Positions 1-64,000 of a DNA stretch of 64,000 nt are shown piece by piece; the first letter of the stretch is position 1; the number at the start of each line of letters is the position of its first letter. The stretch is from Saccharopolyspora gregorii (lineage in GTDB: Bacteria > Actinomycetota > Actinomycetes > Mycobacteriales > Pseudonocardiaceae): NCBI RefSeq assembly GCF_024734405.1, contig NZ_CP059556.1, positions 1,736,001-1,800,000 on the forward strand. The letters run 5' to 3'. Below the pieces are notes generated by a model, which did no database searches, had not been told where the DNA came from, and saw only the letters and a program-made list of their open reading frames with translations. A program made the translations under genes and the position numbers.

Positions 1-47
1 CTACAGCGTAGGTATAAGGTCACCACCGAAAGCCTACGGTGTAGGTA
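1..47. promoter_or_regulatory. Twin palindromic operator candidate
   Basis: Two similar palindromes lie just upstream of the SCP2-type gene. Site 1 (1-14) reads CTACAGCGTAGGTA and site 2 (33-47) reads CCTACGGTGTAGGTA. Both have the form CTAC-N3-GTAG followed by GTA, with centres 33 bp apart, about three helical turns. This is what is seen. That they bind a repressor (TetR-like, for example) controlling the downstream operon is inference; no regulator gene is adjacent inside the window. Site 1 touches the window edge and may be longer. Confidence 0.4.
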
Positions 48-66
48 AACGAACCGAGGAGGGATG

Positions 67-384
67 ATGTCGACGCTCGACGTCATCAACAAGCTGCCCG
101 CCGCCTTCGACCGCGAAGCCGCCGACGGGATCGCAGGCACCATCCAGCTCAACATCTCGACCCCCGTGCACGTGACCGTCGCCGACGGCGAACTCCGCGT
201 CACCGAAGGCACCGCCGACGATCCCGACGCCACGCTCACCAGCTCCGACGAGGACCTGCTGGCGATCCTGCGCGGCGAAGCCGACGGCGTCGCCTCCTTC
301 CTCGCCGGCAAGCTCCAGGTCGAAGGGGACCTGCAGCTCGCCAAGGAGTTCCCCGGCCTGCTCGACCCGGCCGCGCTCGCATGA
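67..384 (+). CDS. SCP2 sterol-binding domain protein
   Basis: A 105-residue, single-domain protein of the SCP2 (sterol carrier protein 2) type. Its acidic beta/alpha pattern matches small stand-alone SCP2 proteins, with DGELRVTEGTADDPDATL near residue 40 and FLAGKLQVEGDLQLA near residue 80. Such proteins bind hydrophobic ligands (sterols, acyl-CoA) in the cytosol; the ligand here is unknown. There are two adjacent ATGs (64 and 67). The ribosome site GAGGAG at 56-61 gives 5-nt spacing to the ATG at 67, so I prefer 67. It overlaps the next gene by an ATGA, so the two are translationally coupled. With the downstream VOC and CMD-type genes it probably forms a catabolic operon for a hydrophobic or aromatic substrate (inference). 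Confidence 0.8.
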   Translation: MSTLDVINKLPAAFDREAADGIAGTIQLNISTPVHVTVADGELRVTEGTADDPDATLTSSDEDLLAILRGEADGVASFLAGKLQVEGDLQLAKEFPGLLDPAALA

Positions 385-905
385 GCCGGTTGTTCGGCGA
401 GATCGCGCAGAACGGCTACGTCGTGCGCGACCTCGACACCGCCATCGCGAACTGGGTCGAGGTGCTGGAAGTCGGACCCTGGTTCTACTTCGAAGGTCTG
501 AGCTTCGAGGACTTCCGCTACCGCGGCGAGCCGTCCGAAGCGCGCGTGGACCTCGCCCTCGCGAACTCCGGCGACCTGCAGATCGAGCTGATCCAGCCCG
601 CCGACGATTCCCCGTCCATGTACCGGGACTTCCTCGCCGCCGGGAACGAAGGGCTCCAGCACGTCTGCTACTGGACCACCGAGTACCAGCGGCTCTACGA
701 CACCGCCCTCGCCCGCGGCTACACCGTCGGGCAGGAAGGCGCGGTCGGTGGCGCCCAAGGCCGCTTCGCCTACCTGGAAACCGGATTCCACCCCGGCACC
801 GTCGTCGAGATCTCCGACGTCAGCGGCCCCAAGCGGTCGGTGTTCGACTTCATCCGCAAGACCGCCGCCGAGTGGGACGGCAGCAAGCCGATCCGCCGGA
901 TGTGA
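381..905 (+). CDS. VOC-family (glyoxalase/dioxygenase fold) protein
   Basis: A 174-residue protein with two vicinal-oxygen-chelate half-modules. The N-terminal strand AQNGYVVRDLDTAIANW is the usual opening of the fold. QHVCYWTT near residue 93 and GTVVEISDV near residue 140 lie where VOC proteins place metal ligands. Known members include methylmalonyl-CoA epimerase, glyoxalase I and extradiol dioxygenases; the sequence does not decide which reaction is catalysed here. The first usual His ligand position appears as Gln/Asn, so metal binding may differ from glyoxalase I. The ATG start overlaps the stop of the SCP2 gene (ATGA), which fixes the start and implies coupled translation. A role with the sterol-carrier partner on a hydrophobic substrate is inferred. 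Confidence 0.75.
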   Translation: MSRLFGEIAQNGYVVRDLDTAIANWVEVLEVGPWFYFEGLSFEDFRYRGEPSEARVDLALANSGDLQIELIQPADDSPSMYRDFLAAGNEGLQHVCYWTTEYQRLYDTALARGYTVGQEGAVGGAQGRFAYLETGFHPGTVVEISDVSGPKRSVFDFIRKTAAEWDGSKPIRRM

Positions 906-1021
906 ACTACCCGGCGCTCCCCGAGCGCCGAGGGCCCGCCGCTCGGACGCGCACGGGCGCACCCGCGCCGCACCCGTCGCGTCCGAGCGGGCACGGGCAC
1001 CACCCCGACCAGGAGGACACC

Positions 1022-1540
1022 GTGAGCATCCCGCTGCCCGCCGACGACGAACTCTCCGACAAGAACCGCAGGCTGCTGCGCGGACTCCCGGACGCCAACA
1101 TCTTCCGGATGGTCGCCAACGCGCCGAACAGCCTCAAACCGTTTTTGGACCTGGCCGGCTCGCTGCTCATGCAGTCCGAGTTCGACAAACGCGCCAGGGA
1201 GATCGCCGTCCTGCGCATCGCGACCATCACCGGATCGCACTACGAGTGGGCGCAGCACGTCCGCATCGCCAAGCTCGTCGGCGTCACCGACGACGAGATC
1301 GAGCGCGTCGGGGTCGACGGCCCGGTCAGCGGATTCGACGCGAGCACCCGGCTGGTCATCGATGCCGCCGAGGACCTCACCCGCAACGTCCGCCTGGACG
1401 ACCGGCTGCTCGAAGCGCTGCTCGCCGAGCACGGCACGCGGCGCACCACCGAGTTCATCCTGTGCTGCAGCTACTTCAACATGGTCAGCAGGTTCCTGGA
1501 GTCCACCCGGGTCCCGCTGGAAGCAGCGCCGCTGATCTGA
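1022..1540 (+). CDS. Carboxymuconolactone decarboxylase (CMD) family protein
   Basis: A 172-residue all-helical protein of the CMD/AhpD superfamily. The signature is REIAVLRIATITGSHYEWAQH around residues 58-78, followed by AKLVGVTDDEIE. It has the Glu/His pair (YEWAQH) but not the CxxC of AhpD peroxidases, so a lyase or decarboxylase-like role fits better than a thiol peroxidase. I take the GTG at 1022, with AGGAGG ending about 5 nt upstream; longer frames into the GC-rich 5' region look non-coding. It follows the VOC gene after a 116-bp gap and is probably part of the same catabolic unit. The substrate is unknown. Confidence 0.78.
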   Translation: MSIPLPADDELSDKNRRLLRGLPDANIFRMVANAPNSLKPFLDLAGSLLMQSEFDKRAREIAVLRIATITGSHYEWAQHVRIAKLVGVTDDEIERVGVDGPVSGFDASTRLVIDAAEDLTRNVRLDDRLLEALLAEHGTRRTTEFILCCSYFNMVSRFLESTRVPLEAAPLI

Positions 1541-1547
1541 GCGCGAC

Positions 1548-1578
1548 CGCCCCGTTCGCCGCGTCGTCGAACGGGGCG
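1548..1578. terminator. Bidirectional hairpin between convergent genes
   Basis: A perfect 11-bp inverted repeat, CGCCCCGTTCG (1548-1558) and CGAACGGGGCG (1568-1578), with a 9-nt loop. It lies between the stop of the CMD-family gene (+) and the stop of the siderophore-binding gene (-). There is no T-tract, as is usual in high-GC actinomycetes. Confidence 0.7.
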
Positions 1579-1586
1579 CCGCGCCG

Positions 1587-2627
1587 TCACGCCTTCGCCA
1601 GCGCCTCGTCGATCTTCGGCACCAGGTTGTCCAAGGTGAACGGGATGCTCGACACCGTCGCCGAACCCAGCGCCATCGTCAGGTCGTAGTCGTCGAGCAC
1701 CACCAGCGCGCCGCGCTTGGCCGCGGGCAGGTTGTTCAGCAGCGGATCCGCGCGCACCGCCGCCACGTCCGTCGGCTTCGCCGTGGTGACGATGACGACG
1801 TCGGCGTCCAGCAGCGACACCTGCTCCTTGCTGACCTTCACGTTGAACTTGCCGCCGCTGTCCATGCCCTCGATGGACGGGGCGAGCTTCAAGCCCAGCT
1901 GCTCCAGCAGCGCGGTCCGCGCGTCCTGTTTCGTGTAGGCCGCGTAGTTGCCCGCCGAATCGGTGCGCACCGTGACGTGCGTGCGGCCCTCGAACTTCGG
2001 GTTGTCCGCGCGGACCTGCTCGATGCGGGCCTGGGTCTCGGCGATCAGCCGGTTCGCCGCGTCCTCCTCGCCCAGCGCGCGGCCGATCGTCTCGGCTTGC
2101 AGCCGCCAGTCCACGCCGTAGTCGATGGTGCCCGGCGGCTGCGCCACCACCGGCTTGAACGCGTTCAGCCGGTTGAACTGGTCCTGCGTCAACGCGCTCT
2201 GCACGCCGAGGACCACGTCCGGCATCAGCGCGATCACCGCCTCGACGTCCACGTCGCTGCCCAGCTGCTTCGGCTTCGCCTGCCCCAGCATCGGCTCCAC
2301 CCACGGGCCGACCCCGGACTCCCACGGGCCCCAGGCGGTGAGCCCGACCGGCACCACGCCCAGCGGCAGCAGCACGTCGTGATCGGTGATGCCCAGCGAG
2401 ACGACCTTGCCCGGAGCCGCGGGGATCTCGGCGGTGCCGAACTTGTTCGGGATCCGCACCGGGAAACCGGGGCCCGCCGCCTGGCCCGACGGCGCGGGCG
2501 AACCACCCGCGCAGGCCGCCAGACCCGCGGCGAGCAGGCCGGTCGCACCGGCCAGGAAACCGCGCCTGCCCAGGCGGGTCCCGCCGAAGGGCTCGACCCG
2601 CGGGTGTGTTCGGTCAGCAGAGGTCAT
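1587..2627 (-). CDS. Iron-siderophore ABC transporter substrate-binding lipoprotein
   Basis: A 346-residue FecB/FhuD-type periplasmic binding protein that would capture a ferric siderophore outside the membrane and deliver it to an ABC importer. The N-terminus has a twin-arginine signal (RRGFLAG), a hydrophobic core and the lipobox LAAC, so it is a Tat-exported lipoprotein. The mature part opens with a beta strand ending VVSLGITDHDVLLPLGVVPVG, and DVDVEAVIALMPDVVLG is typical of the family. I chose the ATG at 2627, which has GAAGGA 6 nt upstream; a TTG at 2654 would add nine residues and lie inside the iron box. No permease or ATPase gene is adjacent, so it must share one encoded elsewhere. 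The IdeR-like box upstream indicates iron repression. Confidence 0.9.
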   Translation of the reverse strand: MTSADRTHPRVEPFGGTRLGRRGFLAGATGLLAAGLAACAGGSPAPSGQAAGPGFPVRIPNKFGTAEIPAAPGKVVSLGITDHDVLLPLGVVPVGLTAWGPWESGVGPWVEPMLGQAKPKQLGSDVDVEAVIALMPDVVLGVQSALTQDQFNRLNAFKPVVAQPPGTIDYGVDWRLQAETIGRALGEEDAANRLIAETQARIEQVRADNPKFEGRTHVTVRTDSAGNYAAYTKQDARTALLEQLGLKLAPSIEGMDSGGKFNVKVSKEQVSLLDADVVIVTTAKPTDVAAVRADPLLNNLPAAKRGALVVLDDYDLTMALGSATVSSIPFTLDNLVPKIDEALAKA

Positions 2628-2650
2628 CGCGCATCCTTCATCCGGATCAG

Positions 2651-2669
2651 TCAAGCGAGGCTAACCTAA
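2651..2669. promoter_or_regulatory. IdeR/DmdR1-type iron box
   Basis: The sequence TCAAGCGAGGCTAACCTAA matches 15 of 19 positions of the actinobacterial iron box TTAGGTTAGGCTAACCTAA; the right half is a perfect match. It lies 24 bp upstream of the ATG of the siderophore-binding lipoprotein, where IdeR/DtxR with Fe2+ would block transcription. Confidence 0.8.
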
Positions 2670-2733
2670 CAAAGCCGCGCCCGGCTGTGGTGTGACTTCG
2701 GACGACCGCTCCGCGAGACCCGTCACCCGGCGA

Positions 2734-3669
2734 TCACTCCGGACCGACCAGCTCCCGGCGCAACCGGGCGGTGCGGCGCGACGGCTGCACGCTGTCCAGC
2801 TCCGCGTTCACCGTGCCGCCGAGCAGCACCGCGAACGCCGTCACGTACAGCCACAGCAGCACGCCCATCGGCGCCGCCAGCGCACCGTAGACGGGGGAGT
2901 GCTCGATCGTCACGTCCAGGTAGATCCGCAGCGCCAGGCTGCCCCCGAGCCACACCAGCAGGGCCAGCGCCGCCCCTGGCAGGTGCTCCAGCCACGGCGC
3001 CCGCAGCGGCAGCGACAACGAGTACAACGTGCACAGCGAGGCGATCGACCCGATCACGATCACCGGCCAGTACAGCGCGTACACCACCACCGACGCCTGC
3101 GGGAACCAGTCCGCGATCACCGACGGGCCCACCGCCAGCAGCGGCAGCAGCACGATCCCGCCGAACAGCGCCACCGTGTACAGCAGCACCGACATCAACC
3201 GCTGCCGCACCACGTTCCGCTGGCCGGCCAGGCCGTACACCACCGAGATCGTGTCGATGAAGACGTTCAGCGCCGCCGAACCCGACCACAGCGCCAGCAC
3301 GAAACCGATCGAGATCACCCCGGCCCGGCCGGAGCTGAGCACCTCGTCCAGCACCGGCTGCAGCAGCTCGTCGATGGCCTGCGGGGACAGCACCGTTGCC
3401 GCCCCGGACACCAACGCGTTCCGGACCGCGGTGATCGTCTCCCCGCCGAGCACGCCCGCCAGGTAGCCGAGCGTGCCGACCAGGCCCAGCAGCACCGGTG
3501 GCATCGAGATCAGCGTGAAGAACGCCGCCTCCCCGGCCAGCCCGGTCAGCCGGTGCCGCGCGCTGGCGCCGATGGTCTTCTTCGTGAGCCGCCACAGGCC
3601 GCGCAGCTGCCGGTTGCGCGGCTGCCCGTGCCAGATCCGGTCCACGAGCGTTCGCTGCGGTGTCAGCAC
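2734..3669 (-). CDS. YihY/BrkB family inner-membrane protein
   Basis: A 311-residue polytopic membrane protein of the YihY/BrkB family (formerly misnamed RNase BN). The N-terminal cytosolic part is followed by GLAGEAAFFTLISMPPVLLG, which is the family's AAFF signature and first membrane segment. About six hydrophobic segments follow, including the conserved GVLLWLYVTAFAVLLGGTVNAE near the C-terminus. The start is a GTG with AAAGGGGA upstream. The family may have transport or envelope roles, but its biochemical function is not settled. It stands alone on the minus strand, tail to the iron box and head to the divergent EI24 gene. Confidence 0.88.
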   Translation of the reverse strand: MLTPQRTLVDRIWHGQPRNRQLRGLWRLTKKTIGASARHRLTGLAGEAAFFTLISMPPVLLGLVGTLGYLAGVLGGETITAVRNALVSGAATVLSPQAIDELLQPVLDEVLSSGRAGVISIGFVLALWSGSAALNVFIDTISVVYGLAGQRNVVRQRLMSVLLYTVALFGGIVLLPLLAVGPSVIADWFPQASVVVYALYWPVIVIGSIASLCTLYSLSLPLRAPWLEHLPGAALALLVWLGGSLALRIYLDVTIEHSPVYGALAAPMGVLLWLYVTAFAVLLGGTVNAELDSVQPSRRTARLRRELVGPE

Positions 3670-3850
3670 GATCCCGTTCCCCTTTCCGGCGCCGCGTTCG
3701 AGAACGCGGGTCGCGCACCCTGGGACCGATCCGCCACGGCCGGCGTTACGGGGGAGTGGGTCAGATCACGGCAGCGCGGTCCTGATCCGGGCCTCGGCGG
3801 TGGAACCGGGCCCGATACCGTGCGGCGAGATCCACTTCCCCTGGAGCGGC

Positions 3851-4633
3851 ATGAAGAACCTCATCGCCGGGGCCCGCGCACTGGGCACCGGATTCGGCCT
3901 GATCGTGCGGTCCCCGCGGCTGCTGCTGATCGGCGCGATCCCCGCACTGCTGAGCGCGGTGCTGCTGCTCGGATCGCTCGGCGCGCTGCTGTACTTCAGC
4001 TCGGACCTGGTGACCGCGCTGACCCCGTTCGCCGACGGCTGGACCGACTGGCTGCGCCAGGCGTTCCGCGTGGTGCTGGGCGTGGCGCTGGTCGGTGCGG
4101 CCGCGCTGCTCGGCTCGATCTCGTTCATCGCGCTGACCCTGCTGATCGGCGGACCGTTCTACGAGCACATCGCGGAACAGGCCGAACAGCGGCTCGGGCT
4201 CGACACCGCCGACGACGGTGCCGGGTTCGCCCGGCAGCTCGGCCGCGGGGTGCGGGACGCGGTGAAGCTGGTGCTGGTGGCGCTGGCCGGCGCGGTCGTG
4301 CTGTTCGCGCTGGGCTTCGTGCCGGTGCTCGGGCAGACGGTGGTGCCGGTGCTGGGAGCCGTGTTCGGCGCCTGGGTGGTGGCGCTGGAGATGGTCGGCC
4401 TGGTGTTCGCGCGCCGCGGCCTCACCGTGCGGGACCGGCACCGCTCGCTGGCGGCGAATAAGGCGAGCACGCTCGGCTTCGGGCTGCCGACCTACCTGCT
4501 GTGCCTGGTGCCGGTGCTGCAACTCGTAATCATCCCCGCCGCCGTCGTCGGCGGCACGCTGCTGGCGCACCGGCAGCTCGACGGCACCGAGGGCACCGGG
4601 ACGTCTCCCGAGCGACCTACAGTGCGGGAATGA
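3851..4633 (+). CDS. EI24 domain (CysZ-like) membrane protein
   Basis: A 260-residue membrane protein of the EI24/CysZ family. MKNLIAGARALGTGFGLIVR is the typical N-terminus, followed by about four long hydrophobic segments and the family motif LLIGGPFYEHIAEQAEQRLG near residue 105. CysZ members are high-affinity sulfate channels; many actinobacterial members are uncharacterised, so the substrate here is open. The frame is open further upstream, but the ATG at 3851 fits the family N-terminus and has GGAG just upstream. The stop overlaps the next start (ATGA at 4630-4633), so it is cotranscribed with the M20 amidohydrolase. Sulfate transport for the sulfotransferase 8 kb away is conceivable but unsupported. 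Confidence 0.82.
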   Translation: MKNLIAGARALGTGFGLIVRSPRLLLIGAIPALLSAVLLLGSLGALLYFSSDLVTALTPFADGWTDWLRQAFRVVLGVALVGAAALLGSISFIALTLLIGGPFYEHIAEQAEQRLGLDTADDGAGFARQLGRGVRDAVKLVLVALAGAVVLFALGFVPVLGQTVVPVLGAVFGAWVVALEMVGLVFARRGLTVRDRHRSLAANKASTLGFGLPTYLLCLVPVLQLVIIPAAVVGGTLLAHRQLDGTEGTGTSPERPTVRE

Positions 4634-5943
4634 CGCAACCCACCACTCCCGACGACTCGTACCTGAAGTCCGTCGCCGCGGCGACCGAGCGGGCCGTGGC
4701 CACCGCGGCACCGATCCGCTCCGAGCACGACGGCGCGCCCGCCGCGGTGCGCGACCGGGCCGAGCGGTGGCTCGACGAGCACGCCGCGGACCTGCTGGGA
4801 CTCAGCCACGACCTGCACGAGCACCCGGAGGAGGGCTTCGCCGAGCACCGCTCGGTCGCCGCCGTCGCCGGCCTGCTGCGCGCGCAGGGCTTCGACGCGC
4901 GGGTCGGGGTGGGCGAGCTGCCGACCGCGCTGCTGGCGAGCACCGGCAGCGGCGGCCCGCACGTGGCGGTGCTCGCCGAGTACGACGCGCTGCCCGGGGT
5001 GGGGCACGCGTGCGGGCACAACATCATCTGCTCCGCGGGCGTCGGCGGGTTCCTCGGCGCCGCCACCGCGGTCGGCGAGGTCGGCGGCAGGCTCAGCCTC
5101 GTCGGCACGCCTGCCGAGGAAGGCGGTGGCGGCAAGGAGATCCTGGCCCGCGCCGGGATCTTCGACGACGTGGACGCGGTGGTGATGCTGCACCCGTTCT
5201 CGCACGACGTGGCCACCCACCCGTTCCTCGGCCGCCGCCAGGTCGACGTGACCTTCCACGGCATCGCCGCGCACGCCTCGGCGCAGCCGTTCATGGGCCG
5301 CAACGCGCTCGACGCGGTGGTGGCGACCTACCAGGGCGTGGCGGCGCTGCGCCAGCACATGCCCTCCGGCGACCGGGTGCACGGCATCATCACCGACGGC
5401 GGGCAGCGGCCCAACGTGGTGCCGGAGCGCGCCGCCGCCCAGTTCTACGTGCGCTCCGCCGACCCCGACTCGCTGCGCGACCTCGCCGACCGCATCGACC
5501 GGATCGCGCGCGGTGCCGCCGAGATGACCGGCTGCGGCGTGGAACTCGTCTGGGACCGGCAGTACCCGTACCTGCCGATCCGGCACAACGACGCGCTCGC
5601 CGCCCGCTGGGCCGAGCACCAGGCCAGGCGTGGCCGCACCTCGCTGCCCCGCGGCGTGGTGCCCGAGTACCTCACCGGCTCCACCGACCTCGGCAACCTC
5701 AGCTACCGGATGCCCGCCATCCACCCGATGATCGGGCTCGACGACGCCGGACTGTCGCTGCACACCGCCGGATTCGCCACCGCCGCCCGGTCCGAGGCCG
5801 GGGACCGGGCCGTGCTGGACGGCGCGACCGGCCTCGCCCTCACCGCCCTCGACTACCTGGCCGACGAACGGCTGCGCGCCGCCGTGCACGCCGAGTTCGA
5901 GCAGGCCGGCGGAGCACTGGACGTGCCTTCTTTCTTCGATTGA
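4630..5943 (+). CDS. M20 family amidohydrolase/peptidase (M20D-like)
   Basis: A 437-residue zinc metallohydrolase of the M20 family, nearest in layout to M20D amidohydrolases (AbgB, N-acyl-amino-acid and auxin-conjugate hydrolases). VAVLAEYDALPGVGHACGHN near residue 115 supplies Asp and His metal ligands. GTPAEEGGGGKE near residue 160 carries the catalytic Glu and a Glu ligand. HASAQPFMGRNALDAVV near residue 215 belongs to the dimerisation (lid) domain. It would hydrolyse an amide bond in a small cytosolic N-acyl or peptide-like substrate; the exact one is unknown. The ATG at 4630 overlaps the stop of the EI24 gene, which rejects the longer in-frame start. Confidence 0.88.
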   Translation: MTQPTTPDDSYLKSVAAATERAVATAAPIRSEHDGAPAAVRDRAERWLDEHAADLLGLSHDLHEHPEEGFAEHRSVAAVAGLLRAQGFDARVGVGELPTALLASTGSGGPHVAVLAEYDALPGVGHACGHNIICSAGVGGFLGAATAVGEVGGRLSLVGTPAEEGGGGKEILARAGIFDDVDAVVMLHPFSHDVATHPFLGRRQVDVTFHGIAAHASAQPFMGRNALDAVVATYQGVAALRQHMPSGDRVHGIITDGGQRPNVVPERAAAQFYVRSADPDSLRDLADRIDRIARGAAEMTGCGVELVWDRQYPYLPIRHNDALAARWAEHQARRGRTSLPRGVVPEYLTGSTDLGNLSYRMPAIHPMIGLDDAGLSLHTAGFATAARSEAGDRAVLDGATGLALTALDYLADERLRAAVHAEFEQAGGALDVPSFFD

Positions 5944-5966
5944 TCGGCTCGTTTTGCTTTGCGGGT

Positions 5967-6125
5967 GGGGTGGCGGAACCTCAGCTGTTCCCTCGCTGCG
6001 GGATCTTTTTCCCGAGTGGCTTCGCCACGAGGGAAAAAGCTGTCCTCGCGAGGGAACAGCTGAGAACCCGCTGGTGGTCCGGTTGCGTGCGTGGTCGTTG
6101 GCTCATCGGCTTCGCCGCTGACGGG
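5967..6125. repeat. 159-bp palindromic repeat element, copy 1
   Basis: This intergenic element has an exactly collinear partner at 41635-41793 (same length, about 88% identical by my count). It folds into nested hairpins: outer arms 5980-5996 and 6048-6064 (17 bp, perfect), inner arms 6005-6013 and 6031-6039 (CTTTTTCCC/GGGAAAAAG), then a GTGGC-TTC-GCCAC tip. A further hairpin lies near its right end (CGGC-TTC-GCCG type). It sits directly after the M20 gene, so it could act as a terminator, but its length and conservation exceed a simple terminator. Differences between the copies often change both sides of a stem, which points to selection on RNA or DNA structure. Confidence 0.8.
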
Positions 6126-6218
6126 GAGAACCGCTGAGCGGGAGGTGGCGGGTTCGGGGGGCGGGGCGCGGGCGCTGCGTACGATCGGCGTCGCCCGAAC
6201 GAACCCGACGAGCCAGGT

Positions 6219-6935
6219 GTGTCTGCTGTGGACGAATTAGTCAGGTCGTGGAGCGACGAGCTGCTCGACTCCGGGTCGGCGCTGACCCTGCTGCTGGGCC
6301 TGGTCGCCCTCGGCCTCGTGCTCAACCGCGGCAGCTGGCGGCTGCTGCGCAACGTGGTGACCATCGCGCACGAAGGCGGGCACGCCGTGGTCGCGCTGCT
6401 CAGCGGCCGCAAGCTCAACGGCATCCGGCTGCACTCCGACACCTCCGGGCTCACCCTCTCCACCGGGCGTCCCACCGGGCCCGGCATGGTGTTCACCCTG
6501 TTCGCGGGCTACCCGGCGGTGTCCCTGCTCGGGCTCGGCGGGGCCGCGCTGGTGTCGTTCGACCAGGAGCGGGTCGCGCTGTGGGCGGCCGTGGCGCTGC
6601 TGGCGCTGATGCTGCTGGCCATCCGCAACGCCTACGGGGTGCTGTCCATCGTCGTCACCGGCGGCGCGCTGTTCGCGGTGTCCTGGTTCGCCACCCCGCA
6701 GTGGCAGGCCGCGTGCTGCGTGCTGTTCAGCTGGTTCCTGCTGTTCGGCGGGCTGCGGCCCATCGCGGAGCTGCGCGGCAAGCGCACCAGGGGGCGGGCG
6801 CCCAGCTCGGACGCCGACCAGCTCGCCCGGCTCACCCGGACCCCCGCCGGGCTCTGGCTGGGCGTCTGGTTCCTGCTCGGCGGGGCGGCGCTCGTGCTCG
6901 GTGGCCGCTGGCTGCTGCTCATCCCGCAGCTCTGA
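6219..6935 (+). CDS. M50B-type integral membrane metalloprotease-like protein
   Basis: A 238-residue membrane protein of the peptidase M50B-like family common in actinobacteria. HEGGH at residues 51-55 is the HExxH zinc motif, lying in a hydrophobic context (VTIAHEGGHAVVALLSG). About five further hydrophobic segments follow. Site-2 proteases also need a distal Asp (LDG/NxxPxxxxDG type); I do not see a convincing one, so proteolysis is not assured. The GTG start at 6219 follows an AGCCAGG-like site; the GTG at 6228 is an alternative. It is monocistronic, after the structured repeat and before the aldo/keto reductase. Confidence 0.75.
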   Translation: MSAVDELVRSWSDELLDSGSALTLLLGLVALGLVLNRGSWRLLRNVVTIAHEGGHAVVALLSGRKLNGIRLHSDTSGLTLSTGRPTGPGMVFTLFAGYPAVSLLGLGGAALVSFDQERVALWAAVALLALMLLAIRNAYGVLSIVVTGGALFAVSWFATPQWQAACCVLFSWFLLFGGLRPIAELRGKRTRGRAPSSDADQLARLTRTPAGLWLGVWFLLGGAALVLGGRWLLLIPQL

Positions 6936-7006
6936 CGGGCCCGAACGGGGTCGCGCCGTCCACAGTGGCCTTGTGCTGGACCGGTTCCGTGGCGCAGCAT
7001 CGCCAG

Positions 7007-7891
7007 GTGACGACCTTCGAGATCCCCGACGTCCGCCCGGTCCACCGCATCGGGTACGGCGCGATGCAGCTCGCCGGGCCGGGCGTGCTCGGCCCGCCCA
7101 CCGACCCGGCCCGCGCGGAAGCGGTGCTGCGCCGCGCGGTGGAGCTCGGGGTGGACCACATCGACACCGCCGACTTCTACGGCCCGTGGACGGTCAACGA
7201 GCTGATCGCGAAAGCGCTGCGGCCGTACCCGGACGACCTGCTGCTGGCCACCAAGATCGGGGCCTACCGGGACCGCGAAGGAGCCTGGCTGCCGCTGTCG
7301 CACCCGGACGCGCTGAAGTCCCAGGTGCACGACAACCTGCGCCGGCTGGGGCGGGACGTCCTCGACCTCGTCTACCTGCGCCACGTCGCCGACCGGCCGG
7401 GGATCGAGCTCGCCGACCAGCTCGGCGCCCTCGTGGAACTCCGCGACCAGGGCCTCGTGCGCGGCATCGGGCTGTCCCACGTGACCGCCGAGCAGTTCGA
7501 GCAGGCCCAGCGGCTGACCTCGATCGCCGCGGTGCAGAACGCCTACAACCTGCTGGACCGCGGCAGCGCCGACCTGCTGGAGCGCACCGCGCGGCTCGGC
7601 GTGGCGTTCGTGCCGTTCTTCCCGCTCGGCTCCGGGTTCGTCGCCGACAGCGGGGTGCGCGACGACCAGGTGGTGCGGTCGATCGCGCAGCGGCGCGGAG
7701 CCCGGCCCGCGCAGGTGTCGCTGGCCTGGTTGCTGCGCCGGTCCCCGAACGTGCTGGCGATCCCCGGGACCTCCTCGATCGAGCACCTGGAGATCAACGT
7801 TTCGGCCGATCGGGTGGACTTGTCGGACGAGGACGTGGCCGAGCTCGACGCGCTCGTGGCCGAGGGCACCGCCGCCGAGCAGGCCCGGTGA
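7007..7891 (+). CDS. Aldo/keto reductase
   Basis: A 294-residue NADPH-dependent oxidoreductase with the (beta/alpha)8 aldo/keto reductase fold. The catalytic tetrad is readable: Asp and Tyr in DHIDTADFYG (about residue 46), Lys in LLATKIG (about residue 80) and His in YLRHVAD (about residue 125). The cofactor-phosphate loop near the C-terminus, PGTSSIEHLEINVSA, is also present. It resembles the YajO/PdxI-like group that reduces small aldehydes (pyridoxal, for example); the substrate is not determined. I take the GTG at 7007 because the longer open frame upstream runs through the preceding gene. It follows the M50-like gene after 71 bp. Confidence 0.88.
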   Translation: MTTFEIPDVRPVHRIGYGAMQLAGPGVLGPPTDPARAEAVLRRAVELGVDHIDTADFYGPWTVNELIAKALRPYPDDLLLATKIGAYRDREGAWLPLSHPDALKSQVHDNLRRLGRDVLDLVYLRHVADRPGIELADQLGALVELRDQGLVRGIGLSHVTAEQFEQAQRLTSIAAVQNAYNLLDRGSADLLERTARLGVAFVPFFPLGSGFVADSGVRDDQVVRSIAQRRGARPAQVSLAWLLRRSPNVLAIPGTSSIEHLEINVSADRVDLSDEDVAELDALVAEGTAAEQAR

Positions 7892-7957
7892 TCATCGCGC
7901 CGCCGTCCGGGGGATGATGATCACTTTCGTGGCAACGGCGGTGGACGGAGGAGGCCC

Positions 7958-8149
7958 GTGGACGGTGCTCCGCGTACTGGACATCACCCAGTAGTCTGGC
8001 GAACACGGGGAGACGTTCGGGGACCGGCGTGGTGCGACGAGCCTGGGGGCCGGAAGGCCTCCGCGCGGGACGCCCGCTTCCTGGCGACCGGGCGTCTCGC
8101 CCTGCCCGGCGCGTGGTCCGCCGGTGCGGTCGACGGACAGGTGAACTGA
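7958..8149 (+). CDS. Possible 63-residue leader ORF
   Basis: A GTG-started ORF preceded by GGAGGAGG (7947-7954, spacing only 3 nt). It ends 2 nt before the ATG of the degenerate GGDEF-EAL gene, whose own ribosome site is weak. The product (Arg/Gly/Ala-rich, no recognised domain) looks like chance coding in GC-rich DNA. The placement, however, would allow translational coupling. I do not recognise it and consider it doubtful. Confidence 0.2.
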   Translation: MDGAPRTGHHPVVWRTRGDVRGPAWCDEPGGRKASARDARFLATGRLALPGAWSAGAVDGQVN

Positions 8150-8151
8150 GC

Positions 8152-10338
8152 ATGGGTGACCCCCTCGACCCGGATGCTGGGGCCGGGGCGCAGCCGGAAC
8201 GCGGTGGCTGGCGCGCGACGCTGGTGCTGCGGTGGGCCGAACGGCTCGCCGCGTGCTCCCCGGACCTCGTCGAGGTGTCCGACGTGGAGCTCAAGCACGC
8301 GCTGGCCGAGCTCGCCGACGAACTGGCCGAAGCGTTGCAGGACCCGTCGCGAGCCGCCGAATCCGGCCGGATCGTCGGGGAACGGCTCGTGGAGCTGCGC
8401 GCCACCGGCCCCGGCAGCCTCCAGTGCACGCTGGAGCTGATCCGCGACACCGTCGTCGGCGAATCCGGGGTCGGCGCCGTCGGGCACCTGCTGGAACTGC
8501 TCACCTCGATCGCCGCCGGCTACTCCGCGGCGGACCGGGAACGCGCCGAGGTCCAGCAGCGCACCACCGCGCAGCTGCTGCTGCGCGCCGACCGGGAACG
8601 CCGCGCCAGCGACGCCCGGTTCCGCGAGGTGTTCACCAGCACGCCCATCGGCGTCGCGATCTGCGACCTCAAGGGCCGGTTCACCGAGGTCAACCCGGCG
8701 CTCGCCGACATCCTCCGGCACCGCGAAGCGGACCTGCTGGAGATGAGCATCCACGACCTGTTCCACCCGGAGGAGGCCGCCTACCTCAACGCGGCCTACG
8801 CCGAACTCGCCGAAGGCGGCCCGGGGCAGCGGCTGCGGGAACGCCGCAGGCTGCTGCGCGCCGACGGCGAGCAGGCCTGGACCTACCTGGCCGTGTCGCT
8901 GCTGCGCGGCGCCGAAGGCGAACCGCGGCACATCGTCACGATGGTCGAGGACATCAGCGACCTGTACCTGCTGCAGGAACGCATCCAGTACCAGGCGCTG
9001 CACGACGCGATGACCGGGCTCGCGAACCGGCAGTACTTCCGCACCAGGCTCGAAGCCGCGCAGGGCAACTTCCCGCCGGACGGGATGCTCACCCTCTACC
9101 ACCTGGGTCTCGACGGGTTCGAGCTGATCAACGACGGGCTCGGCTACGAGACCGGCGACAAGGTGATCCGCGCCGTCGCGCACCGGCTGGAGCAGCTGGT
9201 GGAGAACGAGGAAGCGCTGGTCGCCCGCTTCGGCGGCACCGAATTCGCCATCCTCATCAGCGAATCGCCGCACACCCCGGCGATCCCCGAGTTCGCGGCG
9301 CTGATCAACGAGGAGCTGTCCGAACCGATCTACATCGGCAGGCACGGCATCGCCACCTCCGCCAGCATCGGCGTGGTGCGCCGCCGCGTCGCCGAAGCGG
9401 ATCCGGCGAACATGATGTGGGCCGCGGACGTGGCGCTGCGCCGCGCGGAGATCGCCGGCGCCCGGCAGTGGGCGCTGTTCGACCCGGACATCGCACCGGA
9501 CGAGCGCACCGAGGCGCAGCTGGCGGCGATCATGCCGGGCGCGCTGGAGCTCGGCGAGTTCCAGGTCTGCTACCGGCCGGTGATGGCCCTGGACACGGGT
9601 GCGCTGATCTCGGTGGAGGCGCAGCTGCGGTGGGACCCGCCGGACCACGGGGCGCTGGGCCACCGGGAATGCCTCCAGCTCGCGGAACGCTCCGGGGTGA
9701 CGCTGTCGTTGCGGGACTGGCTGCTGCGCGAAGCGTGGGGCCAGGTCGGGCTGTGGCACCGCTCCGGTTACCGGACCTGCTTCCTGGTGGAGCTGAGCGA
9801 GAACCAGGTGCGGGACCCGGACCTGGTGGCGCTGGTGCGGTCGGTGCTCGAAGACGGCGATCTGGACCCGAGCTGGATGCACCTGGCCGTGCCGACCCGC
9901 GTGGTGATGGAGGCTTCCGAGGAACTGCTGGAGAACCTGCGGCTGCTGCGGGGGCTCGGGACGCGCGTGATGCTGCACAGCTTCGCCGGGTCGGCGCCGG
10001 AGCTGCGGGCGCTGCGGCGGATCCCGGTGGACGGGGTGCGGCTGGCGGAAGAGCTGGTCGACCTGGTGCACGGATGCGTGGATCCGGACGACCCGGCGGT
10101 GCGCGCGGTGCGGCAGCTGGCCCCGCTGATGCACGACAGCGGTGTCAAGATCTGCACCGGCGAGGTCGCCGACGAACAGCAGGAACGGCACTGGGTGGAC
10201 GCGGGCTGCGACTTCGCGGTCGGCCCCCGCTACGGCGAGCCGGTCACCGCGTGGGACGCGCAGGCGCTGCTGCGGAAGTTCGGTGCCGCGCAACCGCCGC
10301 ACGAGCACGACCACGAGTCGGAGGGCGACGTCGTCTGA
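8152..10338 (+). CDS. PAS-GGDEF-EAL protein with degenerate catalytic motifs
   Basis: A 728-residue cytosolic protein: an N-terminal helical region (1-150), a PAS sensor (about 155-275, FREVFTSTPIGVAICDLKGR), a GGDEF-fold domain (about 280-445) and an EAL-fold domain (about 455-705). Family knowledge says GGDEF makes and EAL degrades cyclic di-GMP. Here the signature reads RFGGTEF (Asp/Glu of GGDEF/GGEEF replaced by Thr) and the first metal Asp is Gly (HLGLDGFELIND). The EAL motif is EAQL, the NLS segment is ELS, DDFGTG is HSFAGS and KIDxxF is VRLAEE. Both sites therefore look inactive. It is more likely a c-di-GMP or PAS-ligand receptor or scaffold than an enzyme. The ATG at 8152 is preferred; a longer frame to 8029 adds Arg-rich sequence. 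Confidence 0.88.
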   Translation: MGDPLDPDAGAGAQPERGGWRATLVLRWAERLAACSPDLVEVSDVELKHALAELADELAEALQDPSRAAESGRIVGERLVELRATGPGSLQCTLELIRDTVVGESGVGAVGHLLELLTSIAAGYSAADRERAEVQQRTTAQLLLRADRERRASDARFREVFTSTPIGVAICDLKGRFTEVNPALADILRHREADLLEMSIHDLFHPEEAAYLNAAYAELAEGGPGQRLRERRRLLRADGEQAWTYLAVSLLRGAEGEPRHIVTMVEDISDLYLLQERIQYQALHDAMTGLANRQYFRTRLEAAQGNFPPDGMLTLYHLGLDGFELINDGLGYETGDKVIRAVAHRLEQLVENEEALVARFGGTEFAILISESPHTPAIPEFAALINEELSEPIYIGRHGIATSASIGVVRRRVAEADPANMMWAADVALRRAEIAGARQWALFDPDIAPDERTEAQLAAIMPGALELGEFQVCYRPVMALDTGALISVEAQLRWDPPDHGALGHRECLQLAERSGVTLSLRDWLLREAWGQVGLWHRSGYRTCFLVELSENQVRDPDLVALVRSVLEDGDLDPSWMHLAVPTRVVMEASEELLENLRLLRGLGTRVMLHSFAGSAPELRALRRIPVDGVRLAEELVDLVHGCVDPDDPAVRAVRQLAPLMHDSGVKICTGEVADEQQERHWVDAGCDFAVGPRYGEPVTAWDAQALLRKFGAAQPPHEHDHESEGDVV

Positions 10339-10375
10339 CGTGGCCTCGTGGCCGACCAGGCGCGCGGCGGGCGGA

Positions 10376-11818
10376 TCAGCTGCCCGGTCCGGTGGTGCGG
10401 TGGCGCGCGACCGAGAAGCGGATCAGCAGGCCCAGCACCATCCACATCAAGAAACGGGCCCAGGTCACCAGCGGGTAGTGCAGCGCCAGTACCACGCACG
10501 CGAGGATGGCCAGGACGGGGAGCCACGGCACGAGGGGCACCCGGAACGCGCGCGTGAGGTCCGGCCGGGTGACGCGGAGCCGCAGCACTCCGCCGGACAC
10601 GATTGCAAAAGCCGCCAGCGTGCCGATGTTCGACAGTTCGGCGAGCTCGGTGATCGGTGTGGTCCCGGCTACCAGGGCCACCCCCGCGCCGAGGACGACG
10701 GTGATCCGCTGCGGTGTGCGCCGCTTCGGATGCACCGCCGCGAACCAGCGCGGCAGCAGGCCGTCCCGGCTCATCGCGAGGAACACCCGTGCCTGCCCCA
10801 TCATCATGACGAGCACGACCGCAGCGAGCCCCACCACTGCTCCTGTCGCGACTCCCAGGGCCGTCCACGTCGCACCGACCATCCGCAACGCGCCGGTGAC
10901 CGGCGCCGCGGGGTCGATCCGGTCGTAGCGGACCATGCCGGTGAGCACCAGTGACACCGAGACGTAGAGCGTCGAGCACACCAGCAGGGTTCCGGCGATG
11001 GCCAGCGGCACCGTCCGCTGCGGCTGCCGGGTCTCCTCCGCCGAGGAGGCGATGATGTCGAACCCGGTGTAGGCGCCGAAGACGATGGCACCGCCGGTGA
11101 GCACTCCCACCAGGCCGTACCGGGTCGCTTGCGCATCGAGAACGCTGATCAACGGGGTCTCCCACGCGCCACCCGTCGGCGAGGCCCGGGGAGCGGGCAC
11201 GAACGGCGACCAGTTGGCGGGATCGACGTGGCGTGCACCCACGAGTACGAACGCGATCGCGGCCAGCACCTTGACGGCGGTCATCACCGTCGTGACCCGA
11301 GCGGTGAGCCGGATGCCGAGGACGAGCACCACGGTGAGTGCGAGGACCAGCGACATCGCGGGCACGTTGAGCACCGCGTCCGGGCCGCTCAGGGTGGCGG
11401 GAAACCGGATGCCCAGCACGCCGAGCAGGTCTTCCAGGTAGCCGGACCACCCGACCGAGACGGCGGCTGCGCCGACGGTCATCTCCAGCATCAGGTCCCA
11501 GCCGATCACCCATGCGCAGAACTCGCCGAGCGCCGCGGCCGCGTAGGTGTAGGCGCTGCCTGCCACCGGGACGCTGCCCGCGAACTCGGCGTAGGAGACC
11601 GCGACCAGCAACGCCACCGCGGCACCGATCACGAACGAGACCGTGATCGCGGGTCCGGCGTAATCGGCCGCCGCTGTCCCGGTGAGCACGAACAGGCCGC
11701 TTCCCACGGTCACCCCGATGCCCATCATGGTGAGCGGGAGCGGACCGAGGGTGCGCGGCATCCACGTGTGCGGAGCCTGCGCGTCGGCGATGGTCTGCTC
11801 AATGCTCTTGCCGGGCAA
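10376..11818 (-). CDS. APC-family amino acid permease (CAT/YhdG-like)
   Basis: A 480-residue transporter with about 12 membrane segments, of the amino acid-polyamine-organocation family. GIGVTVGSGLFVLTGTAAAD is the TM1 signature, and the AGPAITVSFVIGA that follows resembles cationic amino acid (CAT-type) permeases. It would import an amino acid across the cytoplasmic membrane; specificity is unknown. The start is TTG at 11818, because GGGGGAGG lies exactly 6 nt upstream; the 117-residue in-frame extension beyond it has no sensible coding character. It is divergent from the sulfotransferase cluster, sharing a 760-bp intergenic region, so it could supply a substrate to that pathway (inference). 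Confidence 0.88.
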   Translation of the reverse strand: MPGKSIEQTIADAQAPHTWMPRTLGPLPLTMMGIGVTVGSGLFVLTGTAAADYAGPAITVSFVIGAAVALLVAVSYAEFAGSVPVAGSAYTYAAAALGEFCAWVIGWDLMLEMTVGAAAVSVGWSGYLEDLLGVLGIRFPATLSGPDAVLNVPAMSLVLALTVVLVLGIRLTARVTTVMTAVKVLAAIAFVLVGARHVDPANWSPFVPAPRASPTGGAWETPLISVLDAQATRYGLVGVLTGGAIVFGAYTGFDIIASSAEETRQPQRTVPLAIAGTLLVCSTLYVSVSLVLTGMVRYDRIDPAAPVTGALRMVGATWTALGVATGAVVGLAAVVLVMMMGQARVFLAMSRDGLLPRWFAAVHPKRRTPQRITVVLGAGVALVAGTTPITELAELSNIGTLAAFAIVSGGVLRLRVTRPDLTRAFRVPLVPWLPVLAILACVVLALHYPLVTWARFLMWMVLGLLIRFSVARHRTTGPGS

Positions 11819-12091
11819 CGAAGACCTCCCCCATGCGTTCGTCCGCGGCCGTGCGGGCCGGCCGTGGGTGGTCGGGACGGTGGCTCGGTGATGGGTCGGC
11901 CGCGGGCGTCCATCCGGCTGGTTCGCAGCGGTGAACGGCGCCTCGGCAGACCTCGCGAGTGGTCCAGGAGATCTCGGTGCAGGCGGTGCCGCACGACATC
12001 TCCGGCCGGTGTGAACCGGCGGTGTGGTGCTGGACGAGCGCCTGACTGCGGCGCGCCGGGGACGAGTCCATTCGTCCCGTATTATTGCCCG

Positions 12092-12113
12092 TACAACTAG
12101 CCCCCTCGTTGTA
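12092..12113. promoter_or_regulatory. TACAAC-N10-GTTGTA operator candidate
   Basis: A perfect 6+6 inverted repeat with a 10-bp spacer in the divergent region between the permease and the sulfotransferase operon. Size and symmetry suit a dimeric repressor. No cognate regulator is next to it. Confidence 0.35.
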
Positions 12114-12296
12114 GAAGTCGATACTCTAGGTGCTTTCCCTGCCGAGGAGGTAGTCCCCTCGCCGATCACGTTTTTCCCGGTCGTTTATGTCGGAATTGAG
12201 GGTGTTCGCTCCGGCCGTTCCGGATGGGCTGAAGTGGTGGGAAATGCTCCGATCGGTGGTTTTGGGGATGCGCCTCGGCGCCGTGGTGATGATCGC

Positions 12297-12326
12297 TTGA
12301 CCGCGGCTCGTCGGGTCGTGTAGAAG
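12297..12326 (+). promoter_or_regulatory. Predicted vegetative promoter of the sulfotransferase operon
   Basis: TTGACC (12297-12302), an 18-bp spacer and TAGAAG (12321-12326) fit the actinomycete principal-sigma consensus (TTGACN, 16-18 bp, TAGRRT). Transcription would start near 12333 and run into the sulfotransferase gene. Confidence 0.5.
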
Positions 12327-12579
12327 TTATCAACGAATTAAGTGGCGAACTCCGAGGGTCCGGTGGTTCGAAGGTCCGCTTGATAGCGCGGATCATCTTC
12401 TGTTTTGCTTCGCCGATCGGTTCTCGTTCTTGACGTCGGTTTCTGGAATTTCGGGGCTCTCCGTTATCGGGTGGGGGAGGTGTGGAACTTCTGCGTGCTG
12501 AACTTTGCGCATTGTCGTGTCGGTCGGTCCTGCGGCGTGGCTCGCTGTAGAAGAACGAGATCCGGAGCGTGTGTCAAGA

Positions 12580-13566
12580 ATGTCGACTGAACCCTTCTCG
12601 TCGAGCGGGCCCGCTGAGCGCGTCCTCATCGTTTCGCTGATGAAGTCCGGTACCCACCTGATCCAGGAGTTGATGGTCGCGCTCGGGTACGGGATGTACG
12701 GCCAGTCCCGGATCACCGATGACATCCGGCCGGAACTCTCCCGGCCGGCGCGCCTGCGCGCGGCCCGGCTCGTCCACGGCGCGGAGCGGGCCGCTGAGCT
12801 GGAGAACGCCGATCCGGACGTGTTCGACCAGGTCACCGGGCAAGCGTGGGAGGCGCTCGGCTGGGCGTGGCAGGCCCGGCTGGGGTTGCCGCTGGAGAAT
12901 CGGTACGGAGCCACCCTGGTCAACTCCGAGCTGGTGGCTCAAGCGCGTTCCCGCAGCATCGGCTCGCGGTTCTCGGACACCCCGGAGAACGTCTGCTGGA
13001 TCCTCCCCGAGCTGGACATCAAGAAGATCGACGGCAACTTCATCCAGGAGTGGGCCGATACCGGCGAGCCGCGCATCATCTTCATGTACCGCGACCCGCG
13101 GGACGTGATCCTTTCGATGGTGAACTTCCTGTCGGGCAAGACGGCCGCGGGATTCGGGAACTTCAGCGAGTTCAAGGTTTTCAGCGCCATCCTGAACTCG
13201 TTCCCCACGGTGGACGAGAAGCTCGAGTACGCGCTGAGCGATCCGGCGTTCCCGTGCATGGGGGACCATCGGCGTGCGCTGTGGCTGCTGCACCACCCGC
13301 GGGTGTGCGCGGTGTCCTTCGAGGAGCTGGTCGGGCCGCGTGGGCTCGGAACCGAACAGCGCCAGGACGCCGCCATCCGGCGGATACTCGACTTCGTCGG
13401 ATCCCGGTCGAGCCCTGCCGAGGTCGCCGAGAAGATTTTCCGGGAGGACTCCTTCTCGTTCTTCAAAGGCCAGATCGGCGCTTGGCGCGAGGTCTTCACC
13501 GCGCGGCATCGCGAAATCGCCGAGTCGGTGCTCGGCGACGTGCTCAGCTCGTACGGCTACGTGTGA
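12580..13566 (+). CDS. PAPS-dependent sulfotransferase family protein
   Basis: A 328-residue cytosolic protein of the sulfotransferase fold, predicted to move a sulfonate group from PAPS to a hydroxyl or amine. VSLMKSGTHLIQ (residues 18-29) is the 5'-phosphosulfate loop. FMYRDPRDVILSM (about 168-180) carries the Arg/Ser of the 3'-phosphate site. FFKGQIGAWREVF near the C-terminus corresponds to the RKGxxGxWK loop. Length fits bacterial small-molecule sulfotransferases. I take the ATG at 12580; the GTG at 12571 in the same frame is too close to the GGAG at 12564-12567. It is the first gene of a cassette with methyltransferase, ATP-grasp and MFS genes, so it is probably a tailoring enzyme. Confidence 0.85.
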   Translation: MSTEPFSSSGPAERVLIVSLMKSGTHLIQELMVALGYGMYGQSRITDDIRPELSRPARLRAARLVHGAERAAELENADPDVFDQVTGQAWEALGWAWQARLGLPLENRYGATLVNSELVAQARSRSIGSRFSDTPENVCWILPELDIKKIDGNFIQEWADTGEPRIIFMYRDPRDVILSMVNFLSGKTAAGFGNFSEFKVFSAILNSFPTVDEKLEYALSDPAFPCMGDHRRALWLLHHPRVCAVSFEELVGPRGLGTEQRQDAAIRRILDFVGSRSSPAEVAEKIFREDSFSFFKGQIGAWREVFTARHREIAESVLGDVLSSYGYV

Positions 13567-13599
13567 TCAGAACTCCGAACAGACGAAGAAGGTGGCAGC

Positions 13600-14424
13600 A
13601 TGAATTCGCAGGGTGATTCCGGTGGCGAAACGCTGGAGATCAACGAGCCGCGGCTGATCAAGTGTATCGAGGAGGGTGAGCCGGATATCGGCGCCCTCTG
13701 GGAGTTCTGCGTGCACTTCGAATTCGAGCGGGACTTGGCGGTCGAGAGCATCGCGAAGTGGATCGGCCCTCCGGAGGGCAAGCGCGTCCTCGACTGCGCT
13801 TGCGGATCCGGATTCCCCGGGATCGAACTCGCTCAACGCGGTTATGACGTCACCTGCTCCGACGGTAGCGCCGCGATGCTGCGCCACTTCGAGCGCAACG
13901 CCCGCCTCGCCGGCGTCGAGCTCACCCCCGAACTGCTGACCTGGGACGGCTTGGTGCAGCGGTACGAGGATTCGTTCGACGTCGTGCTGTGCCGCGGCGG
14001 GGGATCTTATCTCTACGGCGGTACTTGGGACGATGACGCTTCGCCTGACTCGGAAGCGCTCGTCGATTCGCTGCGGCAGTTCGTCGGCTGCGTGCGCCCC
14101 GGCGGCGGCCGTCTCTACATCGACATCACGCGCGCGGAGGACCTGGAACGCACCGAGCCGCAGGTGACTCGGCGCCCGCGCATGGTGGTCGGCGGACACG
14201 TCGTGGAGCTGTCCGAGACGGTGACCCCGCACCCGGAAACCGGAATGCGGGTGTGGAACAGCGAGCTGCAGGTGGACGGGAACGTCTACGAGTTCGAGCG
14301 GCGTTCGCACTACCTGCCGCACGAGCAGCTGGTCGCGGTGCTGGAGAAGGCCGGGCTGTCCGAGGTGAATCGGGAGGTCATCCCCGGCGAACACTACGAC
14401 GTGTTCTCCGGCGTGCGTGCTTGA
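13600..14424 (+). CDS. Class I SAM-dependent methyltransferase
   Basis: A 274-residue Rossmann-type methyltransferase. Motif I is VLDCACGSGFPGIELAQRG (about residues 62-80), followed by the acidic VTCSDGSAAML and motif IV FDVVLCRGGG. The ACGSG form and the following sequence recall glycine/sarcosine N-methyltransferase-like enzymes, so an amine or amino-acid acceptor is possible, but this rests on motif impression only. The ATG at 13600 has GAAGG 9-10 nt upstream and lies 33 bp after the sulfotransferase stop. It is probably the second tailoring step of the cassette. Confidence 0.85.
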   Translation: MNSQGDSGGETLEINEPRLIKCIEEGEPDIGALWEFCVHFEFERDLAVESIAKWIGPPEGKRVLDCACGSGFPGIELAQRGYDVTCSDGSAAMLRHFERNARLAGVELTPELLTWDGLVQRYEDSFDVVLCRGGGSYLYGGTWDDDASPDSEALVDSLRQFVGCVRPGGGRLYIDITRAEDLERTEPQVTRRPRMVVGGHVVELSETVTPHPETGMRVWNSELQVDGNVYEFERRSHYLPHEQLVAVLEKAGLSEVNREVIPGEHYDVFSGVRA

Positions 14425-14572
14425 CCGGAGCGGCACGACGGTGCTTCCTCGTTGATCGCGGCTTCCCTGGAACACCGATCACGGGAGAGGACCGTTGAGC
14501 ACGGCGCGGGCCGGCCGCGTGAGCGTGAGCTCCCGCGCGTCGGCGGCGCGGTCGGCCGCCAGGAGGCGGACA

Positions 14573-14626
14573 ATGCGGCCTGCCGGTGCCCGCGGTGGAA
14601 GATCTCCGGGTCACCCCGCCCGGTGA
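14573..14626 (+). CDS. Possible 17-residue peptide ORF before the ATP-grasp gene
   Basis: A tiny ORF, MRPAGARGGRSPGHPAR, with a perfect AGGAGG (14561-14566) exactly 6 nt before its ATG, ending 19 nt before the TTG of the ATP-grasp gene. A longer reading from TTG 14495 in the same frame is also possible. It may be a leader that couples translation, a precursor peptide for the ligase, or chance. The Shine-Dalgarno match is real; the rest is inference. Confidence 0.25.
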   Translation: MRPAGARGGRSPGHPAR

Positions 14627-14645
14627 GACGAACTGGGAGGTTCTC

Positions 14646-15893
14646 TTGGATCCGGTCCTGCTGGTGTTGAGCGGCGGTCAGAGCGAGTACCGGGAGTACA
14701 TGCTCGGCAAGATCGCCGAGCGGTATCCGATCGTCCTGCTCACTCCTGATCCGGTGACCTGGGAGCGCGAGTACATCACCGCCGAGCTTCGGATCGACCC
14801 CGCGGACACCGCGGAGATCGTGGCCACCGCGCGGCGCGCCGCCCAGCGCTACGCGGTCGCCGGGGTGCTGACCTACCACGAGCCCTGCGTCGAGCTGGCG
14901 GCGGTGATCGCCGCGGAACTGGGGGTGCCGCGATGTCCGCCGCAGGGTGCGGCGCGCTGCCGGGACAAGTGGGCCACCCGGTTGGCGCTGGACGCGGACG
15001 GCGTCCCCTCCGCTGCGGCGGAGCTGGTCACCTCGGCGGCCGAGGCGGCCGAGGCGGCTGCCCGGATCGGCTACCCGGTCGTGGTCAAGCCCCGTTCGCT
15101 GTCGGCCAGCTTCGGGGTGTCGAAAGTGGACTGCCCCGCCGAACTGGAACCCGCGTTCGACCGGGCCTTCGCGAGCGGCCTGCCGGAGCCGTGGGAGCAC
15201 CACAGCGGCGTGCTCGTCGAGGAATACCTGGACGGCCCGGAGATCAGCGTCGACAGCGCGGTCCACGGCGGAGTGGTGGAGAGCCCGGTCTTCGCCCGGA
15301 AGGTGCTGGGCTATCCGCCGCACTTCGAGGAACTCGGGCACGTCGTGGCCGATCCGGCCGATCTCGTGGCCGATCCGCAGCAGGTGCGAGATGTGGTCCG
15401 CGCGGCGCACTCGGCGTTGGGCGTCGACAACACCGTGACGCACACCGAGCTGCGGCTGACCGCACGTGGGCCTCGGCTGGTCGAGGTCAACGGCCGTTCC
15501 GGCGGCGACCTCATCCCCGACCTGGCCGAGCTGGCGACGGGGGTGGACATGGCCGCTGCCGCGGCCGACGTGGCCGCGGGAGTGCCGCCGACGTTGCGGG
15601 TCGTCCGCTCCCGGGTAGCGGGAATCCGGTTCTTCTACACCGACGAATCCGGCGTCGTGGATGCGCTGGAGCTGGATGCCGCAGAGGGTGAGCTGCCGTG
15701 GTTGCACCGGGTGACCTGGCTGGTGGAGCCCGGTACGCTGATCCGTCCCGAACCGGGCAGGAGGTACTTCGCCCGCATCGGTTTCGCGGTGGTGGTGGCT
15801 GGTTCGGTGTCCGAATGCGAGCAGCGGATGGCGAAGGTCGCCGAGCTGGTCCGCGTGCGCACCACGGGACGGGCGCGGTCGAATCGGCGGTGA
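14646..15893 (+). CDS. ATP-grasp ligase (L-amino acid ligase-like)
   Basis: A 415-residue ATP-grasp enzyme, predicted to activate a carboxylate as acyl phosphate and join it to an amine. The N-terminal preATP domain opens PVLLVLSGGQSEYREYML. The ATP-grasp lid GYPVVVKPRSLSASFGVSKV lies near residue 140, VLVEEYLDGPEISVDS near 190, and the metal-binding LVEVNGRSGGDLIPDL near 280. A beta-rich C-terminal part follows. This layout is shared with L-amino acid ligases and carnosine-synthase-like proteins. The start is TTG at 14646, 5 nt after GGGAGG; GTG at 14586 would add 20 residues. In this cassette it is the natural backbone-forming enzyme, making a dipeptide or amide that the other enzymes decorate (inference). 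Confidence 0.87.
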   Translation: MDPVLLVLSGGQSEYREYMLGKIAERYPIVLLTPDPVTWEREYITAELRIDPADTAEIVATARRAAQRYAVAGVLTYHEPCVELAAVIAAELGVPRCPPQGAARCRDKWATRLALDADGVPSAAAELVTSAAEAAEAAARIGYPVVVKPRSLSASFGVSKVDCPAELEPAFDRAFASGLPEPWEHHSGVLVEEYLDGPEISVDSAVHGGVVESPVFARKVLGYPPHFEELGHVVADPADLVADPQQVRDVVRAAHSALGVDNTVTHTELRLTARGPRLVEVNGRSGGDLIPDLAELATGVDMAAAAADVAAGVPPTLRVVRSRVAGIRFFYTDESGVVDALELDAAEGELPWLHRVTWLVEPGTLIRPEPGRRYFARIGFAVVVAGSVSECEQRMAKVAELVRVRTTGRARSNRR

Positions 15894-15968
15894 AACCCGT
15901 TGCCGCATCCGTTCCGCTCGTCGAGCGGATCGGCGACGAAACCCGTACCAGACTTCCGAGGTGGTCGA

Positions 15969-17192
15969 GTGCTCCGCAGTGCGTTCCGATCCGAGTCGTT
16001 GACGCAGCTCGCGCCGCTCAGGTCGTTGCTGCTGGCGGTCCTGGTGTTCCGCACCGGCTGCGTGCTGCTGCCGTTCTTCGGGCTGTACCTGACCGAAGGG
16101 GCGCACGTCTCCGCCGGGCTGGTGACGTTGATCGTCGGATGCTTCGGCCTGGGCGGACTGCTGGCCGACGTCTCGATGCCGGCGACCCTGTCCCGGCTTT
16201 CTCCCGGCCGCGCCATCCCGCTGGCCCTCGGCGTGCAGGCGGTGGCCTTGCTGGTGGCGGCCGTGGCCGCGCAGCCGATCGCGCTGGTCTGCGCGACCGT
16301 GGTGTGGGGCTTCTGCTACGAGATGGTCAATCCCGCCTGCTACACCCTGATCACCCGTTCCGTGGATGCCGAGCACCGCAAGGTCGCGTTCGCGGCGCTG
16401 CGGCTGTGCATCAACGTCGGGATGGGGCTGGGCCCGGCGATCGGGTCGGTGCTCTACGCCTGGGGGCAGTTCTCGCTGCTGTTCCTGGTCAATGCCGCGT
16501 TCGGGCTGATCGCGGCGGTGCTGGTCCGGAAATGGGCCGCCGGGTACGAGGTGCCGGGCGAACGCGAGCGCACCGGCGGCAACGCCTGGCACGGCTCGGT
16601 CCGCGACGAAGCGCGGTTCTGGACGTTCATGCTCACCGCTTTTCCGGCCCAGCTCGCGTTCGCGCTGCCCTCGACCGTGCTGAGCCTCTACATCGTCAGC
16701 CGGTTGGGGCTCTCGCCGCTGGTGGCCGGGGTGATCCTGTTCCTCAACGCCGCGATGGTCGTCGTCATCGAGCTGCCGCTGAACATCGCGACCGCCCAGT
16801 GGAGCAACACCCGGGCGATCGTGGTGGGCCTGCTGTTCGCCGCGGCCGGGTTCGGGATGATCGGACTGCACCCCAGCTTGTGGCTGCTGGTGCTCTCGAC
16901 GATCGTGTGGACCATCGGGGAGATGGTCATCGGACCGGCGTTCCTGGGGTACGTGCAGGAGATCTCGTCGCCGCGGTTGCTGGTGCGCAACATGGGCGCG
17001 TTCTCAGGAGGCGTCAACGGCGGCCTGCTGCTGGCTCCGGTGGCCTACGGGATCGTGACCGGTTCCGGGCTGCCCGGCGGGATCTGGTCGCTGGTCGGGG
17101 TGGTGCTGCTCGTATCGGTCCTGGTCTTCGGGGTCATCAGCCGAAGCGGACGGGGAACGGGGAGTGCGCAGCAGCCCACCACCACCGAGTAG
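15969..17192 (+). CDS. MFS transporter (probable exporter)
   Basis: A 407-residue major facilitator protein with about 12 membrane segments. LAPLRSLLLAVLVFRTGCVL forms the start of TM1, and FGLGGLLADVSMPATLSRLS with the following RAIPLALG is the loop 2-3 region. The start is GTG at 15969 with GAGG 7 nt upstream; the longer TTG start at 15900 would add a hydrophilic tail. As the last gene of the sulfotransferase-methyltransferase-ATP-grasp cassette it most likely exports the product; import cannot be excluded. No resistance-specific motif identifies the substrate. Confidence 0.85.
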   Translation: MLRSAFRSESLTQLAPLRSLLLAVLVFRTGCVLLPFFGLYLTEGAHVSAGLVTLIVGCFGLGGLLADVSMPATLSRLSPGRAIPLALGVQAVALLVAAVAAQPIALVCATVVWGFCYEMVNPACYTLITRSVDAEHRKVAFAALRLCINVGMGLGPAIGSVLYAWGQFSLLFLVNAAFGLIAAVLVRKWAAGYEVPGERERTGGNAWHGSVRDEARFWTFMLTAFPAQLAFALPSTVLSLYIVSRLGLSPLVAGVILFLNAAMVVVIELPLNIATAQWSNTRAIVVGLLFAAAGFGMIGLHPSLWLLVLSTIVWTIGEMVIGPAFLGYVQEISSPRLLVRNMGAFSGGVNGGLLLAPVAYGIVTGSGLPGGIWSLVGVVLLVSVLVFGVISRSGRGTGSAQQPTTTE

Positions 17193-17310
17193 TCCACTGT
17201 GGACCAGTGCTTCGGTGTGCGCGTCCGGCCTCGGCTGCTCCGGGTGGATCCGGCGCGGGCCGCCCCGGGGGACGGCGCGAACGGGACCGAGATGAGCGGG
17301 CCGCCACCCG

Positions 17311-18189
17311 ATGGCACATGATCGGGTGGTGGCACCGAACGAGATTCCGAACGACGAAGCCAACGACGAAGCCAACGACGAAGCCGACGAGATGTTCGCC
17401 GCGTGGATGCGGCAGAACCTGGACCGGGCCGCGGAGCACTTCGCGGTGCGCGTGGTCGGCGAGCCGGTGCTCGGGTGGCGGCAGCGGTCCATCGGCGCGG
17501 CCGTGCTCGGCGCCGAAGGCCCGCGCTGGCTGCGGGTGGTCTCCGAGGAGATCCGGTGGGCCGACGGGGACTGGTGGACCGGCAACGCCGACGCCAACGC
17601 GATCACCGGTGTGCGCAAACCGCGGGTGCTCGGCCTGGTGGAGTGGGAACTGGCGGAGACGCGGCGGCAGCGCGCCGAGCTGATGACCTTCGTGCCGGGG
17701 CAGCGCTGCTCGGACACCGACGTGCTGCGCGACGAGGTCGACCTGCCCGAGCAGTGGTGGTCGGAGCTGCGCACCGCGCTGGAGACGATCCGGGTGGTGC
17801 CGACGCTGCGGCTGCGCAACGACGAACCCGACATCCAGCGGGCCGTGCGGGAGAAGCTCGGCCACGAGCTGGACGTCCAGCACTGGGACACCGTGCACGG
17901 CGACCTGCACTGGGCGAACCTGGTCCGGCCGCGGTTCGGCCTGCTGGACTGGGAGCTGTGGGGGCGCGGACCGGCGGGCACCGACGCGGCTTCGCTGTAC
18001 TGCTGCAGCCTGCTCGTGCCGCCGGTCGCCGCGCAGGTGCGGGAGACGTTCGCCGACGTCCTCGACGGTCCGGACGGGCCCACCGCGCTGCGCTACGTCG
18101 CCGCCCGCGCCCTGCACCGCGTCGACATGGGCGACCACCCCGACCTCGCCGCACCGCTGCGCGAACTGCTCGCCCGGCTCGACGGCTGA
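17311..18189 (+). CDS. Aminoglycoside phosphotransferase-like kinase-fold protein
   Basis: A 292-residue protein with a kinase-like C-terminal half. VHGDLHWANLVRPRFGLLDW near residue 190 is the Brenner-type catalytic loop (HGDxxxxN) followed by the metal-binding Asp (LLDWE). The N-lobe is hard to recognise. It would phosphorylate a small molecule, but there is no evidence for antibiotic resistance. The N-terminus contains three NDEA units encoded by a 12-bp tandem repeat. The start is uncertain: ATG 17311 or GTG 17327 (in a different spacing context). It begins 118 bp after the MFS gene on the same strand and could be read through from it. Confidence 0.7.
   Translation: MAHDRVVAPNEIPNDEANDEANDEADEMFAAWMRQNLDRAAEHFAVRVVGEPVLGWRQRSIGAAVLGAEGPRWLRVVSEEIRWADGDWWTGNADANAITGVRKPRVLGLVEWELAETRRQRAELMTFVPGQRCSDTDVLRDEVDLPEQWWSELRTALETIRVVPTLRLRNDEPDIQRAVREKLGHELDVQHWDTVHGDLHWANLVRPRFGLLDWELWGRGPAGTDAASLYCCSLLVPPVAAQVRETFADVLDGPDGPTALRYVAARALHRVDMGDHPDLAAPLRELLARLDG
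17350..17385 (+). repeat. 12-bp tandem repeat x3 within coding sequence
   Basis: Three perfect tandem copies of AACGACGAAGCC encode NDEA-NDEA-NDEA in the N-terminal region of the phosphotransferase-like protein. The unit is a multiple of three, so copy-number change alters only the length of an acidic linker. Confidence 0.9.
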
Positions 18190-18222
18190 CGCGGTGCGGT
18201 TCCCGGGCCCGCCGGGCGCCGG

Positions 18223-18585
18223 TCAGCCGGGGAGGCCGAGGGCGGCGCGGACGATCGCGAGCGCGTCCTGCGGCGGGATGCCGAGGTCGCGGGTCGTGCG
18301 CGCGTAGGCGGCGGCGGCTTCGGCGGCGCGGCGGCTGCTCTGGTCCCCGGACGCGGCGACGAAGGTGCCCGCCCGGCCGCGGGTCTCGATCAGCCCGGCC
18401 TGCTCCAGCTCGCGGTACGCCTTCGCGGCGGTGTTCGCCGCGATGCCCAGGTCCGCCGCGAGCGCCCGCACCGTCGGCAGCTTCGCGCCCACCGGCAGCT
18501 GCCCGGAGTTGATCCGCTCGGCGATCCCGGACCGCACCTGCTCGAACGGGCTCACCCCGGAACCGGGGTCCACCTTGAGATCCAT
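18223..18585 (-). CDS. GntR family regulator (YtrA type)
   Basis: A 120-residue short GntR regulator. FEQVRSGIAERINSGQLPVG is the typical opening of the winged helix, and LPTVRALAADLGIAANTAAK with AYRELEQAGLIETRGRAGTF gives the recognition helix and wing. The effector region is only about 45 residues, as in the YtrA subfamily, which usually controls neighbouring ABC transporter genes. No such transporter is adjacent here. The ATG at 18585 is supported by the domain boundary; its ribosome site is poor. It lies downstream of the NB-ARC gene on the same strand (83-bp gap) and may be cotranscribed with it. Confidence 0.85.
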   Translation of the reverse strand: MDLKVDPGSGVSPFEQVRSGIAERINSGQLPVGAKLPTVRALAADLGIAANTAAKAYRELEQAGLIETRGRAGTFVAASGDQSSRRAAEAAAAYARTTRDLGIPPQDALAIVRAALGLPG

Positions 18586-18668
18586 CCCCGCATTGTCCGC
18601 CACCGCTCCGGGGCGGGCGTCCGCACGGGTGCCGGGGTGTCCGCCGCGCGACCGGACCGGTACGGACT

Positions 18669-20750
18669 TCACCCGGTGATCTCGTGCGGGACGCCGAGTT
18701 CGTCGTAGAGCAGCGCCGCGGTCCGGCGCTGCTCGCGGGCCTGTTCGGGACGTCCGGTGCGTTCGTAGAGGTCGGCGAGCCGCTCGCGGTCCAGGGCCTC
18801 GCCGTAGCCGTACTCGGTCTCCTGGTGCAGCGCCAGCGCCTGCTCCAAGTGCTCGGCGGCCTCGTCGGTGCTGCCCATCGCGCCCAGCACCAGGCCGATC
18901 TCGCTCAAGCAGCTGGCCTCGTTGCGGCGGTCGCCGTGCGAGCGGCGGATCGCGATGGCCCGGTGCAGGTGCGGGATCGCCTCGTCGAACTGCCCGAGGC
19001 GGCACTCGGCTTTGGCCAGCGCGCTCAACGCGGTGGCCTCGCCCCACTCGTCGCCCAGCGCGACGTGCATGGCGTAGGCGCGCTCCAGCGTCTCGTCGGC
19101 CTCCGCGTCGCGGCCCAGCCCGTAGTACACGCTGCCGAGGTCGCGCAGCGCCCACGCGTGCGCCCACTCCGGGCCGACCCGTTCCCAGAGGGAGACCGCG
19201 CGCTGCAGCTCCGCCAGCGCCTTCTGGTGCTCGTGCACCGTTCCCCACGCGATGGCGTCGCTGGTCAGCAGCCAGGCTTCGGCGAGCTCGTCGCCGAGCG
19301 CGCGGGCGGACGCGAGCCCGATGCGGTGCGTCTCCAGCCAGTCGGCCACCGGCCGCCGCGACAGCATGAAGGCGAACATCGCCACCGGCAGCTGCCAGCC
19401 GAAGACGTGCTCCCCGCGTGCCGAAGCCTGCCGGACCGCGGCCTTCAGGTTCTCGCGCTCCTCGTCGTAGAAGTGCAGCGCGGCCGGGCGATCGGCGAAT
19501 TCCGGTATGGAGCCGGGGGAATCGGGCGTGTCCATCGGGATCCGGGTGAAGCTCGGCGCCGCCGGCCAGGACGCGGCGATCGTCGCGTGCAGGTACCAGG
19601 ACAGCAGCCCGCGCACCGCGGCGTCGCGTGCCGCCTCGCTCTCATCGTGCCGCGCGCATTCGGCGGCGTAGAGGCCGAGCAGGTCGTGGAAGCGGTAGCG
19701 CTTCGCCCGGTGCTCGTCGAGCAGGTGAGCTCCGACCAGGACGTCCAGCAACCGGCGGGTCTTGCTGCGCGAGAGCCCGCTCAGCGCCGTCGCGGCGTCC
19801 AAGCCGATGTCGGGGGCCTCGGCGAGCCCGAGCAGCCGGAACAGGCGCGCCGCGTCCGCGGGCAGCGAGCGGTAGGACCAGGAGAAGACCGCCCGCACCG
19901 TGGTGAACTCGTCCTCCTCGACGGTCAGCGCGTCCAGCCGGTCGCGTTCGTCGGCCAGTTCCTCGACGAGCTCGGCGACCCGCAGGTGCGCTCCGGCGAC
20001 GAGCCGTTCGGCGGCGATGCGCAGTGCCAGCGGCAGGAATCCGCAGTACCGGGCCAGTGCGACGGCGGCATCGGGTTCCGCGTCGACCCGGTCGGCGCCC
20101 GCGGCCTTGCGGAGCAGTTCGATCGCGCGGTCCGGTGGCAGCACGTCCAGCGACATCCGGGTGGCTCCTTCTCTGGCCGTCAGGCTCGTCAACCGGTTGC
20201 GGCTGGTGATCAACACCCGGCAGGGCGGGGAACCGGGCAGCAGCGGGCGGACCTGCTCGGCGCCGGCGGCGTTGTCGAGCACGATCAGGATGTGGCGACC
20301 GGTCAGCAGCGTCCGGTACATCGAGGACTTCGCGTCGGCGTCCACGGGCAACCGCTCGCTGGGAACGCCCAGCGCACGCAGCATCTCGTCCAGCGCCTCG
20401 CTCGCGTCCCGCCTGCGATCGACGTGGTGGCCGCGCAGGTCCACGTACAGGTCGCCGTCGGGGAACCGGTCCCGCACCCGGTGTGCCCAGCAGGCGGCCA
20501 GCGACGTCTTCCCGACGCCCCCGGAACCGACGATCAGCCAGGTCGGCGCGGCGGGGTCGGCCAGCCAGGAGTCCAGTGCGGCCAAGCTGGTCTCGCGGTC
20601 GGTGAAGTGCGCGACGCGGGCGGGCAACTGCTTCGGCACCGGGGCCTCCGGAGCGGCCCGCTGGTGGAAGTGCACGTCGCCGTCGACCTTGCCCACCTGC
20701 ACGACGTTGCGCGCGGTTCCGGCGAAGACGTTGCGGATCTCCTCGGCCAT
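18669..20750 (-). CDS. NB-ARC/TPR signalling protein with PP-like amyloid motif
   Basis: A 693-residue STAND ATPase: a short N-terminal motif, an NB-ARC domain (about 48-330) and a C-terminal TPR array (about 400-690). The P-loop GSGGVGKT is at 75-82 and the Walker B-type ILIVLDNA near residue 143. GFLPLALRIAAERL is the GLPL equivalent. TPR-like units such as ALAKAECRLGQFDEAIPHLH repeat toward the end. Residues 15-29, NVVQVGKVDGDVHFH, match the NxxQxGxxxG pattern of RHIM/PP-like amyloid signalling motifs known at the N-termini of bacterial NLR-like proteins. It lacks a SARP/AfsR DNA-binding domain. The ATG at 20750 has GGAGG 5 nt upstream. It may act in ligand-triggered assembly, signalling or defence (inference). 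Confidence 0.85.
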   Translation of the reverse strand: MAEEIRNVFAGTARNVVQVGKVDGDVHFHQRAAPEAPVPKQLPARVAHFTDRETSLAALDSWLADPAAPTWLIVGSGGVGKTSLAACWAHRVRDRFPDGDLYVDLRGHHVDRRRDASEALDEMLRALGVPSERLPVDADAKSSMYRTLLTGRHILIVLDNAAGAEQVRPLLPGSPPCRVLITSRNRLTSLTAREGATRMSLDVLPPDRAIELLRKAAGADRVDAEPDAAVALARYCGFLPLALRIAAERLVAGAHLRVAELVEELADERDRLDALTVEEDEFTTVRAVFSWSYRSLPADAARLFRLLGLAEAPDIGLDAATALSGLSRSKTRRLLDVLVGAHLLDEHRAKRYRFHDLLGLYAAECARHDESEAARDAAVRGLLSWYLHATIAASWPAAPSFTRIPMDTPDSPGSIPEFADRPAALHFYDEERENLKAAVRQASARGEHVFGWQLPVAMFAFMLSRRPVADWLETHRIGLASARALGDELAEAWLLTSDAIAWGTVHEHQKALAELQRAVSLWERVGPEWAHAWALRDLGSVYYGLGRDAEADETLERAYAMHVALGDEWGEATALSALAKAECRLGQFDEAIPHLHRAIAIRRSHGDRRNEASCLSEIGLVLGAMGSTDEAAEHLEQALALHQETEYGYGEALDRERLADLYERTGRPEQAREQRRTAALLYDELGVPHEITG

Positions 20751-21056
20751 CCCGACCTCCGAAGCGAGTGTCCGAGGACGGTGTACCGCCTCCGGGCGCC
20801 TCGGCAGGGCGAAACCTCCCGGAAAATCCGGAAGAACGGCCATCCGGAGCAGCCGCACTACCCGAATGCCCGGCCTGCGGGCAGTGGCGGGCGCGGCCCT
20901 TCGCCCCGCTCAGCGGAGGGGCCGCGCGCACGACCTCGGCGCTGCGCTGCCGGAGCAACGCGCCGATTCCCGCGTCGCCGACCGGCTCGGCCTCGACGAC
21001 CCGTGCAGACGTGCGGGCCATGATCCTCGGACGTCCCGAGCGGATGCAGCGCTCGG
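20751..21056. other. Intergenic region: NB-ARC promoter and terminator of the mut operon
   Basis: 306 bp between two minus-strand genes. I see no convincing ORF. It should hold the NB-ARC promoter near its left end and the end of the mutAB-meaB transcript at its right end. The one clear structure is the hairpin at 20891-20927. Confidence 0.5.
20891..20927 (-). terminator. Hairpin downstream of meaB
   Basis: A perfect 9-bp inverted repeat GCGCGGCCC (20891-20899) and GGGCCGCGC (20919-20927) with a 19-nt loop, about 130 bp beyond the meaB stop on the minus strand. Likely terminator of the mutA-mutB-meaB operon. Confidence 0.5.
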
Positions 21057-22043
21057 TCACCGCTCGCGGAAAGCGCGCAGCAGCTCGTCCGCGGCGAGGG
21101 AGGCGGTGAGCCCTCCCGCGCGCACCTCGGCCTCGACGTCGTCGACTCGCTCCCGGACGGCGGGATGCGCGGCGAGCTCGGCCATCAGCTGGTCGCGCAC
21201 CAGCGCCCAGGTCCACTCCACCTGCTGGCGGCTGCGCTTCTCGGCGAGCTCGCCGGACTCCGCCAGCGTCGCCCGGTGCTGCTCGACCTGCTCCCACAGC
21301 GCCTCCAGGCCGCCGCCGGTGAGGCCGCTGCACGTCACCACCGGCGGCGTCCACGAGGCGCTGACCGGGGTGAGCAGCCGCAGCGCCGAGCGCAGTTCGC
21401 GGGCGGCCTTGCGCGCGTCCATCTCGTGCGGGCCGTCGGCCTTGTTCACCGCCACCAGGTCCGCGAGCTCCAGCACGCCCTTCTTGATGCCCTGCAGCTG
21501 GTCGCCGGTCCGCGCCAGCGTCAGCAGCAGGAAGCAGTCGACCATGCCGGCCACCGCGACCTCGGACTGCCCGACGCCGACGGTCTCCACCAGCACCACG
21601 TCGAACCCGGCGGCCTCCATCAGCACGACGGTCTCCCGGGTGGCGCGGGCGACGCCGCCGAGCGTCCCCGCGGAGGGGGAGGGGCGCACGAACGCCGCCG
21701 GATCCGCCGCCAGCGCCGCCATCCGCGTCTTGTCGCCGAGGATGCTGCCGCCGGTCCGGGTCGAGGACGGGTCCACCGCCAGCACCGCCACCCGGTGCCC
21801 GGCGGCGGTCAGCGAGGTGCCGAGCGACTCGATGAACGTGGACTTGCCGACCCCGGGCACCCCGGTGATCCCCACCCGGTGCGCGCCACCGCTGTGCGGC
21901 AGCAGCCGCACCAGCAGCTCCTGGGCCTTGGCCCGGTGCGCCGGTTTGGTCGACTCGACCAGCGTGATGGCCTGCGCCAGCTTCGTGCGGGAACCCTCCA
22001 GCACGCCCTCGGCGTAGTCCGCGACGTCGATCTCGCGCGGCAT
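21057..22043 (-). CDS. meaB: Methylmalonyl-CoA mutase-associated GTPase MeaB
   Basis: A 328-residue G3E-family GTPase that protects methylmalonyl-CoA mutase and helps load adenosylcobalamin. The P-loop is GVPGVGKST (about residues 60-68). [19 protein letters not shown] is diagnostic of MeaB/Arg[10 protein letters not shown] is the switch region and VNKAD gives base specificity. The C-terminal dimerisation helices are present, so length is normal. Its ATG overlaps the stop of mutB (TGATG), making it the third gene of a tightly coupled operon. Confidence 0.95.
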
Positions 22044-24256
22044 CAGTCGAGTTCGAGCCGGGTTCGGAGCTCTTCCAACAGGCCCAGCGCCGCGTCGGCG
22101 ATCACCGTGCCCGGCGGGAAGATCGCGCTCGCGCCCGCTTCGCGCAGCGCGTCGAAGTCCGCGGGCGGGATCACGCCGCCGACGACGACCATGATGTCCT
22201 CGCGGCCCACCGCGGCGAGCTCGTCGCGCAGCGCGGGCACCAGCGTCAGGTGCCCGGCGGCCAGCGAGGACACCCCGACGATGTGCACGTCGGACTCGGC
22301 GGCCTGGCGCGCGACCTCGGCGGGGGTCTGGAACAGCGGGCCCACGTCCACGTCGAAGCCGACGTCGGCGAACGCGGAGGCGATCACCTTCTGGCCGCGG
22401 TCGTGGCCGTCCTGGCCCATCTTGGCGACCAGGATGCGGGGGCGGCGGCCTTCGTCCTCGGCGAAGCGCTCGACGACCTCCAGCGCCCGCTCCAAGGACT
22501 TCGACGGTCCCGATTCCTCCCGGTACACCCCGGAGATCGTACGGATCTGGCCGGCGTGGCGGCCGAAGACCTCCTCCATCGCGTCGGAGATCTCGCCGAC
22601 GGTCGCCTTCGCGCGCGCCGCGTCCACGGCGAGGGTGAGCAGGTTGTGGTCGAGGTCGTCGGGGCGCTCGTCGGACATCGCGGCCTCGGCCGCGCCGGTG
22701 AGGCGCCGCAGCGCGTCCTGGCAGGCGGCCTCGTCGCGCTCCTCCCGCAGCCGGCGCAGCTTGTCCAGCTGCTCGGCGCGGACCTCGGCGTTGTCGACCT
22801 TGAGGACCTCGATCTGCTCGTCGCCGTCGAAGCGGTACTTGTTGATGCCGATCAGCGGCTGCCGCCCGGAGTCGATGCGCGCCTGGGTCCGCGCGGCGGC
22901 CTCCTCGACGCGCAGCTTCGGGATGCCCGCGTCGATGGCCTGCGCCATGCCACCGGCGTCCTCGACCTCGGTGATGTGCGCCCAGGCGCGTTCGGCGAGA
23001 TCGGCGGTGAGTCGTTCGACGTAGTGGCTGCCGCCCCACGGGTCGATCACGCGGGTGGTGCCGGACTCCTGCTGCAGCAGCAGCTGGGTGTTGCGGGCGA
23101 TGCGCGCGGAGAAGTCGGTGGGCAGCGCCAGCGCCTCGTCGAGGGCGTTGGTGTGCAGCGACTGGGTGTGCCCCTGGGTGGCGGCCATCGCCTCCACGCA
23201 GGTGCGGGCGACGTTGTTGTACACGTCCTGAGCGGTCAGCGACCAACCGGAGGTCTGGGAATGAGTGCGCAACGACAGGGATTTCGGGTCCTTCGCGCCG
23301 AACTCCTTCACCAGCTTCGCCCACAGCAGCCGGGCGGCGCGCAGCTTCGCGACCTCCATCGCGAAGTTCATCCCGATGCCCCAGAAGAACGACAGCCGCG
23401 GGGCGAACGAGTCGATGTCCAGCCCGGCCTGCCGGCCCGCGCGCAGGTACTCCACGCCGTCCGCGAGGGTGTAGGCGAGCTCCAGGTCGGCCGTCGCTCC
23501 GGCCTCCTGGATGTGGTAGCCGGAGATGGAGATCGAGTTGAACTTCGGCATCCGCTGCGAGGTGTAGGCGAAGATGTCGGAGATGATCCGCATCGACGGC
23601 TGCGGCGGGTAGATGTAGGTGTTGCGGACCATGAACTCCTTGAGGATGTCGTTCTGGATGGTCCCCGCGAGCTGTTCCGGCGGCACGCCCTGCTCTTCGG
23701 CGGCGACGATGTAGAGCGCCATCACCGGCAGCACGGCGCCGTTCATCGTCATCGACACACTCATCTCGTCCAGCGGGATCCCGTCGAACAGCTGGCGCAT
23801 GTCGTAGATGGAGTCGATCGCCACCCCGGCCATGCCCACGTCACCCGACACCCGCGGGTGGTCGGAGTCGTAACCGCGGTGGGTGGCCAGGTCGAACGCC
23901 ACCGACAGGCCCTTCTGCCCGGCGGCGAGGTTGCGGCGGTAGAACGCGTTCGACGCCGCGGCGGTGGAGAAACCGGCGTACTGGCGCACCGTCCACGGCT
24001 GGTTGACGTACATCGTCGGGTACGGGCCGCGCAGGAACGGCGCGATGCCCGGGTAGGTGCCGAGGAAGTCGAGGTCCTCGGTGTCGGCCGCGGTGTAGAG
24101 CGGCTTCACCCCGATGCCCTCGGGCGCCTCCCACACCAGCGCGTCGGATTCCTTGCCGGTGGCCGACAGGACCGCCGAGTCCCAGTTCGCGGCGGCCGCC
24201 GGCTCGGCGTCCCGGTCCAGCGGGATGTCGGCGAAGTTGGGGATGCTGTGGTCCAT
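22043..24256 (-). CDS. mutB: Methylmalonyl-CoA mutase large (catalytic) subunit
   Basis: A 737-residue adenosylcobalamin enzyme that interconverts methylmalonyl-CoA and succinyl-CoA in propionate and odd-chain or branched-chain catabolism, and supplies methylmalonyl units for polyketides. The TIM barrel is clear ([19 protein letters not shown] and [20 protein letters not shown]). The C-terminal B12 domain has the base-off motif DGHDRG in [20 protein letters not shown]. The ATG at 24256 has GGGAG about 7 nt upstream and overlaps the mutA stop (TGATG). Length and motifs are complete. Confidence 0.97.
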
Positions 24257-26136
24257 CACTCGACTCCCAACGTGCGGTGCGCCGCGCGCAGCACCTCGAC
24301 GGCATCGCAGCCGGTGAACACCAGGCCGTCCACTTCGGACGGTGGTCGCCCCGGTTTCCCGGCCAGCAGCACGGTTTGCGCGCCCGCGTCCTTGAGCGCT
24401 CGCGCGGTGTCGGCGGCGCGCTCGCCGTAGACCTCGTCGGCCGAGCACAGGCACACCACCGGTGACGGGTTCTCGGCGTAGGCGGCGAGCACGTCCGCGG
24501 TCGTCTCGGTCGGACCGGCTTCGACGGCGTCCAGCCCGCCCGCGGCGAACAGGTTCCGCGCGAACGAGGACCGCGCCGTGTAGGTGGCCAGCGGTCCGAG
24601 CGTGGCCAGGAAGACCCGGGGCCGCTGCGCGCGGGCGTCGGCGGCGTCGCGCAACGCCTCGAACTCCTCGGCGTAGCGCACCCGGGGCAGCCCACCGCCC
24701 GGCGGAGCCGGGACCGGTGCGCGGTGCAGCGGTTCCTCGCCGAGGTTCGGGAACTCGCTGACCCCGGTGATCGGTTCGCTCCGGTCGGCGATGGCGGCCC
24801 GGCGGCGGTCCCAGGTGGCGGCGAGCCGGTCGGCGACCATCCCGGAGCGCAGCGCGGCGGGCAGGCCACCGGCGGCCTCGATCTCCTGGAACCACCGCCA
24901 CGCGGCCCGCGCGAGCTCGTCGGTGAGCGCTTCCACGTACCAGGAGCCGCCCGCCGGGTCGATGACCTGCGCCAGGTGCGACTCGTCGAGCAGCAGCGCC
25001 TGGGTGTTGCGGGCGACGCGGCGCGCGAACTCGTCGGGAGCGCCGATCGCGGCGTCGAAGGGCTGCACGGTGATGGCCTGCGCCCCGCCGACCCCGGCGG
25101 CGAAGGTGGCGATCGTGCTGCGCAGCATGTTCACCCACGGATCGCGGCGGGTCAGCATCGCCGAGGAGGTGACCGCGTGCTGGCGCTGGGCGCGGGCGGG
25201 CTCGGCGGCGCCGCAGCGGCGCGCCACCTGCTCCCACACCCGCCGCGCGGCGCGCAGCTTCGCGATGGTGAGGAACTGGTCGGCGGTCGCGGCGTAGCGG
25301 AACTCCAGCAGCCCGCAGGCGGTGTCGGCGTCCAGTCCCGCCTCGGTCAGCCAGCGCAGGTAGGTCACGCCCGCCGCCAGCGAGGCGCCGAGCTCTTCGC
25401 CGTCGGAGCCGCCCGCGTCGTGGTACGGCAGCGCGTCGACGGTGATCGCCTGCAACCCGGGGTGCTCCGCGGCGCAGCGCCGCGCGAGCTCCACCGCCTG
25501 CTCGGGGCCGGTCTCGCGACCGGTGCGGGCCTGCACGCCGAGCGGATCGGCGCCGAGGTTGCCGCGCAGCGCGCTGGGCGCCACGTCCTGCTCGGCGGCG
25601 AGCCGCAGCAGCTCGGCGGCCGCGGCCGGTGCCTCGTCCCCGGCGTCGAGGACCACGCCGATCATGTCCAGGTGCACGCCGTGCAGCGCGTCGCCGAGGT
25701 CGTCCACCGCGAGCCCGCCCGCGCCGAACCGCAGCAGCAGCGAGGTGACGCCGCCGTTGAGGTCGGCGAGGACCTCCCGGTTCACCGCCGTCGCGTCCGG
25801 GCCGCCGTGGGACTGGCGCACGTCCCAGCCCTCCGCCACCGACCCCTGCGGCCTGCTGCCGCGCACGAACGGCGCGAACCCGGGCACGCCCGCGGCCGGC
25901 AGGTCCGCGTCGGCGGAGTACAGCGGTCGCACCGTGAAGCCGTCGTACCCGGGGGAGTCCAGCAGCGCCGCGGCGTCGGCAGGCGACGGATCGTCCTGGC
26001 GGATGCGGCCGGTCCGGCGCAGGACCTTCTCCACCTGCTCCAGCCACTGCTCGTGGGTCGGCCGGGGGAATTCGCCGGCCAGGCTGAGCCCGGGCCGGGG
26101 GCTGCTCGTCGTCGAGAGCCGGTCAGTGGGCGCCAT
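24256..26136 (-). CDS. mutA: Methylmalonyl-CoA mutase small subunit
   Basis: A 626-residue non-catalytic partner of MutB. It shares the barrel architecture ([20 protein letters not shown] near residue 65, then a region paralogous to MutB). It lacks the DxHxxG cobalamin motif in its C-terminal flavodoxin-like domain, as expected for the small subunit. The ATG at 26136 starts MAPTDRLS; a longer frame upstream is not supported. It is the first gene of mutA-mutB-meaB, with stop/start overlaps throughout, so the products are likely made in equal amounts. No epimerase gene is adjacent. Confidence 0.95.
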
Positions 26137-26370
26137 GACAGTCGATGGTAGGACTCCGCACCGGCCCGGAACGCCGCTTCTCCTGTGACCCACGTCCCAA
26201 GATTCCGCGGGACGCACTGGCGCGCGCAGCGGCGTTCCGCGAGGTCAGCCGCCCCGCCGTCCGGGACGGGCTTCCGGCCGCCACGTGGGGCGGGCTTCCG
26301 GTCGGCGCGTGCGGAGGGCTCGTGCTCGGTGCGCGGGGAGCGACTGCGCGGCACCTGTGCGCTGGGCCGG

Positions 26371-26562
26371 TCAGTGCCCGCTGAAGTGGTACTCCCAGCC
26401 CGCTTCCGGCGTGTACCGCAGCCGGTAGCAGGTCTCGATCTTGGGCCCGTCGTGCAGGTGGATGTGCCGGAGCAGTCTGCCGAGCACGGCTTCGGAGTCG
26501 CGCAGGTCCTGCGTTCGTCCGTCCAGCGGCCCACCCACGAACCGCACCATTCGCTCCGGCAT
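26371..26562 (-). CDS. Small conserved-looking hypothetical protein
   Basis: A 63-residue protein beginning MPERMVRFVGGPLDGRTQDL and ending YRLRYTPEAGWEYHFSGH. The MVRFVGGPLDGR opening recurs in small uncharacterised actinobacterial and phage-related proteins; I cannot name a function. It is basic and aromatic-rich with no membrane segment or signal. The start could also be the second Met (26550). It is divergent from the helicase gene, which begins 184 bp away. Confidence 0.6.
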   Translation of the reverse strand: MPERMVRFVGGPLDGRTQDLRDSEAVLGRLLRHIHLHDGPKIETCYRLRYTPEAGWEYHFSGH

Positions 26563-26746
26563 GGCGACCAGTCTCGGTGATCCCCGCTGCTCCGATCCAC
26601 CCCCGCGCCCCCGGTCATCACTCGGAAGAGTGAGCGCGGGCGGATCGGCCGACCCGGCGGGCGGAGCGGAGACCCGCCGCGGCGCGCCGCCGCAGCGGAC
26701 CCCGCTTGCGGCGCGTCGGAGCTGACCAGGGACGATCGGGGGTGCC

Positions 26747-29248
26747 ATGAAGCTGACTGACCACCTCCCCGCCTCGCCCGAACCGGACGCGCTGCTCGAC
26801 GCCTTCACGACCTGGACCACCGAGCAGGGCATCGAGCTCTACCCGGCGCAGGAAGAGGCGCTGATGGAGGTGGTGACCGGGGCGAACGTCATCCTCAGCA
26901 CCCCCACCGGCTCCGGCAAGAGCCTCGTCGCCACCGGCGCGCACTTCACCGCCCTCGCCGAGGGCAAGCGCAGCTACTACACCGCGCCGATCAAGGCGCT
27001 GGTCTCGGAGAAGTTCTTCGCGCTGGTCGACGTCTTCGGTGCCGACAACGTCGGCATGATGACCGGTGACAGCAGCGTGAACGCGGACGCGCCGATCATC
27101 TGCTGTACCGCGGAGATCCTGGCGAACCTGGCGCTGCGCGACGGCGAGCAGGCCGAGCTCGGCCAGGTCGTGATGGACGAGTTCCACTTCTACGCGGAAC
27201 CGGAGCGCGGCTGGGCGTGGCAGGTGCCGCTGCTGGAGCTGCCGCAGGCCCAGTTCGTGCTCATGTCGGCGACGCTCGGCGACGTCACCCGCTTCGAACG
27301 GGACCTCACCGCCCGCACCGGCCGTTCGACGGCGGTGGTGAGCTCGGCGGAGCGCCCGATCCCGTTGACCTTCCGCTACGCGCTGACGCCGCTGCACGAG
27401 ACGATCGAGGAGCTGCTGGGCGGCAACCAGGCCCCGGTCTACGTCGTCTACTTCAACCAGGCGTCGGCGATGGAGCAGGCGCAGGGCCTGATGAGCGTGA
27501 ACGTCGCCTCCCGCGAGCAGCGGAACAAGATCGCGGAGGCGATCGGCGACTTCCGGTTCACCGCGGGCTTCGGCAAGACGCTGTCCCGGCTGGTGCGCCA
27601 CGGCATCGGCGTGCACCACGCGGGGATGCTGCCGAAGTACCGGCGGCTGGTGGAGCAGCTGGCGCAGGCGGGGCTGCTGAAGATCATCTGCGGGACGGAC
27701 ACGCTGGGCGTCGGCATCAACGTGCCGATCCGCACCGTGCTGCTGACCGGGCTCACCAAGTACGACGGGGTGCGCACCCGGCACCTGAAGGCGCGCGAGT
27801 TCCACCAGATCGCCGGGCGCGCGGGCCGCGCGGGCTACGACACCGCGGGCTACGTGGTGGTGCAGGCCCCGGAGCACGTGATCGAGAACGAGAAGGCGCT
27901 GGCGAAGGCGGGGGAGGACCCGAAGAAGCGGCGCAAGGTGGTGCGCAAGCAGGCGCCCGAGGGCTTCGTGTCGTGGAGCGAGAAGACCTTCGAGAAGCTG
28001 GTGGAGGCCGAGCCGGAGCCGCTGATCTCCAGCTTCCAGGTCAGCCACTCGATGCTGCTCAACGTGATCAACCGCCCCGGTGACGCGTTCGCGGCGATGA
28101 AGCACCTGCTCACCGAGAACCACGAGGACCGCCCGGCGCAGCGCAGGCACGTCCTGCGCGCCATCGCGATCTACCGCGCGCTGCTGGCCGCGGACGTGGT
28201 GGAGCGGCTGGACGAGCCGGACGAGCTGGGCCGCCGGGTGCGGCTGACGGTGGACCTGCAGTTCGACTTCGCGCTGAACCAGCCGCTGTCGCCGTTCGCG
28301 CTGGCCGCGATCGAGCTGCTGGACGTGGAGTCGCCGAGCTACGCGCTGGACGTGCTCTCCGTCATCGAGTCCACTCTGGACAACCCGCGGCAGGTGCTGT
28401 CGGCGCAGCAGTTCAAGGCGCGCGGCGAGGCCGTGGCGCAGATGAAGGCCGACGGCATCGAGTACGACGAGCGGATGGAGCTGCTGGAGGACGTCACCTA
28501 CCCGAAGCCGCTGCAGGACATGCTGGAAGCGGCCTACGAGATGTACCGCAAGGGGCATCCGTGGGTCGCCGAGCACGAGCTGTCGCCGAAGTCGGTGGCG
28601 CGGGACATGTTCGAGCGGGCGATGAACTTCGTCGAGTTCGTCAACCACTACGGCCTGGCCCGGTCCGAGGGGCTGGTGCTGCGCTACCTCGCGGACGTCT
28701 ACAAGGCGCTGCGCCACACGGTGCCCGCGGACGCGAAGACCGAGGAGCTCACCGACCTGGTGGAGTGGCTCGGCGAGCTGGTCCGCCAGGTCGATTCGAG
28801 CCTGCTCGACGAGTGGGAGCGGCTGCGCAACCCGGGTGCCGAGATCACCGCCGAGCCGGCGGCGGCCGAGGCGGCCCCCGCCGGGATCACGCAGAACAAG
28901 CGGGCGTTCCGGGTGCAGGTGCGCAACGCGCTGTTCCGCCGCGTGGAGCTCGCCGCCCGCCGCTGGACCACCCCGCTCGGCGAGCTGGACCCCGAGTTCG
29001 GCGCCGAGGCGTGGGAAGAGGCGCTGGACGGCTACTTCGCCGAGTACGACGAGATCGGCACCGACGCCGACGCGCGCGGCCCGGCGATGCTGATGATCAC
29101 CGAGGAGCCGGAGCGCTGGCTGGTGCGCCAGATCTTCGCCGACCCGGCGGGCGACCACGACTGGGGCATCAGCGCCGAGGTCGATCTCGCCGCCTCCGAC
29201 GAGGAGGGCTCCGCGGTGATCCGCGTGCAGGCGGTCGACCAGCAGTAG
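26747..29248 (+). CDS. Ski2-like DExH-box helicase with DUF3516
   Basis: An 833-residue ATP-dependent RNA/DNA helicase. Motif I is STPTGSGKSLVATG (about residues 50-63), motif II is DEFH within VVMDEFHFYAEP (about 145), motif III is LMSATLGD and motif VI is FHQIAGRAGRAGYD (about 355). The region after the two RecA domains matches the DUF3516 C-terminal part found in actinobacterial and plant Ski2-type helicases (LAKAGEDPKKRRKVVRKQAP onward). It is likely involved in RNA turnover; the substrate is unknown. The ATG at 26747 has a GGGGG site upstream. Confidence 0.9.
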   Translation: MKLTDHLPASPEPDALLDAFTTWTTEQGIELYPAQEEALMEVVTGANVILSTPTGSGKSLVATGAHFTALAEGKRSYYTAPIKALVSEKFFALVDVFGADNVGMMTGDSSVNADAPIICCTAEILANLALRDGEQAELGQVVMDEFHFYAEPERGWAWQVPLLELPQAQFVLMSATLGDVTRFERDLTARTGRSTAVVSSAERPIPLTFRYALTPLHETIEELLGGNQAPVYVVYFNQASAMEQAQGLMSVNVASREQRNKIAEAIGDFRFTAGFGKTLSRLVRHGIGVHHAGMLPKYRRLVEQLAQAGLLKIICGTDTLGVGINVPIRTVLLTGLTKYDGVRTRHLKAREFHQIAGRAGRAGYDTAGYVVVQAPEHVIENEKALAKAGEDPKKRRKVVRKQAPEGFVSWSEKTFEKLVEAEPEPLISSFQVSHSMLLNVINRPGDAFAAMKHLLTENHEDRPAQRRHVLRAIAIYRALLAADVVERLDEPDELGRRVRLTVDLQFDFALNQPLSPFALAAIELLDVESPSYALDVLSVIESTLDNPRQVLSAQQFKARGEAVAQMKADGIEYDERMELLEDVTYPKPLQDMLEAAYEMYRKGHPWVAEHELSPKSVARDMFERAMNFVEFVNHYGLARSEGLVLRYLADVYKALRHTVPADAKTEELTDLVEWLGELVRQVDSSLLDEWERLRNPGAEITAEPAAAEAAPAGITQNKRAFRVQVRNALFRRVELAARRWTTPLGELDPEFGAEAWEEALDGYFAEYDEIGTDADARGPAMLMITEEPERWLVRQIFADPAGDHDWGISAEVDLAASDEEGSAVIRVQAVDQQ

Positions 29249-29304
29249 CGCGCCGGTCCGCGGGTGCCATACGGTCGGGGGACGCGACCGAGAGGAATGC
29301 GATC

Positions 29305-29718
29305 ATGCCGCAGACCGTGGTAGTGGGCATCGACGGCTCCGATGAATCCGGGCGCGCGCTGCGCTGGGCCGCCGACTACGTCACGAAGGTGGGCGGGCTG
29401 GTGCACGCCATCGCCGTCTGGCACCAGCCGGTGCAGTTCGGCTACCGGCTGCCCACTCCGGACTCCGAACTGGAGGCGCGGGCCCGCGAGCTGCTGGACG
29501 GCACGACGGAGGCGGTGCAGCGGGAGTTCCCGGACGTCGACATCCGGCCCCGGCTGATCCGCGGGCACGTGGTCGACGAGCTGGTGGGGTTGTCGCCGCA
29601 GGCGGACATGATGGTGCTGGGCAACAAGGGCCACGGCGCGTTCACCGGCATGATGGTGGGTTCGGTGGCGCTGAAGCTGGTGCACCACGCCCGCTGCCCG
29701 GTGCTGGTGGTCCGCTGA
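29305..29718 (+). CDS. Universal stress protein (UspA family)
   Basis: A 137-residue single-domain Usp. It begins MPQTVVVGIDGSDESGRALR and carries the ATP-binding signature GNKGHGAFTGMMVGS (G-2x-G-9x-G-S type) near residue 112, so it is of the nucleotide-binding class. The AGAGGA ribosome site before the ATG at 29305 fixes the start. It lies 56 bp after the helicase gene. Usp proteins of this type respond to starvation, redox or hypoxia; the signal here cannot be read. Confidence 0.92.
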   Translation: MPQTVVVGIDGSDESGRALRWAADYVTKVGGLVHAIAVWHQPVQFGYRLPTPDSELEARARELLDGTTEAVQREFPDVDIRPRLIRGHVVDELVGLSPQADMMVLGNKGHGAFTGMMVGSVALKLVHHARCPVLVVR

Positions 29719-29737
29719 ACTCGTTCCCGGGCTCCTG

Positions 29738-29760
29738 CTGCTCAGCGGCTCCGCCGCTGA
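29738..29760. repeat. Short fragment resembling the 159-bp repeat's right hairpin
   Basis: The hairpin TCAGCGGC-TCC-GCCGCTGA downstream of the Usp gene has the same stem as the right-hand hairpin of the 159-bp element (compare 41771-41789, loop TTC instead of TCC). The rest of the element is absent. Confidence 0.4.
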
Positions 29761-29778
29761 CAGGACGAAGTGCGAACG

Positions 29779-29816
29779 CGAGCGGCCCGCTTCCCGTGGG
29801 GGAGGCGGGCCGCTCG
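29779..29816. terminator. Bidirectional terminator hairpin
   Basis: A perfect 12-bp inverted repeat CGAGCGGCCCGC (29779-29790) and GCGGGCCGCTCG (29805-29816) with a 14-nt loop, between the convergent Usp (+) and methyltransferase (-) genes. Confidence 0.7.
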
Positions 29817-29829
29817 GTGCGTGCGGGGC

Positions 29830-30696
29830 TCACTTCTCGCGGAAGGCGGTGATCATGCAGCCGAGCTCGGCGAAGCGTTCCCCGAGGCCGGGCAGCGCGC
29901 GTCCGTAGCCGGCGGTGATCTCGTTGGTGGGTTCGCGCCGCACGTTCCAGCCGCGCCCGGCCAGCACCTCGCCGGGGTCGGGGCGCTCGTCGGTGCTGAA
30001 CAGGGCCTGCAGGTCCATGCCCCATTCGAGGGCGAGGTTCCGGAGCTCGTCGCTGACGTACTCCTCGCGCGGTCCGGTCATGTGCTCGATGGAGATCCTG
30101 CTGCCGGGGGCGGAGAACCGGTCGATGGTGGCCAGCAGCTGCGCTTCCGCCTCGGCGGGCAGGTAGGGCAGGAGTCCTTCGGCGAGCCACGCGGTGGGCA
30201 GCGAGGCGTCGAACCCGGCGGTGTCGAGGGCGCTCGCCCAGTCGTCGCGCAGGTCCACCGGCACGACCCGCCGGTCGCTGCCGGGCTGCGCGCCGATCCG
30301 GTCCAGCGTCTCGTCCTTGAACTGCAGCACCTTCGGCTGGTCGATCTCGAAGACCCGCAGGCCTTCGGGCCAGTTGAGCCGGAACGCGCGGGTGTCGAGC
30401 CCGGACGCGAGGATCACCGCCTGCTGCACCCCGCCCGCGGCGGCGCGCAGGAAGTACTCGTCGAAGAACCGGGTCCGCACGCCGAGGTAGCCGGACATGG
30501 TCTCCAGCATCTCGGCGGAGGAGTTCTCCATCTCGGCGAGCGCCGGGGATCGGGCGGCGGCGACCAGGCCCTCGGCGTAGGGGTCGTTGATCAGCCGGTC
30601 GTCCCGGTGGGATTCGATCGCGCGTGCGGCCGCCACGGCGAGGGCGGTCATCCCGACGCCGGAGACGATGTCCCATTGCTCGTGGGTACTGGTCAC
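29830..30696 (-). CDS. SAM-dependent O-methyltransferase, TIGR00027/LCM family
   Basis: A 288-residue class I methyltransferase of the leucine-carboxyl-methyltransferase-like (TIGR00027) family that is abundant in mycobacteria and relatives. QAVILASGLDTRAFRLNWP near residue 87 is the SAM-binding motif and VFEIDQPKVLQFK follows it. AWLAEGLLPYLP near residue 173 is the family's conserved segment. The GTG at 30696 has GGAAGG 7 nt upstream. Substrates of this family are mostly unknown; some act on polyketide or mycolate-like metabolites. Palindromes upstream suggest its own regulator. Confidence 0.9.
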   Translation of the reverse strand: MTSTHEQWDIVSGVGMTALAVAAARAIESHRDDRLINDPYAEGLVAAARSPALAEMENSSAEMLETMSGYLGVRTRFFDEYFLRAAAGGVQQAVILASGLDTRAFRLNWPEGLRVFEIDQPKVLQFKDETLDRIGAQPGSDRRVVPVDLRDDWASALDTAGFDASLPTAWLAEGLLPYLPAEAEAQLLATIDRFSAPGSRISIEHMTGPREEYVSDELRNLALEWGMDLQALFSTDERPDPGEVLAGRGWNVRREPTNEITAGYGRALPGLGERFAELGCMITAFREK

Positions 30697-30735
30697 GTGA
30701 GCACCTTCCGTCGGCTTCGACCTGCTTCGCAAGGC

Positions 30736-30760
30736 TAACGTTAAGGTTGCGTCATGCAAC
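30736..30760. promoter_or_regulatory. Two small palindromes upstream of the methyltransferase
   Basis: TAACGTTA (30736-30743) and GTTGC-GTCAT-GCAAC (30746-30760) lie 40-64 bp upstream of the methyltransferase GTG in a locally AT-richer stretch. They are plausible regulator sites. The rest of the 248-bp gap to the next gene shows nothing else I can name. Confidence 0.3.
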
Positions 30761-30944
30761 TATGTGTGAGCTGGTCGGCCTTCGCTCATTTCGGACGAAC
30801 GGCGTAGCCCGGCCGCCGGGGCCGGTGGTTCGGCGCTGGTCGGGCGAGGTGCGCGGCGCGAAGGGCGCGGTCCGCGCGCGGCGGCGCGAGATCACCCGTT
30901 CGGCCCAGCGGTGCGAGGTCCGTCCGCACCGCCGGGCCGGACGA

Positions 30945-32282
30945 TCAGTCCTGCTGCTCGTCCTGTTCGCGGCGGCGGTCCTGTTCGCGGCGCTGGTCCT
31001 CCGCGCGCTGCTCGTCCTCGCCGGGCGACCAGTCCTCGTCGCGGGCGTCGTCGTCCTGCCGCGACCCGTCCTGCTCGCCCCGATCGGTCCTCGCGCGCCG
31101 CCCGTCCGAGCCGCCGTCCTCGTCCTCCGCGCGCCGCTCGTTGCGCCGCTGCTCCTCGCGGTAGCCGTAGGCGGCCTGCCGGACCGCGGCGTCGGTCTCC
31201 AGGCTGGACCCCAAGGCACCCGCGATCACGCCCATCGTGGTGAACCCCCACGCCAGCGCCAGGTACCGGGTGAAGTCGGCCTCGTGCCCCAGGCTGCTCG
31301 CCAGCAGCTCCGGCGGGACCAGGAACAGCGCCACCAGCAGGTTGATCACGAACAGCCCGGCGTACATGCAGCCGACGCCGATGGTCAGCGTCGCCACCGT
31401 CGAGATGTTGTAGAGCAGCACCTGCTCCCGGTCCCGTGCGCTGTCCCGGCGCCGCTTCTCCCACAACCCGTGCGCGGCGATCAGCCAGCCCACCAGGATC
31501 ACCACCGAGCCGAGCGCGGCGAGCACCTGGCGCCAGGCGCCGAGCATGTCGCCGATCTGCCAGATCGTGCTCGACGACAACCCGAACGCGCTCGTGGCCA
31601 CCGCCGCGGCCAGCGCGTTGCGCAGCCCGAACACCAGCCGCCACGGCTGGTTCGTGCGCACCATGCCGCTGAGCAGCCGCAACCTGCCGCGGCTGCGGGT
31701 GGCGGTGTAGCGGACGTCCACCTCGCCGTCGTCGGAGCCCTGCTCGCTGGTGCGGCGGATGGGCGCGACCGCTTCGGTGAGCTTGCTGTCCAGCCCGTAG
31801 CGGTGGTCGGCGCCGCCGTCGCGACCGGTCAGCTCGTCGACGAGCTGCAGCACCACCTGGCGGGACCGCCGGTACGGCTGGGTGCCGCCCAGCGCGGGCA
31901 GCGAGACCACCGCGACCCGGCCGTCGAGGTTCGCGTCGGCGACCACCGGCCGCCGGTTCACCCGCACCGGCAGGTCGGTGAGGGTGATCGCGTAGTCCCA
32001 GTCCCGTTCCCGCAGCCGGTCGGCGGTGGCGCGCAGGATGTCGCGCGTGCTGTGCTCGCCGGCGGTCACCGGGTCCACGTCCACTTCGACCGTCCACTCG
32101 CGGTCGTCGCCGAGGTGCTCCGGCAACTCGTCCGCGAGGTGTCGCGCCACCTGCTCCGGCAGGTCCGGATCGGTGATCAGCCCCAGTTTCACCTGCCCGG
32201 ATCGACAGGCATCCGTTCGCCGGGTTCCGCCCGCGTCGTCCATCTGCTCCCGCACCTTCGCGTCGTCGATGATCATCCCCAC
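30945..32282 (-). CDS. Hypothetical four-TM membrane protein with charged C-terminal tail
   Basis: A 445-residue protein. Residues 1-210 are soluble and include KLGLITDPDLPEQVARHLAD. Next comes a block of about four hydrophobic segments (roughly 215-350: LAAAVATSAFGLSS, VLAALGSVVILVGWLIAA, GVGCMYAGLFVINLLVALFL, LALAWGFTTMGVIAGALG). The final 80 residues are almost entirely Glu/Asp/Arg/Gln (tail DRRREQDEQQD), probably disordered. I do not recognise the family beyond a general actinobacterial membrane protein. GTG at 32282 or ATG at 32276 could be the start. It is divergent from the second NB-ARC gene across 119 bp. Confidence 0.75.
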   Translation of the reverse strand: MGMIIDDAKVREQMDDAGGTRRTDACRSGQVKLGLITDPDLPEQVARHLADELPEHLGDDREWTVEVDVDPVTAGEHSTRDILRATADRLRERDWDYAITLTDLPVRVNRRPVVADANLDGRVAVVSLPALGGTQPYRRSRQVVLQLVDELTGRDGGADHRYGLDSKLTEAVAPIRRTSEQGSDDGEVDVRYTATRSRGRLRLLSGMVRTNQPWRLVFGLRNALAAAVATSAFGLSSSTIWQIGDMLGAWRQVLAALGSVVILVGWLIAAHGLWEKRRRDSARDREQVLLYNISTVATLTIGVGCMYAGLFVINLLVALFLVPPELLASSLGHEADFTRYLALAWGFTTMGVIAGALGSSLETDAAVRQAAYGYREEQRRNERRAEDEDGGSDGRRARTDRGEQDGSRQDDDARDEDWSPGEDEQRAEDQRREQDRRREQDEQQD

Positions 32283-32401
32283 CGGTTATCCGCTCACCGG
32301 AAGCCCAAACCCGTCACCGGCATCGTGTCCGAACGGTCACGGAGCGTCGGGAGTGGCAGGTAGGCTCCGGCTTCGAGACGATCACCGGTCCGGGGGTGGC
32401 G

Positions 32402-34510
32402 ATGAGCGAACCAGTCTGGTCGAACAACAGCAACAGCGCTCCGGTGCACGGCAACGTCGTGCAGGCCGGCCGGGTCGAGCGGCTCATCGTGCAGTCGCGC
32501 GACGGCGCCGAGCTCCCGGTGCCGCGGACGTTGCCGCGCGACCCGCGCCACCACGGGTTCCGGAACAGGGTGGTGGAGCCGGCCGAACTGGACCGGTTGC
32601 GGGGACTCGCGAACGACGAGCAGCGCCCGCTGACGGTCGTGCTCCCCGGGATGCCCGGTGTCGGCAAGACGATGACGGCGCTGCGCTGGGCGCACCAGGT
32701 GCAGGACGAGTTCTCGGACGGGGTGCTGGTGGCCGATTTGGGCGGCGCCTCGCCGACCGGACCGGCGAGCCCGTTCGACGTGCTCGGGGCCTTCCTGCGC
32801 GATCTCGGCGTCACCGAGGTCGGCGCGCTCACCACGGAGCGCGAACGCGCCAACCTGTTCCACACGCTCACCGCGCACCGGGAACTGCTGCTCGTGCTCG
32901 ACGATGCCGCGACCTCGCGCCAGGTCGAAGCCCTGCTGCCGCCCTCGCCGCGGAGCTGCGTGGTGGTCACCACCCGGTACGCGCTGGACCTGCTGGGCCA
33001 GCAGGGCGTCGAGCACGTTCCCGTGGAGCCCTTCCACCTGGACGACGCCCTGGCCCTGATGTCGGAGGCGGTCGCGAATCCGGAGACCCCGCTGGATCCG
33101 GCCGCGCTGCGCAAGCTGGCCGAGGCGTGCGGTCGGCTACCGCTGGCGCTGCGCGTCGCGGGTGCTCGGTTGCGCGGGCGGTCGTCGATCGAGTCCTTCG
33201 TGGACCGGGTCGTCGAGGGCTCCGGACTGCTGACCCACCTGCACTTCGATGGCGAGCGGCTCGTGCACGGCGTGTCCGAAGTCTGCTACCAGGAGCTGCC
33301 GCCCGCCGAGGCCCGCGCGTACCGGTTCCTGGGACTGCACCCCGGCCCGGAGTTCAGCGTCGCGGCGGTGGCCGCGCTGCTCGGCACCTCGGAGTTCGAC
33401 GCGGAAGAGATGTTGGCGGAACTGCGCCGGGTCGGTCTCCTCGGCGTGAGCGGTGACCGGTACCGGATCCACCCGCTGCTGCAGCGGCACGCGGAGGACG
33501 CCGGGCGCGATGCGGACACCGTCGCCGACCGGGCGGCGGCGCTGACGAGGCTCGTCGAGCACTACCACTCGTTCGCGATGGCCCGGGACGTCGTGCTGAG
33601 CTCCCGTCGCCGCCTCAGCACGCGGTACGACTCCGTGTCCGCCGCGCACACCGGGCCGGAGGCGCGGCGGAAGGCGCTGGACGGCCTGGACACCGAGCGG
33701 CTCAACCTGCTCGCCGCAGTGCGGGTCGCCGAATCCCTCGGCCTCCACGACCGGGTCTGGCAGCTCTGCGAGAGCCTGTTCACCTACCAGTTCGACCGAG
33801 ACCTGTTCGGTGACCTGCTCGACGCGCACCTGGCGGGCATCCGCGCCGCCGAAGCCCTCGGCGATGCCGCGGTGCTGGCTCGAATGGTCTCGCAGTACGG
33901 TTCCGGCTTGTTCGCCGCGCACGACGACGCCGAAGCCCGCGTCCAGTTCGAACGGGCCCGCCGCATCGCCGTCGAGTGCGGGGACGCGCTCGCGGAGCAG
34001 AGCGCCACCGAGTGGACCGGGTTCGTGCACGAGCGCGCGGGCGCCCCCGAGTCGGCGCTGGAGTGCTCCGAGCGTTCCCGGGCCATCATCCGCTCCCGGT
34101 TCGCCCCGGAGCACCGGCCGCGTCCGCTCGCGTTGTACGGGCTGAACGCCGGTCGGGTCCTGGTCTCGGTGGGGCGGTACGACGAGGCGCGCCCCGAGCT
34201 GCTGGCCGCCGCGGAGTTCTTCCGGACGAACGGTGAACGCGGCAACCTGGCGAAGGTCGAACTGCCGCTGGCCGAGCTGGAACTGCGCACCGGCGGCGCC
34301 GATGCGTTGCCGCGCTTGGAACGGGTGCTGGCCGTCTTCGCGGAACTCCGCATGCGGTCCTGGCAGGTAACGGCGCTGGAACTGCTCGCCGAAGCCCTGG
34401 ACGGGGCGGGGAACGCCGAGAAGGCACTGCTCCGGCGGCAGGAAGCGACGGATCTCGCGCTGGTGCTGGGACGGCAGCGGGCCGCCGCGGGGTCGGATCA
34501 GGACAGCTGA
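32402..34510 (+). CDS. NB-ARC/TPR signalling protein with PP-like N-terminal motif
   Basis: A 702-residue STAND protein. The P-loop GMPGVGKT is at 83-90, the Walker B-type LLLVLDDA near residue 162, and the GLPL-like LPLALRVAGARL near 247, followed by a winged-helix segment and TPR-like repeats to the end (LFAAHDDAEARVQFERARRI, for example). The N-terminus, residues 17-30 GNVVQAGRVERLIV, shows the N-V-V-Q-x-G-x-V pattern also present in the NB-ARC protein at 18669-20750, although the second Gly of the motif is missing here. No DNA-binding domain is present. The ATG at 32402 has GGGGG 5 nt upstream. The stop overlaps the convergent GT-B gene by 13 bp. Confidence 0.83.
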   Translation: MSEPVWSNNSNSAPVHGNVVQAGRVERLIVQSRDGAELPVPRTLPRDPRHHGFRNRVVEPAELDRLRGLANDEQRPLTVVLPGMPGVGKTMTALRWAHQVQDEFSDGVLVADLGGASPTGPASPFDVLGAFLRDLGVTEVGALTTERERANLFHTLTAHRELLLVLDDAATSRQVEALLPPSPRSCVVVTTRYALDLLGQQGVEHVPVEPFHLDDALALMSEAVANPETPLDPAALRKLAEACGRLPLALRVAGARLRGRSSIESFVDRVVEGSGLLTHLHFDGERLVHGVSEVCYQELPPAEARAYRFLGLHPGPEFSVAAVAALLGTSEFDAEEMLAELRRVGLLGVSGDRYRIHPLLQRHAEDAGRDADTVADRAAALTRLVEHYHSFAMARDVVLSSRRRLSTRYDSVSAAHTGPEARRKALDGLDTERLNLLAAVRVAESLGLHDRVWQLCESLFTYQFDRDLFGDLLDAHLAGIRAAEALGDAAVLARMVSQYGSGLFAAHDDAEARVQFERARRIAVECGDALAEQSATEWTGFVHERAGAPESALECSERSRAIIRSRFAPEHRPRPLALYGLNAGRVLVSVGRYDEARPELLAAAEFFRTNGERGNLAKVELPLAELELRTGGADALPRLERVLAVFAELRMRSWQVTALELLAEALDGAGNAEKALLRRQEATDLALVLGRQRAAAGSDQDS

Positions 34511-36360
34511 ACGCGGACCCCGTTCACCGAGGTCTCCGGCCCGAGCTCGTCGATGCTCCTGCCTGCGGCGAGCCAGCCGTGCACCGCGGCGGCGAAGCAC
34601 ATCGGCCGGCCCGCGCCCGGGACCCGCGGGCTGATCCGCGCCGTGCGGCCCGAGCGGGTCCGCACCAGGCACGCGTCGCCCTGCACCGCTGCGGCCAGCA
34701 GCGATCCGGGACGTGCGTCGAGCGCGTCCCGGAGCCAGTCGTGCACGTGCTCGCCCCAGTCGCCCGTGGTGAGCACCAGCACGTCGGCGGCTTCGCGCAA
34801 GCTCCGCCCGGGATGTTCGGCCGCGACCACCAACGCCCCGTCGGCGGTGCTGCGTGGCAGATCCACGGGATGCCGGACCACCCGCAGACCGCCGCCGGGT
34901 TCGACCTCGGTGCGGGCGCGGCTCGCGGTCGGCAGGCAGGCCGCGGGTGCGGGGAGACCGCTGAGGTCGTCCGGCGGCACCGGTGGTTCCTCCTCGGGCT
35001 CGGGCAGCTCCAGCAGCTCGTAGCAGACCCGCCGCACCGCTCCGGCCGCCTCACCCGGGCGCGAGGTGAGCCGTCCGCTCAGGTCGGTGAACGAGGCGGC
35101 GGCCCGTTCGGCCGCAGCCAGCCGAGGGCCGATCGGCTCGTGCTCGGCCAGCCGCGGAGCGCGGGAACCGACGACGTCCACCAGCGAGCCCGGCGCGACC
35201 TCGCGGGCCGGGAATGAACCGAGCAGGGTGGGGATGCCGAGAACGGCGCCGTACGTGGTGACGGAACCGTGATCACCGATCAGGTAATCGGAGGCGATCA
35301 GCGTCGCGCGCCAACCGAATTCCGGTGGGACCAGCACGAGTCCCGCCCTCACGTGCCGTGCGAGCAAGCGGTGCACTTCGCTGCGGCCGTGCCCGTACCA
35401 GATGTTCGGGTGCAGGATGGCGGCGAACCGGTGTTCGTCGGCGGGGAATTCGTCCAACACCCGGGAGAAGACGTCGGGAACTCTTCCCAGCAGCGATTCC
35501 GACCACCACGTCGAACTGATCGTGATGAGCGTCCGATCATCGGCGCCCAGTGCCCGCCGGTAGGCGGGGCGCCAGGGGAGGCTGGTCAGCAGTCGGTCGT
35601 AGCAGGCGTCACCGGCTACGACCGCGGTGCCGAGCGCTTCCGGGACCGCTGCCGCGAGTTGTGCGCGCTGGTCCTCGTGCGACATGACCAGTGCGGAGGC
35701 GATGGGGCGGCCTTCGTAGAGCACCCATTGCGGATCCAGCCCGAAAGCGACGCGCCGGTTCTCCGGTTCTCCGGTTCTCCGGTTCTCCGGTTCTCCGGTT
35801 CTCCGGTTCTCCGGTTCTCCGGTTCTCCGGTTCTCCGGTTCTCCGGTTCTCCGGTTCTCCGGTTCTCCGGTTCTCCGGTTCTCCGGTTCTCCGGTTCTCC
35901 GGTTCTCCGGTTCTCCGGTTCTCCGGTTCTCCGGTTCTCCGGTTCTCCGGTTCTCCGGTTCTCCGGTTCTCCGGTTCTCCGGTTCTCCGGTTCTCCGGGA
36001 AAGCACTTTAGTGTAGCGAATCCCGTGCGGAATCGAGACGATGGGTGCGTCGATCTCGACGAGGCCGCCGAGGTTCGCCGCGAGGGCGAGGTCGAACCGG
36101 GTCAGCAGCGCTTGTTCCCAGCTGATGAGCGGGATGCCGCGTTCGGCGAGCATGCGGTGCAGCCCGTCGGGGAACGGGTCGGAACCGTTCCACGTGTAGC
36201 TGAGCTGCACCCGGAAATCGCCTTCGAACACCGGCAGCACGTCCAGCAGCCGGGTCATCGCGGTGACGTTGTGCACGACGACGAGCACGTTCTTGCGCGG
36301 TGTCACGGTGCGCCACCGCGCCGCGTGCCTGCCGATGGTGCGGGACAGCCCGTCGCTCAC
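34498..36360 (-). CDS. GT-B-fold transferase-like protein containing an 8-bp repeat array
   Basis: A 620-residue protein resembling CDP-glycerol-type or UDP-sugar GT-B transferases. The N-lobe begins NVLVVVHNVTAMTRLLDVLP. Between IPHGIRYTKVLS (about 120) and VAFGLDPQWVLYEG (about 203) lie about 81 residues of the octapeptide RTGEPENR, encoded by a perfect 8-bp DNA repeat. After it, ISSTWWSESLLGRVPDVFSR and ASDYLIGDHGSVTTYGAVLG recall the nucleotide-binding half of TagF-like enzymes. The last 150 residues are unassigned. GTG at 36360 has GGAGG 5 nt upstream and overlaps the GT4 stop (GTGA). A gain or loss of one repeat unit shifts the frame, and both alternative frames stop about 50 codons later. 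Likely a cell-surface glycan enzyme; phase-variable expression is inferred. Confidence 0.7.
   Translation of the reverse strand: MSDGLSRTIGRHAARWRTVTPRKNVLVVVHNVTAMTRLLDVLPVFEGDFRVQLSYTWNGSDPFPDGLHRMLAERGIPLISWEQALLTRFDLALAANLGGLVEIDAPIVSIPHGIRYTKVLSRRTGEPENRRTGEPENRRTGEPENRRTGEPENRRTGEPENRRTGEPENRRTGEPENRRTGEPENRRTGEPENRRTGEPENRRVAFGLDPQWVLYEGRPIASALVMSHEDQRAQLAAAVPEALGTAVVAGDACYDRLLTSLPWRPAYRRALGADDRTLITISSTWWSESLLGRVPDVFSRVLDEFPADEHRFAAILHPNIWYGHGRSEVHRLLARHVRAGLVLVPPEFGWRATLIASDYLIGDHGSVTTYGAVLGIPTLLGSFPAREVAPGSLVDVVGSRAPRLAEHEPIGPRLAAAERAAASFTDLSGRLTSRPGEAAGAVRRVCYELLELPEPEEEPPVPPDDLSGLPAPAACLPTASRARTEVEPGGGLRVVRHPVDLPRSTADGALVVAAEHPGRSLREAADVLVLTTGDWGEHVHDWLRDALDARPGSLLAAAVQGDACLVRTRSGRTARISPRVPGAGRPMCFAAAVHGWLAAGRSIDELGPETSVNGVRVQLS
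35755..35998. repeat. 8-bp simple sequence repeat, 30.5 perfect units
   Basis: CCGGTTCT on the plus strand (AGAACCGG on the coding strand) is repeated without error over 244 bp inside the GT-B-like gene. Three units equal 24 bp or eight codons, so all three frames of the repeat are open and copy-number changes not divisible by three alter the downstream frame. Read on the plus strand it would give a spurious FSGSPVLR repeat. Confidence 0.97.
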
Positions 36361-37634
36361 CCCGTCCTCCGTTCCTCTGCCCCGACACCGTAACCGTTGG
36401 CGCGCAGGAACCGGATCACCGCGAGCCGGTGGTCGAAGTGGACGGTCGCGGCCATCGCGGCGCGGCGCATCCGGGCGCGGGCGGCGGGAGTCAGTTCGAG
36501 CGCCCGGGTGAGCGCGGCGGCGAGCGAGGCGGGATCGGCCGGTTCGGCGCTGAACCCGGTGTGCCCATCGGTGATCTGCTCGGCCAGCCCGCCGGCTCGG
36601 GTAGCGACGACGGGAGCCGCGCCCGCGGCGTGCGCTTCCAGCGGGATGCGGCCGAAGGGTTCGCTGCGCGAGGGCACGATCACCCCGCGCAGCTCCGGGC
36701 GGGTGAGCAGCGAGCGGATCCGCGGGTCGAAGTCGCCCAGGAAGACCGCGGGTACGCCGGTGGCGCGCAGCTCGGCCACCAGCCGCTGCTGGAAGCGGGT
36801 CCGGCCGGGGCCCTCGCTCACCGCGGCGAGCACCAGCGCGGGCGGGCGGCGTCGCCGCACCAGGGCGAGCGCGGCGATCAGGTCCTGGAACCCCTTGTAC
36901 GGTTCGGCCCTGCCGAACGACAGCAGGAAGCCGTTCCGCAGGTTCGGACTTCCCAGCACGACGGGGTCCGCTCCGGGCGGGAGGAGTTCGGCGGCGGGGC
37001 TGGGCCGGTCGGCGTCGGTGAGCCCGTCGGGCAACGCCACCAGCGCGGCGGGCGGAACGCGGTAGTCGGTGCGCAGGTGCTCGGCCATGAACCGGGAGAT
37101 CCAGCCGATCCGGGCGCCTCGCCGGACGGCGCTGAGCAGGCAGTGGCGTTCCCAGCGCGTCCGGGCGAGGTCCTGCGGCTGGTGCAGCATTCCGGTGGAC
37201 CGCGGCACCAGCACCAGCTGCACCTGCTCCGGCGCGGTCTCGGCGAGGCCGAAGAACGGCACGTCGAACGCGATGCACAGGCAGCTCTCCCCGCGGCGCC
37301 CCACCTGGTCGCGGAGCACCTGACCGGCGGCCGCGGCCAGCGCCCGGAAGTTCGCCACCCCGCCGAAGCGGTCGGTGCCGGAGGTGCCGTTGTCGAGCGG
37401 ATGCACCTCGGCGCGGGCGAGGACACCGGCCAGGTCCTGGGGTTCGTGCTCCCGGTGCTCCGGGCTGTCCGGTGCGAGCCGGACGGGGAGCAGCAGCAGT
37501 CGCACGTCCGCGGGCAGCACTTCGGCCAGCACGCGCAGGAACGCGCGGTTGGCGGCACCGGCTCCCGTCCCGTGCCCGTAGTAGCCGTCGTGGATCAGGA
37601 CGGCCACGGTGGAAGCCGGTGCACTGGTGATCAT
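36357..37634 (-). CDS. Glycosyltransferase family 4 (GT-B)
   Basis: A 425-residue retaining glycosyltransferase. The N-terminal domain starts VAVLIHDGYYGHGTGAGAAN. LSFGRAEPYKGFQDLIAAL near residue 240 and VPSRSEPFGRIPLEAHAAGA near 325 form the GT4 donor site, with the EPFGRIPLE (EX7E) motif. GGLAEQITDGHTGF completes the C-lobe. It would transfer a sugar from a nucleotide donor in the cytosol; the acceptor is unknown. It starts 12 bp after the P-type ATPase stop and overlaps the repeat-bearing GT-B gene (GTGA), so the three may be one transcript and the two transferases probably act on the same glycan. Confidence 0.9.
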   Translation of the reverse strand: MITSAPASTVAVLIHDGYYGHGTGAGAANRAFLRVLAEVLPADVRLLLLPVRLAPDSPEHREHEPQDLAGVLARAEVHPLDNGTSGTDRFGGVANFRALAAAAGQVLRDQVGRRGESCLCIAFDVPFFGLAETAPEQVQLVLVPRSTGMLHQPQDLARTRWERHCLLSAVRRGARIGWISRFMAEHLRTDYRVPPAALVALPDGLTDADRPSPAAELLPPGADPVVLGSPNLRNGFLLSFGRAEPYKGFQDLIAALALVRRRRPPALVLAAVSEGPGRTRFQQRLVAELRATGVPAVFLGDFDPRIRSLLTRPELRGVIVPSRSEPFGRIPLEAHAAGAAPVVATRAGGLAEQITDGHTGFSAEPADPASLAAALTRALELTPAARARMRRAAMAATVHFDHRLAVIRFLRANGYGVGAEERRTG

Positions 37635-37646
37635 CCGGTCATCGTG

Positions 37647-39539
37647 TCAGCGCCAGGCGCCCGACCGCAGCAGGCGGAGGCCGTTGAGCCCGACGAGGAC
37701 GGTCGAACCCTCGTGCCCGGCGACGCCCAGCGGCAGCGGCAGGTTCCCGGCGAGGTCCCACACCACGAGGACGGTGATGAACGCGCCCGCGATGACCAGG
37801 TTCTGCCGCACCAGGCGCCGCGCTCGCCGGGACAGGTCGACGAGCTTGCCGACGGCCGCGAGCTCGTCGCGCACGACCACGACGTCGGCGGTCTCCAGGG
37901 TGAGGTCGGCGCCGGCCCGGCCCATCGCGACCCCGGTGTGCGCGGCGGCCAGCGCGGGCGCGTCGTTGACGCCGTCGCCGAGCATCAGGGTGCGGTCGCC
38001 GAGTTCGGCCACCGCGGCGACCTTCTGCTCCGGCAGCAGCCCGGCCCGCACCTCGCGCAGGCCCGCTTCGGCCGCGACGCGGCGCGCGGCCGGTTCGTGG
38101 TCCCCGGTGAGCAGCACGGGTTCGGTTCCGGTCAGCTCGCGCAGCGCGGCGACGGCCTCGGCCGCGTCGGGGCGGAGCCGGTCGCTGAGCCCGAGCACCC
38201 CGGCGCGGTCCCCGTCCACGAACACCACCACGGCGGTGCGGCCACCGGCTTCGACCTCGCCGACCGGGCCGGTGCGGTCGGCGGGGCGGGCGACCTCGAC
38301 GTGCCTGCCGTCCACGGTGGCCGCCACGCCGTGGCCGGGGGTGGCGTGGAAACCGGTGGCGGCGGGGACGACGAGCCCGCGGTCGCGCGCGGCGGCGACG
38401 ACGGCGCGGCCGAGCGGGTGCTCGCTGAACCGCTCCGCGCCCGCGGCCGCGGCGAGCAGCTCGTCCGCGGAGCGGCCGGGCTCGACGCGGATCTCGGTGA
38501 CCAGCGGGGTGCCCTCGGTGAGCGTGCCGGTCTTGTCCAGCGCGACGCGGCGCACGTCGGCGAGCCGCTCCAGCACCACCGCGGACTTCACCAGCACGCC
38601 GCGCCGCCCGGCGTTGGCGATCGCGGACAGCAGCGGCGGCATCGTCGCCAGCACCACCGCGCACGGCGAGGCGACGATCATGAAGGTCATGGCGCGCAGC
38701 AGCGCGTCGGCCGGCGTCGAGCCGAACAGCAGCGGGACCCCGAACACGGCGAGCGTCGCCAGCACGACGCCGACCGAGTAGCGCTGCTCGACCTTCTCGA
38801 CGAACAGCTGGGTCGGTGCCTTCGCCTCGCTCGCCTCGGCGACCAGCGCCACGATGCGGGCGATCACCGATTCGGCGGAGTCCCGGGCGACGCGGACCCG
38901 CAGGGCGCCGGAGCCGTTGAGGGTTCCGGCGAACACCTCGGACCCGGGGGACTTCGCGGCGGGCACCGGTTCGCCGGTGATGGTGGCCTCGTCGACCTCG
39001 CTGCCGCCGTCGAGGACCTCGCCGTCGGCGCCGATGCGCTCACCGGGGCGCACCACGATCTCGTCGCCGACGAGCAGGTCCGCGGCGGGCACCCGCTCCT
39101 CGGCGCCGTCGCGCACCCGCACCGCGGTGTCCGGGGCGAGGTCGAGCAGCCCGCGCACGGAGTCCTCGGTGCGGGCGGTCGCGTACGCCTCCAGCGCGCC
39201 CGAGGTCGCGAAGATGACGATGAGCAGCCCGCCGTCGCGCACCTGGCCGATGGTGGCGGCGCCGATCGCCGCGACGATCATCAGCAGGTCCACGTCGAGC
39301 GTGCGCTCGCGCAGCGCCTGGAGACCGGCCCAGGCGGGTTCCCAGCCGCCGGTGGCGTAGCAGACCAGGTACGGCACCCACATCGCCCACCACGGGCCGC
39401 CGCCCAGGTCCACGGCGAGGCCGAGCAGGAACGCGACCAGCGAGGCCGCGGCCCAGCGGGCTTCGGGGAGGGCGAACGGGCTCCGGCGCCGGGACGCGGG
39501 CGGGGCGGTGGGGGTGGGGCTGTCGGCGAGCGTGACCAT
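37647..39539 (-). CDS. P1B-type metal-transporting ATPase (P1B-4, CtpD-like)
   Basis: A 630-residue heavy-metal exporting P-type ATPase. There is no N-terminal metal-binding domain. TGEPVPAAK is the actuator motif, SPC sits in IVASPCAVVLATMPPLL (TM6-type segment), DKTGTLTEGTPLV carries the phosphorylated Asp and GDGVNDAPALAAA the hinge. The last membrane segment contains HEGST, which with SPC and the absence of a CPC motif indicates the P1B-4 group (Co2+, Fe2+ or Ni2+ export). It is divergent from an ArsR sensor with a CzrA-like site, the usual pairing for such pumps. The ATG at 39539 has a GAGGAAG site upstream. Confidence 0.9.
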   Translation of the reverse strand: MVTLADSPTPTAPPASRRRSPFALPEARWAAASLVAFLLGLAVDLGGGPWWAMWVPYLVCYATGGWEPAWAGLQALRERTLDVDLLMIVAAIGAATIGQVRDGGLLIVIFATSGALEAYATARTEDSVRGLLDLAPDTAVRVRDGAEERVPAADLLVGDEIVVRPGERIGADGEVLDGGSEVDEATITGEPVPAAKSPGSEVFAGTLNGSGALRVRVARDSAESVIARIVALVAEASEAKAPTQLFVEKVEQRYSVGVVLATLAVFGVPLLFGSTPADALLRAMTFMIVASPCAVVLATMPPLLSAIANAGRRGVLVKSAVVLERLADVRRVALDKTGTLTEGTPLVTEIRVEPGRSADELLAAAAGAERFSEHPLGRAVVAAARDRGLVVPAATGFHATPGHGVAATVDGRHVEVARPADRTGPVGEVEAGGRTAVVVFVDGDRAGVLGLSDRLRPDAAEAVAALRELTGTEPVLLTGDHEPAARRVAAEAGLREVRAGLLPEQKVAAVAELGDRTLMLGDGVNDAPALAAAHTGVAMGRAGADLTLETADVVVVRDELAAVGKLVDLSRRARRLVRQNLVIAGAFITVLVVWDLAGNLPLPLGVAGHEGSTVLVGLNGLRLLRSGAWR

Positions 39540-39582
39540 CTCTGCTTCCTCGGCGCGGGGGCGGGGCGCGCCGAAGAATACA

Positions 39583-39604
39583 TGAACGGTTGCTCAGGTG
39601 TTCA
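39583..39604. promoter_or_regulatory. ArsR-family operator candidate
   Basis: TGAAC (39583-39587) and GTTCA (39600-39604) form an imperfect dyad with a 12-bp spacer between the divergent ATPase and ArsR genes. SmtB/CzrA-type repressors bind TGAA-N-TTCA dyads in this position. Another GTTCA follows at 39609-39613. Confidence 0.4.
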
Positions 39605-39642
39605 GTCGTTCAGGCTTCCGGTCGTGCGGATACACTGCGCGC

Positions 39643-39987
39643 ATGGGTCACGGTGTCGAAGACGCGGTCACGCCCGCGGCGAAGCTGGACGCCACCGCGG
39701 CGGCCTCCGTCGCGGAGACCCTCCAGGCGCTCGCCACCCCGTCCCGGCTGCTGATCCTCAGCGAACTGCGCCAGGGTGCCCGGCCCGTCGGGGAGCTCGC
39801 CGAAGCCGTCGGCATGGAGGCCTCCGCCGTCTCGCACCAGTTGCGGCTGCTGCGCTCGCTCGGGCTCGTCACCGGCAACCGCAGCGGGCGCAGCGTCGTC
39901 TACAGCCTCTACGACGACCACGTGGCGCAGCTGCTCGACGAGGCCGTCTACCACATCGAGCACCTGCGCCTGGGGCTGTCGGGCTGA
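39643..39987 (+). CDS. ArsR/SmtB family metal-sensing repressor
   Basis: A 114-residue winged-helix regulator. ALATPSRLLILSELRQGARP and ASAVSHQLRLLRSLGLV give the DNA-binding domain. The C-terminal helix DDHVAQLLDEAVYHIEH has Asp-x-His and, 11 and 14 residues after that His, two more His. This is exactly the alpha5 metal site of CzrA/SmtB/NmtR, so it should sense Zn2+, Co2+ or Ni2+. No alpha3 Cys (ELCVCD) motif is present, so it is not an arsenic/cadmium sensor. The ATG at 39643 is preferred over an upstream in-frame start because the upstream frame overlaps the operator. Confidence 0.92.
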   Translation: MGHGVEDAVTPAAKLDATAAASVAETLQALATPSRLLILSELRQGARPVGELAEAVGMEASAVSHQLRLLRSLGLVTGNRSGRSVVYSLYDDHVAQLLDEAVYHIEHLRLGLSG

Positions 39988-40003
39988 CCGCGCGCGGGCG
40001 CGC

Positions 40004-41155
40004 TCACCCGGCCATCTCGGGTTTGAGCACCACCTTCGTCCAGCCGTCCTCGCGGTTGTCGAAGCGCTCGTAGGCGTCCGCGGCGCGCTGCAGCGGCAGG
40101 TCGTGCGAGACGATGAACGACGGCGCCGCCCGGCCGTGGTGGATCAGGTCCCGCAGCTGCCGGTTGTAGGCCTTCACCGGCGCCTGCCCGGTGCCGATCC
40201 GCTGGCCCTGGAACCAGAACGAGCCCATCTCGAACGCCAGCTTCCCGTCCTGCGCCAGCCGGTCCGGCGAACCGGGGTCCGACGGCAGGAAGATCCCGAC
40301 CGCGCCGATCCCACCGGTGGACCGCACCGAGTTCACCAGGCTGTTCATCGTCATCTCCGGGTGCTCGGCGCCCTGCGGGTCGTGCGCCTGGTAGCCGACG
40401 CACTCGCAGCCGCGGTCCGCGCCGCGCCCGTCGGTGAGGTCCAGCACCTGCCGGGCCGGATCACCGTCGGAGTCGTCCACCGCGATCGCGCCCATCTGCT
40501 CGGCGAGCCGCAGCCGGTCCCGGTGGCGGTCCACCACGAAGACCTGCGACGCGCCCTGCAGCAGAGCGGAGTACCCGGCCATCAGCCCGACCGGCCCGGC
40601 GCCGTAGACCACGCAGGACTCCCCGGGGCGCAACCCCGCGAGGCGGGTGGCGTGCCAGCCGGTGGGGAAGATGTCGGCCAGCATCACGTAGTCGTCCTCC
40701 TTGTCCGCAGCGTCCTCCGGCAGCCGCAGGCAGTTGAAGTCGCCGAACGGCACGCGCAGGTACTCGGCCTGCCCGCCGTGGTACGGGCCCATCCCGGCGA
40801 AGCCGAACGCTGCTCCCGCCATGTCCGGGTCGGGGTGCGCCGTCAGGCAGTACGAGGTCATGCCGTCCTCGCAGTTGCGGCAGAAGCCGCAGCCGATGTT
40901 GAACGGCAGGCACACCCGGTCGCCGACCTGGATGCGCTCGACGCCGCCGCCGATCTCCGCCACCACGCCGAGGTTCTCGTGGCCGAGCACCCGCCCTGGC
41001 TCCAGGTCGGTGCGCCCTTCGTACATGTGCAGGTCCGAGCCGCAGATGTTCGTGGTGGTGATCCGCACCAGCACGTCGGTGGGGCGTTCGATCCGCGCGT
41101 CCGGGACGTCCTTGACGGTCACCTGGCGCGGTCCTTCGTACACGAGCCCTCGCAT
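40004..41155 (-). CDS. Zn-dependent alcohol dehydrogenase, formaldehyde dehydrogenase-like
   Basis: A 383-residue medium-chain dehydrogenase. NICGSDLHMYEGRTDLEPG with GHENLG carries catalytic zinc ligands (Cys, and His-Glu). CGFCRNCEDGMTSYC has the four-Cys structural zinc lobe. VVYGAGPVGLMAGYSALLQG is the NAD-binding GxGxxG, and VVDRHRDRL places an Asp for NAD. The overall pattern is that of glutathione-independent formaldehyde dehydrogenase-like enzymes (FdhA). The ATG at 41155 has AGGAGG 6 nt upstream. It could serve aldehyde detoxification; it is not adjacent to the C1 operon 5 kb away, so a link is only a suggestion. Confidence 0.9.
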   Translation of the reverse strand: MRGLVYEGPRQVTVKDVPDARIERPTDVLVRITTTNICGSDLHMYEGRTDLEPGRVLGHENLGVVAEIGGGVERIQVGDRVCLPFNIGCGFCRNCEDGMTSYCLTAHPDPDMAGAAFGFAGMGPYHGGQAEYLRVPFGDFNCLRLPEDAADKEDDYVMLADIFPTGWHATRLAGLRPGESCVVYGAGPVGLMAGYSALLQGASQVFVVDRHRDRLRLAEQMGAIAVDDSDGDPARQVLDLTDGRGADRGCECVGYQAHDPQGAEHPEMTMNSLVNSVRSTGGIGAVGIFLPSDPGSPDRLAQDGKLAFEMGSFWFQGQRIGTGQAPVKAYNRQLRDLIHHGRAAPSFIVSHDLPLQRAADAYERFDNREDGWTKVVLKPEMAG

Positions 41156-41282
41156 GGCGTCCTCCTGCCGGGTTCCGGTGCAACGGGTTGTGCGGTCACC
41201 GGTCGTGACCCTCCTCCCGGTTAACCGCCGCCCGGCCGACGTTAAACTTCGCCGCGCGCCGCGAGGTCGATACGCTCGGCAC

Positions 41283-41600
41283 ATGGCGGACTACGTGCAG
41301 GTCGTGACCACGACGGATTCCGAGCGGGCCGCGGCGGAACTGGCCCGCGGCGTCGTCGAGGCGCGGCTGGGCGCCTGCGTGCAGGTGGTGCCGATCCGCA
41401 GCTTCTACCGCTGGGACGGGGCGGTGCAGGACGATCCGGAGTGGCAGCTGCAGATCAAGACGCCGGCGGCGCGGCTGGACGCACTGGTCGCCCACCTCCG
41501 GGAGCACCACGGCTACGAGGTGCCCGAGGTGATCGCGACGCCGATCGTCGGCGGCAACCCCGGCTACCTGTCCTGGTTGGACGCGGAGACCGCGGGCTGA
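41283..41600 (+). CDS. cutA: Divalent cation tolerance protein CutA
   Basis: A 105-residue CutA1 protein, a ferredoxin-like trimer. It shows VVTTTDSERAAAELARGVVE, RLGACVQVVPIRSFYRWDG and the terminal HHGYEVPEVIATPIVGG, all family hallmarks. In bacteria CutA is linked with copper/divalent metal tolerance, though its exact activity is unsettled. The ATG at 41283 fits the family length exactly. It is divergent from the ADH gene (127 bp) and followed by copy 2 of the 159-bp repeat. Confidence 0.93.
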   Translation: MADYVQVVTTTDSERAAAELARGVVEARLGACVQVVPIRSFYRWDGAVQDDPEWQLQIKTPAARLDALVAHLREHHGYEVPEVIATPIVGGNPGYLSWLDAETAG

Positions 41601-41634
41601 CTCCTTCGGTCGTCCGCTCTCGTCGCTGAGTGCT

Positions 41635-41793
41635 GGGGTGGCGGAACCTCAGCGGTTCCCTCGCTGCGGGATCTTTTTCGCAGGTGGCTCCGCCACATGC
41701 GACAAAGCCGTCCTCGCGAGGGAACCGCGGAGAACCCGCGGGTGGTCCGGTTGCTCGGGTGGTCGGCGGCTCAGCGGCTTCGCCGCTGACGGG
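41635..41793. repeat. 159-bp palindromic repeat element, copy 2
   Basis: Collinear with copy 1 (5967-6125). Outer arms are 41648-41664 and 41716-41732 (17 bp, one mismatch), inner arms 41673-41682 and 41698-41707, with a GTGGC-TCC-GCCAC tip and a right-end hairpin TCAGCGGC-TTC-GCCGCTGA (41771-41789). Relative to copy 1, a T-A pair in the outer stem becomes G-C and a C-G pair in the inner stem becomes G-C, both sides changing together. It lies between convergent cutA (+) and ferredoxin (-) genes and could serve as a bidirectional terminator. Confidence 0.8.
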
Positions 41794-41829
41794 TGAACGG
41801 ATCGGATCCGCCGGGTCCGGTCCGCGTGG

Positions 41830-42027
41830 TCAGTCCTCGTTGACCGCGATGGCGGCCGCGGGGCACAGCGCGGCCGCCTGGCGCGCGGCGTCCTGGTGCT
41901 CCGGGGCGGGGAAGGCGTCGAGCAGGACCACGACGCCGTCCTCGTCGCGCTGGTCGAACACGGCCTCGGCGGCCAGCACGCACTGGCCGGCGCCGATGCA
42001 CCTGTCCTCGTCGATCTCGATCTTCAC
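41830..42027 (-). CDS. [3Fe-4S] ferredoxin, P450 redox partner
   Basis: A 65-residue ferredoxin. Cysteines at 10, 16 and 55 (CIGAGQC and ALCPAAA) with Ala at position 13 where [4Fe-4S] proteins have Cys give the three-cysteine [3Fe-4S] pattern typical of actinobacterial P450 ferredoxins. It delivers electrons from a ferredoxin reductase (not in this window) to P450s. It is divergent from the first P450 across 102 bp, next to a second P450 gene, and probably serves both. Confidence 0.92.
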   Translation of the reverse strand: MKIEIDEDRCIGAGQCVLAAEAVFDQRDEDGVVVLLDAFPAPEHQDAARQAAALCPAAAIAVNED

Positions 42028-42096
42028 GGCGTCCTCCTCGGTGGTGGGGGTTCCGGCGCCCGCTGGGCAGTCAGCCGACTGAAGGCTACGCTAGCA

Positions 42097-42120
42097 TTTA
42101 AGTCAGACGCCTTTCTTAAA
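42097..42120. promoter_or_regulatory. TTTAAG-N12-CTTAAA operator candidate
   Basis: A perfect 6+6 inverted repeat between the divergent ferredoxin and P450 genes, 9 bp upstream of the P450 start. A TAGCAT sequence (42092-42097), usable as a -10, touches its left arm. The TetR gene following the P450 is the obvious candidate ligand-responsive repressor (inference). Confidence 0.45.
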
Positions 42121-42129
42121 GAGGATGCG

Positions 42130-43338
42130 ATGCGAGCCGACGACACCACCTGCCCCGTCACCGGGCACGCCACCGACCCCCTGCCCTTCCCCTTCCCGCT
42201 GCCGACCGCCCTCGAACCCCCGCCGGAATGGCGCCGGTTGCAGCAGGAGTGCCCGGTGGCCCGGGTGCGCACCGTGATCGGGGAGGACGCGCTGCTGCTG
42301 ACCCGCTACGAGGACGTGCGCGCGATCCTCGCCGACCCGCGGTTCACCCGCAGGCCCCTCGACGGCGCCGAGGACGGCTCCTTCCCGAACACCATCGCCC
42401 AGGGCGAGGGGCACCTGCGGTGGCGGCGGCTGCTGAGCCGCTCGTTCACCGTCAAGCGGATGCGCGCCCTGCAACCGCGGATCGCCGGCATCGCCCACGA
42501 GCTGATCGACGAGATGCTCCGGCAGGGAGCCCCCGCCGACCTGCGCACCGCGCTCGGCTTCCCGCTGCCGGTGTACGTGATCTGCGAACTGCTCGGCGTG
42601 CCCGCCGCCGACCGCGCCAAGTTCGCCCACTGGTCCGACCACATGCTCAACCTCACCCGGTACACCGAGGACGAGGTCCGCGCCTCCGGGCAGGAGCTGT
42701 GGAACTACCTGGCCGAGCACGTCCGCGCCAAGCGCGCCGAACCCGGCGACGACCTGCTCTCCGAGCTCACCGCGATCAGCGACGCCGACGACGGCAGGCT
42801 CTCCGAGGCCGAGCTCATCGCCACCGGCCAAGCCCTGCTCATCGCCGGGCACGAGACCACCGCCAACATGATCGGCAAGATGGCCGCGATGCTGCTGTCC
42901 CGCCGGGAGCGCTGGGAGAGCCTGCTCGCCGACCCCGCGCTCGTCGACCCGGCCGTCGAAGAGGTGCTGCGCTTCGACGCGAACCTCGGCAGCACCGGCA
43001 TGCACCGGCACATCACCGAACCCGTCGAGATCGGCGGCACCACCATCGAAGCGGGCAGCACCGTGCTGGCCCTCATGCAGGCGGCCAACCGGGACGAGGA
43101 CGCGTTCACCGACGCCGCCGAGATGGACCTCGCCCGCACCCCGAACCCGCACCTGACCTTCGGCGCCGGACCGCACTCCTGCCTCGGGCAGTCGCTGGCC
43201 CGCGTCGAACTGCGCACCGTGCTCGGCGCGCTGCTGGAACGCGTGCCCGGCTTGGAACTGGCCGTCCCCGCCGACGACCTGCGCCGCCGGGAAGGGCTCC
43301 TGGTCGGCGGGCTCGAAGAAGTCCCGGTGCGGTGGTGA
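42130..43338 (+). CDS. Cytochrome P450 (CYP105/107-like actinobacterial type)
   Basis: A 402-residue soluble P450. I-helix LLIAGHETTANMIGKM (about residue 238) has the acid-alcohol pair. EEVLRF carries the ExxR-equivalent region, and the heme loop FGAGPHSCLGQSLARVEL (about 340-357) contains the axial Cys. It would hydroxylate or epoxidise a small hydrophobic molecule using the neighbouring ferredoxin. The ATG at 42130 has AGAGG upstream. It is followed after 4 bp by a TetR gene and then a second P450, suggesting one inducible unit. The CYP subfamily assignment is only an impression. Confidence 0.92.
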   Translation: MRADDTTCPVTGHATDPLPFPFPLPTALEPPPEWRRLQQECPVARVRTVIGEDALLLTRYEDVRAILADPRFTRRPLDGAEDGSFPNTIAQGEGHLRWRRLLSRSFTVKRMRALQPRIAGIAHELIDEMLRQGAPADLRTALGFPLPVYVICELLGVPAADRAKFAHWSDHMLNLTRYTEDEVRASGQELWNYLAEHVRAKRAEPGDDLLSELTAISDADDGRLSEAELIATGQALLIAGHETTANMIGKMAAMLLSRRERWESLLADPALVDPAVEEVLRFDANLGSTGMHRHITEPVEIGGTTIEAGSTVLALMQAANRDEDAFTDAAEMDLARTPNPHLTFGAGPHSCLGQSLARVELRTVLGALLERVPGLELAVPADDLRRREGLLVGGLEEVPVRW

Positions 43339-43342
43339 GAAG

Positions 43343-44029
43343 ATGACCGCCGTGGACGCTCGACCCGCGCGGAACCGGACCGGCGCGCGCCCCGGTGCCC
43401 GCCGGGAACGCGCCGACGCCACCCGGGCACTGCTGCTGCGCACCGCGGAACGGCTGTTCGCCGAACGCGGGCTCTCCGAGGTGTCCAACCGGCAGATCGT
43501 CGACGCCGCCGGGCAGGCCAACAACTCCGCGCTGGCCTACCACGTCGGCACCCGCGACGACCTGCTGCGCGCCATCAGCGCCTCGCACAGCGAGCCCATC
43601 GTGCGGCACACCGGCGAGATGCTCGCCGCGGCGCGCGGATCCCGCGACCCGCGCGAGCACGTCGCATGCATGGTGCTGCCGTACGTCCGGCACCTGGCGA
43701 GCCTCGGCAACCCCAGCTGGTGCGCCCGGTACACCGCGCAGGTCGCCACCGACCCGGTCGTGCGCAGCGGGCCGATGCACGCGCCCGAGATGGAACCGCT
43801 GCTGGCCGAGGCGAACGCGGCCCTCGCCGAGCACGCCCCCGAACTCCCGCCGGAAGTCGCCGCGATCCGCCGCGACACCGCCCGGCTCGCGGTCCTGCAC
43901 ACCTGCGCCGAGCAGGAGCGCGCGGCCGCGGCCACCGGCATCCCCGCCGACTGGGAACTGGTCGGCACCGCCCTCACCGACGGCCTCACCGGACTGCTGC
44001 TGGCGCCCACCGGCGCCACGCCCCGCTGA
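43343..44029 (+). CDS. TetR family transcriptional regulator
   Basis: A 228-residue TetR protein. RALLLRTAERLFAERGLSEV and SNRQIVDAAGQANNSALAYH form the N-terminal helix-turn-helix; the extended Arg-rich N-terminus precedes it. The C-terminal two thirds is an all-helical ligand-binding and dimerisation domain. It starts 4 bp after the first P450 and precedes the second, so it likely controls the P450/ferredoxin group through the TTTAAG-N12-CTTAAA dyad (inference). The ligand may be the P450 substrate. Confidence 0.9.
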   Translation: MTAVDARPARNRTGARPGARRERADATRALLLRTAERLFAERGLSEVSNRQIVDAAGQANNSALAYHVGTRDDLLRAISASHSEPIVRHTGEMLAAARGSRDPREHVACMVLPYVRHLASLGNPSWCARYTAQVATDPVVRSGPMHAPEMEPLLAEANAALAEHAPELPPEVAAIRRDTARLAVLHTCAEQERAAAATGIPADWELVGTALTDGLTGLLLAPTGATPR

Positions 44030-44093
44030 CCGCCGTCCGCTGACACCTCCCGCCACCACGGGCGCCGCGCGCTGCCCGGGAACAGGACTCCCC

Positions 44094-45365
44094 GTGAACG
44101 ACCAGAACACCGACGCCCCGGCCCGCCCCGGGCTGCGCCGCCCGCTGCCCCCGGAGCTCGTCCAGCGCGGCGACCTCCCGTTCGACCCGCCCGCCGGGCT
44201 CGACCGGCTCCGCGCCGACGGGCCGGTCGCGCCGATCACCCTGCTCAACGGCGCCCGCGCGTGGATGGTCACCGGCTACCGCGAGGCCCGCGAAGCGCTC
44301 GGCGACACCCGGTTCAGCTCCGACCGGTTCCGCCACCGCGACGCGCTGCAGCTCACCCCGGAGGAGGTCGCCGCGGGCGGTTGCCCGCACGCCGCCGCGC
44401 AGGCCCCGGCCAAGCACGGGCTGTTCATCTTCATGGACCCGCCCGAGCACACCCGGCTGCGCCGGATGCTCATCGGCCAGTTCACCGTCCGCCGGATGCG
44501 CGCGCTGGAGGCACGGGTCACCGAACTGGCCGTGGACCTCGTCGAGGGGATGAGGGCGCGCGGGAACAGCGCCGACCTCGTCGCCGACTTCGCGCTGCCG
44601 CTGCCCTCGCTGGTCATCTGCGAGCTGCTCGGCGTCGACTACGCCGACCGCGACCGGTTCCAGCGGGACGCGGCGATCTCGCTGAACATCCAGGCGCCCG
44701 AGCAGGAGCGGACCGCGGCCTCGGGGCGGCTGCGCGAGTTCATGCGCGGCCTCGTCGCGGGCAAGCGCACCGCCCCCGGCGACGACCTGCTGTCCGGGCT
44801 GGTGCACGGCGACGCCGATCCGGCGCTGACCGACGACGAACTCGTCGACATCGCCACCACGCTGCTCACGGCGGGGCACGAGACGACCGCGAACATGCTC
44901 GCCCTCGGCACCTTCGCCCTGCTGGAGCACCCGGAGCAGCTCGCCGCGCTGCGCGCCGACCCGGCGCTGATCGACGGCGCCGTGGAGGAGCTGCTGCGCT
45001 ACCTGTCGGTGCTGCACCTGGGCATCAGCCGGGTCGCCACCGAAGACCTGGAGCTCGGCGGCGTCCGCATCCGCGCGGGCGAGACGATCCTGGTGTCGGT
45101 GCCGGAGGCGAACCGGGACGCCGAGCAGTGGGACGACCCCGGCGAGCTCGACGTCACCCGCGGGCGCGGCGCGCACCTGTCGTTCGGGCACGGCGTCCAC
45201 CAGTGCCTCGGTCAGCAGCTGGCGCGGGTGGAGATGCGCATCGGCTACGCCGAACTGCTCGACCGGCTGCCCGGGCTGCGCCTCGACGTCCCCGCCGCGG
45301 AGGTGCCGCTGCGCACCGACATGGTCATCTACGGGGTGCACCGGCTGCCGATCAGCTGGGACTGA
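44094..45365 (+). CDS. Cytochrome P450 (second)
   Basis: A 423-residue P450. I-helix LLTAGHETTANMLALG, EELLRYLS with the ExxR-like Glu/Arg, and the heme-binding FGHGVHQCLGQQLARVEM are all intact. It shares the overall frame with the upstream P450 but is clearly different, so it is not a recent duplicate. GTG at 44094 has AGGA upstream, 64 bp after the TetR stop. It may act on the same molecule as the first P450. Confidence 0.92.
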   Translation: MNDQNTDAPARPGLRRPLPPELVQRGDLPFDPPAGLDRLRADGPVAPITLLNGARAWMVTGYREAREALGDTRFSSDRFRHRDALQLTPEEVAAGGCPHAAAQAPAKHGLFIFMDPPEHTRLRRMLIGQFTVRRMRALEARVTELAVDLVEGMRARGNSADLVADFALPLPSLVICELLGVDYADRDRFQRDAAISLNIQAPEQERTAASGRLREFMRGLVAGKRTAPGDDLLSGLVHGDADPALTDDELVDIATTLLTAGHETTANMLALGTFALLEHPEQLAALRADPALIDGAVEELLRYLSVLHLGISRVATEDLELGGVRIRAGETILVSVPEANRDAEQWDDPGELDVTRGRGAHLSFGHGVHQCLGQQLARVEMRIGYAELLDRLPGLRLDVPAAEVPLRTDMVIYGVHRLPISWD

Positions 45366-45371
45366 TGTGCG

Positions 45372-45388
45372 GCGGGCCACGCGCCCGC
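45372..45388. terminator. Short hairpin between convergent genes
   Basis: GCGGGC (45372-45377) and GCCCGC (45383-45388) with a 5-nt loop in the 29-bp gap between the second P450 (+) and the cyclodeaminase gene (-). Weak but well placed. Confidence 0.4.
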
Positions 45389-45394
45389 GGTGGC

Positions 45395-45937
45395 TCAGGA
45401 CAGGTGGCGGGCCGCGCCTGCGGCGTGCGCGTCGGCCTCGTCGGCGGGGGCGAGGTCGGCGCCCGCGGCCGCGAGGTCGATGCGCACCAGCGCCGCGGCA
45501 CCGCGCGCGGCCCCGGCGGCCAGCGCGGCGGCGGTGAGCGCGTCGCCGCGCAGCGCCGGTGCCGCCTCCGCCGCCACCTCGCCCGCCAGCGCCGCGACCT
45601 CGGCGGCGAGTTCGGCGAGCCGGGCGGGCGGACCGGCCGCGCCCGCCAGCGCCTCGGCGAGCGCCGCCGCCCGTCCCGGGTCGCCCGCCGACCGGCGCTG
45701 CGCCGCCAGCACGTCCTGGTAGGCGTCCGAATCGGCCCGCGCCAGCTCCACGGCCCGCTGCCGCAGCGCCTCGGCCCGCGAGGCCCGCGACGCGTCCCGC
45801 CGCAGCCGCGCGCACATCGCCAGCAGCCCGGCCGCCGCCGCCGTGGTCACCGCGCCGACCACCCCGCCGGTGGCGGACGGCGTCGGCGCGGCCACCTCGT
45901 CCAGGAACTCCCGCACGCTCGCGTCGAGATCGGTCAA
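45395..45937 (-). CDS. Cyclodeaminase/cyclohydrolase family protein (FchA-like)
   Basis: A 180-residue helical protein of the formiminotransferase-cyclodeaminase C-domain/FchA family. VREFLDEVAAPTPSATGGVVGAV is the conserved N-terminal stretch (APTPSATGG: GGG-type folate loop). It would convert 5,10-methenyl-THF to 10-formyl-THF (FchA) or deaminate formimino-THF; next to fhs the first is more likely. The start is TTG at 45937 because it overlaps the fhs stop (TTGA) and has GGGG 5 nt upstream. It is the last gene of the C1 operon. Its very high Ala content (long poly-Ala helices) is notable. Confidence 0.8.
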   Translation of the reverse strand: MTDLDASVREFLDEVAAPTPSATGGVVGAVTTAAAAGLLAMCARLRRDASRASRAEALRQRAVELARADSDAYQDVLAAQRRSAGDPGRAAALAEALAGAAGPPARLAELAAEVAALAGEVAAEAAPALRGDALTAAALAAGAARGAAALVRIDLAAAGADLAPADEADAHAAGAARHLS

Positions 45938-47631
45938 CTCAACCCCACGACCCGGCCGTGCTCGTCGATGTCGATCCGCTCCGCCGCCGGGTGCGAGCCC
46001 AGGCCGGGCATCGTGCGCACGTCCCCGCAGATCGGGTACACGAACCCGGCGCCCACCGAGGCCCGCACCTCCCGCACCGGCAACGTCCAGCCCGTCGGGG
46101 CGCCCAGCAGCTTCGGGTCCGAGCTCAGCGACAGGTGCGTCTTCGCGATGCACACCGGCAGCGAACCGAACCCGCTCGCCTCGTAGTCCCGCAGCGACCG
46201 CTCCGCCGCGGGCGCGTACGACACGCCGTCGGCGCCGTACACCCGCCGTGCCACCGTCTCGATCTTCGTGCGGAGGTCGGCGGAATCCGGGTACAGCAGC
46301 CGGAACCGGTTCGGTTCCGCGGCCGCCTCGACCACGGCCTCCGCCAGGTCCTTCGCGCCCTTGCCGCCGTCGAGGAAGTGGCTGCTCACCGCGACCCGCG
46401 CGCCCGCCGCCTCCGCCACCTCGCGGATCGCGGCGTGCTCCGACGGGTGGTCGGTGGGGAACGCGTTCACCGCCACCACCGGCGACACCCCGTGCAGCCG
46501 GATGTTCTCGATCTGCTTGCGCAGGTTGTCCGCGCCTGCGCGCACGTCGTCCGGGTTCTCCGCCAGCAGCTCCGGCGGCAGCGGCCTGCCCGCCACGATC
46601 TTGTGGTTGCCGGAGTGCGCCTTCAGCGCCCGCACCGTCGCCACCAGCACCGCGGCGTCCGGGCGCAGCCCCGAGCTGCGGCACTTGATGTTGAAGAACC
46701 GCTCGGCGCCCATGTCCGCGCCGAACCCGGCCTCGGTCACCACGTAGTCCGCGCAGCGCGCCGCGATCCGGTCGGCCACCACCGAGGAGTTGCCGTGCGC
46801 GATGTTGCCGAACGGGCCCGCGTGCACGAACACCGGAGTGTTCTCCGTGGTCTGCATCAGGTTCGGCTTGATCGCCTCCCGCATCAGCACGGTCATCGCC
46901 CCCGCCGCGCGCAGCTGCTCCGCGCTGACCGGGGTGCCGTCGCCGGTGTACCCGACGACGATGCGGCCGAGCCTGCGCCGCATGTCGTGCAGCGAGTCCG
47001 ACAGCGCCAGCACCGCCATCACCTCGCTGGCCGCGGTGATGTCGAAACCGGTCTGCCGCGGCGTGCCGTCGGAGGCGCCGCCGAGTCCGGTCACGATGGA
47101 GCGCAGGTCCCGGTCGTTGACGTCGAGCACCCGCCGCCAGGTGATCCGGTTCGGGTCCAGGCCCAGCCCGTTGCCCTGGTGCAGGTGGTTGTCCACCATC
47201 GCCGACAGCAGGTCGTGCGCCGCGGTCACCGCGTGCACGTCCCCGGTCAGGTGCAGGTTCAGCGCCTCCATCGGCACCACCTGGCTGTAGCCGCCGCCCG
47301 CGGCACCGCCCTTGATGCCGAAGGTCGGGCCCATCGAAGGCTGCCGGATCGCGACCGCCGAGCGGTGCCCCAGCTGCTTCAGGCCCTGGCCGAGGCCGAC
47401 GGTCGTGGTGGTCTTGCCCTCGCCGAGCGGGGTCGGCGTCACCGCGGACACCAGCACGTACTTGGCGCGCGGCCGGTCGGCGAACTCCTCGACGGCGTCC
47501 AGGGACACCTTCGCCACCTGCCTGCCGTACGGCTCCAGCAGGTGCGGGCCGATGCCGAGCTGCGCGGCCACCTCCTCGATCGGGCGCAACGCGGTGGCCC
47601 GGGAGATGTCCAGATCGGACGGGATGCTCAT
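45934..47631 (-). CDS. fhs: Formate--tetrahydrofolate ligase
   Basis: A 565-residue formyl-THF synthetase, interconverting formate + THF + ATP and 10-formyl-THF. TPLGEGKTTTTVGLGQGL near residue 65 is the P-loop signature and MGPTFGIKGGAAGGGYSQV the folate/ATP region. Length is typical (about 555-560). In a catabolic operon it could run toward formate with ATP gain. The ATG at 47631 has AGGAGG 7 nt upstream and overlaps the MTHFR stop (ATGA). Confidence 0.96.
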   Translation of the reverse strand: MSIPSDLDISRATALRPIEEVAAQLGIGPHLLEPYGRQVAKVSLDAVEEFADRPRAKYVLVSAVTPTPLGEGKTTTTVGLGQGLKQLGHRSAVAIRQPSMGPTFGIKGGAAGGGYSQVVPMEALNLHLTGDVHAVTAAHDLLSAMVDNHLHQGNGLGLDPNRITWRRVLDVNDRDLRSIVTGLGGASDGTPRQTGFDITAASEVMAVLALSDSLHDMRRRLGRIVVGYTGDGTPVSAEQLRAAGAMTVLMREAIKPNLMQTTENTPVFVHAGPFGNIAHGNSSVVADRIAARCADYVVTEAGFGADMGAERFFNIKCRSSGLRPDAAVLVATVRALKAHSGNHKIVAGRPLPPELLAENPDDVRAGADNLRKQIENIRLHGVSPVVAVNAFPTDHPSEHAAIREVAEAAGARVAVSSHFLDGGKGAKDLAEAVVEAAAEPNRFRLLYPDSADLRTKIETVARRVYGADGVSYAPAAERSLRDYEASGFGSLPVCIAKTHLSLSSDPKLLGAPTGWTLPVREVRASVGAGFVYPICGDVRTMPGLGSHPAAERIDIDEHGRVVGLS

Positions 47632-48470
47632 GCGGGGACCTCCTGGAGCCGGGCCACGGCGTCGTCGCGCCACCGAGCGGTCCGGCCGATCTCGTCGAAC
47701 GTGAACAGGTGCCACCCGGCGATGCCCGGGGCGGGCTCGTCCAGGTGCGCCGACAGGCCGTCGACCAGCGCGTCCGGGGTGTACGGCACGAGCAGCCGGG
47801 TCACCACGCCGTGCTGCTTGCGCAGGAACCGCAGCGATTCGCCGAGCCCGATCTTCATCGACACCCGCAGCAGCTTCGTCACGTCCACCGCCCCGGGCAG
47901 CCCCACGTGCACCGGCAGCAGCACGCCGCGGTCGCGCAGCTCACCGAGCCAGCGGGCGATCCGCTGCGGGTCGTAGCAGATCTGCGAGACCGCGTAGTCG
48001 GCGTGCGGCGCCTTCGCCGCCAAAGCCCCGATCGTGACCGCGTCGGTGAGGAACGCGTGCCGTTCCGGGTAGGCGGTGATGCCGACCCGGCCGGGCCGCC
48101 GCCCCAGGTCCTCGATCGCCCGCAGCAGCGCGAGCGCGTCCGGGAATTCCCCGGCGGGCTCGGGGGAATCGCCGCCGACGACGAAGATCTCGTCGCTGCC
48201 CAGTGCCGCCGCCCGGTCGAGCAGCGCGGCGAGGCGGGCCCGGTCCGGGATGGACCGGGCCGCCAGGTGCGGCACCGCGTGCAGCCCCGCCGCCGCCAAC
48301 CGCTCGGCCGTGTCCAGCGTCGCCTCGGGCCCTTTGGCGGGGGAGGCGGTGACGGTGACGGTGCTGCCCGCGGGCAGCACCCGCGCCCGCTCGGCGGCTC
48401 CGCGCACCGGCAGCACTTCGAACCTGCTGCGGAGCAACGTCTCCCGCAGCCGCTGCGTGCTGGTGTCCAT
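47628..48470 (-). CDS. Methylenetetrahydrofolate reductase family protein
   Basis: A 280-residue (beta/alpha)8 protein of the MetF/MTHFR family, somewhat short. TVTVTASPAKGPEATLDTAE near residue 38 holds the region with the catalytic Glu/Asp, IFVVGGDSPEP near 95 is the FAD-binding Asp-bearing loop and FLTDAV/YAVSQICYD near 160 continues it. It interconverts 5-methyl- and 5,10-methylene-THF. In this operon it probably oxidises 5-methyl-THF formed by the DmdA-like demethylase (inference). It lies 19 bp after that gene and overlaps fhs. Confidence 0.88.
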   Translation of the reverse strand: MDTSTQRLRETLLRSRFEVLPVRGAAERARVLPAGSTVTVTASPAKGPEATLDTAERLAAAGLHAVPHLAARSIPDRARLAALLDRAAALGSDEIFVVGGDSPEPAGEFPDALALLRAIEDLGRRPGRVGITAYPERHAFLTDAVTIGALAAKAPHADYAVSQICYDPQRIARWLGELRDRGVLLPVHVGLPGAVDVTKLLRVSMKIGLGESLRFLRKQHGVVTRLLVPYTPDALVDGLSAHLDEPAPGIAGWHLFTFDEIGRTARWRDDAVARLQEVPA

Positions 48471-48489
48471 CAGCTCGACCTCCGCCCGG

Positions 48490-49689
48490 TCACGCCGTCG
48501 CCGTGCGCTCGAAGCGCTTCGGGATCTCCTTGTTCGGGTCGTGGAACGGCTTCTCCACCACCAGCGCCTCCTGCGGGCCGTGCTGGGTGTGCACCACCAG
48601 TTCCGTGCCCGGCTCCTGGTAGGCGACCGGCACCATCGCGAACCCGATGTTGGCGTCCAGCCGCGGCGAGCGGCAGGCGGAGGTGACCTCGCCGATGCGC
48701 AGCCCGTGCGGGTCGTGCACGTCGAACGGTTCGATCATGCTGCCGTCGTTGAACGAACCGACGCCCGGCCCGCCGATGCGCACCCCGACGAGCTTGCGCG
48801 CCACCCCTTCCTCCTTGATGCGGGTCAACGCGTCCTTGCCGATGAAGTCGGCCTCCTGCGCCAGGTCCACCATCCACGTCTTCTCGAAGCCGTAGCCCGC
48901 CTCGAACGGGTTCGTCTCGTAGGTGATGTCGCAGCCCCAGGACAGGATTCCGGCCTCGATGCGGCGGATGTGGCACGGTCCGATCACCTGCATGCCGTGC
49001 GGGCGACCGGCCTCCCAGATCGTCTCCCACAGCTTCACGCCGTCCCGGGTGGCGTCGTGCAGGTAGATCTCGTAGCCGAGCTCCGCGGTGTAGCCGGTGC
49101 GGGAGACCACCACCCGCATCCCGTTCAGCTCGCGGTCCACCGCGTAGTAGTAGGGAACGTCCAAGATGGACTCGCCGAACAGGTCCACCATCACGTCCCG
49201 CGACTTCGGCCCCTGCACCTGCACCGGGCCCACGTCCGGTTCGCGGATCCGCACGTCCATGCCGAGGTTCTGCGCCAGGCCCTTCGCCCACAGCAGCACG
49301 TCGCTGTCGGCCAGGGACAGCCAGAAGTGGTTCTCGCCCAGCCGCAGCAGCACCGGATCGTTGATGATGCCGCCGTCCGCGGCGGTGACGAACACGTACT
49401 TGCACTGGCCGACCTTGCACTTGGTCAGGTCGCGCGGCACCAGCATGTTGGTGAACTCGAAGGCGTCCGGTCCGGTGATCTCCACCTGCCGCTCCACGCC
49501 GACGTCCCACAGCGTCACGCCCTCCAGCAGCGCCCAGTACTCGGCGATCGGGTCGCCGTAGTGGCGCGGGTGGTAGGTGTGGTTGTAGACGCTGTAGAGG
49601 CTCACCCCGTGCTGCCGGGAGGCGTGGAAGAACGGCGACTTGCGCAGCCTGGAGTACTGCAGGATTCCCGGGTTCGGATTCACGGTCAT
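48490..49689 (-). CDS. GcvT-family THF-dependent demethylase (DmdA-like)
   Basis: A 399-residue GcvT/DmdA-superfamily protein, predicted to move a one-carbon group from a methylated substrate to THF. SRLRKSPFFHASRQHGVSLY at the N-terminus, LWDVGVERQVEITGPDAFEF, GGIINDPVLLRL, SLADSDVLLWAKGLAQ and VQVQGPKSRDVM resemble my recollection of marine DMSP demethylase DmdA more than glycine-cleavage GcvT. DmdA yields 5-methyl-THF, and an MTHFR gene follows directly, which fits. The substrate may instead be glycine betaine, given the dimethylglycine oxidase next door. The ATG at 49689 has AAGGAG 8 nt upstream. Confidence 0.85.
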   Translation of the reverse strand: MTVNPNPGILQYSRLRKSPFFHASRQHGVSLYSVYNHTYHPRHYGDPIAEYWALLEGVTLWDVGVERQVEITGPDAFEFTNMLVPRDLTKCKVGQCKYVFVTAADGGIINDPVLLRLGENHFWLSLADSDVLLWAKGLAQNLGMDVRIREPDVGPVQVQGPKSRDVMVDLFGESILDVPYYYAVDRELNGMRVVVSRTGYTAELGYEIYLHDATRDGVKLWETIWEAGRPHGMQVIGPCHIRRIEAGILSWGCDITYETNPFEAGYGFEKTWMVDLAQEADFIGKDALTRIKEEGVARKLVGVRIGGPGVGSFNDGSMIEPFDVHDPHGLRIGEVTSACRSPRLDANIGFAMVPVAYQEPGTELVVHTQHGPQEALVVEKPFHDPNKEIPKRFERTATA

Positions 49690-49763
49690 GAGCGGCGCTC
49701 CTTCTCGGTGGGTGGTGTCGAACGGCCCGGGCGGTGGCCCGGGTCGCGTCGTGCGGGTGGTGC

Positions 49764-52238
49764 TCAGGCGCGCATCCGCGCCATCTCGGGGTCGAAGACC
49801 GGGTCGGCGACGACCTCGGCCGGATGTCGGCGGTCGAAGTACGCCACCCGCAGCCGGGTGCCCGCCTCGGCCAGCTCGGCGGGCAGCCACGCGTAGGCGA
49901 GGCTCATGCCGGTGCTGTGGCCGTAGCCCGCGCTGGTGGTGAAACCGACGGCGTCGCGCCCGGTCTCGGTGAACACCGGTTCGGCGCCCATCAGCACCTC
50001 GCCGTCGGTGACGTGCAGGCAGCACAACCGCCGCCGCACCGGCCGGTCGCGGCGCCGCAGCAGGGCGTCACGGCCGATGAACTCGCCCTTCCCGGGTTTG
50101 ACGGCGAACCCGAGACCGGCCTCGTCGGGGTCGTGCTCGCTCCACACGTCCGCGCCCCAGGCGCGGTAGCCCTTCTCCAGCCGCATCCCGTTGAACGCGG
50201 CCCGGCCCGCGGGGAAGATGCCGTGCTCGGCGCCCTGCGCGAGCAGCAGGTCCCACAGCCGCCTGCCGAACTCGGCGGAGGTGTAGAGCTCCCACCCGAG
50301 TTCGCCCACGTAGGACAGCCGCAGCGCGGTCACCGGGACCTCGCCGACGAACAGCCGCTTCGCCCGGAAGAACCGGAATGCCTCCGCGGAGACGTCCACG
50401 TCGGCCAGCGGCGCCAGCACGTCCCGCGCCCGCGGGCCCCACAGGCCCAGGCAGCAGGTCCCGCCGGTGATGTCGCGGACGGAGGTGGTGTCGTCGGCGT
50501 GCGCGCGCAGCCACGCGACGTCCCGCGGGCCGTTGCAGCCGACCTGGAACTCGGTCTCGGACAGCCGGGCCACCGTGATGTCGCCGCGCACCCCGCCGTC
50601 GTGCTGGAGCAGCAGCGTGTAGGTCACGTAACCGGGGGCGCGGTCCAGCTGCCCGGTGGTGAGGCGTTGCAGCAGTGCGAGCGCGCCGCGCCCGCTCACC
50701 TCGGCCCGTGCCAGCGAGGTCATGTCGAACAGCGCGACCCGCTCGCGGGCGGCCTGGTGCTCGGCGGCGGCGATCGGCGACCGGTAGCGGCCCGCCCACT
50801 CGCCCGGGAGCACGATTTCCCGCCCCGCCACGAGGAATTCGTTGGACTCGTACCAGTGCGGGCGCTCCCAGCCGTTGGCCTCCAGGAACACCGCGCCGAG
50901 CCGCTCCTGCCGCTCGTGGAACGGGCCGGTGCGCAGCGGGCGGGGCCGCGCGGGCGGCTGCTGCGGGTGCACCACGTCGTAGACCTCGCGGAAGCTCTGC
51001 GCGCTGCGCTCGGCGACGTAGGCGGGGCTGTGCGCGAAGTCCTCGAAGCGGCGCAGGTCGGCGGCGCGCAGGTCGATGCCGGGCGCGCCGTCGCTCATCC
51101 ACTCCGCCATCGCCCGGCCCACCCCGGCGGAGTGCGTGATCCACACGGCTTCGGCGACCCAGAACCCGGCGACCTCCCGCGACGGCCCCAGCACCGGCAT
51201 CCCGTCGGCGGTGAACAGGAACAGCCCGTTCATGCCCTCGGCGAGTTCGGTGCGGCGCAGCACCGGCAGCAGCTCGCAGGCGTCGTCCCAGGACCGCTTG
51301 AAGTCCTGCGGGGTGAACGGGTGCACCGAGGACATGCCCGCCCAGCCGCCGCCCCCGGACGGTGCCTCGGTGCCGTCGCCGGTGGTGCTCGCGATGTCCT
51401 CGGCGCGCACCGGGATCACCCGGTGCCGGTAGGTGCCGATGCCGTAGCGGTCGTGGACCTGCCGGAAGTACATCGAGGCGTCCTGGTGCCGCAGCACCGG
51501 CTGCGCCACCTCGGGCCCGGCCGCGGCACCGAGCCCGGCGACCGGGCCGGTCACGGCGTACTGGTGCGCCAACGGCCGCACCGGGATGGACACCCCGGCC
51601 AGCGCGCCGACCTTCGGGCCCCAGATCCCCGCGCAGCACAGCACCGATTCGACCTCGAACTCGCCGCGGTCGGTGCGGACCGAGCGGACCCGGCCGCCGG
51701 TCACGTCGAAACCGGTCACCTCGGTGCGGCCCTGGAACCGCACGCCGAGGCGTTCGGCGGCGCGGGCCATCGCGGCCGCGGCCCGGACGGGTTTGGCGAC
51801 GCCGTCGCCGGGGACGTGCAGCCCGCCGCGGATCCGGGACGCGTCGACCTGCGGGATGCGGTCGGCGACCTCGCGCGGGCCGACGAGTTCGGCGGGCACG
51901 CCCCACGCGGCGGCCAGCCCGCGCTTGCGCTGGAGGTCGTTCCAGCGCTCCGCGGTGGTGGCGACCTCGATGCCGCCGACCTGGTGGAAGCAGGGTTCGC
52001 CGTCGAACTCCGCGGCGCCGAACCGCTCGACGGTGTACGCGGCCAGCCGGGTCAGCAGTTCGGAGGCGTTGGTCTGGAACACCAGCCCGGGCGCGTGCGA
52101 GGAGGAACCACCGGTCGCGAACAGCGGCCCTTGGTCCACGACGAGCACGTCGGTGATCCCGGTGCGCGCGAGGTGGTACGCCGCGGAGCAGCCGACGATG
52201 CCCGCTCCGACGATGAGCACTCGTGCCCTGCCGTCCAT
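49764..52238 (-). CDS. Dimethylglycine oxidase/sarcosine dehydrogenase-like flavoprotein
   Basis: An 824-residue two-part enzyme. The N-terminal FAD amine-oxidase domain (1-410) starts VLIVGAGIVGCSAAYHLART, with SSSHAPGLVFQTNASELLTR near 45-64. The His in SSSHAPG (48) lies where dimethylglycine oxidase/dehydrogenase bind FAD covalently. The C-terminal GcvT-like folate domain (about 430-824) includes FDMTSLARAEVSGRGAL and YVGELGWELY. The family oxidatively demethylates dimethylglycine or sarcosine and traps the methylene on THF. The layout and length match Arthrobacter dimethylglycine oxidase. It is the first gene of the operon; IclR-type operators lie upstream. Confidence 0.92.
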   Translation of the reverse strand: MDGRARVLIVGAGIVGCSAAYHLARTGITDVLVVDQGPLFATGGSSSHAPGLVFQTNASELLTRLAAYTVERFGAAEFDGEPCFHQVGGIEVATTAERWNDLQRKRGLAAAWGVPAELVGPREVADRIPQVDASRIRGGLHVPGDGVAKPVRAAAAMARAAERLGVRFQGRTEVTGFDVTGGRVRSVRTDRGEFEVESVLCCAGIWGPKVGALAGVSIPVRPLAHQYAVTGPVAGLGAAAGPEVAQPVLRHQDASMYFRQVHDRYGIGTYRHRVIPVRAEDIASTTGDGTEAPSGGGGWAGMSSVHPFTPQDFKRSWDDACELLPVLRRTELAEGMNGLFLFTADGMPVLGPSREVAGFWVAEAVWITHSAGVGRAMAEWMSDGAPGIDLRAADLRRFEDFAHSPAYVAERSAQSFREVYDVVHPQQPPARPRPLRTGPFHERQERLGAVFLEANGWERPHWYESNEFLVAGREIVLPGEWAGRYRSPIAAAEHQAARERVALFDMTSLARAEVSGRGALALLQRLTTGQLDRAPGYVTYTLLLQHDGGVRGDITVARLSETEFQVGCNGPRDVAWLRAHADDTTSVRDITGGTCCLGLWGPRARDVLAPLADVDVSAEAFRFFRAKRLFVGEVPVTALRLSYVGELGWELYTSAEFGRRLWDLLLAQGAEHGIFPAGRAAFNGMRLEKGYRAWGADVWSEHDPDEAGLGFAVKPGKGEFIGRDALLRRRDRPVRRRLCCLHVTDGEVLMGAEPVFTETGRDAVGFTTSAGYGHSTGMSLAYAWLPAELAEAGTRLRVAYFDRRHPAEVVADPVFDPEMARMRA

Positions 52239-52347
52239 GTGCCGCCCCCTGGCTCATGACGCTGGTTCCGGGGCCGAGGCGGACCGGTGGCCGGCTCGGT
52301 CCCGCTCGCGGCCGGTCGAAGTGGTCCCGGAACGATCCGGGGCGGTT

Positions 52348-52383
52348 GTTGCGCTGTTCACAACCGGCTGCGATGTACGCAAC
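52348..52383. promoter_or_regulatory. Tandem IclR-type operators (sites 1 and 2)
   Basis: Site 1, GTTGCGCTGTTCACAAC (52348-52364), and site 2, GCTGCGATGTACGCAAC (52367-52383), each deviate by one base from GTTGC-N7-GCAAC. Their starts are 19 bp apart, allowing two regulator dimers on nearly the same DNA face. They lie 110-145 bp upstream of the flavoprotein start. Confidence 0.6.
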
Positions 52384-52630
52384 ACTGCGCCCGGACGGCG
52401 GGGCGCGTCAAGCACACGGCAGGGCGAATTCCCTTGGTGTGATCGGGTTTTCCCGTGCGCCGCCGCGACGCGCCGAGGTTCGCCGCCGGCGTGCCGGAGC
52501 GGCGCGCGGCCGGTGTGCGCGGTTCGCGAGCGGCCGGCGTTCCGAGGTGCCCCGGGTGGGGGTCCGCCGCGGCCGTCCGGTCCCGTAGCGTGGCCGCCGG
52601 CGGACGATCCGAACGGCCCCGGGCCGGGTT

Positions 52631-52647
52631 GTTGCGTAATCAGCAAC
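52631..52647. promoter_or_regulatory. IclR-type operator (site 3)
   Basis: GTTGCGTAATCAGCAAC is a perfect GTTGC-N7-GCAAC palindrome, 52 bp upstream of the IclR start, well placed for autoregulation. Confidence 0.6.
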
Positions 52648-52699
52648 ACCGTGTATCGTTCGAGGCGGCAATTCTCCGGCAACGAATACGGGTTGAACC

Positions 52700-53494
52700 G
52701 TGGTCAACGCAGGACGATCCAGCAACGGTGAACGTTCCGGCGCCCTGGTGCAGTCGGTGGACCGGGCGGTAAGCGTGCTGGAACTGCTGGCCCGCCACGG
52801 CGAAGCGGGCATCACCGAGATCGCCGGCGAACTCGGCGTGCACAAGTCCACCGCCTCCCGGCTGGTCAGCGTCCTCGTCTCCCGCGGTCTCGTCGAACAG
52901 CTCGGGGAACGCGGCAAGTACGTCATCGGCTTCGGCATCGTCCGGCTCGCCGGCGCCGCCACCGACCGGATGGACCTCTCCCGGCTCGGCCGCCCCTTCT
53001 GCGAATCGCTGGCCGAAGAGCTCGGCGAGACCGTGAACATCGCCGTCCGCGACGACGAAGTGGCCATCAACATCAGCCAGGCCCGCGGCACCGCCTCCGT
53101 CACCGCGCACAACTGGGTCGGCCAGCGCACCCCGCTGCACGCCACCTCCAGCGGGAAGGTGCTGCTGGCACACGCCCCCGCCGACGACCAGGACGCGCTG
53201 CTCGACGGCGAACTCGCCCAGTACACGCCGCGGACCGTCACCGACCCCGGCGAACTGCGCGGCGGCTTCGAGCTGATCGTGCGCGACGGCTACGCCACCA
53301 GCTACGAGGAACTGGAGCTCGGGCTCAACGCCGCCGCCGTCGCCGTGCACCGGCACGACGGCGAGGTCGTCGCCGCGCTCAGCGCCTCCGGGCCGTCCTA
53401 CCGGTTCTCCCGCAAGCGGATGCGCGAGGTGATCGGCGCGATGACGGTCGCCGCGAAGGAGCTCTCCGGCCAGCTCGGCTTCCTGGAGGAATGA
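52700..53494 (+). CDS. IclR family transcriptional regulator
   Basis: A 264-residue regulator. QSVDRAVSVLELLARHGEAG and VHKSTASRLVSVLVSRGLVE form the winged helix. The ligand domain includes GQRTPLHATSSGKVLLAHAP and ELGLNAAAVAVHRHDGEVVAALSASGP, with the usual conserved Gly/Ser. The ligand is unknown but is likely a metabolite of the adjacent methylamine pathway. GTG at 52700 is the first start in a good position; its ribosome site is weak (GGGTTG). It is divergent from the C1 operon and shares its operators. Confidence 0.93.
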   Translation: MVNAGRSSNGERSGALVQSVDRAVSVLELLARHGEAGITEIAGELGVHKSTASRLVSVLVSRGLVEQLGERGKYVIGFGIVRLAGAATDRMDLSRLGRPFCESLAEELGETVNIAVRDDEVAINISQARGTASVTAHNWVGQRTPLHATSSGKVLLAHAPADDQDALLDGELAQYTPRTVTDPGELRGGFELIVRDGYATSYEELELGLNAAAVAVHRHDGEVVAALSASGPSYRFSRKRMREVIGAMTVAAKELSGQLGFLEE

Positions 53495-53516
53495 CCGGGA
53501 CGCCTCGGCGGGGGCG

Positions 53517-55088
53517 TCATTCCCGCTGCAGCATCACGTCCTCCAGGTCCAGTTCGTGCAGCACCCGGCGCAGGACCACGTCGTCGATGCGGCCCTCGTC
53601 GCGGAACCGGACGAACACCTCGCGCTCCGCGGCGAGCATCTCGGCGCGCAACCGGCGGTACGCGGCGCCGGGGCTCTCCCCGACCTCCTCGGCGGAACGG
53701 CCCAGCCGTTCCCACGCCCGGTTGCTGCGCCGCTCCGCGGACCGCCGCAGGTGCTCGGCGACCTCGTCCGGCGGCGGATCGTCCGCCGAGAGCTCGTCCA
53801 GCCGCCGCCGCGCCGCCAACGCCGCGTTGTGCGCCGCCTCCGCCTCGGCCAGCGCATCGGTGTAGCGCTCCCCGCCGCGAACGCCGAGCGCGCGGATCAC
53901 CCACGGCAACGTCAGCCCGTGCAGCAGCAGCGTCCCCAACGTCACGAAGAACGCCAGGAACAGCACCTGCGGCCGCTGCGGGAACGGCGCCCCGGTCGAG
54001 GTGAACTGCGGGATCGCCGCCGCGGCGGCCAACGACACCACGCCGCGCATCCCCGCCCAGGACACCACCGCGCCGTACCGCCACGGCGGCGCCGGACCGC
54101 GGCGCAGCAGCAGCTCCGGCAGCTGCAAGGTCGCGAACACCCACGCCGCCCGCACCAGCACCACCGTCGCCGTCAGCGCGGTCCCCACCAGCACCAGCGG
54201 CACCAGCTGCCCGGCCACGCCCTCGGTGACCGAGCGCAGCTGCAAACCGATCAGCGCGAACACCAGCGCCTCCAGCAGGGTGTCCGCGGACAGCCACACC
54301 GCCCGGTCCTGCAACCGCACCGAGGCGCTGCCCGTCGGCGAGCGCTGCCCCAGGTACAGCCCGGCGACGACCACGGCCAGCACCCCGGACGCGTTGATGC
54401 CCTCCGCCAGCAGGTACGCCGCGAACGGCACCAGCAGGCCCAGCGCGCTCTCCAGCACCCCGTCGGCCAGCGCCCGCCGCGCCCGGTGCACCGCCCAGCC
54501 CACCAGCCACCCGACGGCGAGCCCGCCGATCGTCGCCAGCAGGAACACGCCCACCCCGGCGAGCAGCGTGTACCCGGTGCCGAGCACGGTGGCCACCGCG
54601 ACCCGGTACGCGGTGAGCGCGGTGGCGTCGTTGACCAGGCTCTCGCCGCTGAGCACCGTCATCACCCGGCGCGGCAGTCCCAGCCTGCGGCCGATGGAGG
54701 TGGCCGCCACCGCGTCCGGCGGGGCCACCACGGCGCCCAGCACCAACGCCGCGCCCAGCGGCATCGCGGGCACCAGCCACCACGCCACCAGTCCGATCGC
54801 CAGCGTGGTGACCAGCACCGCGCCCAGCGCCAGCGAGCCGATCGGGCGGGCGTTCGCGCGCAGGCCGATCGTCGACGAGGTCAGCGCCGCCGAGTACAGC
54901 AGCGGCGGCAGCACCAGCACCAGGATCAGCTCGGGGTCGATCGCGTAGTCCGGCACGCCCGGCACGAACGAGAGCGCGAGCCCGGCCAGCACCAGCACCA
55001 GCGGCTCGGAGAGCTCCCACCGCCGGGCGAGCGCGGTGATCACCAGCGCGACCGCGAGCAGCACCATCAGGTCCGGGAACTGGTGCAT
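53517..55088 (-). CDS. Na+/H+ antiporter (CPA1 family)
   Basis: A 523-residue monovalent cation/proton antiporter. About 12 membrane segments occupy residues 1-400: VLVLPPLLYSAALTSSTIGL is TM3-like, and AVVAPPDAVAATSIGRRLG followed by VLSGESLVNDATALTAYRVA carries the PPDAVA and NDA ion-site motifs. A cytosolic helical tail (about 400-523) rich in Glu and Arg follows and could regulate activity. It exchanges Na+ or K+ for H+ to hold cytoplasmic pH. The ATG at 55088 begins MHQFPDLMVLLAVALV. It is convergent with IclR; a GACGCC/GGCGTC hairpin at 53499-53518 may end both transcripts. Confidence 0.93.
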   Translation of the reverse strand: MHQFPDLMVLLAVALVITALARRWELSEPLVLVLAGLALSFVPGVPDYAIDPELILVLVLPPLLYSAALTSSTIGLRANARPIGSLALGAVLVTTLAIGLVAWWLVPAMPLGAALVLGAVVAPPDAVAATSIGRRLGLPRRVMTVLSGESLVNDATALTAYRVAVATVLGTGYTLLAGVGVFLLATIGGLAVGWLVGWAVHRARRALADGVLESALGLLVPFAAYLLAEGINASGVLAVVVAGLYLGQRSPTGSASVRLQDRAVWLSADTLLEALVFALIGLQLRSVTEGVAGQLVPLVLVGTALTATVVLVRAAWVFATLQLPELLLRRGPAPPWRYGAVVSWAGMRGVVSLAAAAAIPQFTSTGAPFPQRPQVLFLAFFVTLGTLLLHGLTLPWVIRALGVRGGERYTDALAEAEAAHNAALAARRRLDELSADDPPPDEVAEHLRRSAERRSNRAWERLGRSAEEVGESPGAAYRRLRAEMLAAEREVFVRFRDEGRIDDVVLRRVLHELDLEDVMLQRE

Positions 55089-55173
55089 GCGGCTGCGTCT
55101 CCGTCCTGGCGGGCTTCGCGGTCGACGGAAGTGTAGGGATGATCGACGGGTGCTGCGCCTCGTCGCGTTCCCG

Positions 55174-55292
55174 GCGCCGGCGGGTCAGGAGCGCCGGCGG
55201 GTCAGGAGCGTCGGCGGGTCCGGAGCGCTGGCGGGTCCGGAGCGCTGGCGGGTCCGGGGCGCTGGCGGGTCCGGGGCGCTGGCGGGTCCGGG
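55174..55292. repeat. 17-bp minisatellite, seven units
   Basis: Seven contiguous 17-bp units (consensus GCGCTGGCGGGTCCGGG) with a gradient of variants: the first two carry GCGCC and TCAGGA, the last three are identical. It lies in the 254-bp gap between the antiporter and UBP zinc-finger gene starts. A 17-bp unit cannot keep a reading frame, so it is non-coding. Confidence 0.9.
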
Positions 55293-55342
55293 GCGCGGCC
55301 GGGCATGGTGGGGCCATCGGACGCGGAACCCGGGAGGCGGCG

Positions 55343-55609
55343 ATGGCCGGTTGCGAGCACCTGGAAGCGGCGGCGGACCGGCGGCCCGAGCCCGGTTCCC
55401 GCTCCGGCTGCGAGGACTGCGCGCGGCTGGGGCTGCACGAATGGGCGCACCTGCGGATGTGCACCGAGTGCGGGCACGTCGGCTGCTGCGACTCCAGCCC
55501 GCGGCAGCACGCCACCGAGCACCACCGCGGCACCGGTCACCCGGTGATCCGCTCCTTCGAGCCGGGCGAGGCCTGGGCGTGGTGCTACGTGGACGAACGC
55601 CTCGGCTGA
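55343..55609 (+). CDS. UBP-type zinc finger protein
   Basis: An 88-residue protein that is almost entirely a ZnF-UBP (ubiquitin-hydrolase-type) zinc finger. Metal ligands are readable in CEHLEAA, CEDC, LRMCTECGHVGCCDSS and HATEHHRGTGHPV. In eukaryotes the domain binds ubiquitin C-termini; stand-alone copies are frequent in actinobacteria, where the partner is unknown. The ATG at 55343 has GGGAGG 5 nt upstream. Its end overlaps the convergent membrane protein by 25 bp. The neighbouring CPA1 antiporter is a common companion of such fingers, so a regulatory link is possible. Confidence 0.88.
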   Translation: MAGCEHLEAAADRRPEPGSRSGCEDCARLGLHEWAHLRMCTECGHVGCCDSSPRQHATEHHRGTGHPVIRSFEPGEAWAWCYVDERLG

Positions 55610-56736
55610 GCGGGCACCTGCCCGTCCTCGGCGGTCCCGAACCGGCGCCGGATGGCCGCCGCGAACTCGGCTTGCCCGGCCGCGTCGAACAAGGTGGCCA
55701 GCCTGTCCGCGAGCCGGTCCCGGTCGGCGTCCTCGTCGTCCGAGCTGAGTTCGTCGAGCAGCCCGCGCACGTGGTCGATGGCGGTGTGCTCGGCGTCCGC
55801 GGGCAGCTCGGCCCCCGCGGAGAGCTGCCCGTAGGAGAAGAAGCGCCCCGAGTCGAGCGTGCCGCCGAACGACAGCGAATCCCCGGGGAACGGCAGCCCG
55901 TTCGGGAACGGCGCCTGCCGCGACGACGGCACCAGGTGCCGGAACCGCTCGTCGATCTCGGTGCCGTTGGCGGCGGCGGACAGCTGCGCGAGGGTGCCGA
56001 TGAGCTCGGCGGCGCGCTCCACGTCGTTCTCGTTGCGCGCCAGCCACCACACCACGGCGCTGCCGGTGTCCTGCAGCACCTCGTCGGCCAGGTAGGCGCG
56101 CTTGCTGCGCTCGTGGTCGCGCTCCCGGTGCCAGAGCTGCTCGTCCTTGCGGACCTCCGCGAGCCGGTGCAGCCGGTCCACGTCCTGCTCCGGCAGCACG
56201 AGCGTCACGTCCGCGGCCCACACCTCCACGTGCCCGTGCGGGTCGCGCTGCACCGCGCCGAGCGCGCCCGCCAGCTTGTGCGCCACCACCTCGGCGCCAC
56301 CGGGGTGCTCGGTCGCGGCGATCTCCCTGGCGCGGGTGAGCAGCACGTCCACCGCCAGGCCGGCCGGGTTCTCGTGCGCGACCCCGACCGCGTCGGCGGG
56401 GCGCCGCCACCACGCGGTCGCGCCGAACACGAACCGGTAGTCGGGTTCGGAACTGGGCAGCGGCACGTCCCGCAGCAGCCGCTGCCGCGGCGGTTCCGGT
56501 TCGGGTTCGGCGGGGACCGCGGGCCGCTGCTGCTGCACGACCAGCGCCTCCCGCAGCTGCTCCTGCTGGTGCAGCCGCACCAGCCGCCGGGCGTAGGCCG
56601 CGACGCCCGCCAGCAGCGCCGCGCTGCCGAGCAGCCACGCCCACCACGGCCACCGCAGCGCGAGCACCACCACCGCGGGCACCAGGACGGCGCCGCAGGC
56701 GAGCGCGGCCAGCAAGATCTTGTTGTCGCGGCTCAT
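55585..56736 (-). CDS. Hypothetical membrane-anchored protein
   Basis: A 383-residue protein with two N-terminal membrane segments (LLAALACGAVLVPAVVVLAL and WAWLLGSAALLAGVAAYA), then a soluble domain from about 60. FVFGATAWWRRPADAVGVAH, AREIAATEHPGGAEVVAHKL and KRAYLADEVLQDTGSAVVWWLARN look like conserved actinobacterial sequence with no function I can name. The C-terminus is acidic, then ends in a GTAEDGQVPAQPRRSST tail. The start is ATG 56736 or 56748; neither has a good ribosome site. It is divergent from the DUF4383 operon. Confidence 0.75.
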   Translation of the reverse strand: MSRDNKILLAALACGAVLVPAVVVLALRWPWWAWLLGSAALLAGVAAYARRLVRLHQQEQLREALVVQQQRPAVPAEPEPEPPRQRLLRDVPLPSSEPDYRFVFGATAWWRRPADAVGVAHENPAGLAVDVLLTRAREIAATEHPGGAEVVAHKLAGALGAVQRDPHGHVEVWAADVTLVLPEQDVDRLHRLAEVRKDEQLWHRERDHERSKRAYLADEVLQDTGSAVVWWLARNENDVERAAELIGTLAQLSAAANGTEIDERFRHLVPSSRQAPFPNGLPFPGDSLSFGGTLDSGRFFSYGQLSAGAELPADAEHTAIDHVRGLLDELSSDDEDADRDRLADRLATLFDAAGQAEFAAAIRRRFGTAEDGQVPAQPRRSST

Positions 56737-56897
56737 CGCTCCGGCCATTCCGCATCGATCGCTAACGGGCGCCGACAACTGTATGGCGCGCGATCTTCGC
56801 GGCGGTACCCGGCGACCGGGGGAAGCGCGCCGCCCGGTGTAACCGGATCGGTCAGCGGGTAGCCGCAGAGCGTGACGACGGGCTCCGGGGGTGGGCG

Positions 56898-57563
56898 ATG
56901 AAGCACGCGACGAAACCTGCGCCGCATCCGGTGCACACGGTCCACCGGATCGGTGCCGTGCTGCTGGGACTGGTGCTGTGGGCGTTCGGAGTGCTGGGGC
57001 TGCTGCGCGGCCTGGACTTCTTCACGACCAGCGGGCAGCCGGTGCTGGGGCTGTCCAGCAACGGGCTGCTGGCGGTGATCTCGCTGGTGGCGGGCGCGGT
57101 GCTGATCGGCTGCGCGGCGTGGGGCGGCAGGCAGGCCTCGACGGTGACCACGTTCATCGGGGTGCTGTTCCTGCTGTCCGGGCTCGTGCACCTGGCGGTC
57201 CTCAACTCGCCGTGGAACCTGCTGGCGTTCCGGCTGCCGAACGTGTTCTTCAGCCTCGTCGCCGGGCTGGTCCTGCTGTGCACCGGGCTCTACGGCCGCC
57301 TGTCCGGCGGGCTGCCGCCGGACAACCCGTACCGGCGGGAGCACCCGATGCGCACCCGCCGTCCCGACCCGGAGGAACAGCTGGCCGACGCCCGCGGCGG
57401 TGAGCCGGACGAGGACGAGCAGCGCTACCGGGAGGCGGAGATCGCGATGGGCGAAGGCCACCCCACGCCGGAGCAGACCCAGATCGTGCTGCGCGACCAG
57501 GCGCGGCGCCGCGCCGTCGAACGCGCCCGCGCCCGCCGCCGCACCGAGGGCGGCCGCGCGTGA
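56898..57563 (+). CDS. DUF4383 membrane protein
   Basis: A 221-residue protein with four membrane segments (IGAVLLGLVLWAFGVLGLL, then around 55, 90 and 115) and a hydrophilic Arg/Glu-rich tail from about 135. The RIGAVLLG opening and TSGQPVLGLSSNGLLAVISL loop fit DUF4383, a family of unknown function in actinobacterial membranes. The ATG at 56898 follows GGGGGTGGG. The stop overlaps the next start (GTGA), so it heads a three-gene operon with two DUF1990-like proteins. Confidence 0.85.
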   Translation: MKHATKPAPHPVHTVHRIGAVLLGLVLWAFGVLGLLRGLDFFTTSGQPVLGLSSNGLLAVISLVAGAVLIGCAAWGGRQASTVTTFIGVLFLLSGLVHLAVLNSPWNLLAFRLPNVFFSLVAGLVLLCTGLYGRLSGGLPPDNPYRREHPMRTRRPDPEEQLADARGGEPDEDEQRYREAEIAMGEGHPTPEQTQIVLRDQARRRAVERARARRRTEGGRA

Positions 57564-58237
57564 TCCTGCCGTGGCTGTGGCGCTGGCCGCCGGGACTGCT
57601 GCTGGCGGCGGTGCGCGAGCTGACCAGCGACGTGCCGGTGCACCTGGTGGACCGCGTCGAAGCGGTGCGCCCGCCGCCCGCGCCCGCCGACTGCACCGGC
57701 CTGCAGCTGCCGGAGGACGGCGTCGGCCCGCTGTTCCACCGCCGGTACTCCGCGGAGATCCAGCTGCACCTGTGCACCGCCGCCGACGTGATGGCGCTGT
57801 TCGTCGCCGCGCCCGACCGGATGGTGCCCGGCGAGGTGGCCCGCTTCGAACCCGAGGGCGACCACGCGGACCTGCGCCCCGGGGACGACCTGGTGGTCCG
57901 GATGCCCGGCCCGTGGGACGGCCCGGTGCGGGTGCTGGACGTGACGCCGACGTCGTTCCGGCTCGCCACCCGGCCCGGCCACCTGGAGGCGGGGCAGATC
58001 GAGTTCCGCGCGGACGACCGCGGAATGCGGATGCTGTTCGAGATCGAGTCCTGGGCGCGCAGCAGCAGCCGCGCCGCCGACGTGCTCTACGACCGGCTGC
58101 GGTTGTCGCGGCGGTTGCAGGCGTACCTGTGGGTGCGGTGCTGCGCGCGGGTGTGCGCGGTCGCGGGCGGGCGGCTGGTGGACGGCGTGGAGATCTACAC
58201 CGGGCGCGACGAATCGGTGGTGGGGGAGCGGGTGTGA
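57560..58237 (+). CDS. DUF1990-family protein (first of pair)
   Basis: A 225-residue protein. GVGPLFHRRYSAEIQLHLCT, GPVRVLDVTPTSFRLATRPG and HLEAGQIEFRAD follow the DUF1990 layout (PLFxRxY, PVRV, GHxExG). The family is uncharacterised; it is a lipocalin-like beta-rich fold by prediction of others, which I cannot check. GTG at 57560 overlaps the previous stop (GTGA), and its own stop overlaps the next GTG in the same way. Confidence 0.75.
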   Translation: MILPWLWRWPPGLLLAAVRELTSDVPVHLVDRVEAVRPPPAPADCTGLQLPEDGVGPLFHRRYSAEIQLHLCTAADVMALFVAAPDRMVPGEVARFEPEGDHADLRPGDDLVVRMPGPWDGPVRVLDVTPTSFRLATRPGHLEAGQIEFRADDRGMRMLFEIESWARSSSRAADVLYDRLRLSRRLQAYLWVRCCARVCAVAGGRLVDGVEIYTGRDESVVGERV

Positions 58238-58881
58238 CCGGACTGCGCTGCGACGACGACCCGCGGTTGCTCCGGGAGCTGGCGCGGTTCCGGGACCTGC
58301 CGGTGAACTTCGACGTGGCCGCGGTGGACCCGCTGGACCCCGGCCCGGAGTGGACGGTGGACGACCAGCGGCGGGAGCTGCCCGCGGAACCACCGGGACC
58401 GCCGCTGGTCGGTGGCCCGTGGGAACGGGCCTGCGCGCTGGTGCGGGACTACAAGTTCGCCGACCCGACGCTGGTCTCGCGCGCGTGCCGCTCCACCCGG
58501 GAGCTGGAGCCCGGCGCCGATCTGCTGCTCGAAACCTCCTTCCACGGCTTGGTGTTCCGGCTGCCGTGCCGGGTCGGCGGCATCACCGACACCACCCGGG
58601 ACGGGGTGCGGGTGTGGGGCTGGAACTACCGCACGCTGCGCGGGCACCTGGAGCAGGGGCAGATGGACTTCCTGGTGCGCAAGGACATCGCCACCGGCAC
58701 CGTCGAGTTCCAGGTGCGCGCGTTCTCCCGGCACGCCCACATCCCGAACCCGGTGGTGCGCCTCGGGTTCGCCGTGTTCGGCCGCAGCACCCAGCTGCGG
58801 TTCATCCGCGGCGCTGGTCACCGGATGGTCGAGCTGACCGAGCCAGTAGCGCGGCGAGCCGATCGCAATCCGCGACCGTGA
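58234..58881 (+). CDS. DUF1990-family protein (second of pair)
   Basis: A 215-residue paralogue of the preceding protein, strongly diverged. Shared positions include WERACALVRDYKFADPTLVS, FRLPCRVGGITDTTRDGVRV, YRTLRGHLEQGQMDFLV and the terminal FGRSTQLRFIRGAGHRMVEL. GTG at 58234 overlaps the upstream stop, so the pair is translated together. Function is unknown. Its last 80 bp overlap the convergent hypothetical gene. Confidence 0.78.
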   Translation: MTGLRCDDDPRLLRELARFRDLPVNFDVAAVDPLDPGPEWTVDDQRRELPAEPPGPPLVGGPWERACALVRDYKFADPTLVSRACRSTRELEPGADLLLETSFHGLVFRLPCRVGGITDTTRDGVRVWGWNYRTLRGHLEQGQMDFLVRKDIATGTVEFQVRAFSRHAHIPNPVVRLGFAVFGRSTQLRFIRGAGHRMVELTEPVARRADRNPRP

Positions 58882-59263
58882 CCGTCACCGCCGGATGCCG
58901 CAGCAGCCCCAGCGGCTCGATGCCCGGCACCGGTTCGACGAAGCGCACGCACAACCCGCGTTCCCCGTTCGTCGCGCAGGTCAGGCCGCCGTCGGCCAGC
59001 GACACCCGCGCCGGGCCCGCCGTCCGCCACGTCCAGAACGGGCCGGTGACCGCGGTCCCCGCCACGTTGGCCCGCTCGGTGCGCACGCACCACGGCCCGA
59101 ACCGCACGGTGAGCTCGCGGTCGCCGACCCGGACCCACGTCGTCACCGGGGTGATGCCGAACGGCAGCGCCGGGATCCGGTGCGCCCGGTCGAACCGGAA
59201 CGGGAAGCACTCCACGGTCTGCGACTCCACACCCGCCGGATACCCCGCCCCGCCCGCCTCCAC
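58802..59263 (-). CDS. Hypothetical protein convergent with the DUF1990 pair
   Basis: A 153-residue protein. FPFRFDRAHRIPALPFGITP near residue 20 and a later GPFWTWRTAGPARVSLADGG look like conserved beta-rich sequence, perhaps from a small actinobacterial family, but I cannot name a function. GTG 59263 is tentative; the GTG at about 59230 (VESQTVECF) may be the real start. The 3' end overlaps the DUF1990 gene by 80 bp; either the last residues are unusual or the true stop/start of one gene differs. Confidence 0.6.
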   Translation of the reverse strand: MEAGGAGYPAGVESQTVECFPFRFDRAHRIPALPFGITPVTTWVRVGDRELTVRFGPWCVRTERANVAGTAVTGPFWTWRTAGPARVSLADGGLTCATNGERGLCVRFVEPVPGIEPLGLLRHPAVTVTVADCDRLAALLARSARPSGDQRRG

Positions 59264-59280
59264 TCCAGGTCAGCGTGGCG

Positions 59281-60105
59281 TCAGGGCTTGCGGGCGACGG
59301 CGGCGGCGAGGCAGCGGGCCACCGGCGGCAGCGGCGTGCGGCGCGGGCCGTCCGGCCACCAGTCGTCGGCCACCACGAGACCGGGGGCCAGCGGTTCCAG
59401 CCCGGCCAGCATCGCGCCGATCTCCGCGCGGGTGCGGAAGAACCCGGTGCCGAGCCCGGCGCGCAGCATCTCCTCCACCAGCCGCGCCGGCTCCCCGTCC
59501 GCGTCCTCCGGGTCGAGGAAGTGGCTGAACGCCACGAAGGATCCGGCGGGCAGCGCCTCGACGTACTCGCCCACCAGGTCGGCGGCCGACCTGCCGCCCC
59601 GCTCCTCGTCGTAGTGGTGCAGCGTGCCGACGTGCAGCAGCGCCAGCGGACGGGTGAGGTCCAGCTCGTCCCGGACGATGCGGGACCCGAGCACCTCGGC
59701 CGGCCGGTGGATGTCCGCGTCGAGGAAGTGGCTGCCTTCCTGGTCGGCCAGCAGCGCCCTGCTGTGCGCGGCGACCGTCGGATCGTTGTCCACGTAGACC
59801 ACTTGCGCTTCCGGGACGATGCGCTGGGCGACCTGGTGGGTGTTCTCCGCGGTCGGCAACCCGGATCCGCAGTCGAGGTACTGGTCGATGCCCGCTTCCC
59901 GGGCGAGGAAGCGGACGGCGCGCACCAGGAACCGGCGGTTCGCGACGGCGAGGCTGCTCGCCTCGGGCACCGCGTCGTTGATCCGGCGGGTCAGTTCGCG
60001 GTCGACCTCGAAGTGGTCCTTGCCGCCGATCGCGCAGTCGTAGACGCGCGCCGCGCTCGGCCTGCTGGTGTCGATGGTGTCCGAGGGCTCGACCGGAACA
60101 GGCAT
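59281..60105 (-). CDS. SAM-dependent methyltransferase-like protein, DUF574 family
   Basis: A 274-residue protein of the DUF574/PF04672 family, common in streptomycetes and relatives. PSAARVYDCAIGGKDHFEVD at the start is diagnostic; QYLDCGSGLPTAENTHQVAQ near residue 78 is the SAM-binding loop and VVYVDNDPTVAAHSRALL the acidic loop. Substrates are unknown. The ATG at 60105 is well placed. It lies next to the XRE/DUF397 pair, a frequent neighbourhood in developmental actinomycetes. Confidence 0.9.
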   Translation of the reverse strand: MPVPVEPSDTIDTSRPSAARVYDCAIGGKDHFEVDRELTRRINDAVPEASSLAVANRRFLVRAVRFLAREAGIDQYLDCGSGLPTAENTHQVAQRIVPEAQVVYVDNDPTVAAHSRALLADQEGSHFLDADIHRPAEVLGSRIVRDELDLTRPLALLHVGTLHHYDEERGGRSAADLVGEYVEALPAGSFVAFSHFLDPEDADGEPARLVEEMLRAGLGTGFFRTRAEIGAMLAGLEPLAPGLVVADDWWPDGPRRTPLPPVARCLAAAVARKP

Positions 60106-60205
60106 GGTCTCCTCGCAGCGGCGTCGACTCGATGATCAACGCCACTGTAGTGGCAACCACCCCTGCCGGAAGTATTCCGGCGAACGGACCTGTCCGGTGC
60201 TCCGT

Positions 60206-60403
60206 TCAGCGCAGCGGGCTGCTCCGGCGGAGCGAGCGCACGAAGCGGGACCACTGCGCGGAGCTGGTGGCGAGGTGCCCGCCCGCCCGGTCCTTGGTGT
60301 CGCGCACCGCGGCCCCGCCCCCGGGCAGCCGCCCGACCTCCACGCAGTTCGTCTCCTGGCTGCTGTGCGAGGACTTCCGCCAGCCGCGCGGCGCCGAGCT
60401 CAC
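60206..60403 (-). CDS. DUF397 protein
   Basis: A 65-residue DUF397 protein: GWRKSSHSSQETNCVEVGRL near the start and VRDTKDRAGGHLATSSAQW are the family signature. DUF397 proteins are the small partners of XRE/DUF5753 regulators (WhiJ-BldB type systems), where they modulate the regulator's repression, some proposing a toxin-antitoxin-like pairing. GTG at 60403 overlaps the regulator's stop (GTGA), so the two are coupled. Confidence 0.92.
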   Translation of the reverse strand: MSSAPRGWRKSSHSSQETNCVEVGRLPGGGAAVRDTKDRAGGHLATSSAQWSRFVRSLRRSSPLR

Positions 60404-61257
60404 GCCGGGACCTGCTCGCGGGCGGCGATCTCGGCGATGAGCTTGCGGGAGTCCTCCCGGCTCAGCGCGATCCGCTCCAGCTCGTCGCGGGCGGCGCGGA
60501 ACGCGCCCACCGAATCGTCGTCCTGCAGGAACGCCGAGGAGCGGTGGTGTTCGAGGTGCACCACCGGGTCCGCCTTGGCGAATTCGAGCAGCACGAACGG
60601 TCCGGCGTGCGCGGGCGTCCAGCCCGCCGCCGACGGGATGATGCGGAGTTCGACGTTGTCCCGCTCGGAGATCTCGTCCAGGAAGCGCAGCTGGTCGTGC
60701 AGCCCGCCGGTGCGCCCGATGGGCTGGTGCAGCACCGATTCGAGGATCAGCGCGGTGTACTTCGCGGGCGAGCGCTTGCGGGTGATGGTGTCGCGGCGGC
60801 CCTGGCGCATCGCGACCCGCTTGTTGGCCTCCTGCTCGGGAACACCGGTGGCCATGATCGCCCGGGTGTACTCGGCGGACTGGAGCAGGCCGGGCATGAG
60901 CAGCGGTGCCACGTCGGTGATCTTCGTGGCGGTGCGTTCGAATTCGAGCAGGGTGGCGAGCTGGTCGACGCCGCCCGCGGCCCCGGGGGCCTGCGAGGGC
61001 GCCGGTTCGGCGGCGGCTTCGCGGGCGAGCTTGAGCATCCGGGACCGCGCGGTGCTGCTGACGCCGAGCACCACGCACACGGCTGAGATGGATTCGGCGG
61101 ACGGCACCCGGTCGCCGTGCTCCCAGCGGACCAGGACGGAGTGCGAGACGTCCAGGATCGAGGCGAGCCCGCGCAAGGTGTGCCCGCTCTTGCGGCGGGC
61201 GTCGCGCAGTTCCGCGCCGAGCACGTAGGCCCGCGGTCGTGGTGGAGTTGCGGTCAT
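60400..61257 (-). CDS. XRE-family regulator with DUF5753 (WhiJ-like)
   Basis: A 285-residue regulator. Residues 12-70 are an XRE helix-turn-helix (LGAELRDARRKSGHTLRGLA and SHSVLVRWEHGDRVPSAESI). The rest is DUF5753: PLLMPGLLQSAEYTRAIMAT near residue 125 and FVLLEFAKADPVVHLEHHRS near 230. Such proteins are WhiJ-like and in streptomycetes affect differentiation with DUF397 partners. The ATG at 61257 gives the normal family N-terminus; the upstream in-frame extension is not conserved-looking. Confidence 0.92.
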   Translation of the reverse strand: MTATPPRPRAYVLGAELRDARRKSGHTLRGLASILDVSHSVLVRWEHGDRVPSAESISAVCVVLGVSSTARSRMLKLAREAAAEPAPSQAPGAAGGVDQLATLLEFERTATKITDVAPLLMPGLLQSAEYTRAIMATGVPEQEANKRVAMRQGRRDTITRKRSPAKYTALILESVLHQPIGRTGGLHDQLRFLDEISERDNVELRIIPSAAGWTPAHAGPFVLLEFAKADPVVHLEHHRSSAFLQDDDSVGAFRAARDELERIALSREDSRKLIAEIAAREQVPA

Positions 61258-61659
61258 GTCGCTGAATGCTAATCCATTGTCCGCGACAACGGCGATCATC
61301 CGAATGAGTCATTGCTGCCAGGTCTCGGTACCTGGCATTCTGCTTTTCCTCCTGATCGGGAACGGGCCGAATTCGCCGCCGGCCCGGCGGGTCCGGTTCC
61401 GCGAGTCCCGTCGCAGCAGTTCGGAGCGCCTGCGCGTGCCGCGGGGAATGCCGTCCTGAAAGGACTTCCGGCGCTCTCCGGCCGTGCCGTGGCCCCGGTC
61501 CGGCGGGATGCGGGTGCGGCCGGTCCGCGGAATCCGATGCGTCCGCTCCGTCGCGGCGGCCGACCGGGGTGGTGCAAGTATTCCCACTGAATTCCGCACT
61601 GTTGCGGAATTCAGCGGGAACGTTGCATTGCCTTCCGCCTCATTTCCGGTGCCGCGAAC
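61258..61659. other. Intergenic region with two hairpins
   Basis: 402 bp between the XRE gene start and the heme oxygenase stop. I see no credible gene. It holds a small inverted repeat GCCAGGT-CTCGGT-ACCTGGC (61317-61336), possibly an XRE operator, and a long hairpin at 61581-61620. Confidence 0.5.
61581..61620 (-). terminator. Long hairpin downstream of heme oxygenase
   Basis: Arms 61581-61598 and 61603-61620 pair over 18 positions with a single A/C mismatch; the core CTGAATTCCGCA/TGCGGAATTCAG is perfect and the loop is CTGT. It begins 40 bp past the heme oxygenase stop. Its AT-rich core is unusual for this genome. Confidence 0.65.
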
Positions 61660-62346
61660 TCACCCGCGCGGTCGTGGAATGCGCGGGGGCAGCCGGCTGC
61701 CGAGGTCGGCGAACACCTCGGTGTTGAGGTGGTAGGCGAGCCGCACCTCGGCGATGATCCGCCGCTGCTCGCGCTCGTCCCAGCCCGCGGTGTCCAGCAG
61801 CAGCCGGTAGGCGTTGCGCACCCCGGCGCTGCTGGGCACGTCGTCGAAGGTGAGGAACGCGAACCCCTTCCCGTCGGGCGGGTCCAGGCTGCGCCGCATC
61901 GCCGAGCGGATCAGCTTGCCGCCGGAGAGGTCGGCGAGGCACCGCGTGTAGTGGTGCGCCACGAACCCGCCCGGCCAGTCGAAGCACACCTCCCGCAGCC
62001 GCGCGCAGTAGCGCTCGGTGGCCGCGCTGGGCGCGATGACCTCCCGCCAGTCCGGCCCGAGGTAGTAGTGCAGGTCGGTCTCCAGGTGCGGCAGCCTGCG
62101 CAGCCGTTCGCTGACGAACGGCCCCGCGACCACGTCGCTGCGCATGGCGTCGGCGGCCTGCTCCAGCACGGAGTAGGCGAAGTAGTGCTGGCCGAGCATC
62201 ACGGCGTAGGCGTCGGCTTCGAGCTCCCCGGCGAGCAGGGTCCGCAGGAACGGCAGGGACTGGACGTGGTCGTGGTCGGCGCGGGTGCCGGACCGGAGTC
62301 TGGCGGCGAAGTCACTGCGTACCGGTTGCTGTGCGGGCGAGGACAC
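61660..62346 (-). CDS. Heme oxygenase (biliverdin-producing)
   Basis: A 228-residue HmuO/HO-1-type heme oxygenase, cleaving heme to biliverdin, CO and Fe2+. LRSGTRADHDHVQSLPFL near residue 17-34 carries the proximal His (about 25). AHHYTRCLADLSGGKLI near 132 is the distal helix with the flexible Gly pair. GTG at 62346 has GGAGG 5 nt upstream. An excellent IdeR box lies 17 bp upstream, so it is made under iron starvation to recover iron from heme. It is followed by no obvious partner on its strand; the reductase partner may be the neighbouring siderophore-interacting protein. Confidence 0.93.
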   Translation of the reverse strand: MSSPAQQPVRSDFAARLRSGTRADHDHVQSLPFLRTLLAGELEADAYAVMLGQHYFAYSVLEQAADAMRSDVVAGPFVSERLRRLPHLETDLHYYLGPDWREVIAPSAATERYCARLREVCFDWPGGFVAHHYTRCLADLSGGKLIRSAMRRSLDPPDGKGFAFLTFDDVPSSAGVRNAYRLLLDTAGWDEREQRRIIAEVRLAYHLNTEVFADLGSRLPPRIPRPRG

Positions 62347-62362
62347 TCGAACCTCCGGGCAG

Positions 62363-62381
62363 TTAGGTAAGGCTTACTTAA
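62363..62381. promoter_or_regulatory. IdeR/DmdR1-type iron box
   Basis: TTAGGTAAGGCTTACTTAA matches 16 of 19 positions of the iron-box consensus TTAGGTTAGGCTAACCTAA. It lies 16 bp before the heme oxygenase GTG, overlapping its ribosome-site region. Confidence 0.85.
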
Positions 62382-62449
62382 TCTCAGGGATCGTGGCACG
62401 CCGCGGGCCCCGATGCCAAGAGGTGGTCGCCACTCCGCCCGGAGCGGTG

Positions 62450-63376
62450 TCAGCTGCGGCCCTCGCGCCAATAGCCCATGAACGCCACGCAGCTGCGCGG
62501 CACCCGGTGGTCCTGCACCAGCACCCGGCGCAGCCGCTTGATCACCGCCGCCTCCCCGGCCAGCCAGCCGTAGACCTCGCCGCCTGCGGTGTCCGGTTCG
62601 GGCACCTCCCAGAGCGTCGTCGTGTCCACGTCCACGTCGTCCAGGCCGGCCTCGGAACCGCCGCGCGAGCCGAGTTCGCCGAGCGCGCCGGTCACCGATT
62701 CCTCCAGCAGCGACCCGATCGGCGCGGTCCCCTCCGGCCGCTGCCGGATCAGCCAGCGGACCTCGACGCCGCTCGGCGCGCGCCAGGTCTGGACGTCCTC
62801 GGCCGTCGGTACCTCCGCGCAGACCACGCCGCGCGAGTCGGCGGGCAGCGCCTCGACGATCGCGGCCATCGCGGGGACCGCCGTCTCGTCCCCGGCCAGC
62901 ACCAGCTGCCGGGCCGTCTCCGGCGGGGACCACTCGCAGCCCCACATCCGGCCGCTGCCCGGCCGGTCCGGGCCGAGCAGCAGCGCCTCGTCGCCGGGGG
63001 CGGCCGCCGCGGCCCAGGCGGAGGCGGGGCCGCTGTGGCCGGAGTCGACGCCGTGCAGCACGAAGTCGATGTCCAGCTCGAACGGGTCCTCCCGGTAGGC
63101 GCGCACGGTGTAGGTGCGCAGCGTCGGGCGGATCTCGTCCGGCATCGCCTGCCAGCGCGGGTACCAGCCGTCGCCGCCGGGCATGTCGCTCAGCGGCCTG
63201 CCGGGCTGCGGCAGGATCAGCTTCACCCGCTGGTCGTCGCCGCCGATGCCGAAGCGGTGCAGGTCCTCACCGGTGAAGGTGATCCGCACGAAGCTGGGGC
63301 CGAGCCGTTGGGCGCGCGCCACCCGGGTCCGGAACATCACGTACTGGGGGCGGCGCACTTCGGTCCGCTCGGCCAT
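62450..63376 (-). CDS. Siderophore-interacting protein (ferric-siderophore reductase)
   Basis: A 308-residue FAD-dependent NAD(P)H:ferric-siderophore reductase of the ViuB/SIP family, cytosolic. RPTLRTYTVRAYREDPFELD near residue 85 is the FAD-binding RxYT motif. VLAGDETAVPAMAAIVEALP near 160 is the SIP-domain nucleotide loop (GDETAxPA). GWLAGEAAVIKRLRRVLV and the terminal GYWREGR complete the family signature. It frees iron from imported ferric siderophores. The ATG at 63376 has AGAGG upstream. It is divergent from the FecB-type lipoprotein and shares an iron box. Confidence 0.94.
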   Translation of the reverse strand: MAERTEVRRPQYVMFRTRVARAQRLGPSFVRITFTGEDLHRFGIGGDDQRVKLILPQPGRPLSDMPGGDGWYPRWQAMPDEIRPTLRTYTVRAYREDPFELDIDFVLHGVDSGHSGPASAWAAAAAPGDEALLLGPDRPGSGRMWGCEWSPPETARQLVLAGDETAVPAMAAIVEALPADSRGVVCAEVPTAEDVQTWRAPSGVEVRWLIRQRPEGTAPIGSLLEESVTGALGELGSRGGSEAGLDDVDVDTTTLWEVPEPDTAGGEVYGWLAGEAAVIKRLRRVLVQDHRVPRSCVAFMGYWREGRS

Positions 63377-63411
63377 CTCGCACCTCTTCTGCCCATCGAC
63401 TCGACTGACCC

Positions 63412-63430
63412 GTAGGCTAGCCTAACCTCA
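63412..63430. promoter_or_regulatory. IdeR/DmdR1-type iron box in a divergent promoter
   Basis: GTAGGCTAGCCTAACCTCA matches 15 of 19 positions of the iron box. It lies between the siderophore-interacting protein (-) and the FecB-type lipoprotein (+) and can repress both. Confidence 0.8.
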
Positions 63431-63450
63431 TACTGAGGGGAGATTCGCTG

Positions 63451-64000
63451 ATGGTGAGCAGGACGCGCGCAGCCGGGTTGCTCGTGGCGGTGGCCGCGCT
63501 GGCGGGGTGCTCGGCGCCCGCGCCGCAGGACGCGGCGGGCGGCTGGAGCTTCGTCGACGACCGCGGGGTGCCGGTGCGGCGGGACGAGGTGCCGGAACGG
63601 ATCATCGCGCAGGTCTCGGCCGCGGGCGCGTTGCACGACTTCGGGGTGCCGGTGGTCGGCACCTTCGGCCCGCTGGTCCGCGACGACGGCAGCACCGAAC
63701 CGGAAGCGGGCAGCGTCGACCCGGCGGCGGTCACCGACGTCACCGGCCCCGGGTACGGGGAGCTGAACCTGGAATCCGCGGCCGGGCTGCGCCCCGACCT
63801 GCTGGTCAGCGGCAAGTACGCCGAGTTCGACGGGCTCTGGCACCTGACCGCCGAGCAGGAGGAGAAGGTGCGGGCGTTCGTGCCCACCGTCGGCGTCGAG
63901 CAGTCCGGGCGTTCGCTGCCGGAGACCATCGGCGCCTACAAGGAGCTCGCCCGCGCGCTCGGGTCCGATGTGGACTCGGAGCGGATCCGGGCGGACCAGG
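63451..64000 (+). CDS. FecB-type siderophore-binding lipoprotein (cut by window end)
   Basis: Only the first 183 residues are present. The signal peptide AAGLLVAVAALAGC ends in the lipobox LAGC, so this is a Sec-type lipoprotein, unlike the Tat-exported one at 1587-2627. After the anchor come WSFVDDRGVPVRRDEVPERI and LNLESAAGLRPDLLVSGKYA, in the FecB/FhuD pattern; RIIAQVSAAGALHDFGVPVVG is the first beta-alpha unit. It would bind a ferric siderophore. ATG at 63451 has GAGGGGAG 8 nt upstream. Permease and ATPase genes are expected beyond 64000. Confidence 0.88.
   Translation, partial: MVSRTRAAGLLVAVAALAGCSAPAPQDAAGGWSFVDDRGVPVRRDEVPERIIAQVSAAGALHDFGVPVVGTFGPLVRDDGSTEPEAGSVDPAAVTDVTGPGYGELNLESAAGLRPDLLVSGKYAEFDGLWHLTAEQEEKVRAFVPTVGVEQSGRSLPETIGAYKELARALGSDVDSERIRADQ

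Follow-up and report, generated by a model that had tools for sequence, protein, structure and literature searches.

Does a long, perfect tandem repeat inside an open reading frame act as a switch on the gene that carries it, or is it a passive filling of a loop in the protein? The question is raised by the window, a stretch of 64,000 nucleotides (G000:C1:1736001-1800000) from a soil-type actinomycete, in which TRF finds 30.5 copies of the octamer CCGGTTCT at positions 35755-35998, with a 100% match and no indels. This array is the top-scoring repeat of the window (TRF score 488, against 183 for the next), and the tripled unit has no other match in the 6.34-Mb single-contig genome. The original prediction had placed an error-free octamer array of 30.5 units within a GT-B-like gene, at codons about 122-202, and had proposed that unit number sets the reading frame. 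The array is exactly as described and lies at codons about 121-202 of a frame of 620 amino acids, within the following features.

34498..36360, minus strand: GT-B glycosyltransferase-like gene (GTG start at 36360, stop at 34498, 620 amino acids), open end to end and in frame (ON) as assembled
35999..36360, minus strand: N-half of the gene, upstream of the array, from translation
36007..36030, minus strand: PHGIRYTK motif (residues 111-118), immediately ahead of the array and containing the invariant His-Gly (alignment of 60 homologues)
35755..35998, minus strand: perfect 8-bp array of 30.5 units, CCGGTTCT on the plus strand and CCGGAGAA on the coding strand
34501..35751, minus strand: C-half of the gene, downstream of the array and missing from out-of-frame (OFF) readings, from translation
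36357..37634, minus strand: GT4-type glycosyltransferase gene (Pfam Glycos_transf_1, E 7e-22), its 3' end overlapping the first 4 bases of the switch gene

The window strain provides one genome in one state, in frame, and both other minus-strand frames of the gene run into stops. Alleles shorter or longer by one unit have computed products of 247 and 250 amino acids, and those shorter or longer by two units products of 242 and 255 amino acids. These OFF frames end about 45-48 codons past the array, at TGA and TAG, in agreement with the two stop codons predicted at about 50 codons. It had also been remarked that the array can be read through in all three frames, which is correct as a description; since the period is not divisible by three, however, every frame reads an identical set of codons, and the observation, being automatic, was dropped as separate evidence for a switch. 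The features of a contingency locus that are found here are a perfect repeat within a reading frame, a unit that is not a multiple of three, and truncation of the product at neighbouring unit numbers.

These features suggest a model in which 8-bp units are gained or lost, most likely through slipped-strand mispairing, and in which a change in length not divisible by three would shift the frame downstream of the array. In frame, the cell would make the full-length GT-B glycosyltransferase with a disordered repeat peptide in the loop past the His-Gly; out of frame, translation would end at the stops just described, and the C-half, and presumably activity, would be lost. The change would probably be reversible within a colony. 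Judging by the class of the enzyme, a cell-surface glycan or phage receptor could thereby vary between cells, perhaps against phages. Units as long as these would escape classical mismatch repair, and actinobacteria are for the most part not known to carry MutSL.

Homologues were collected to determine the state of this site in other genomes. The search of family f1 (probably Pseudonocardiaceae) gave matches in 182 of 297 genomes at E 0.001, shorter paralogues included, and 110 of the places listed were taken, ranked by the whole protein, an order that favours ON genes (42 ON, 8 OFF). Class-wide, matches at 1e-30 came from 40 of 394 genomes, and 50 loci were taken from 77 listed rows, some of which were two halves of one gene. 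Plasmids contributed 7 loci, and in genus g71 (probably Streptomyces), with matches at 1e-60 in 77 of 295 genomes, 70 of the 79 places listed were included. Of the resulting 237 loci, 229 were scored, after removal of duplicates (L124, L126, L224) and unpaired loci (L149, L150, L208, L230, L246). A site array was defined in this table as at least three exact copies spanning at least 18 bp.

Among the best 30 f1 loci, 25 have a repeat in the identical position, flanked by the HG and (V/A)(F/Y)GLS motifs, with differing units and periods. Across the whole table, a perfect array is present at this site, just past the invariant His-Gly, in 132 of the 229 scored loci, so that the conserved location suggested as a check on the original prediction was indeed found; the arrays occur in families f1, f19, f20 and f21. 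Their periods are 7 bp (n=111), 8 bp (n=14), 10 bp (n=5), 5 bp (n=1) and 6 bp (n=1), and 131 of the 132 thus avoid multiples of three, the sole exception being a weak array of 3.0 copies at L232. Copy number ranges from 3.0 to 33.7 (median 7.5), and 49 distinct units remain after rotation. When perfect arrays of at least three copies and at least 15 bp were counted in the first 110 loci, 50 were found in 10,252 bp of site sequence, compared with 7 in 505,640 bp elsewhere, 5 of them located at the 5' end of these genes. In L054, a paralogue from the window's own genome, an 8-bp unit is repeated 3.5 times at the mid-gene site.

The frame relation of the two halves was then scored across each array. 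In 90 of the 132 site arrays the halves are in frame and in 42 they are out of frame, counts that include L183 (an N in the site, OFF call unsure) and L068 (an interrupted gene, scored ON), and in which sister loci are not independent. None of the 42 OFF genes has a stop in either half, and the 97 array-free loci include no out-of-frame case (Fisher p 4e-12). Because a full-length query favours in-frame genes, the C-half alone was used as a query: the best 30 loci of this f1 search, which were kept outside the 229-locus table, contain 27 arrays, 17 ON and 10 OFF, the window gene included. A phase-blind search of genus g71 yielded 56 arrays, 35 ON and 21 OFF, and the class-wide set, obtained with the whole-model search, 11 ON and 10 OFF. 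The OFF state is common among homologues. The proportion of ON alleles lies above the one third expected for random lengths, suggesting that the ON state is useful at least at times. The interrupted gene L068 (G112:C1:741527-746009), whose site has 4.1 copies of an 8-bp array, has a C-half split by about 900 nt, likely by an inserted element.

Natural pairs of near-identical alleles with frame-changing unit numbers were found among the homologues. Two Streptomyces anthocyanicus plasmids (L175 and L176), from strains of the Netherlands and Denmark and with records labelled complete, are identical over 341/341 and 1341/1341 flanking bases (1682/1682) and differ only in the number of GCCGGGA units: 17.6 in the OFF plasmid and 9.6 in the ON plasmid. 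Their annotation tracks phase, with a 1770-base gene in the ON plasmid and a gene for the C-half alone in the OFF plasmid. Within the window's genus, L010 and L011 align over 4266 bp at 99.2% with a sole gap of one CGGAGAC unit, one locus being OFF and the other ON. Further pairs that share a unit and differ by whole units with a change of phase are L213/L214, L207/L222, L238/L242 (10-bp unit) and L128/L147 (two units). Other sister differences are not whole units: a single base in L132/L151, and mixed changes in L177/L179 and L249/L250. Unit counts among relatives flip the frame as predicted; among these homologues unit number is neither constant nor always changed by multiples of three, and the site is not a fixed linker in non-repetitive codons.

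Selection on the C-half, which OFF alleles do not read in frame, was estimated from pairwise dN/dS. Where one or both members of a pair were OFF, the value was 0.13-0.24 in 11 of 12 cases, the exception being L010/L011 (0.37, resting on 8 changes), and 6 pairs without an OFF member gave 0.13-0.22, so the OFF pairs are slightly higher on average. OFF copies are under purifying selection and not dead. A FastTree tree was built from 94 proteins, of which 78 have arrays, and no phase signal was detected on it: 28 changes are required, compared with a mean of 24.8 for shuffled states, and 289 of 300 shuffles needed as few or fewer. Unit identity, in contrast, requires 38 changes against 55.4 when shuffled, with 0 of 300 shuffles as low. 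Phase turns over faster than the gene diverges; the unit turns over more slowly, yet often.

Could the site instead be a loop so tolerant that tandem repeats of any kind may expand in it, as a neutral or structural linker with no role in switching? Loop length varies in array-free loci as well (gaps of 15-60 nt), which, together with the predicted disorder of the array region, implies that insertions should be tolerated, and the C-halves of L090 and L100 are 99.0% alike although only one of the two genes has an array, both being in frame. A linker would nevertheless favour periods divisible by three, the opposite of what is seen in all site arrays but one, and no linker works out of frame, where so many of the alleles are found; in the homologues this explanation is largely refuted, and we consider it very improbable. 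Nor do we give much credence to the proposal that OFF alleles are pseudogenes in decay, or products of misassembly at a fragile repeat. Repeats do break assemblies, as at L042, which ends within its array, and at L183 with its N; against this, both halves of the OFF genes are free of stops, their dN/dS resembles that of ON genes, and loci lacking an array are never out of frame. Most OFF arrays are, moreover, short enough for single reads, 33 of 42 being at most 100 bp and 21 of 42 at most 60 bp, and some come from single-contig genomes (e.g., G079, G786, G862, G771).

A remaining alternative, which we judge unlikely though deserving of more weight than either of these, is that the array has a tuning and not a switching role: activity might depend on the length of the loop, ribosomal or transcriptional slippage might yield full-length enzyme from OFF alleles, or the C-half might be made alone. 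The wide range of copy number and the separate C-half gene annotated on the OFF plasmid are consistent with such a role, whereas pure length tuning needs no period that avoids multiples of three. The observed anatomy and frames of the array, the conservation of its site, the natural ON and OFF alleles of homologues and the constraint on OFF alleles instead make it very probable that the window array is a simple-sequence contingency switch in which unit number sets the frame, since relatives carry, at the same site, both working and non-working lengths of units that are almost never multiples of three. The central claim of the original prediction is thus borne out by homologues with same-site arrays, stop-free alleles in and out of frame, and near-identical alleles differing by whole units.

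The window protein is modelled confidently with a GT-B fold in which the array is the disordered part, and the array is predicted to encode a hydrophilic, disordered loop past the His-Gly. The coding strand of the units is poor in T: A exceeds T in 43 of 48 units with periods not divisible by three, T exceeds A in 3, and the two are equal in 2 (p 5e-10), the opposite of the flanking coding sequence (T 0.155, A 0.129). Codons without T give neither stops nor strongly hydrophobic residues, so the bias fits selection for a readable array and a soluble loop. Beyond base composition, no signal of hydrophobicity was found in the array peptides, a fraction of 0.50 of shuffled units being more hydrophobic. 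The enzyme family is without an NCBIfam name, and five of the plasmids have it annotated as 'hypothetical protein'. The TagF/TarL teichoic acid polymerases (Glyphos_transf, PF04464) are among the closest known systems, and similarity to them is seen in fold and in profile. At the level of Pfam, the window protein has no match to PF04464 up to E 1, no protein in the window's genome passes the cut-off, and 2 of 60 homologues match at E 0.01 or better (best 9.5e-4). A sequence search for solved structural relatives gave a single match, at E 0.71. Compared with the non-hydrolysing UDP-GlcNAc 2-epimerases, the protein did not match an epimerase family model. No phage-encoded homologues were found in the phage collection.

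The neighbouring GT4 gene had been taken as coupled to the switch. In the window the two genes overlap; a single-sequence search of the fetched flanks, which could miss distant relatives, found a relative of this neighbour at 5 of the 229 loci, the window's included, indicating that the switch is independent of it, and GT4 coupling was rejected as a defining feature. The GT4 protein has a second Pfam match over its cut-off, to GT4-conflict (PF20706, E 5e-8). Convergent to the switch gene, a gene at 32396-34510 encodes an NB-ARC/TPR protein.

Some homologues (n=11) have no mid-gene array; their perfect array, of 7- or 8-bp units, is located at the 5' end:

5'-end array class: L052, L098, L102, L148, L154, L155, L158, L163, L170, L172, L173

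In 9 of these 11 the first unit is preceded, at 11-19 nt, by the start of a TANNNT hexamer (expectation 0.03 per 30 positions), placing the start of the array at about the start of transcription, and in L052, L154 and L158 in-frame start codons are found downstream of the array only. One member, L158 (G000:C1:3776902-3781915), is a paralogue in the window's genome, at whose 5' end an 8-bp unit is repeated 21.5 and 9.9 times, and L056 has an array of this type at a contig edge.

Coding-repeat phase variation is usually described in small-genome, host-adapted pathogens, with Neisseria pglE (heptamer repeat) and Haemophilus losA (octamer repeat) as examples of phase-variable glycosyltransferases; here it occurs in actinomycetes that have large genomes and belong to several families. 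For Haemophilus influenzae, passages of PMC2651432 describe contingency loci with coding repeats of 5, 7 and 8 nt. As in the H. influenzae and Neisseria loci, several of which are glycan genes, the repeat lies within the reading frame, has a unit not divisible by three and sets the frame by unit number. In contrast to them, the present system belongs to another enzyme family, another phylum and free-living hosts, and one site keeps the switch while its unit is replaced. The statement that such loci are hardly described in actinomycetes is fair, although not absolute. Pgl of Streptomyces coelicolor, according to a passage of PMC6625227, switches by poly-G length, likewise a repeat-length switch in a streptomycete; unlike the glycosyltransferase with its 5-10 bp units, it is a poly-G tract in a phage defence system. 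In Mycobacterium tuberculosis, also an actinobacterium with tandem repeats, the copy number of promoter repeats varies within isogenic populations according to the abstract of PMC12817950, but those repeats change promoter strength and not frame; the 5'-end arrays may be closer to this type. Passages of the review PMC11868660 treat repeat variation in M. tuberculosis glpK and homopolymers, and a term search of it returned no mention of Streptomyces; the passages of PMC3711429 contain no actinomycete glycosyltransferase cluster. In the open-licence PMC literature we found no report of this GT-B family as phase-variable. The principle is known; what is new is the enzyme family, the hosts, and the fixed site with a replaceable unit.

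We lean, with reservation, towards a wider reading in which actinomycetes of at least four families share an old contingency system: a fixed GT-B site would have been kept as a frame switch while its unit was repeatedly replaced (49 units, with periods of 5, 7, 8 and 10), a related branch would have moved the array to the transcription start, and a surface glycan would differ from cell to cell, most likely as a defence against phages, comparable to the variation with which host-adapted pathogens meet immunity. Should the glycan prove to be a phage receptor or a polymer of the wall, the switch would bear on how susceptible antibiotic producers are to phages and on variation among their colonies. 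With its site fixed and its unit replaceable, the system lets the birth and renewal of contingency repeats be studied, and any assembled genome reveals the state, making the dynamics traceable in existing collections.

The octamer itself has a wider distribution. A scan of the genome collection found at least 8 exact CCGGTTCT units in 5 other records, of which only L042 (JAFAPC010000118.1, 6397-6502) is this GT-B gene, and a special role for the octamer was rejected. The L042 contig, from a Pseudonocardiales MAG, ends within the array in the homologous gene; assemblies can break at such switches and hide them. The other four (L039, L040, L041, L043), outside the GT-B family, are Streptomyces, Planctomycetota, Verrucomicrobiales and Burkholderia records. 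Elsewhere in the window, 7.2 copies of a 17-bp repeat (95% matching) at 55174-55296 lie between an ORF at 53517-55088 on the minus strand and one possibly starting near 55344 on the plus strand, and may be a variable-number repeat between divergent genes.
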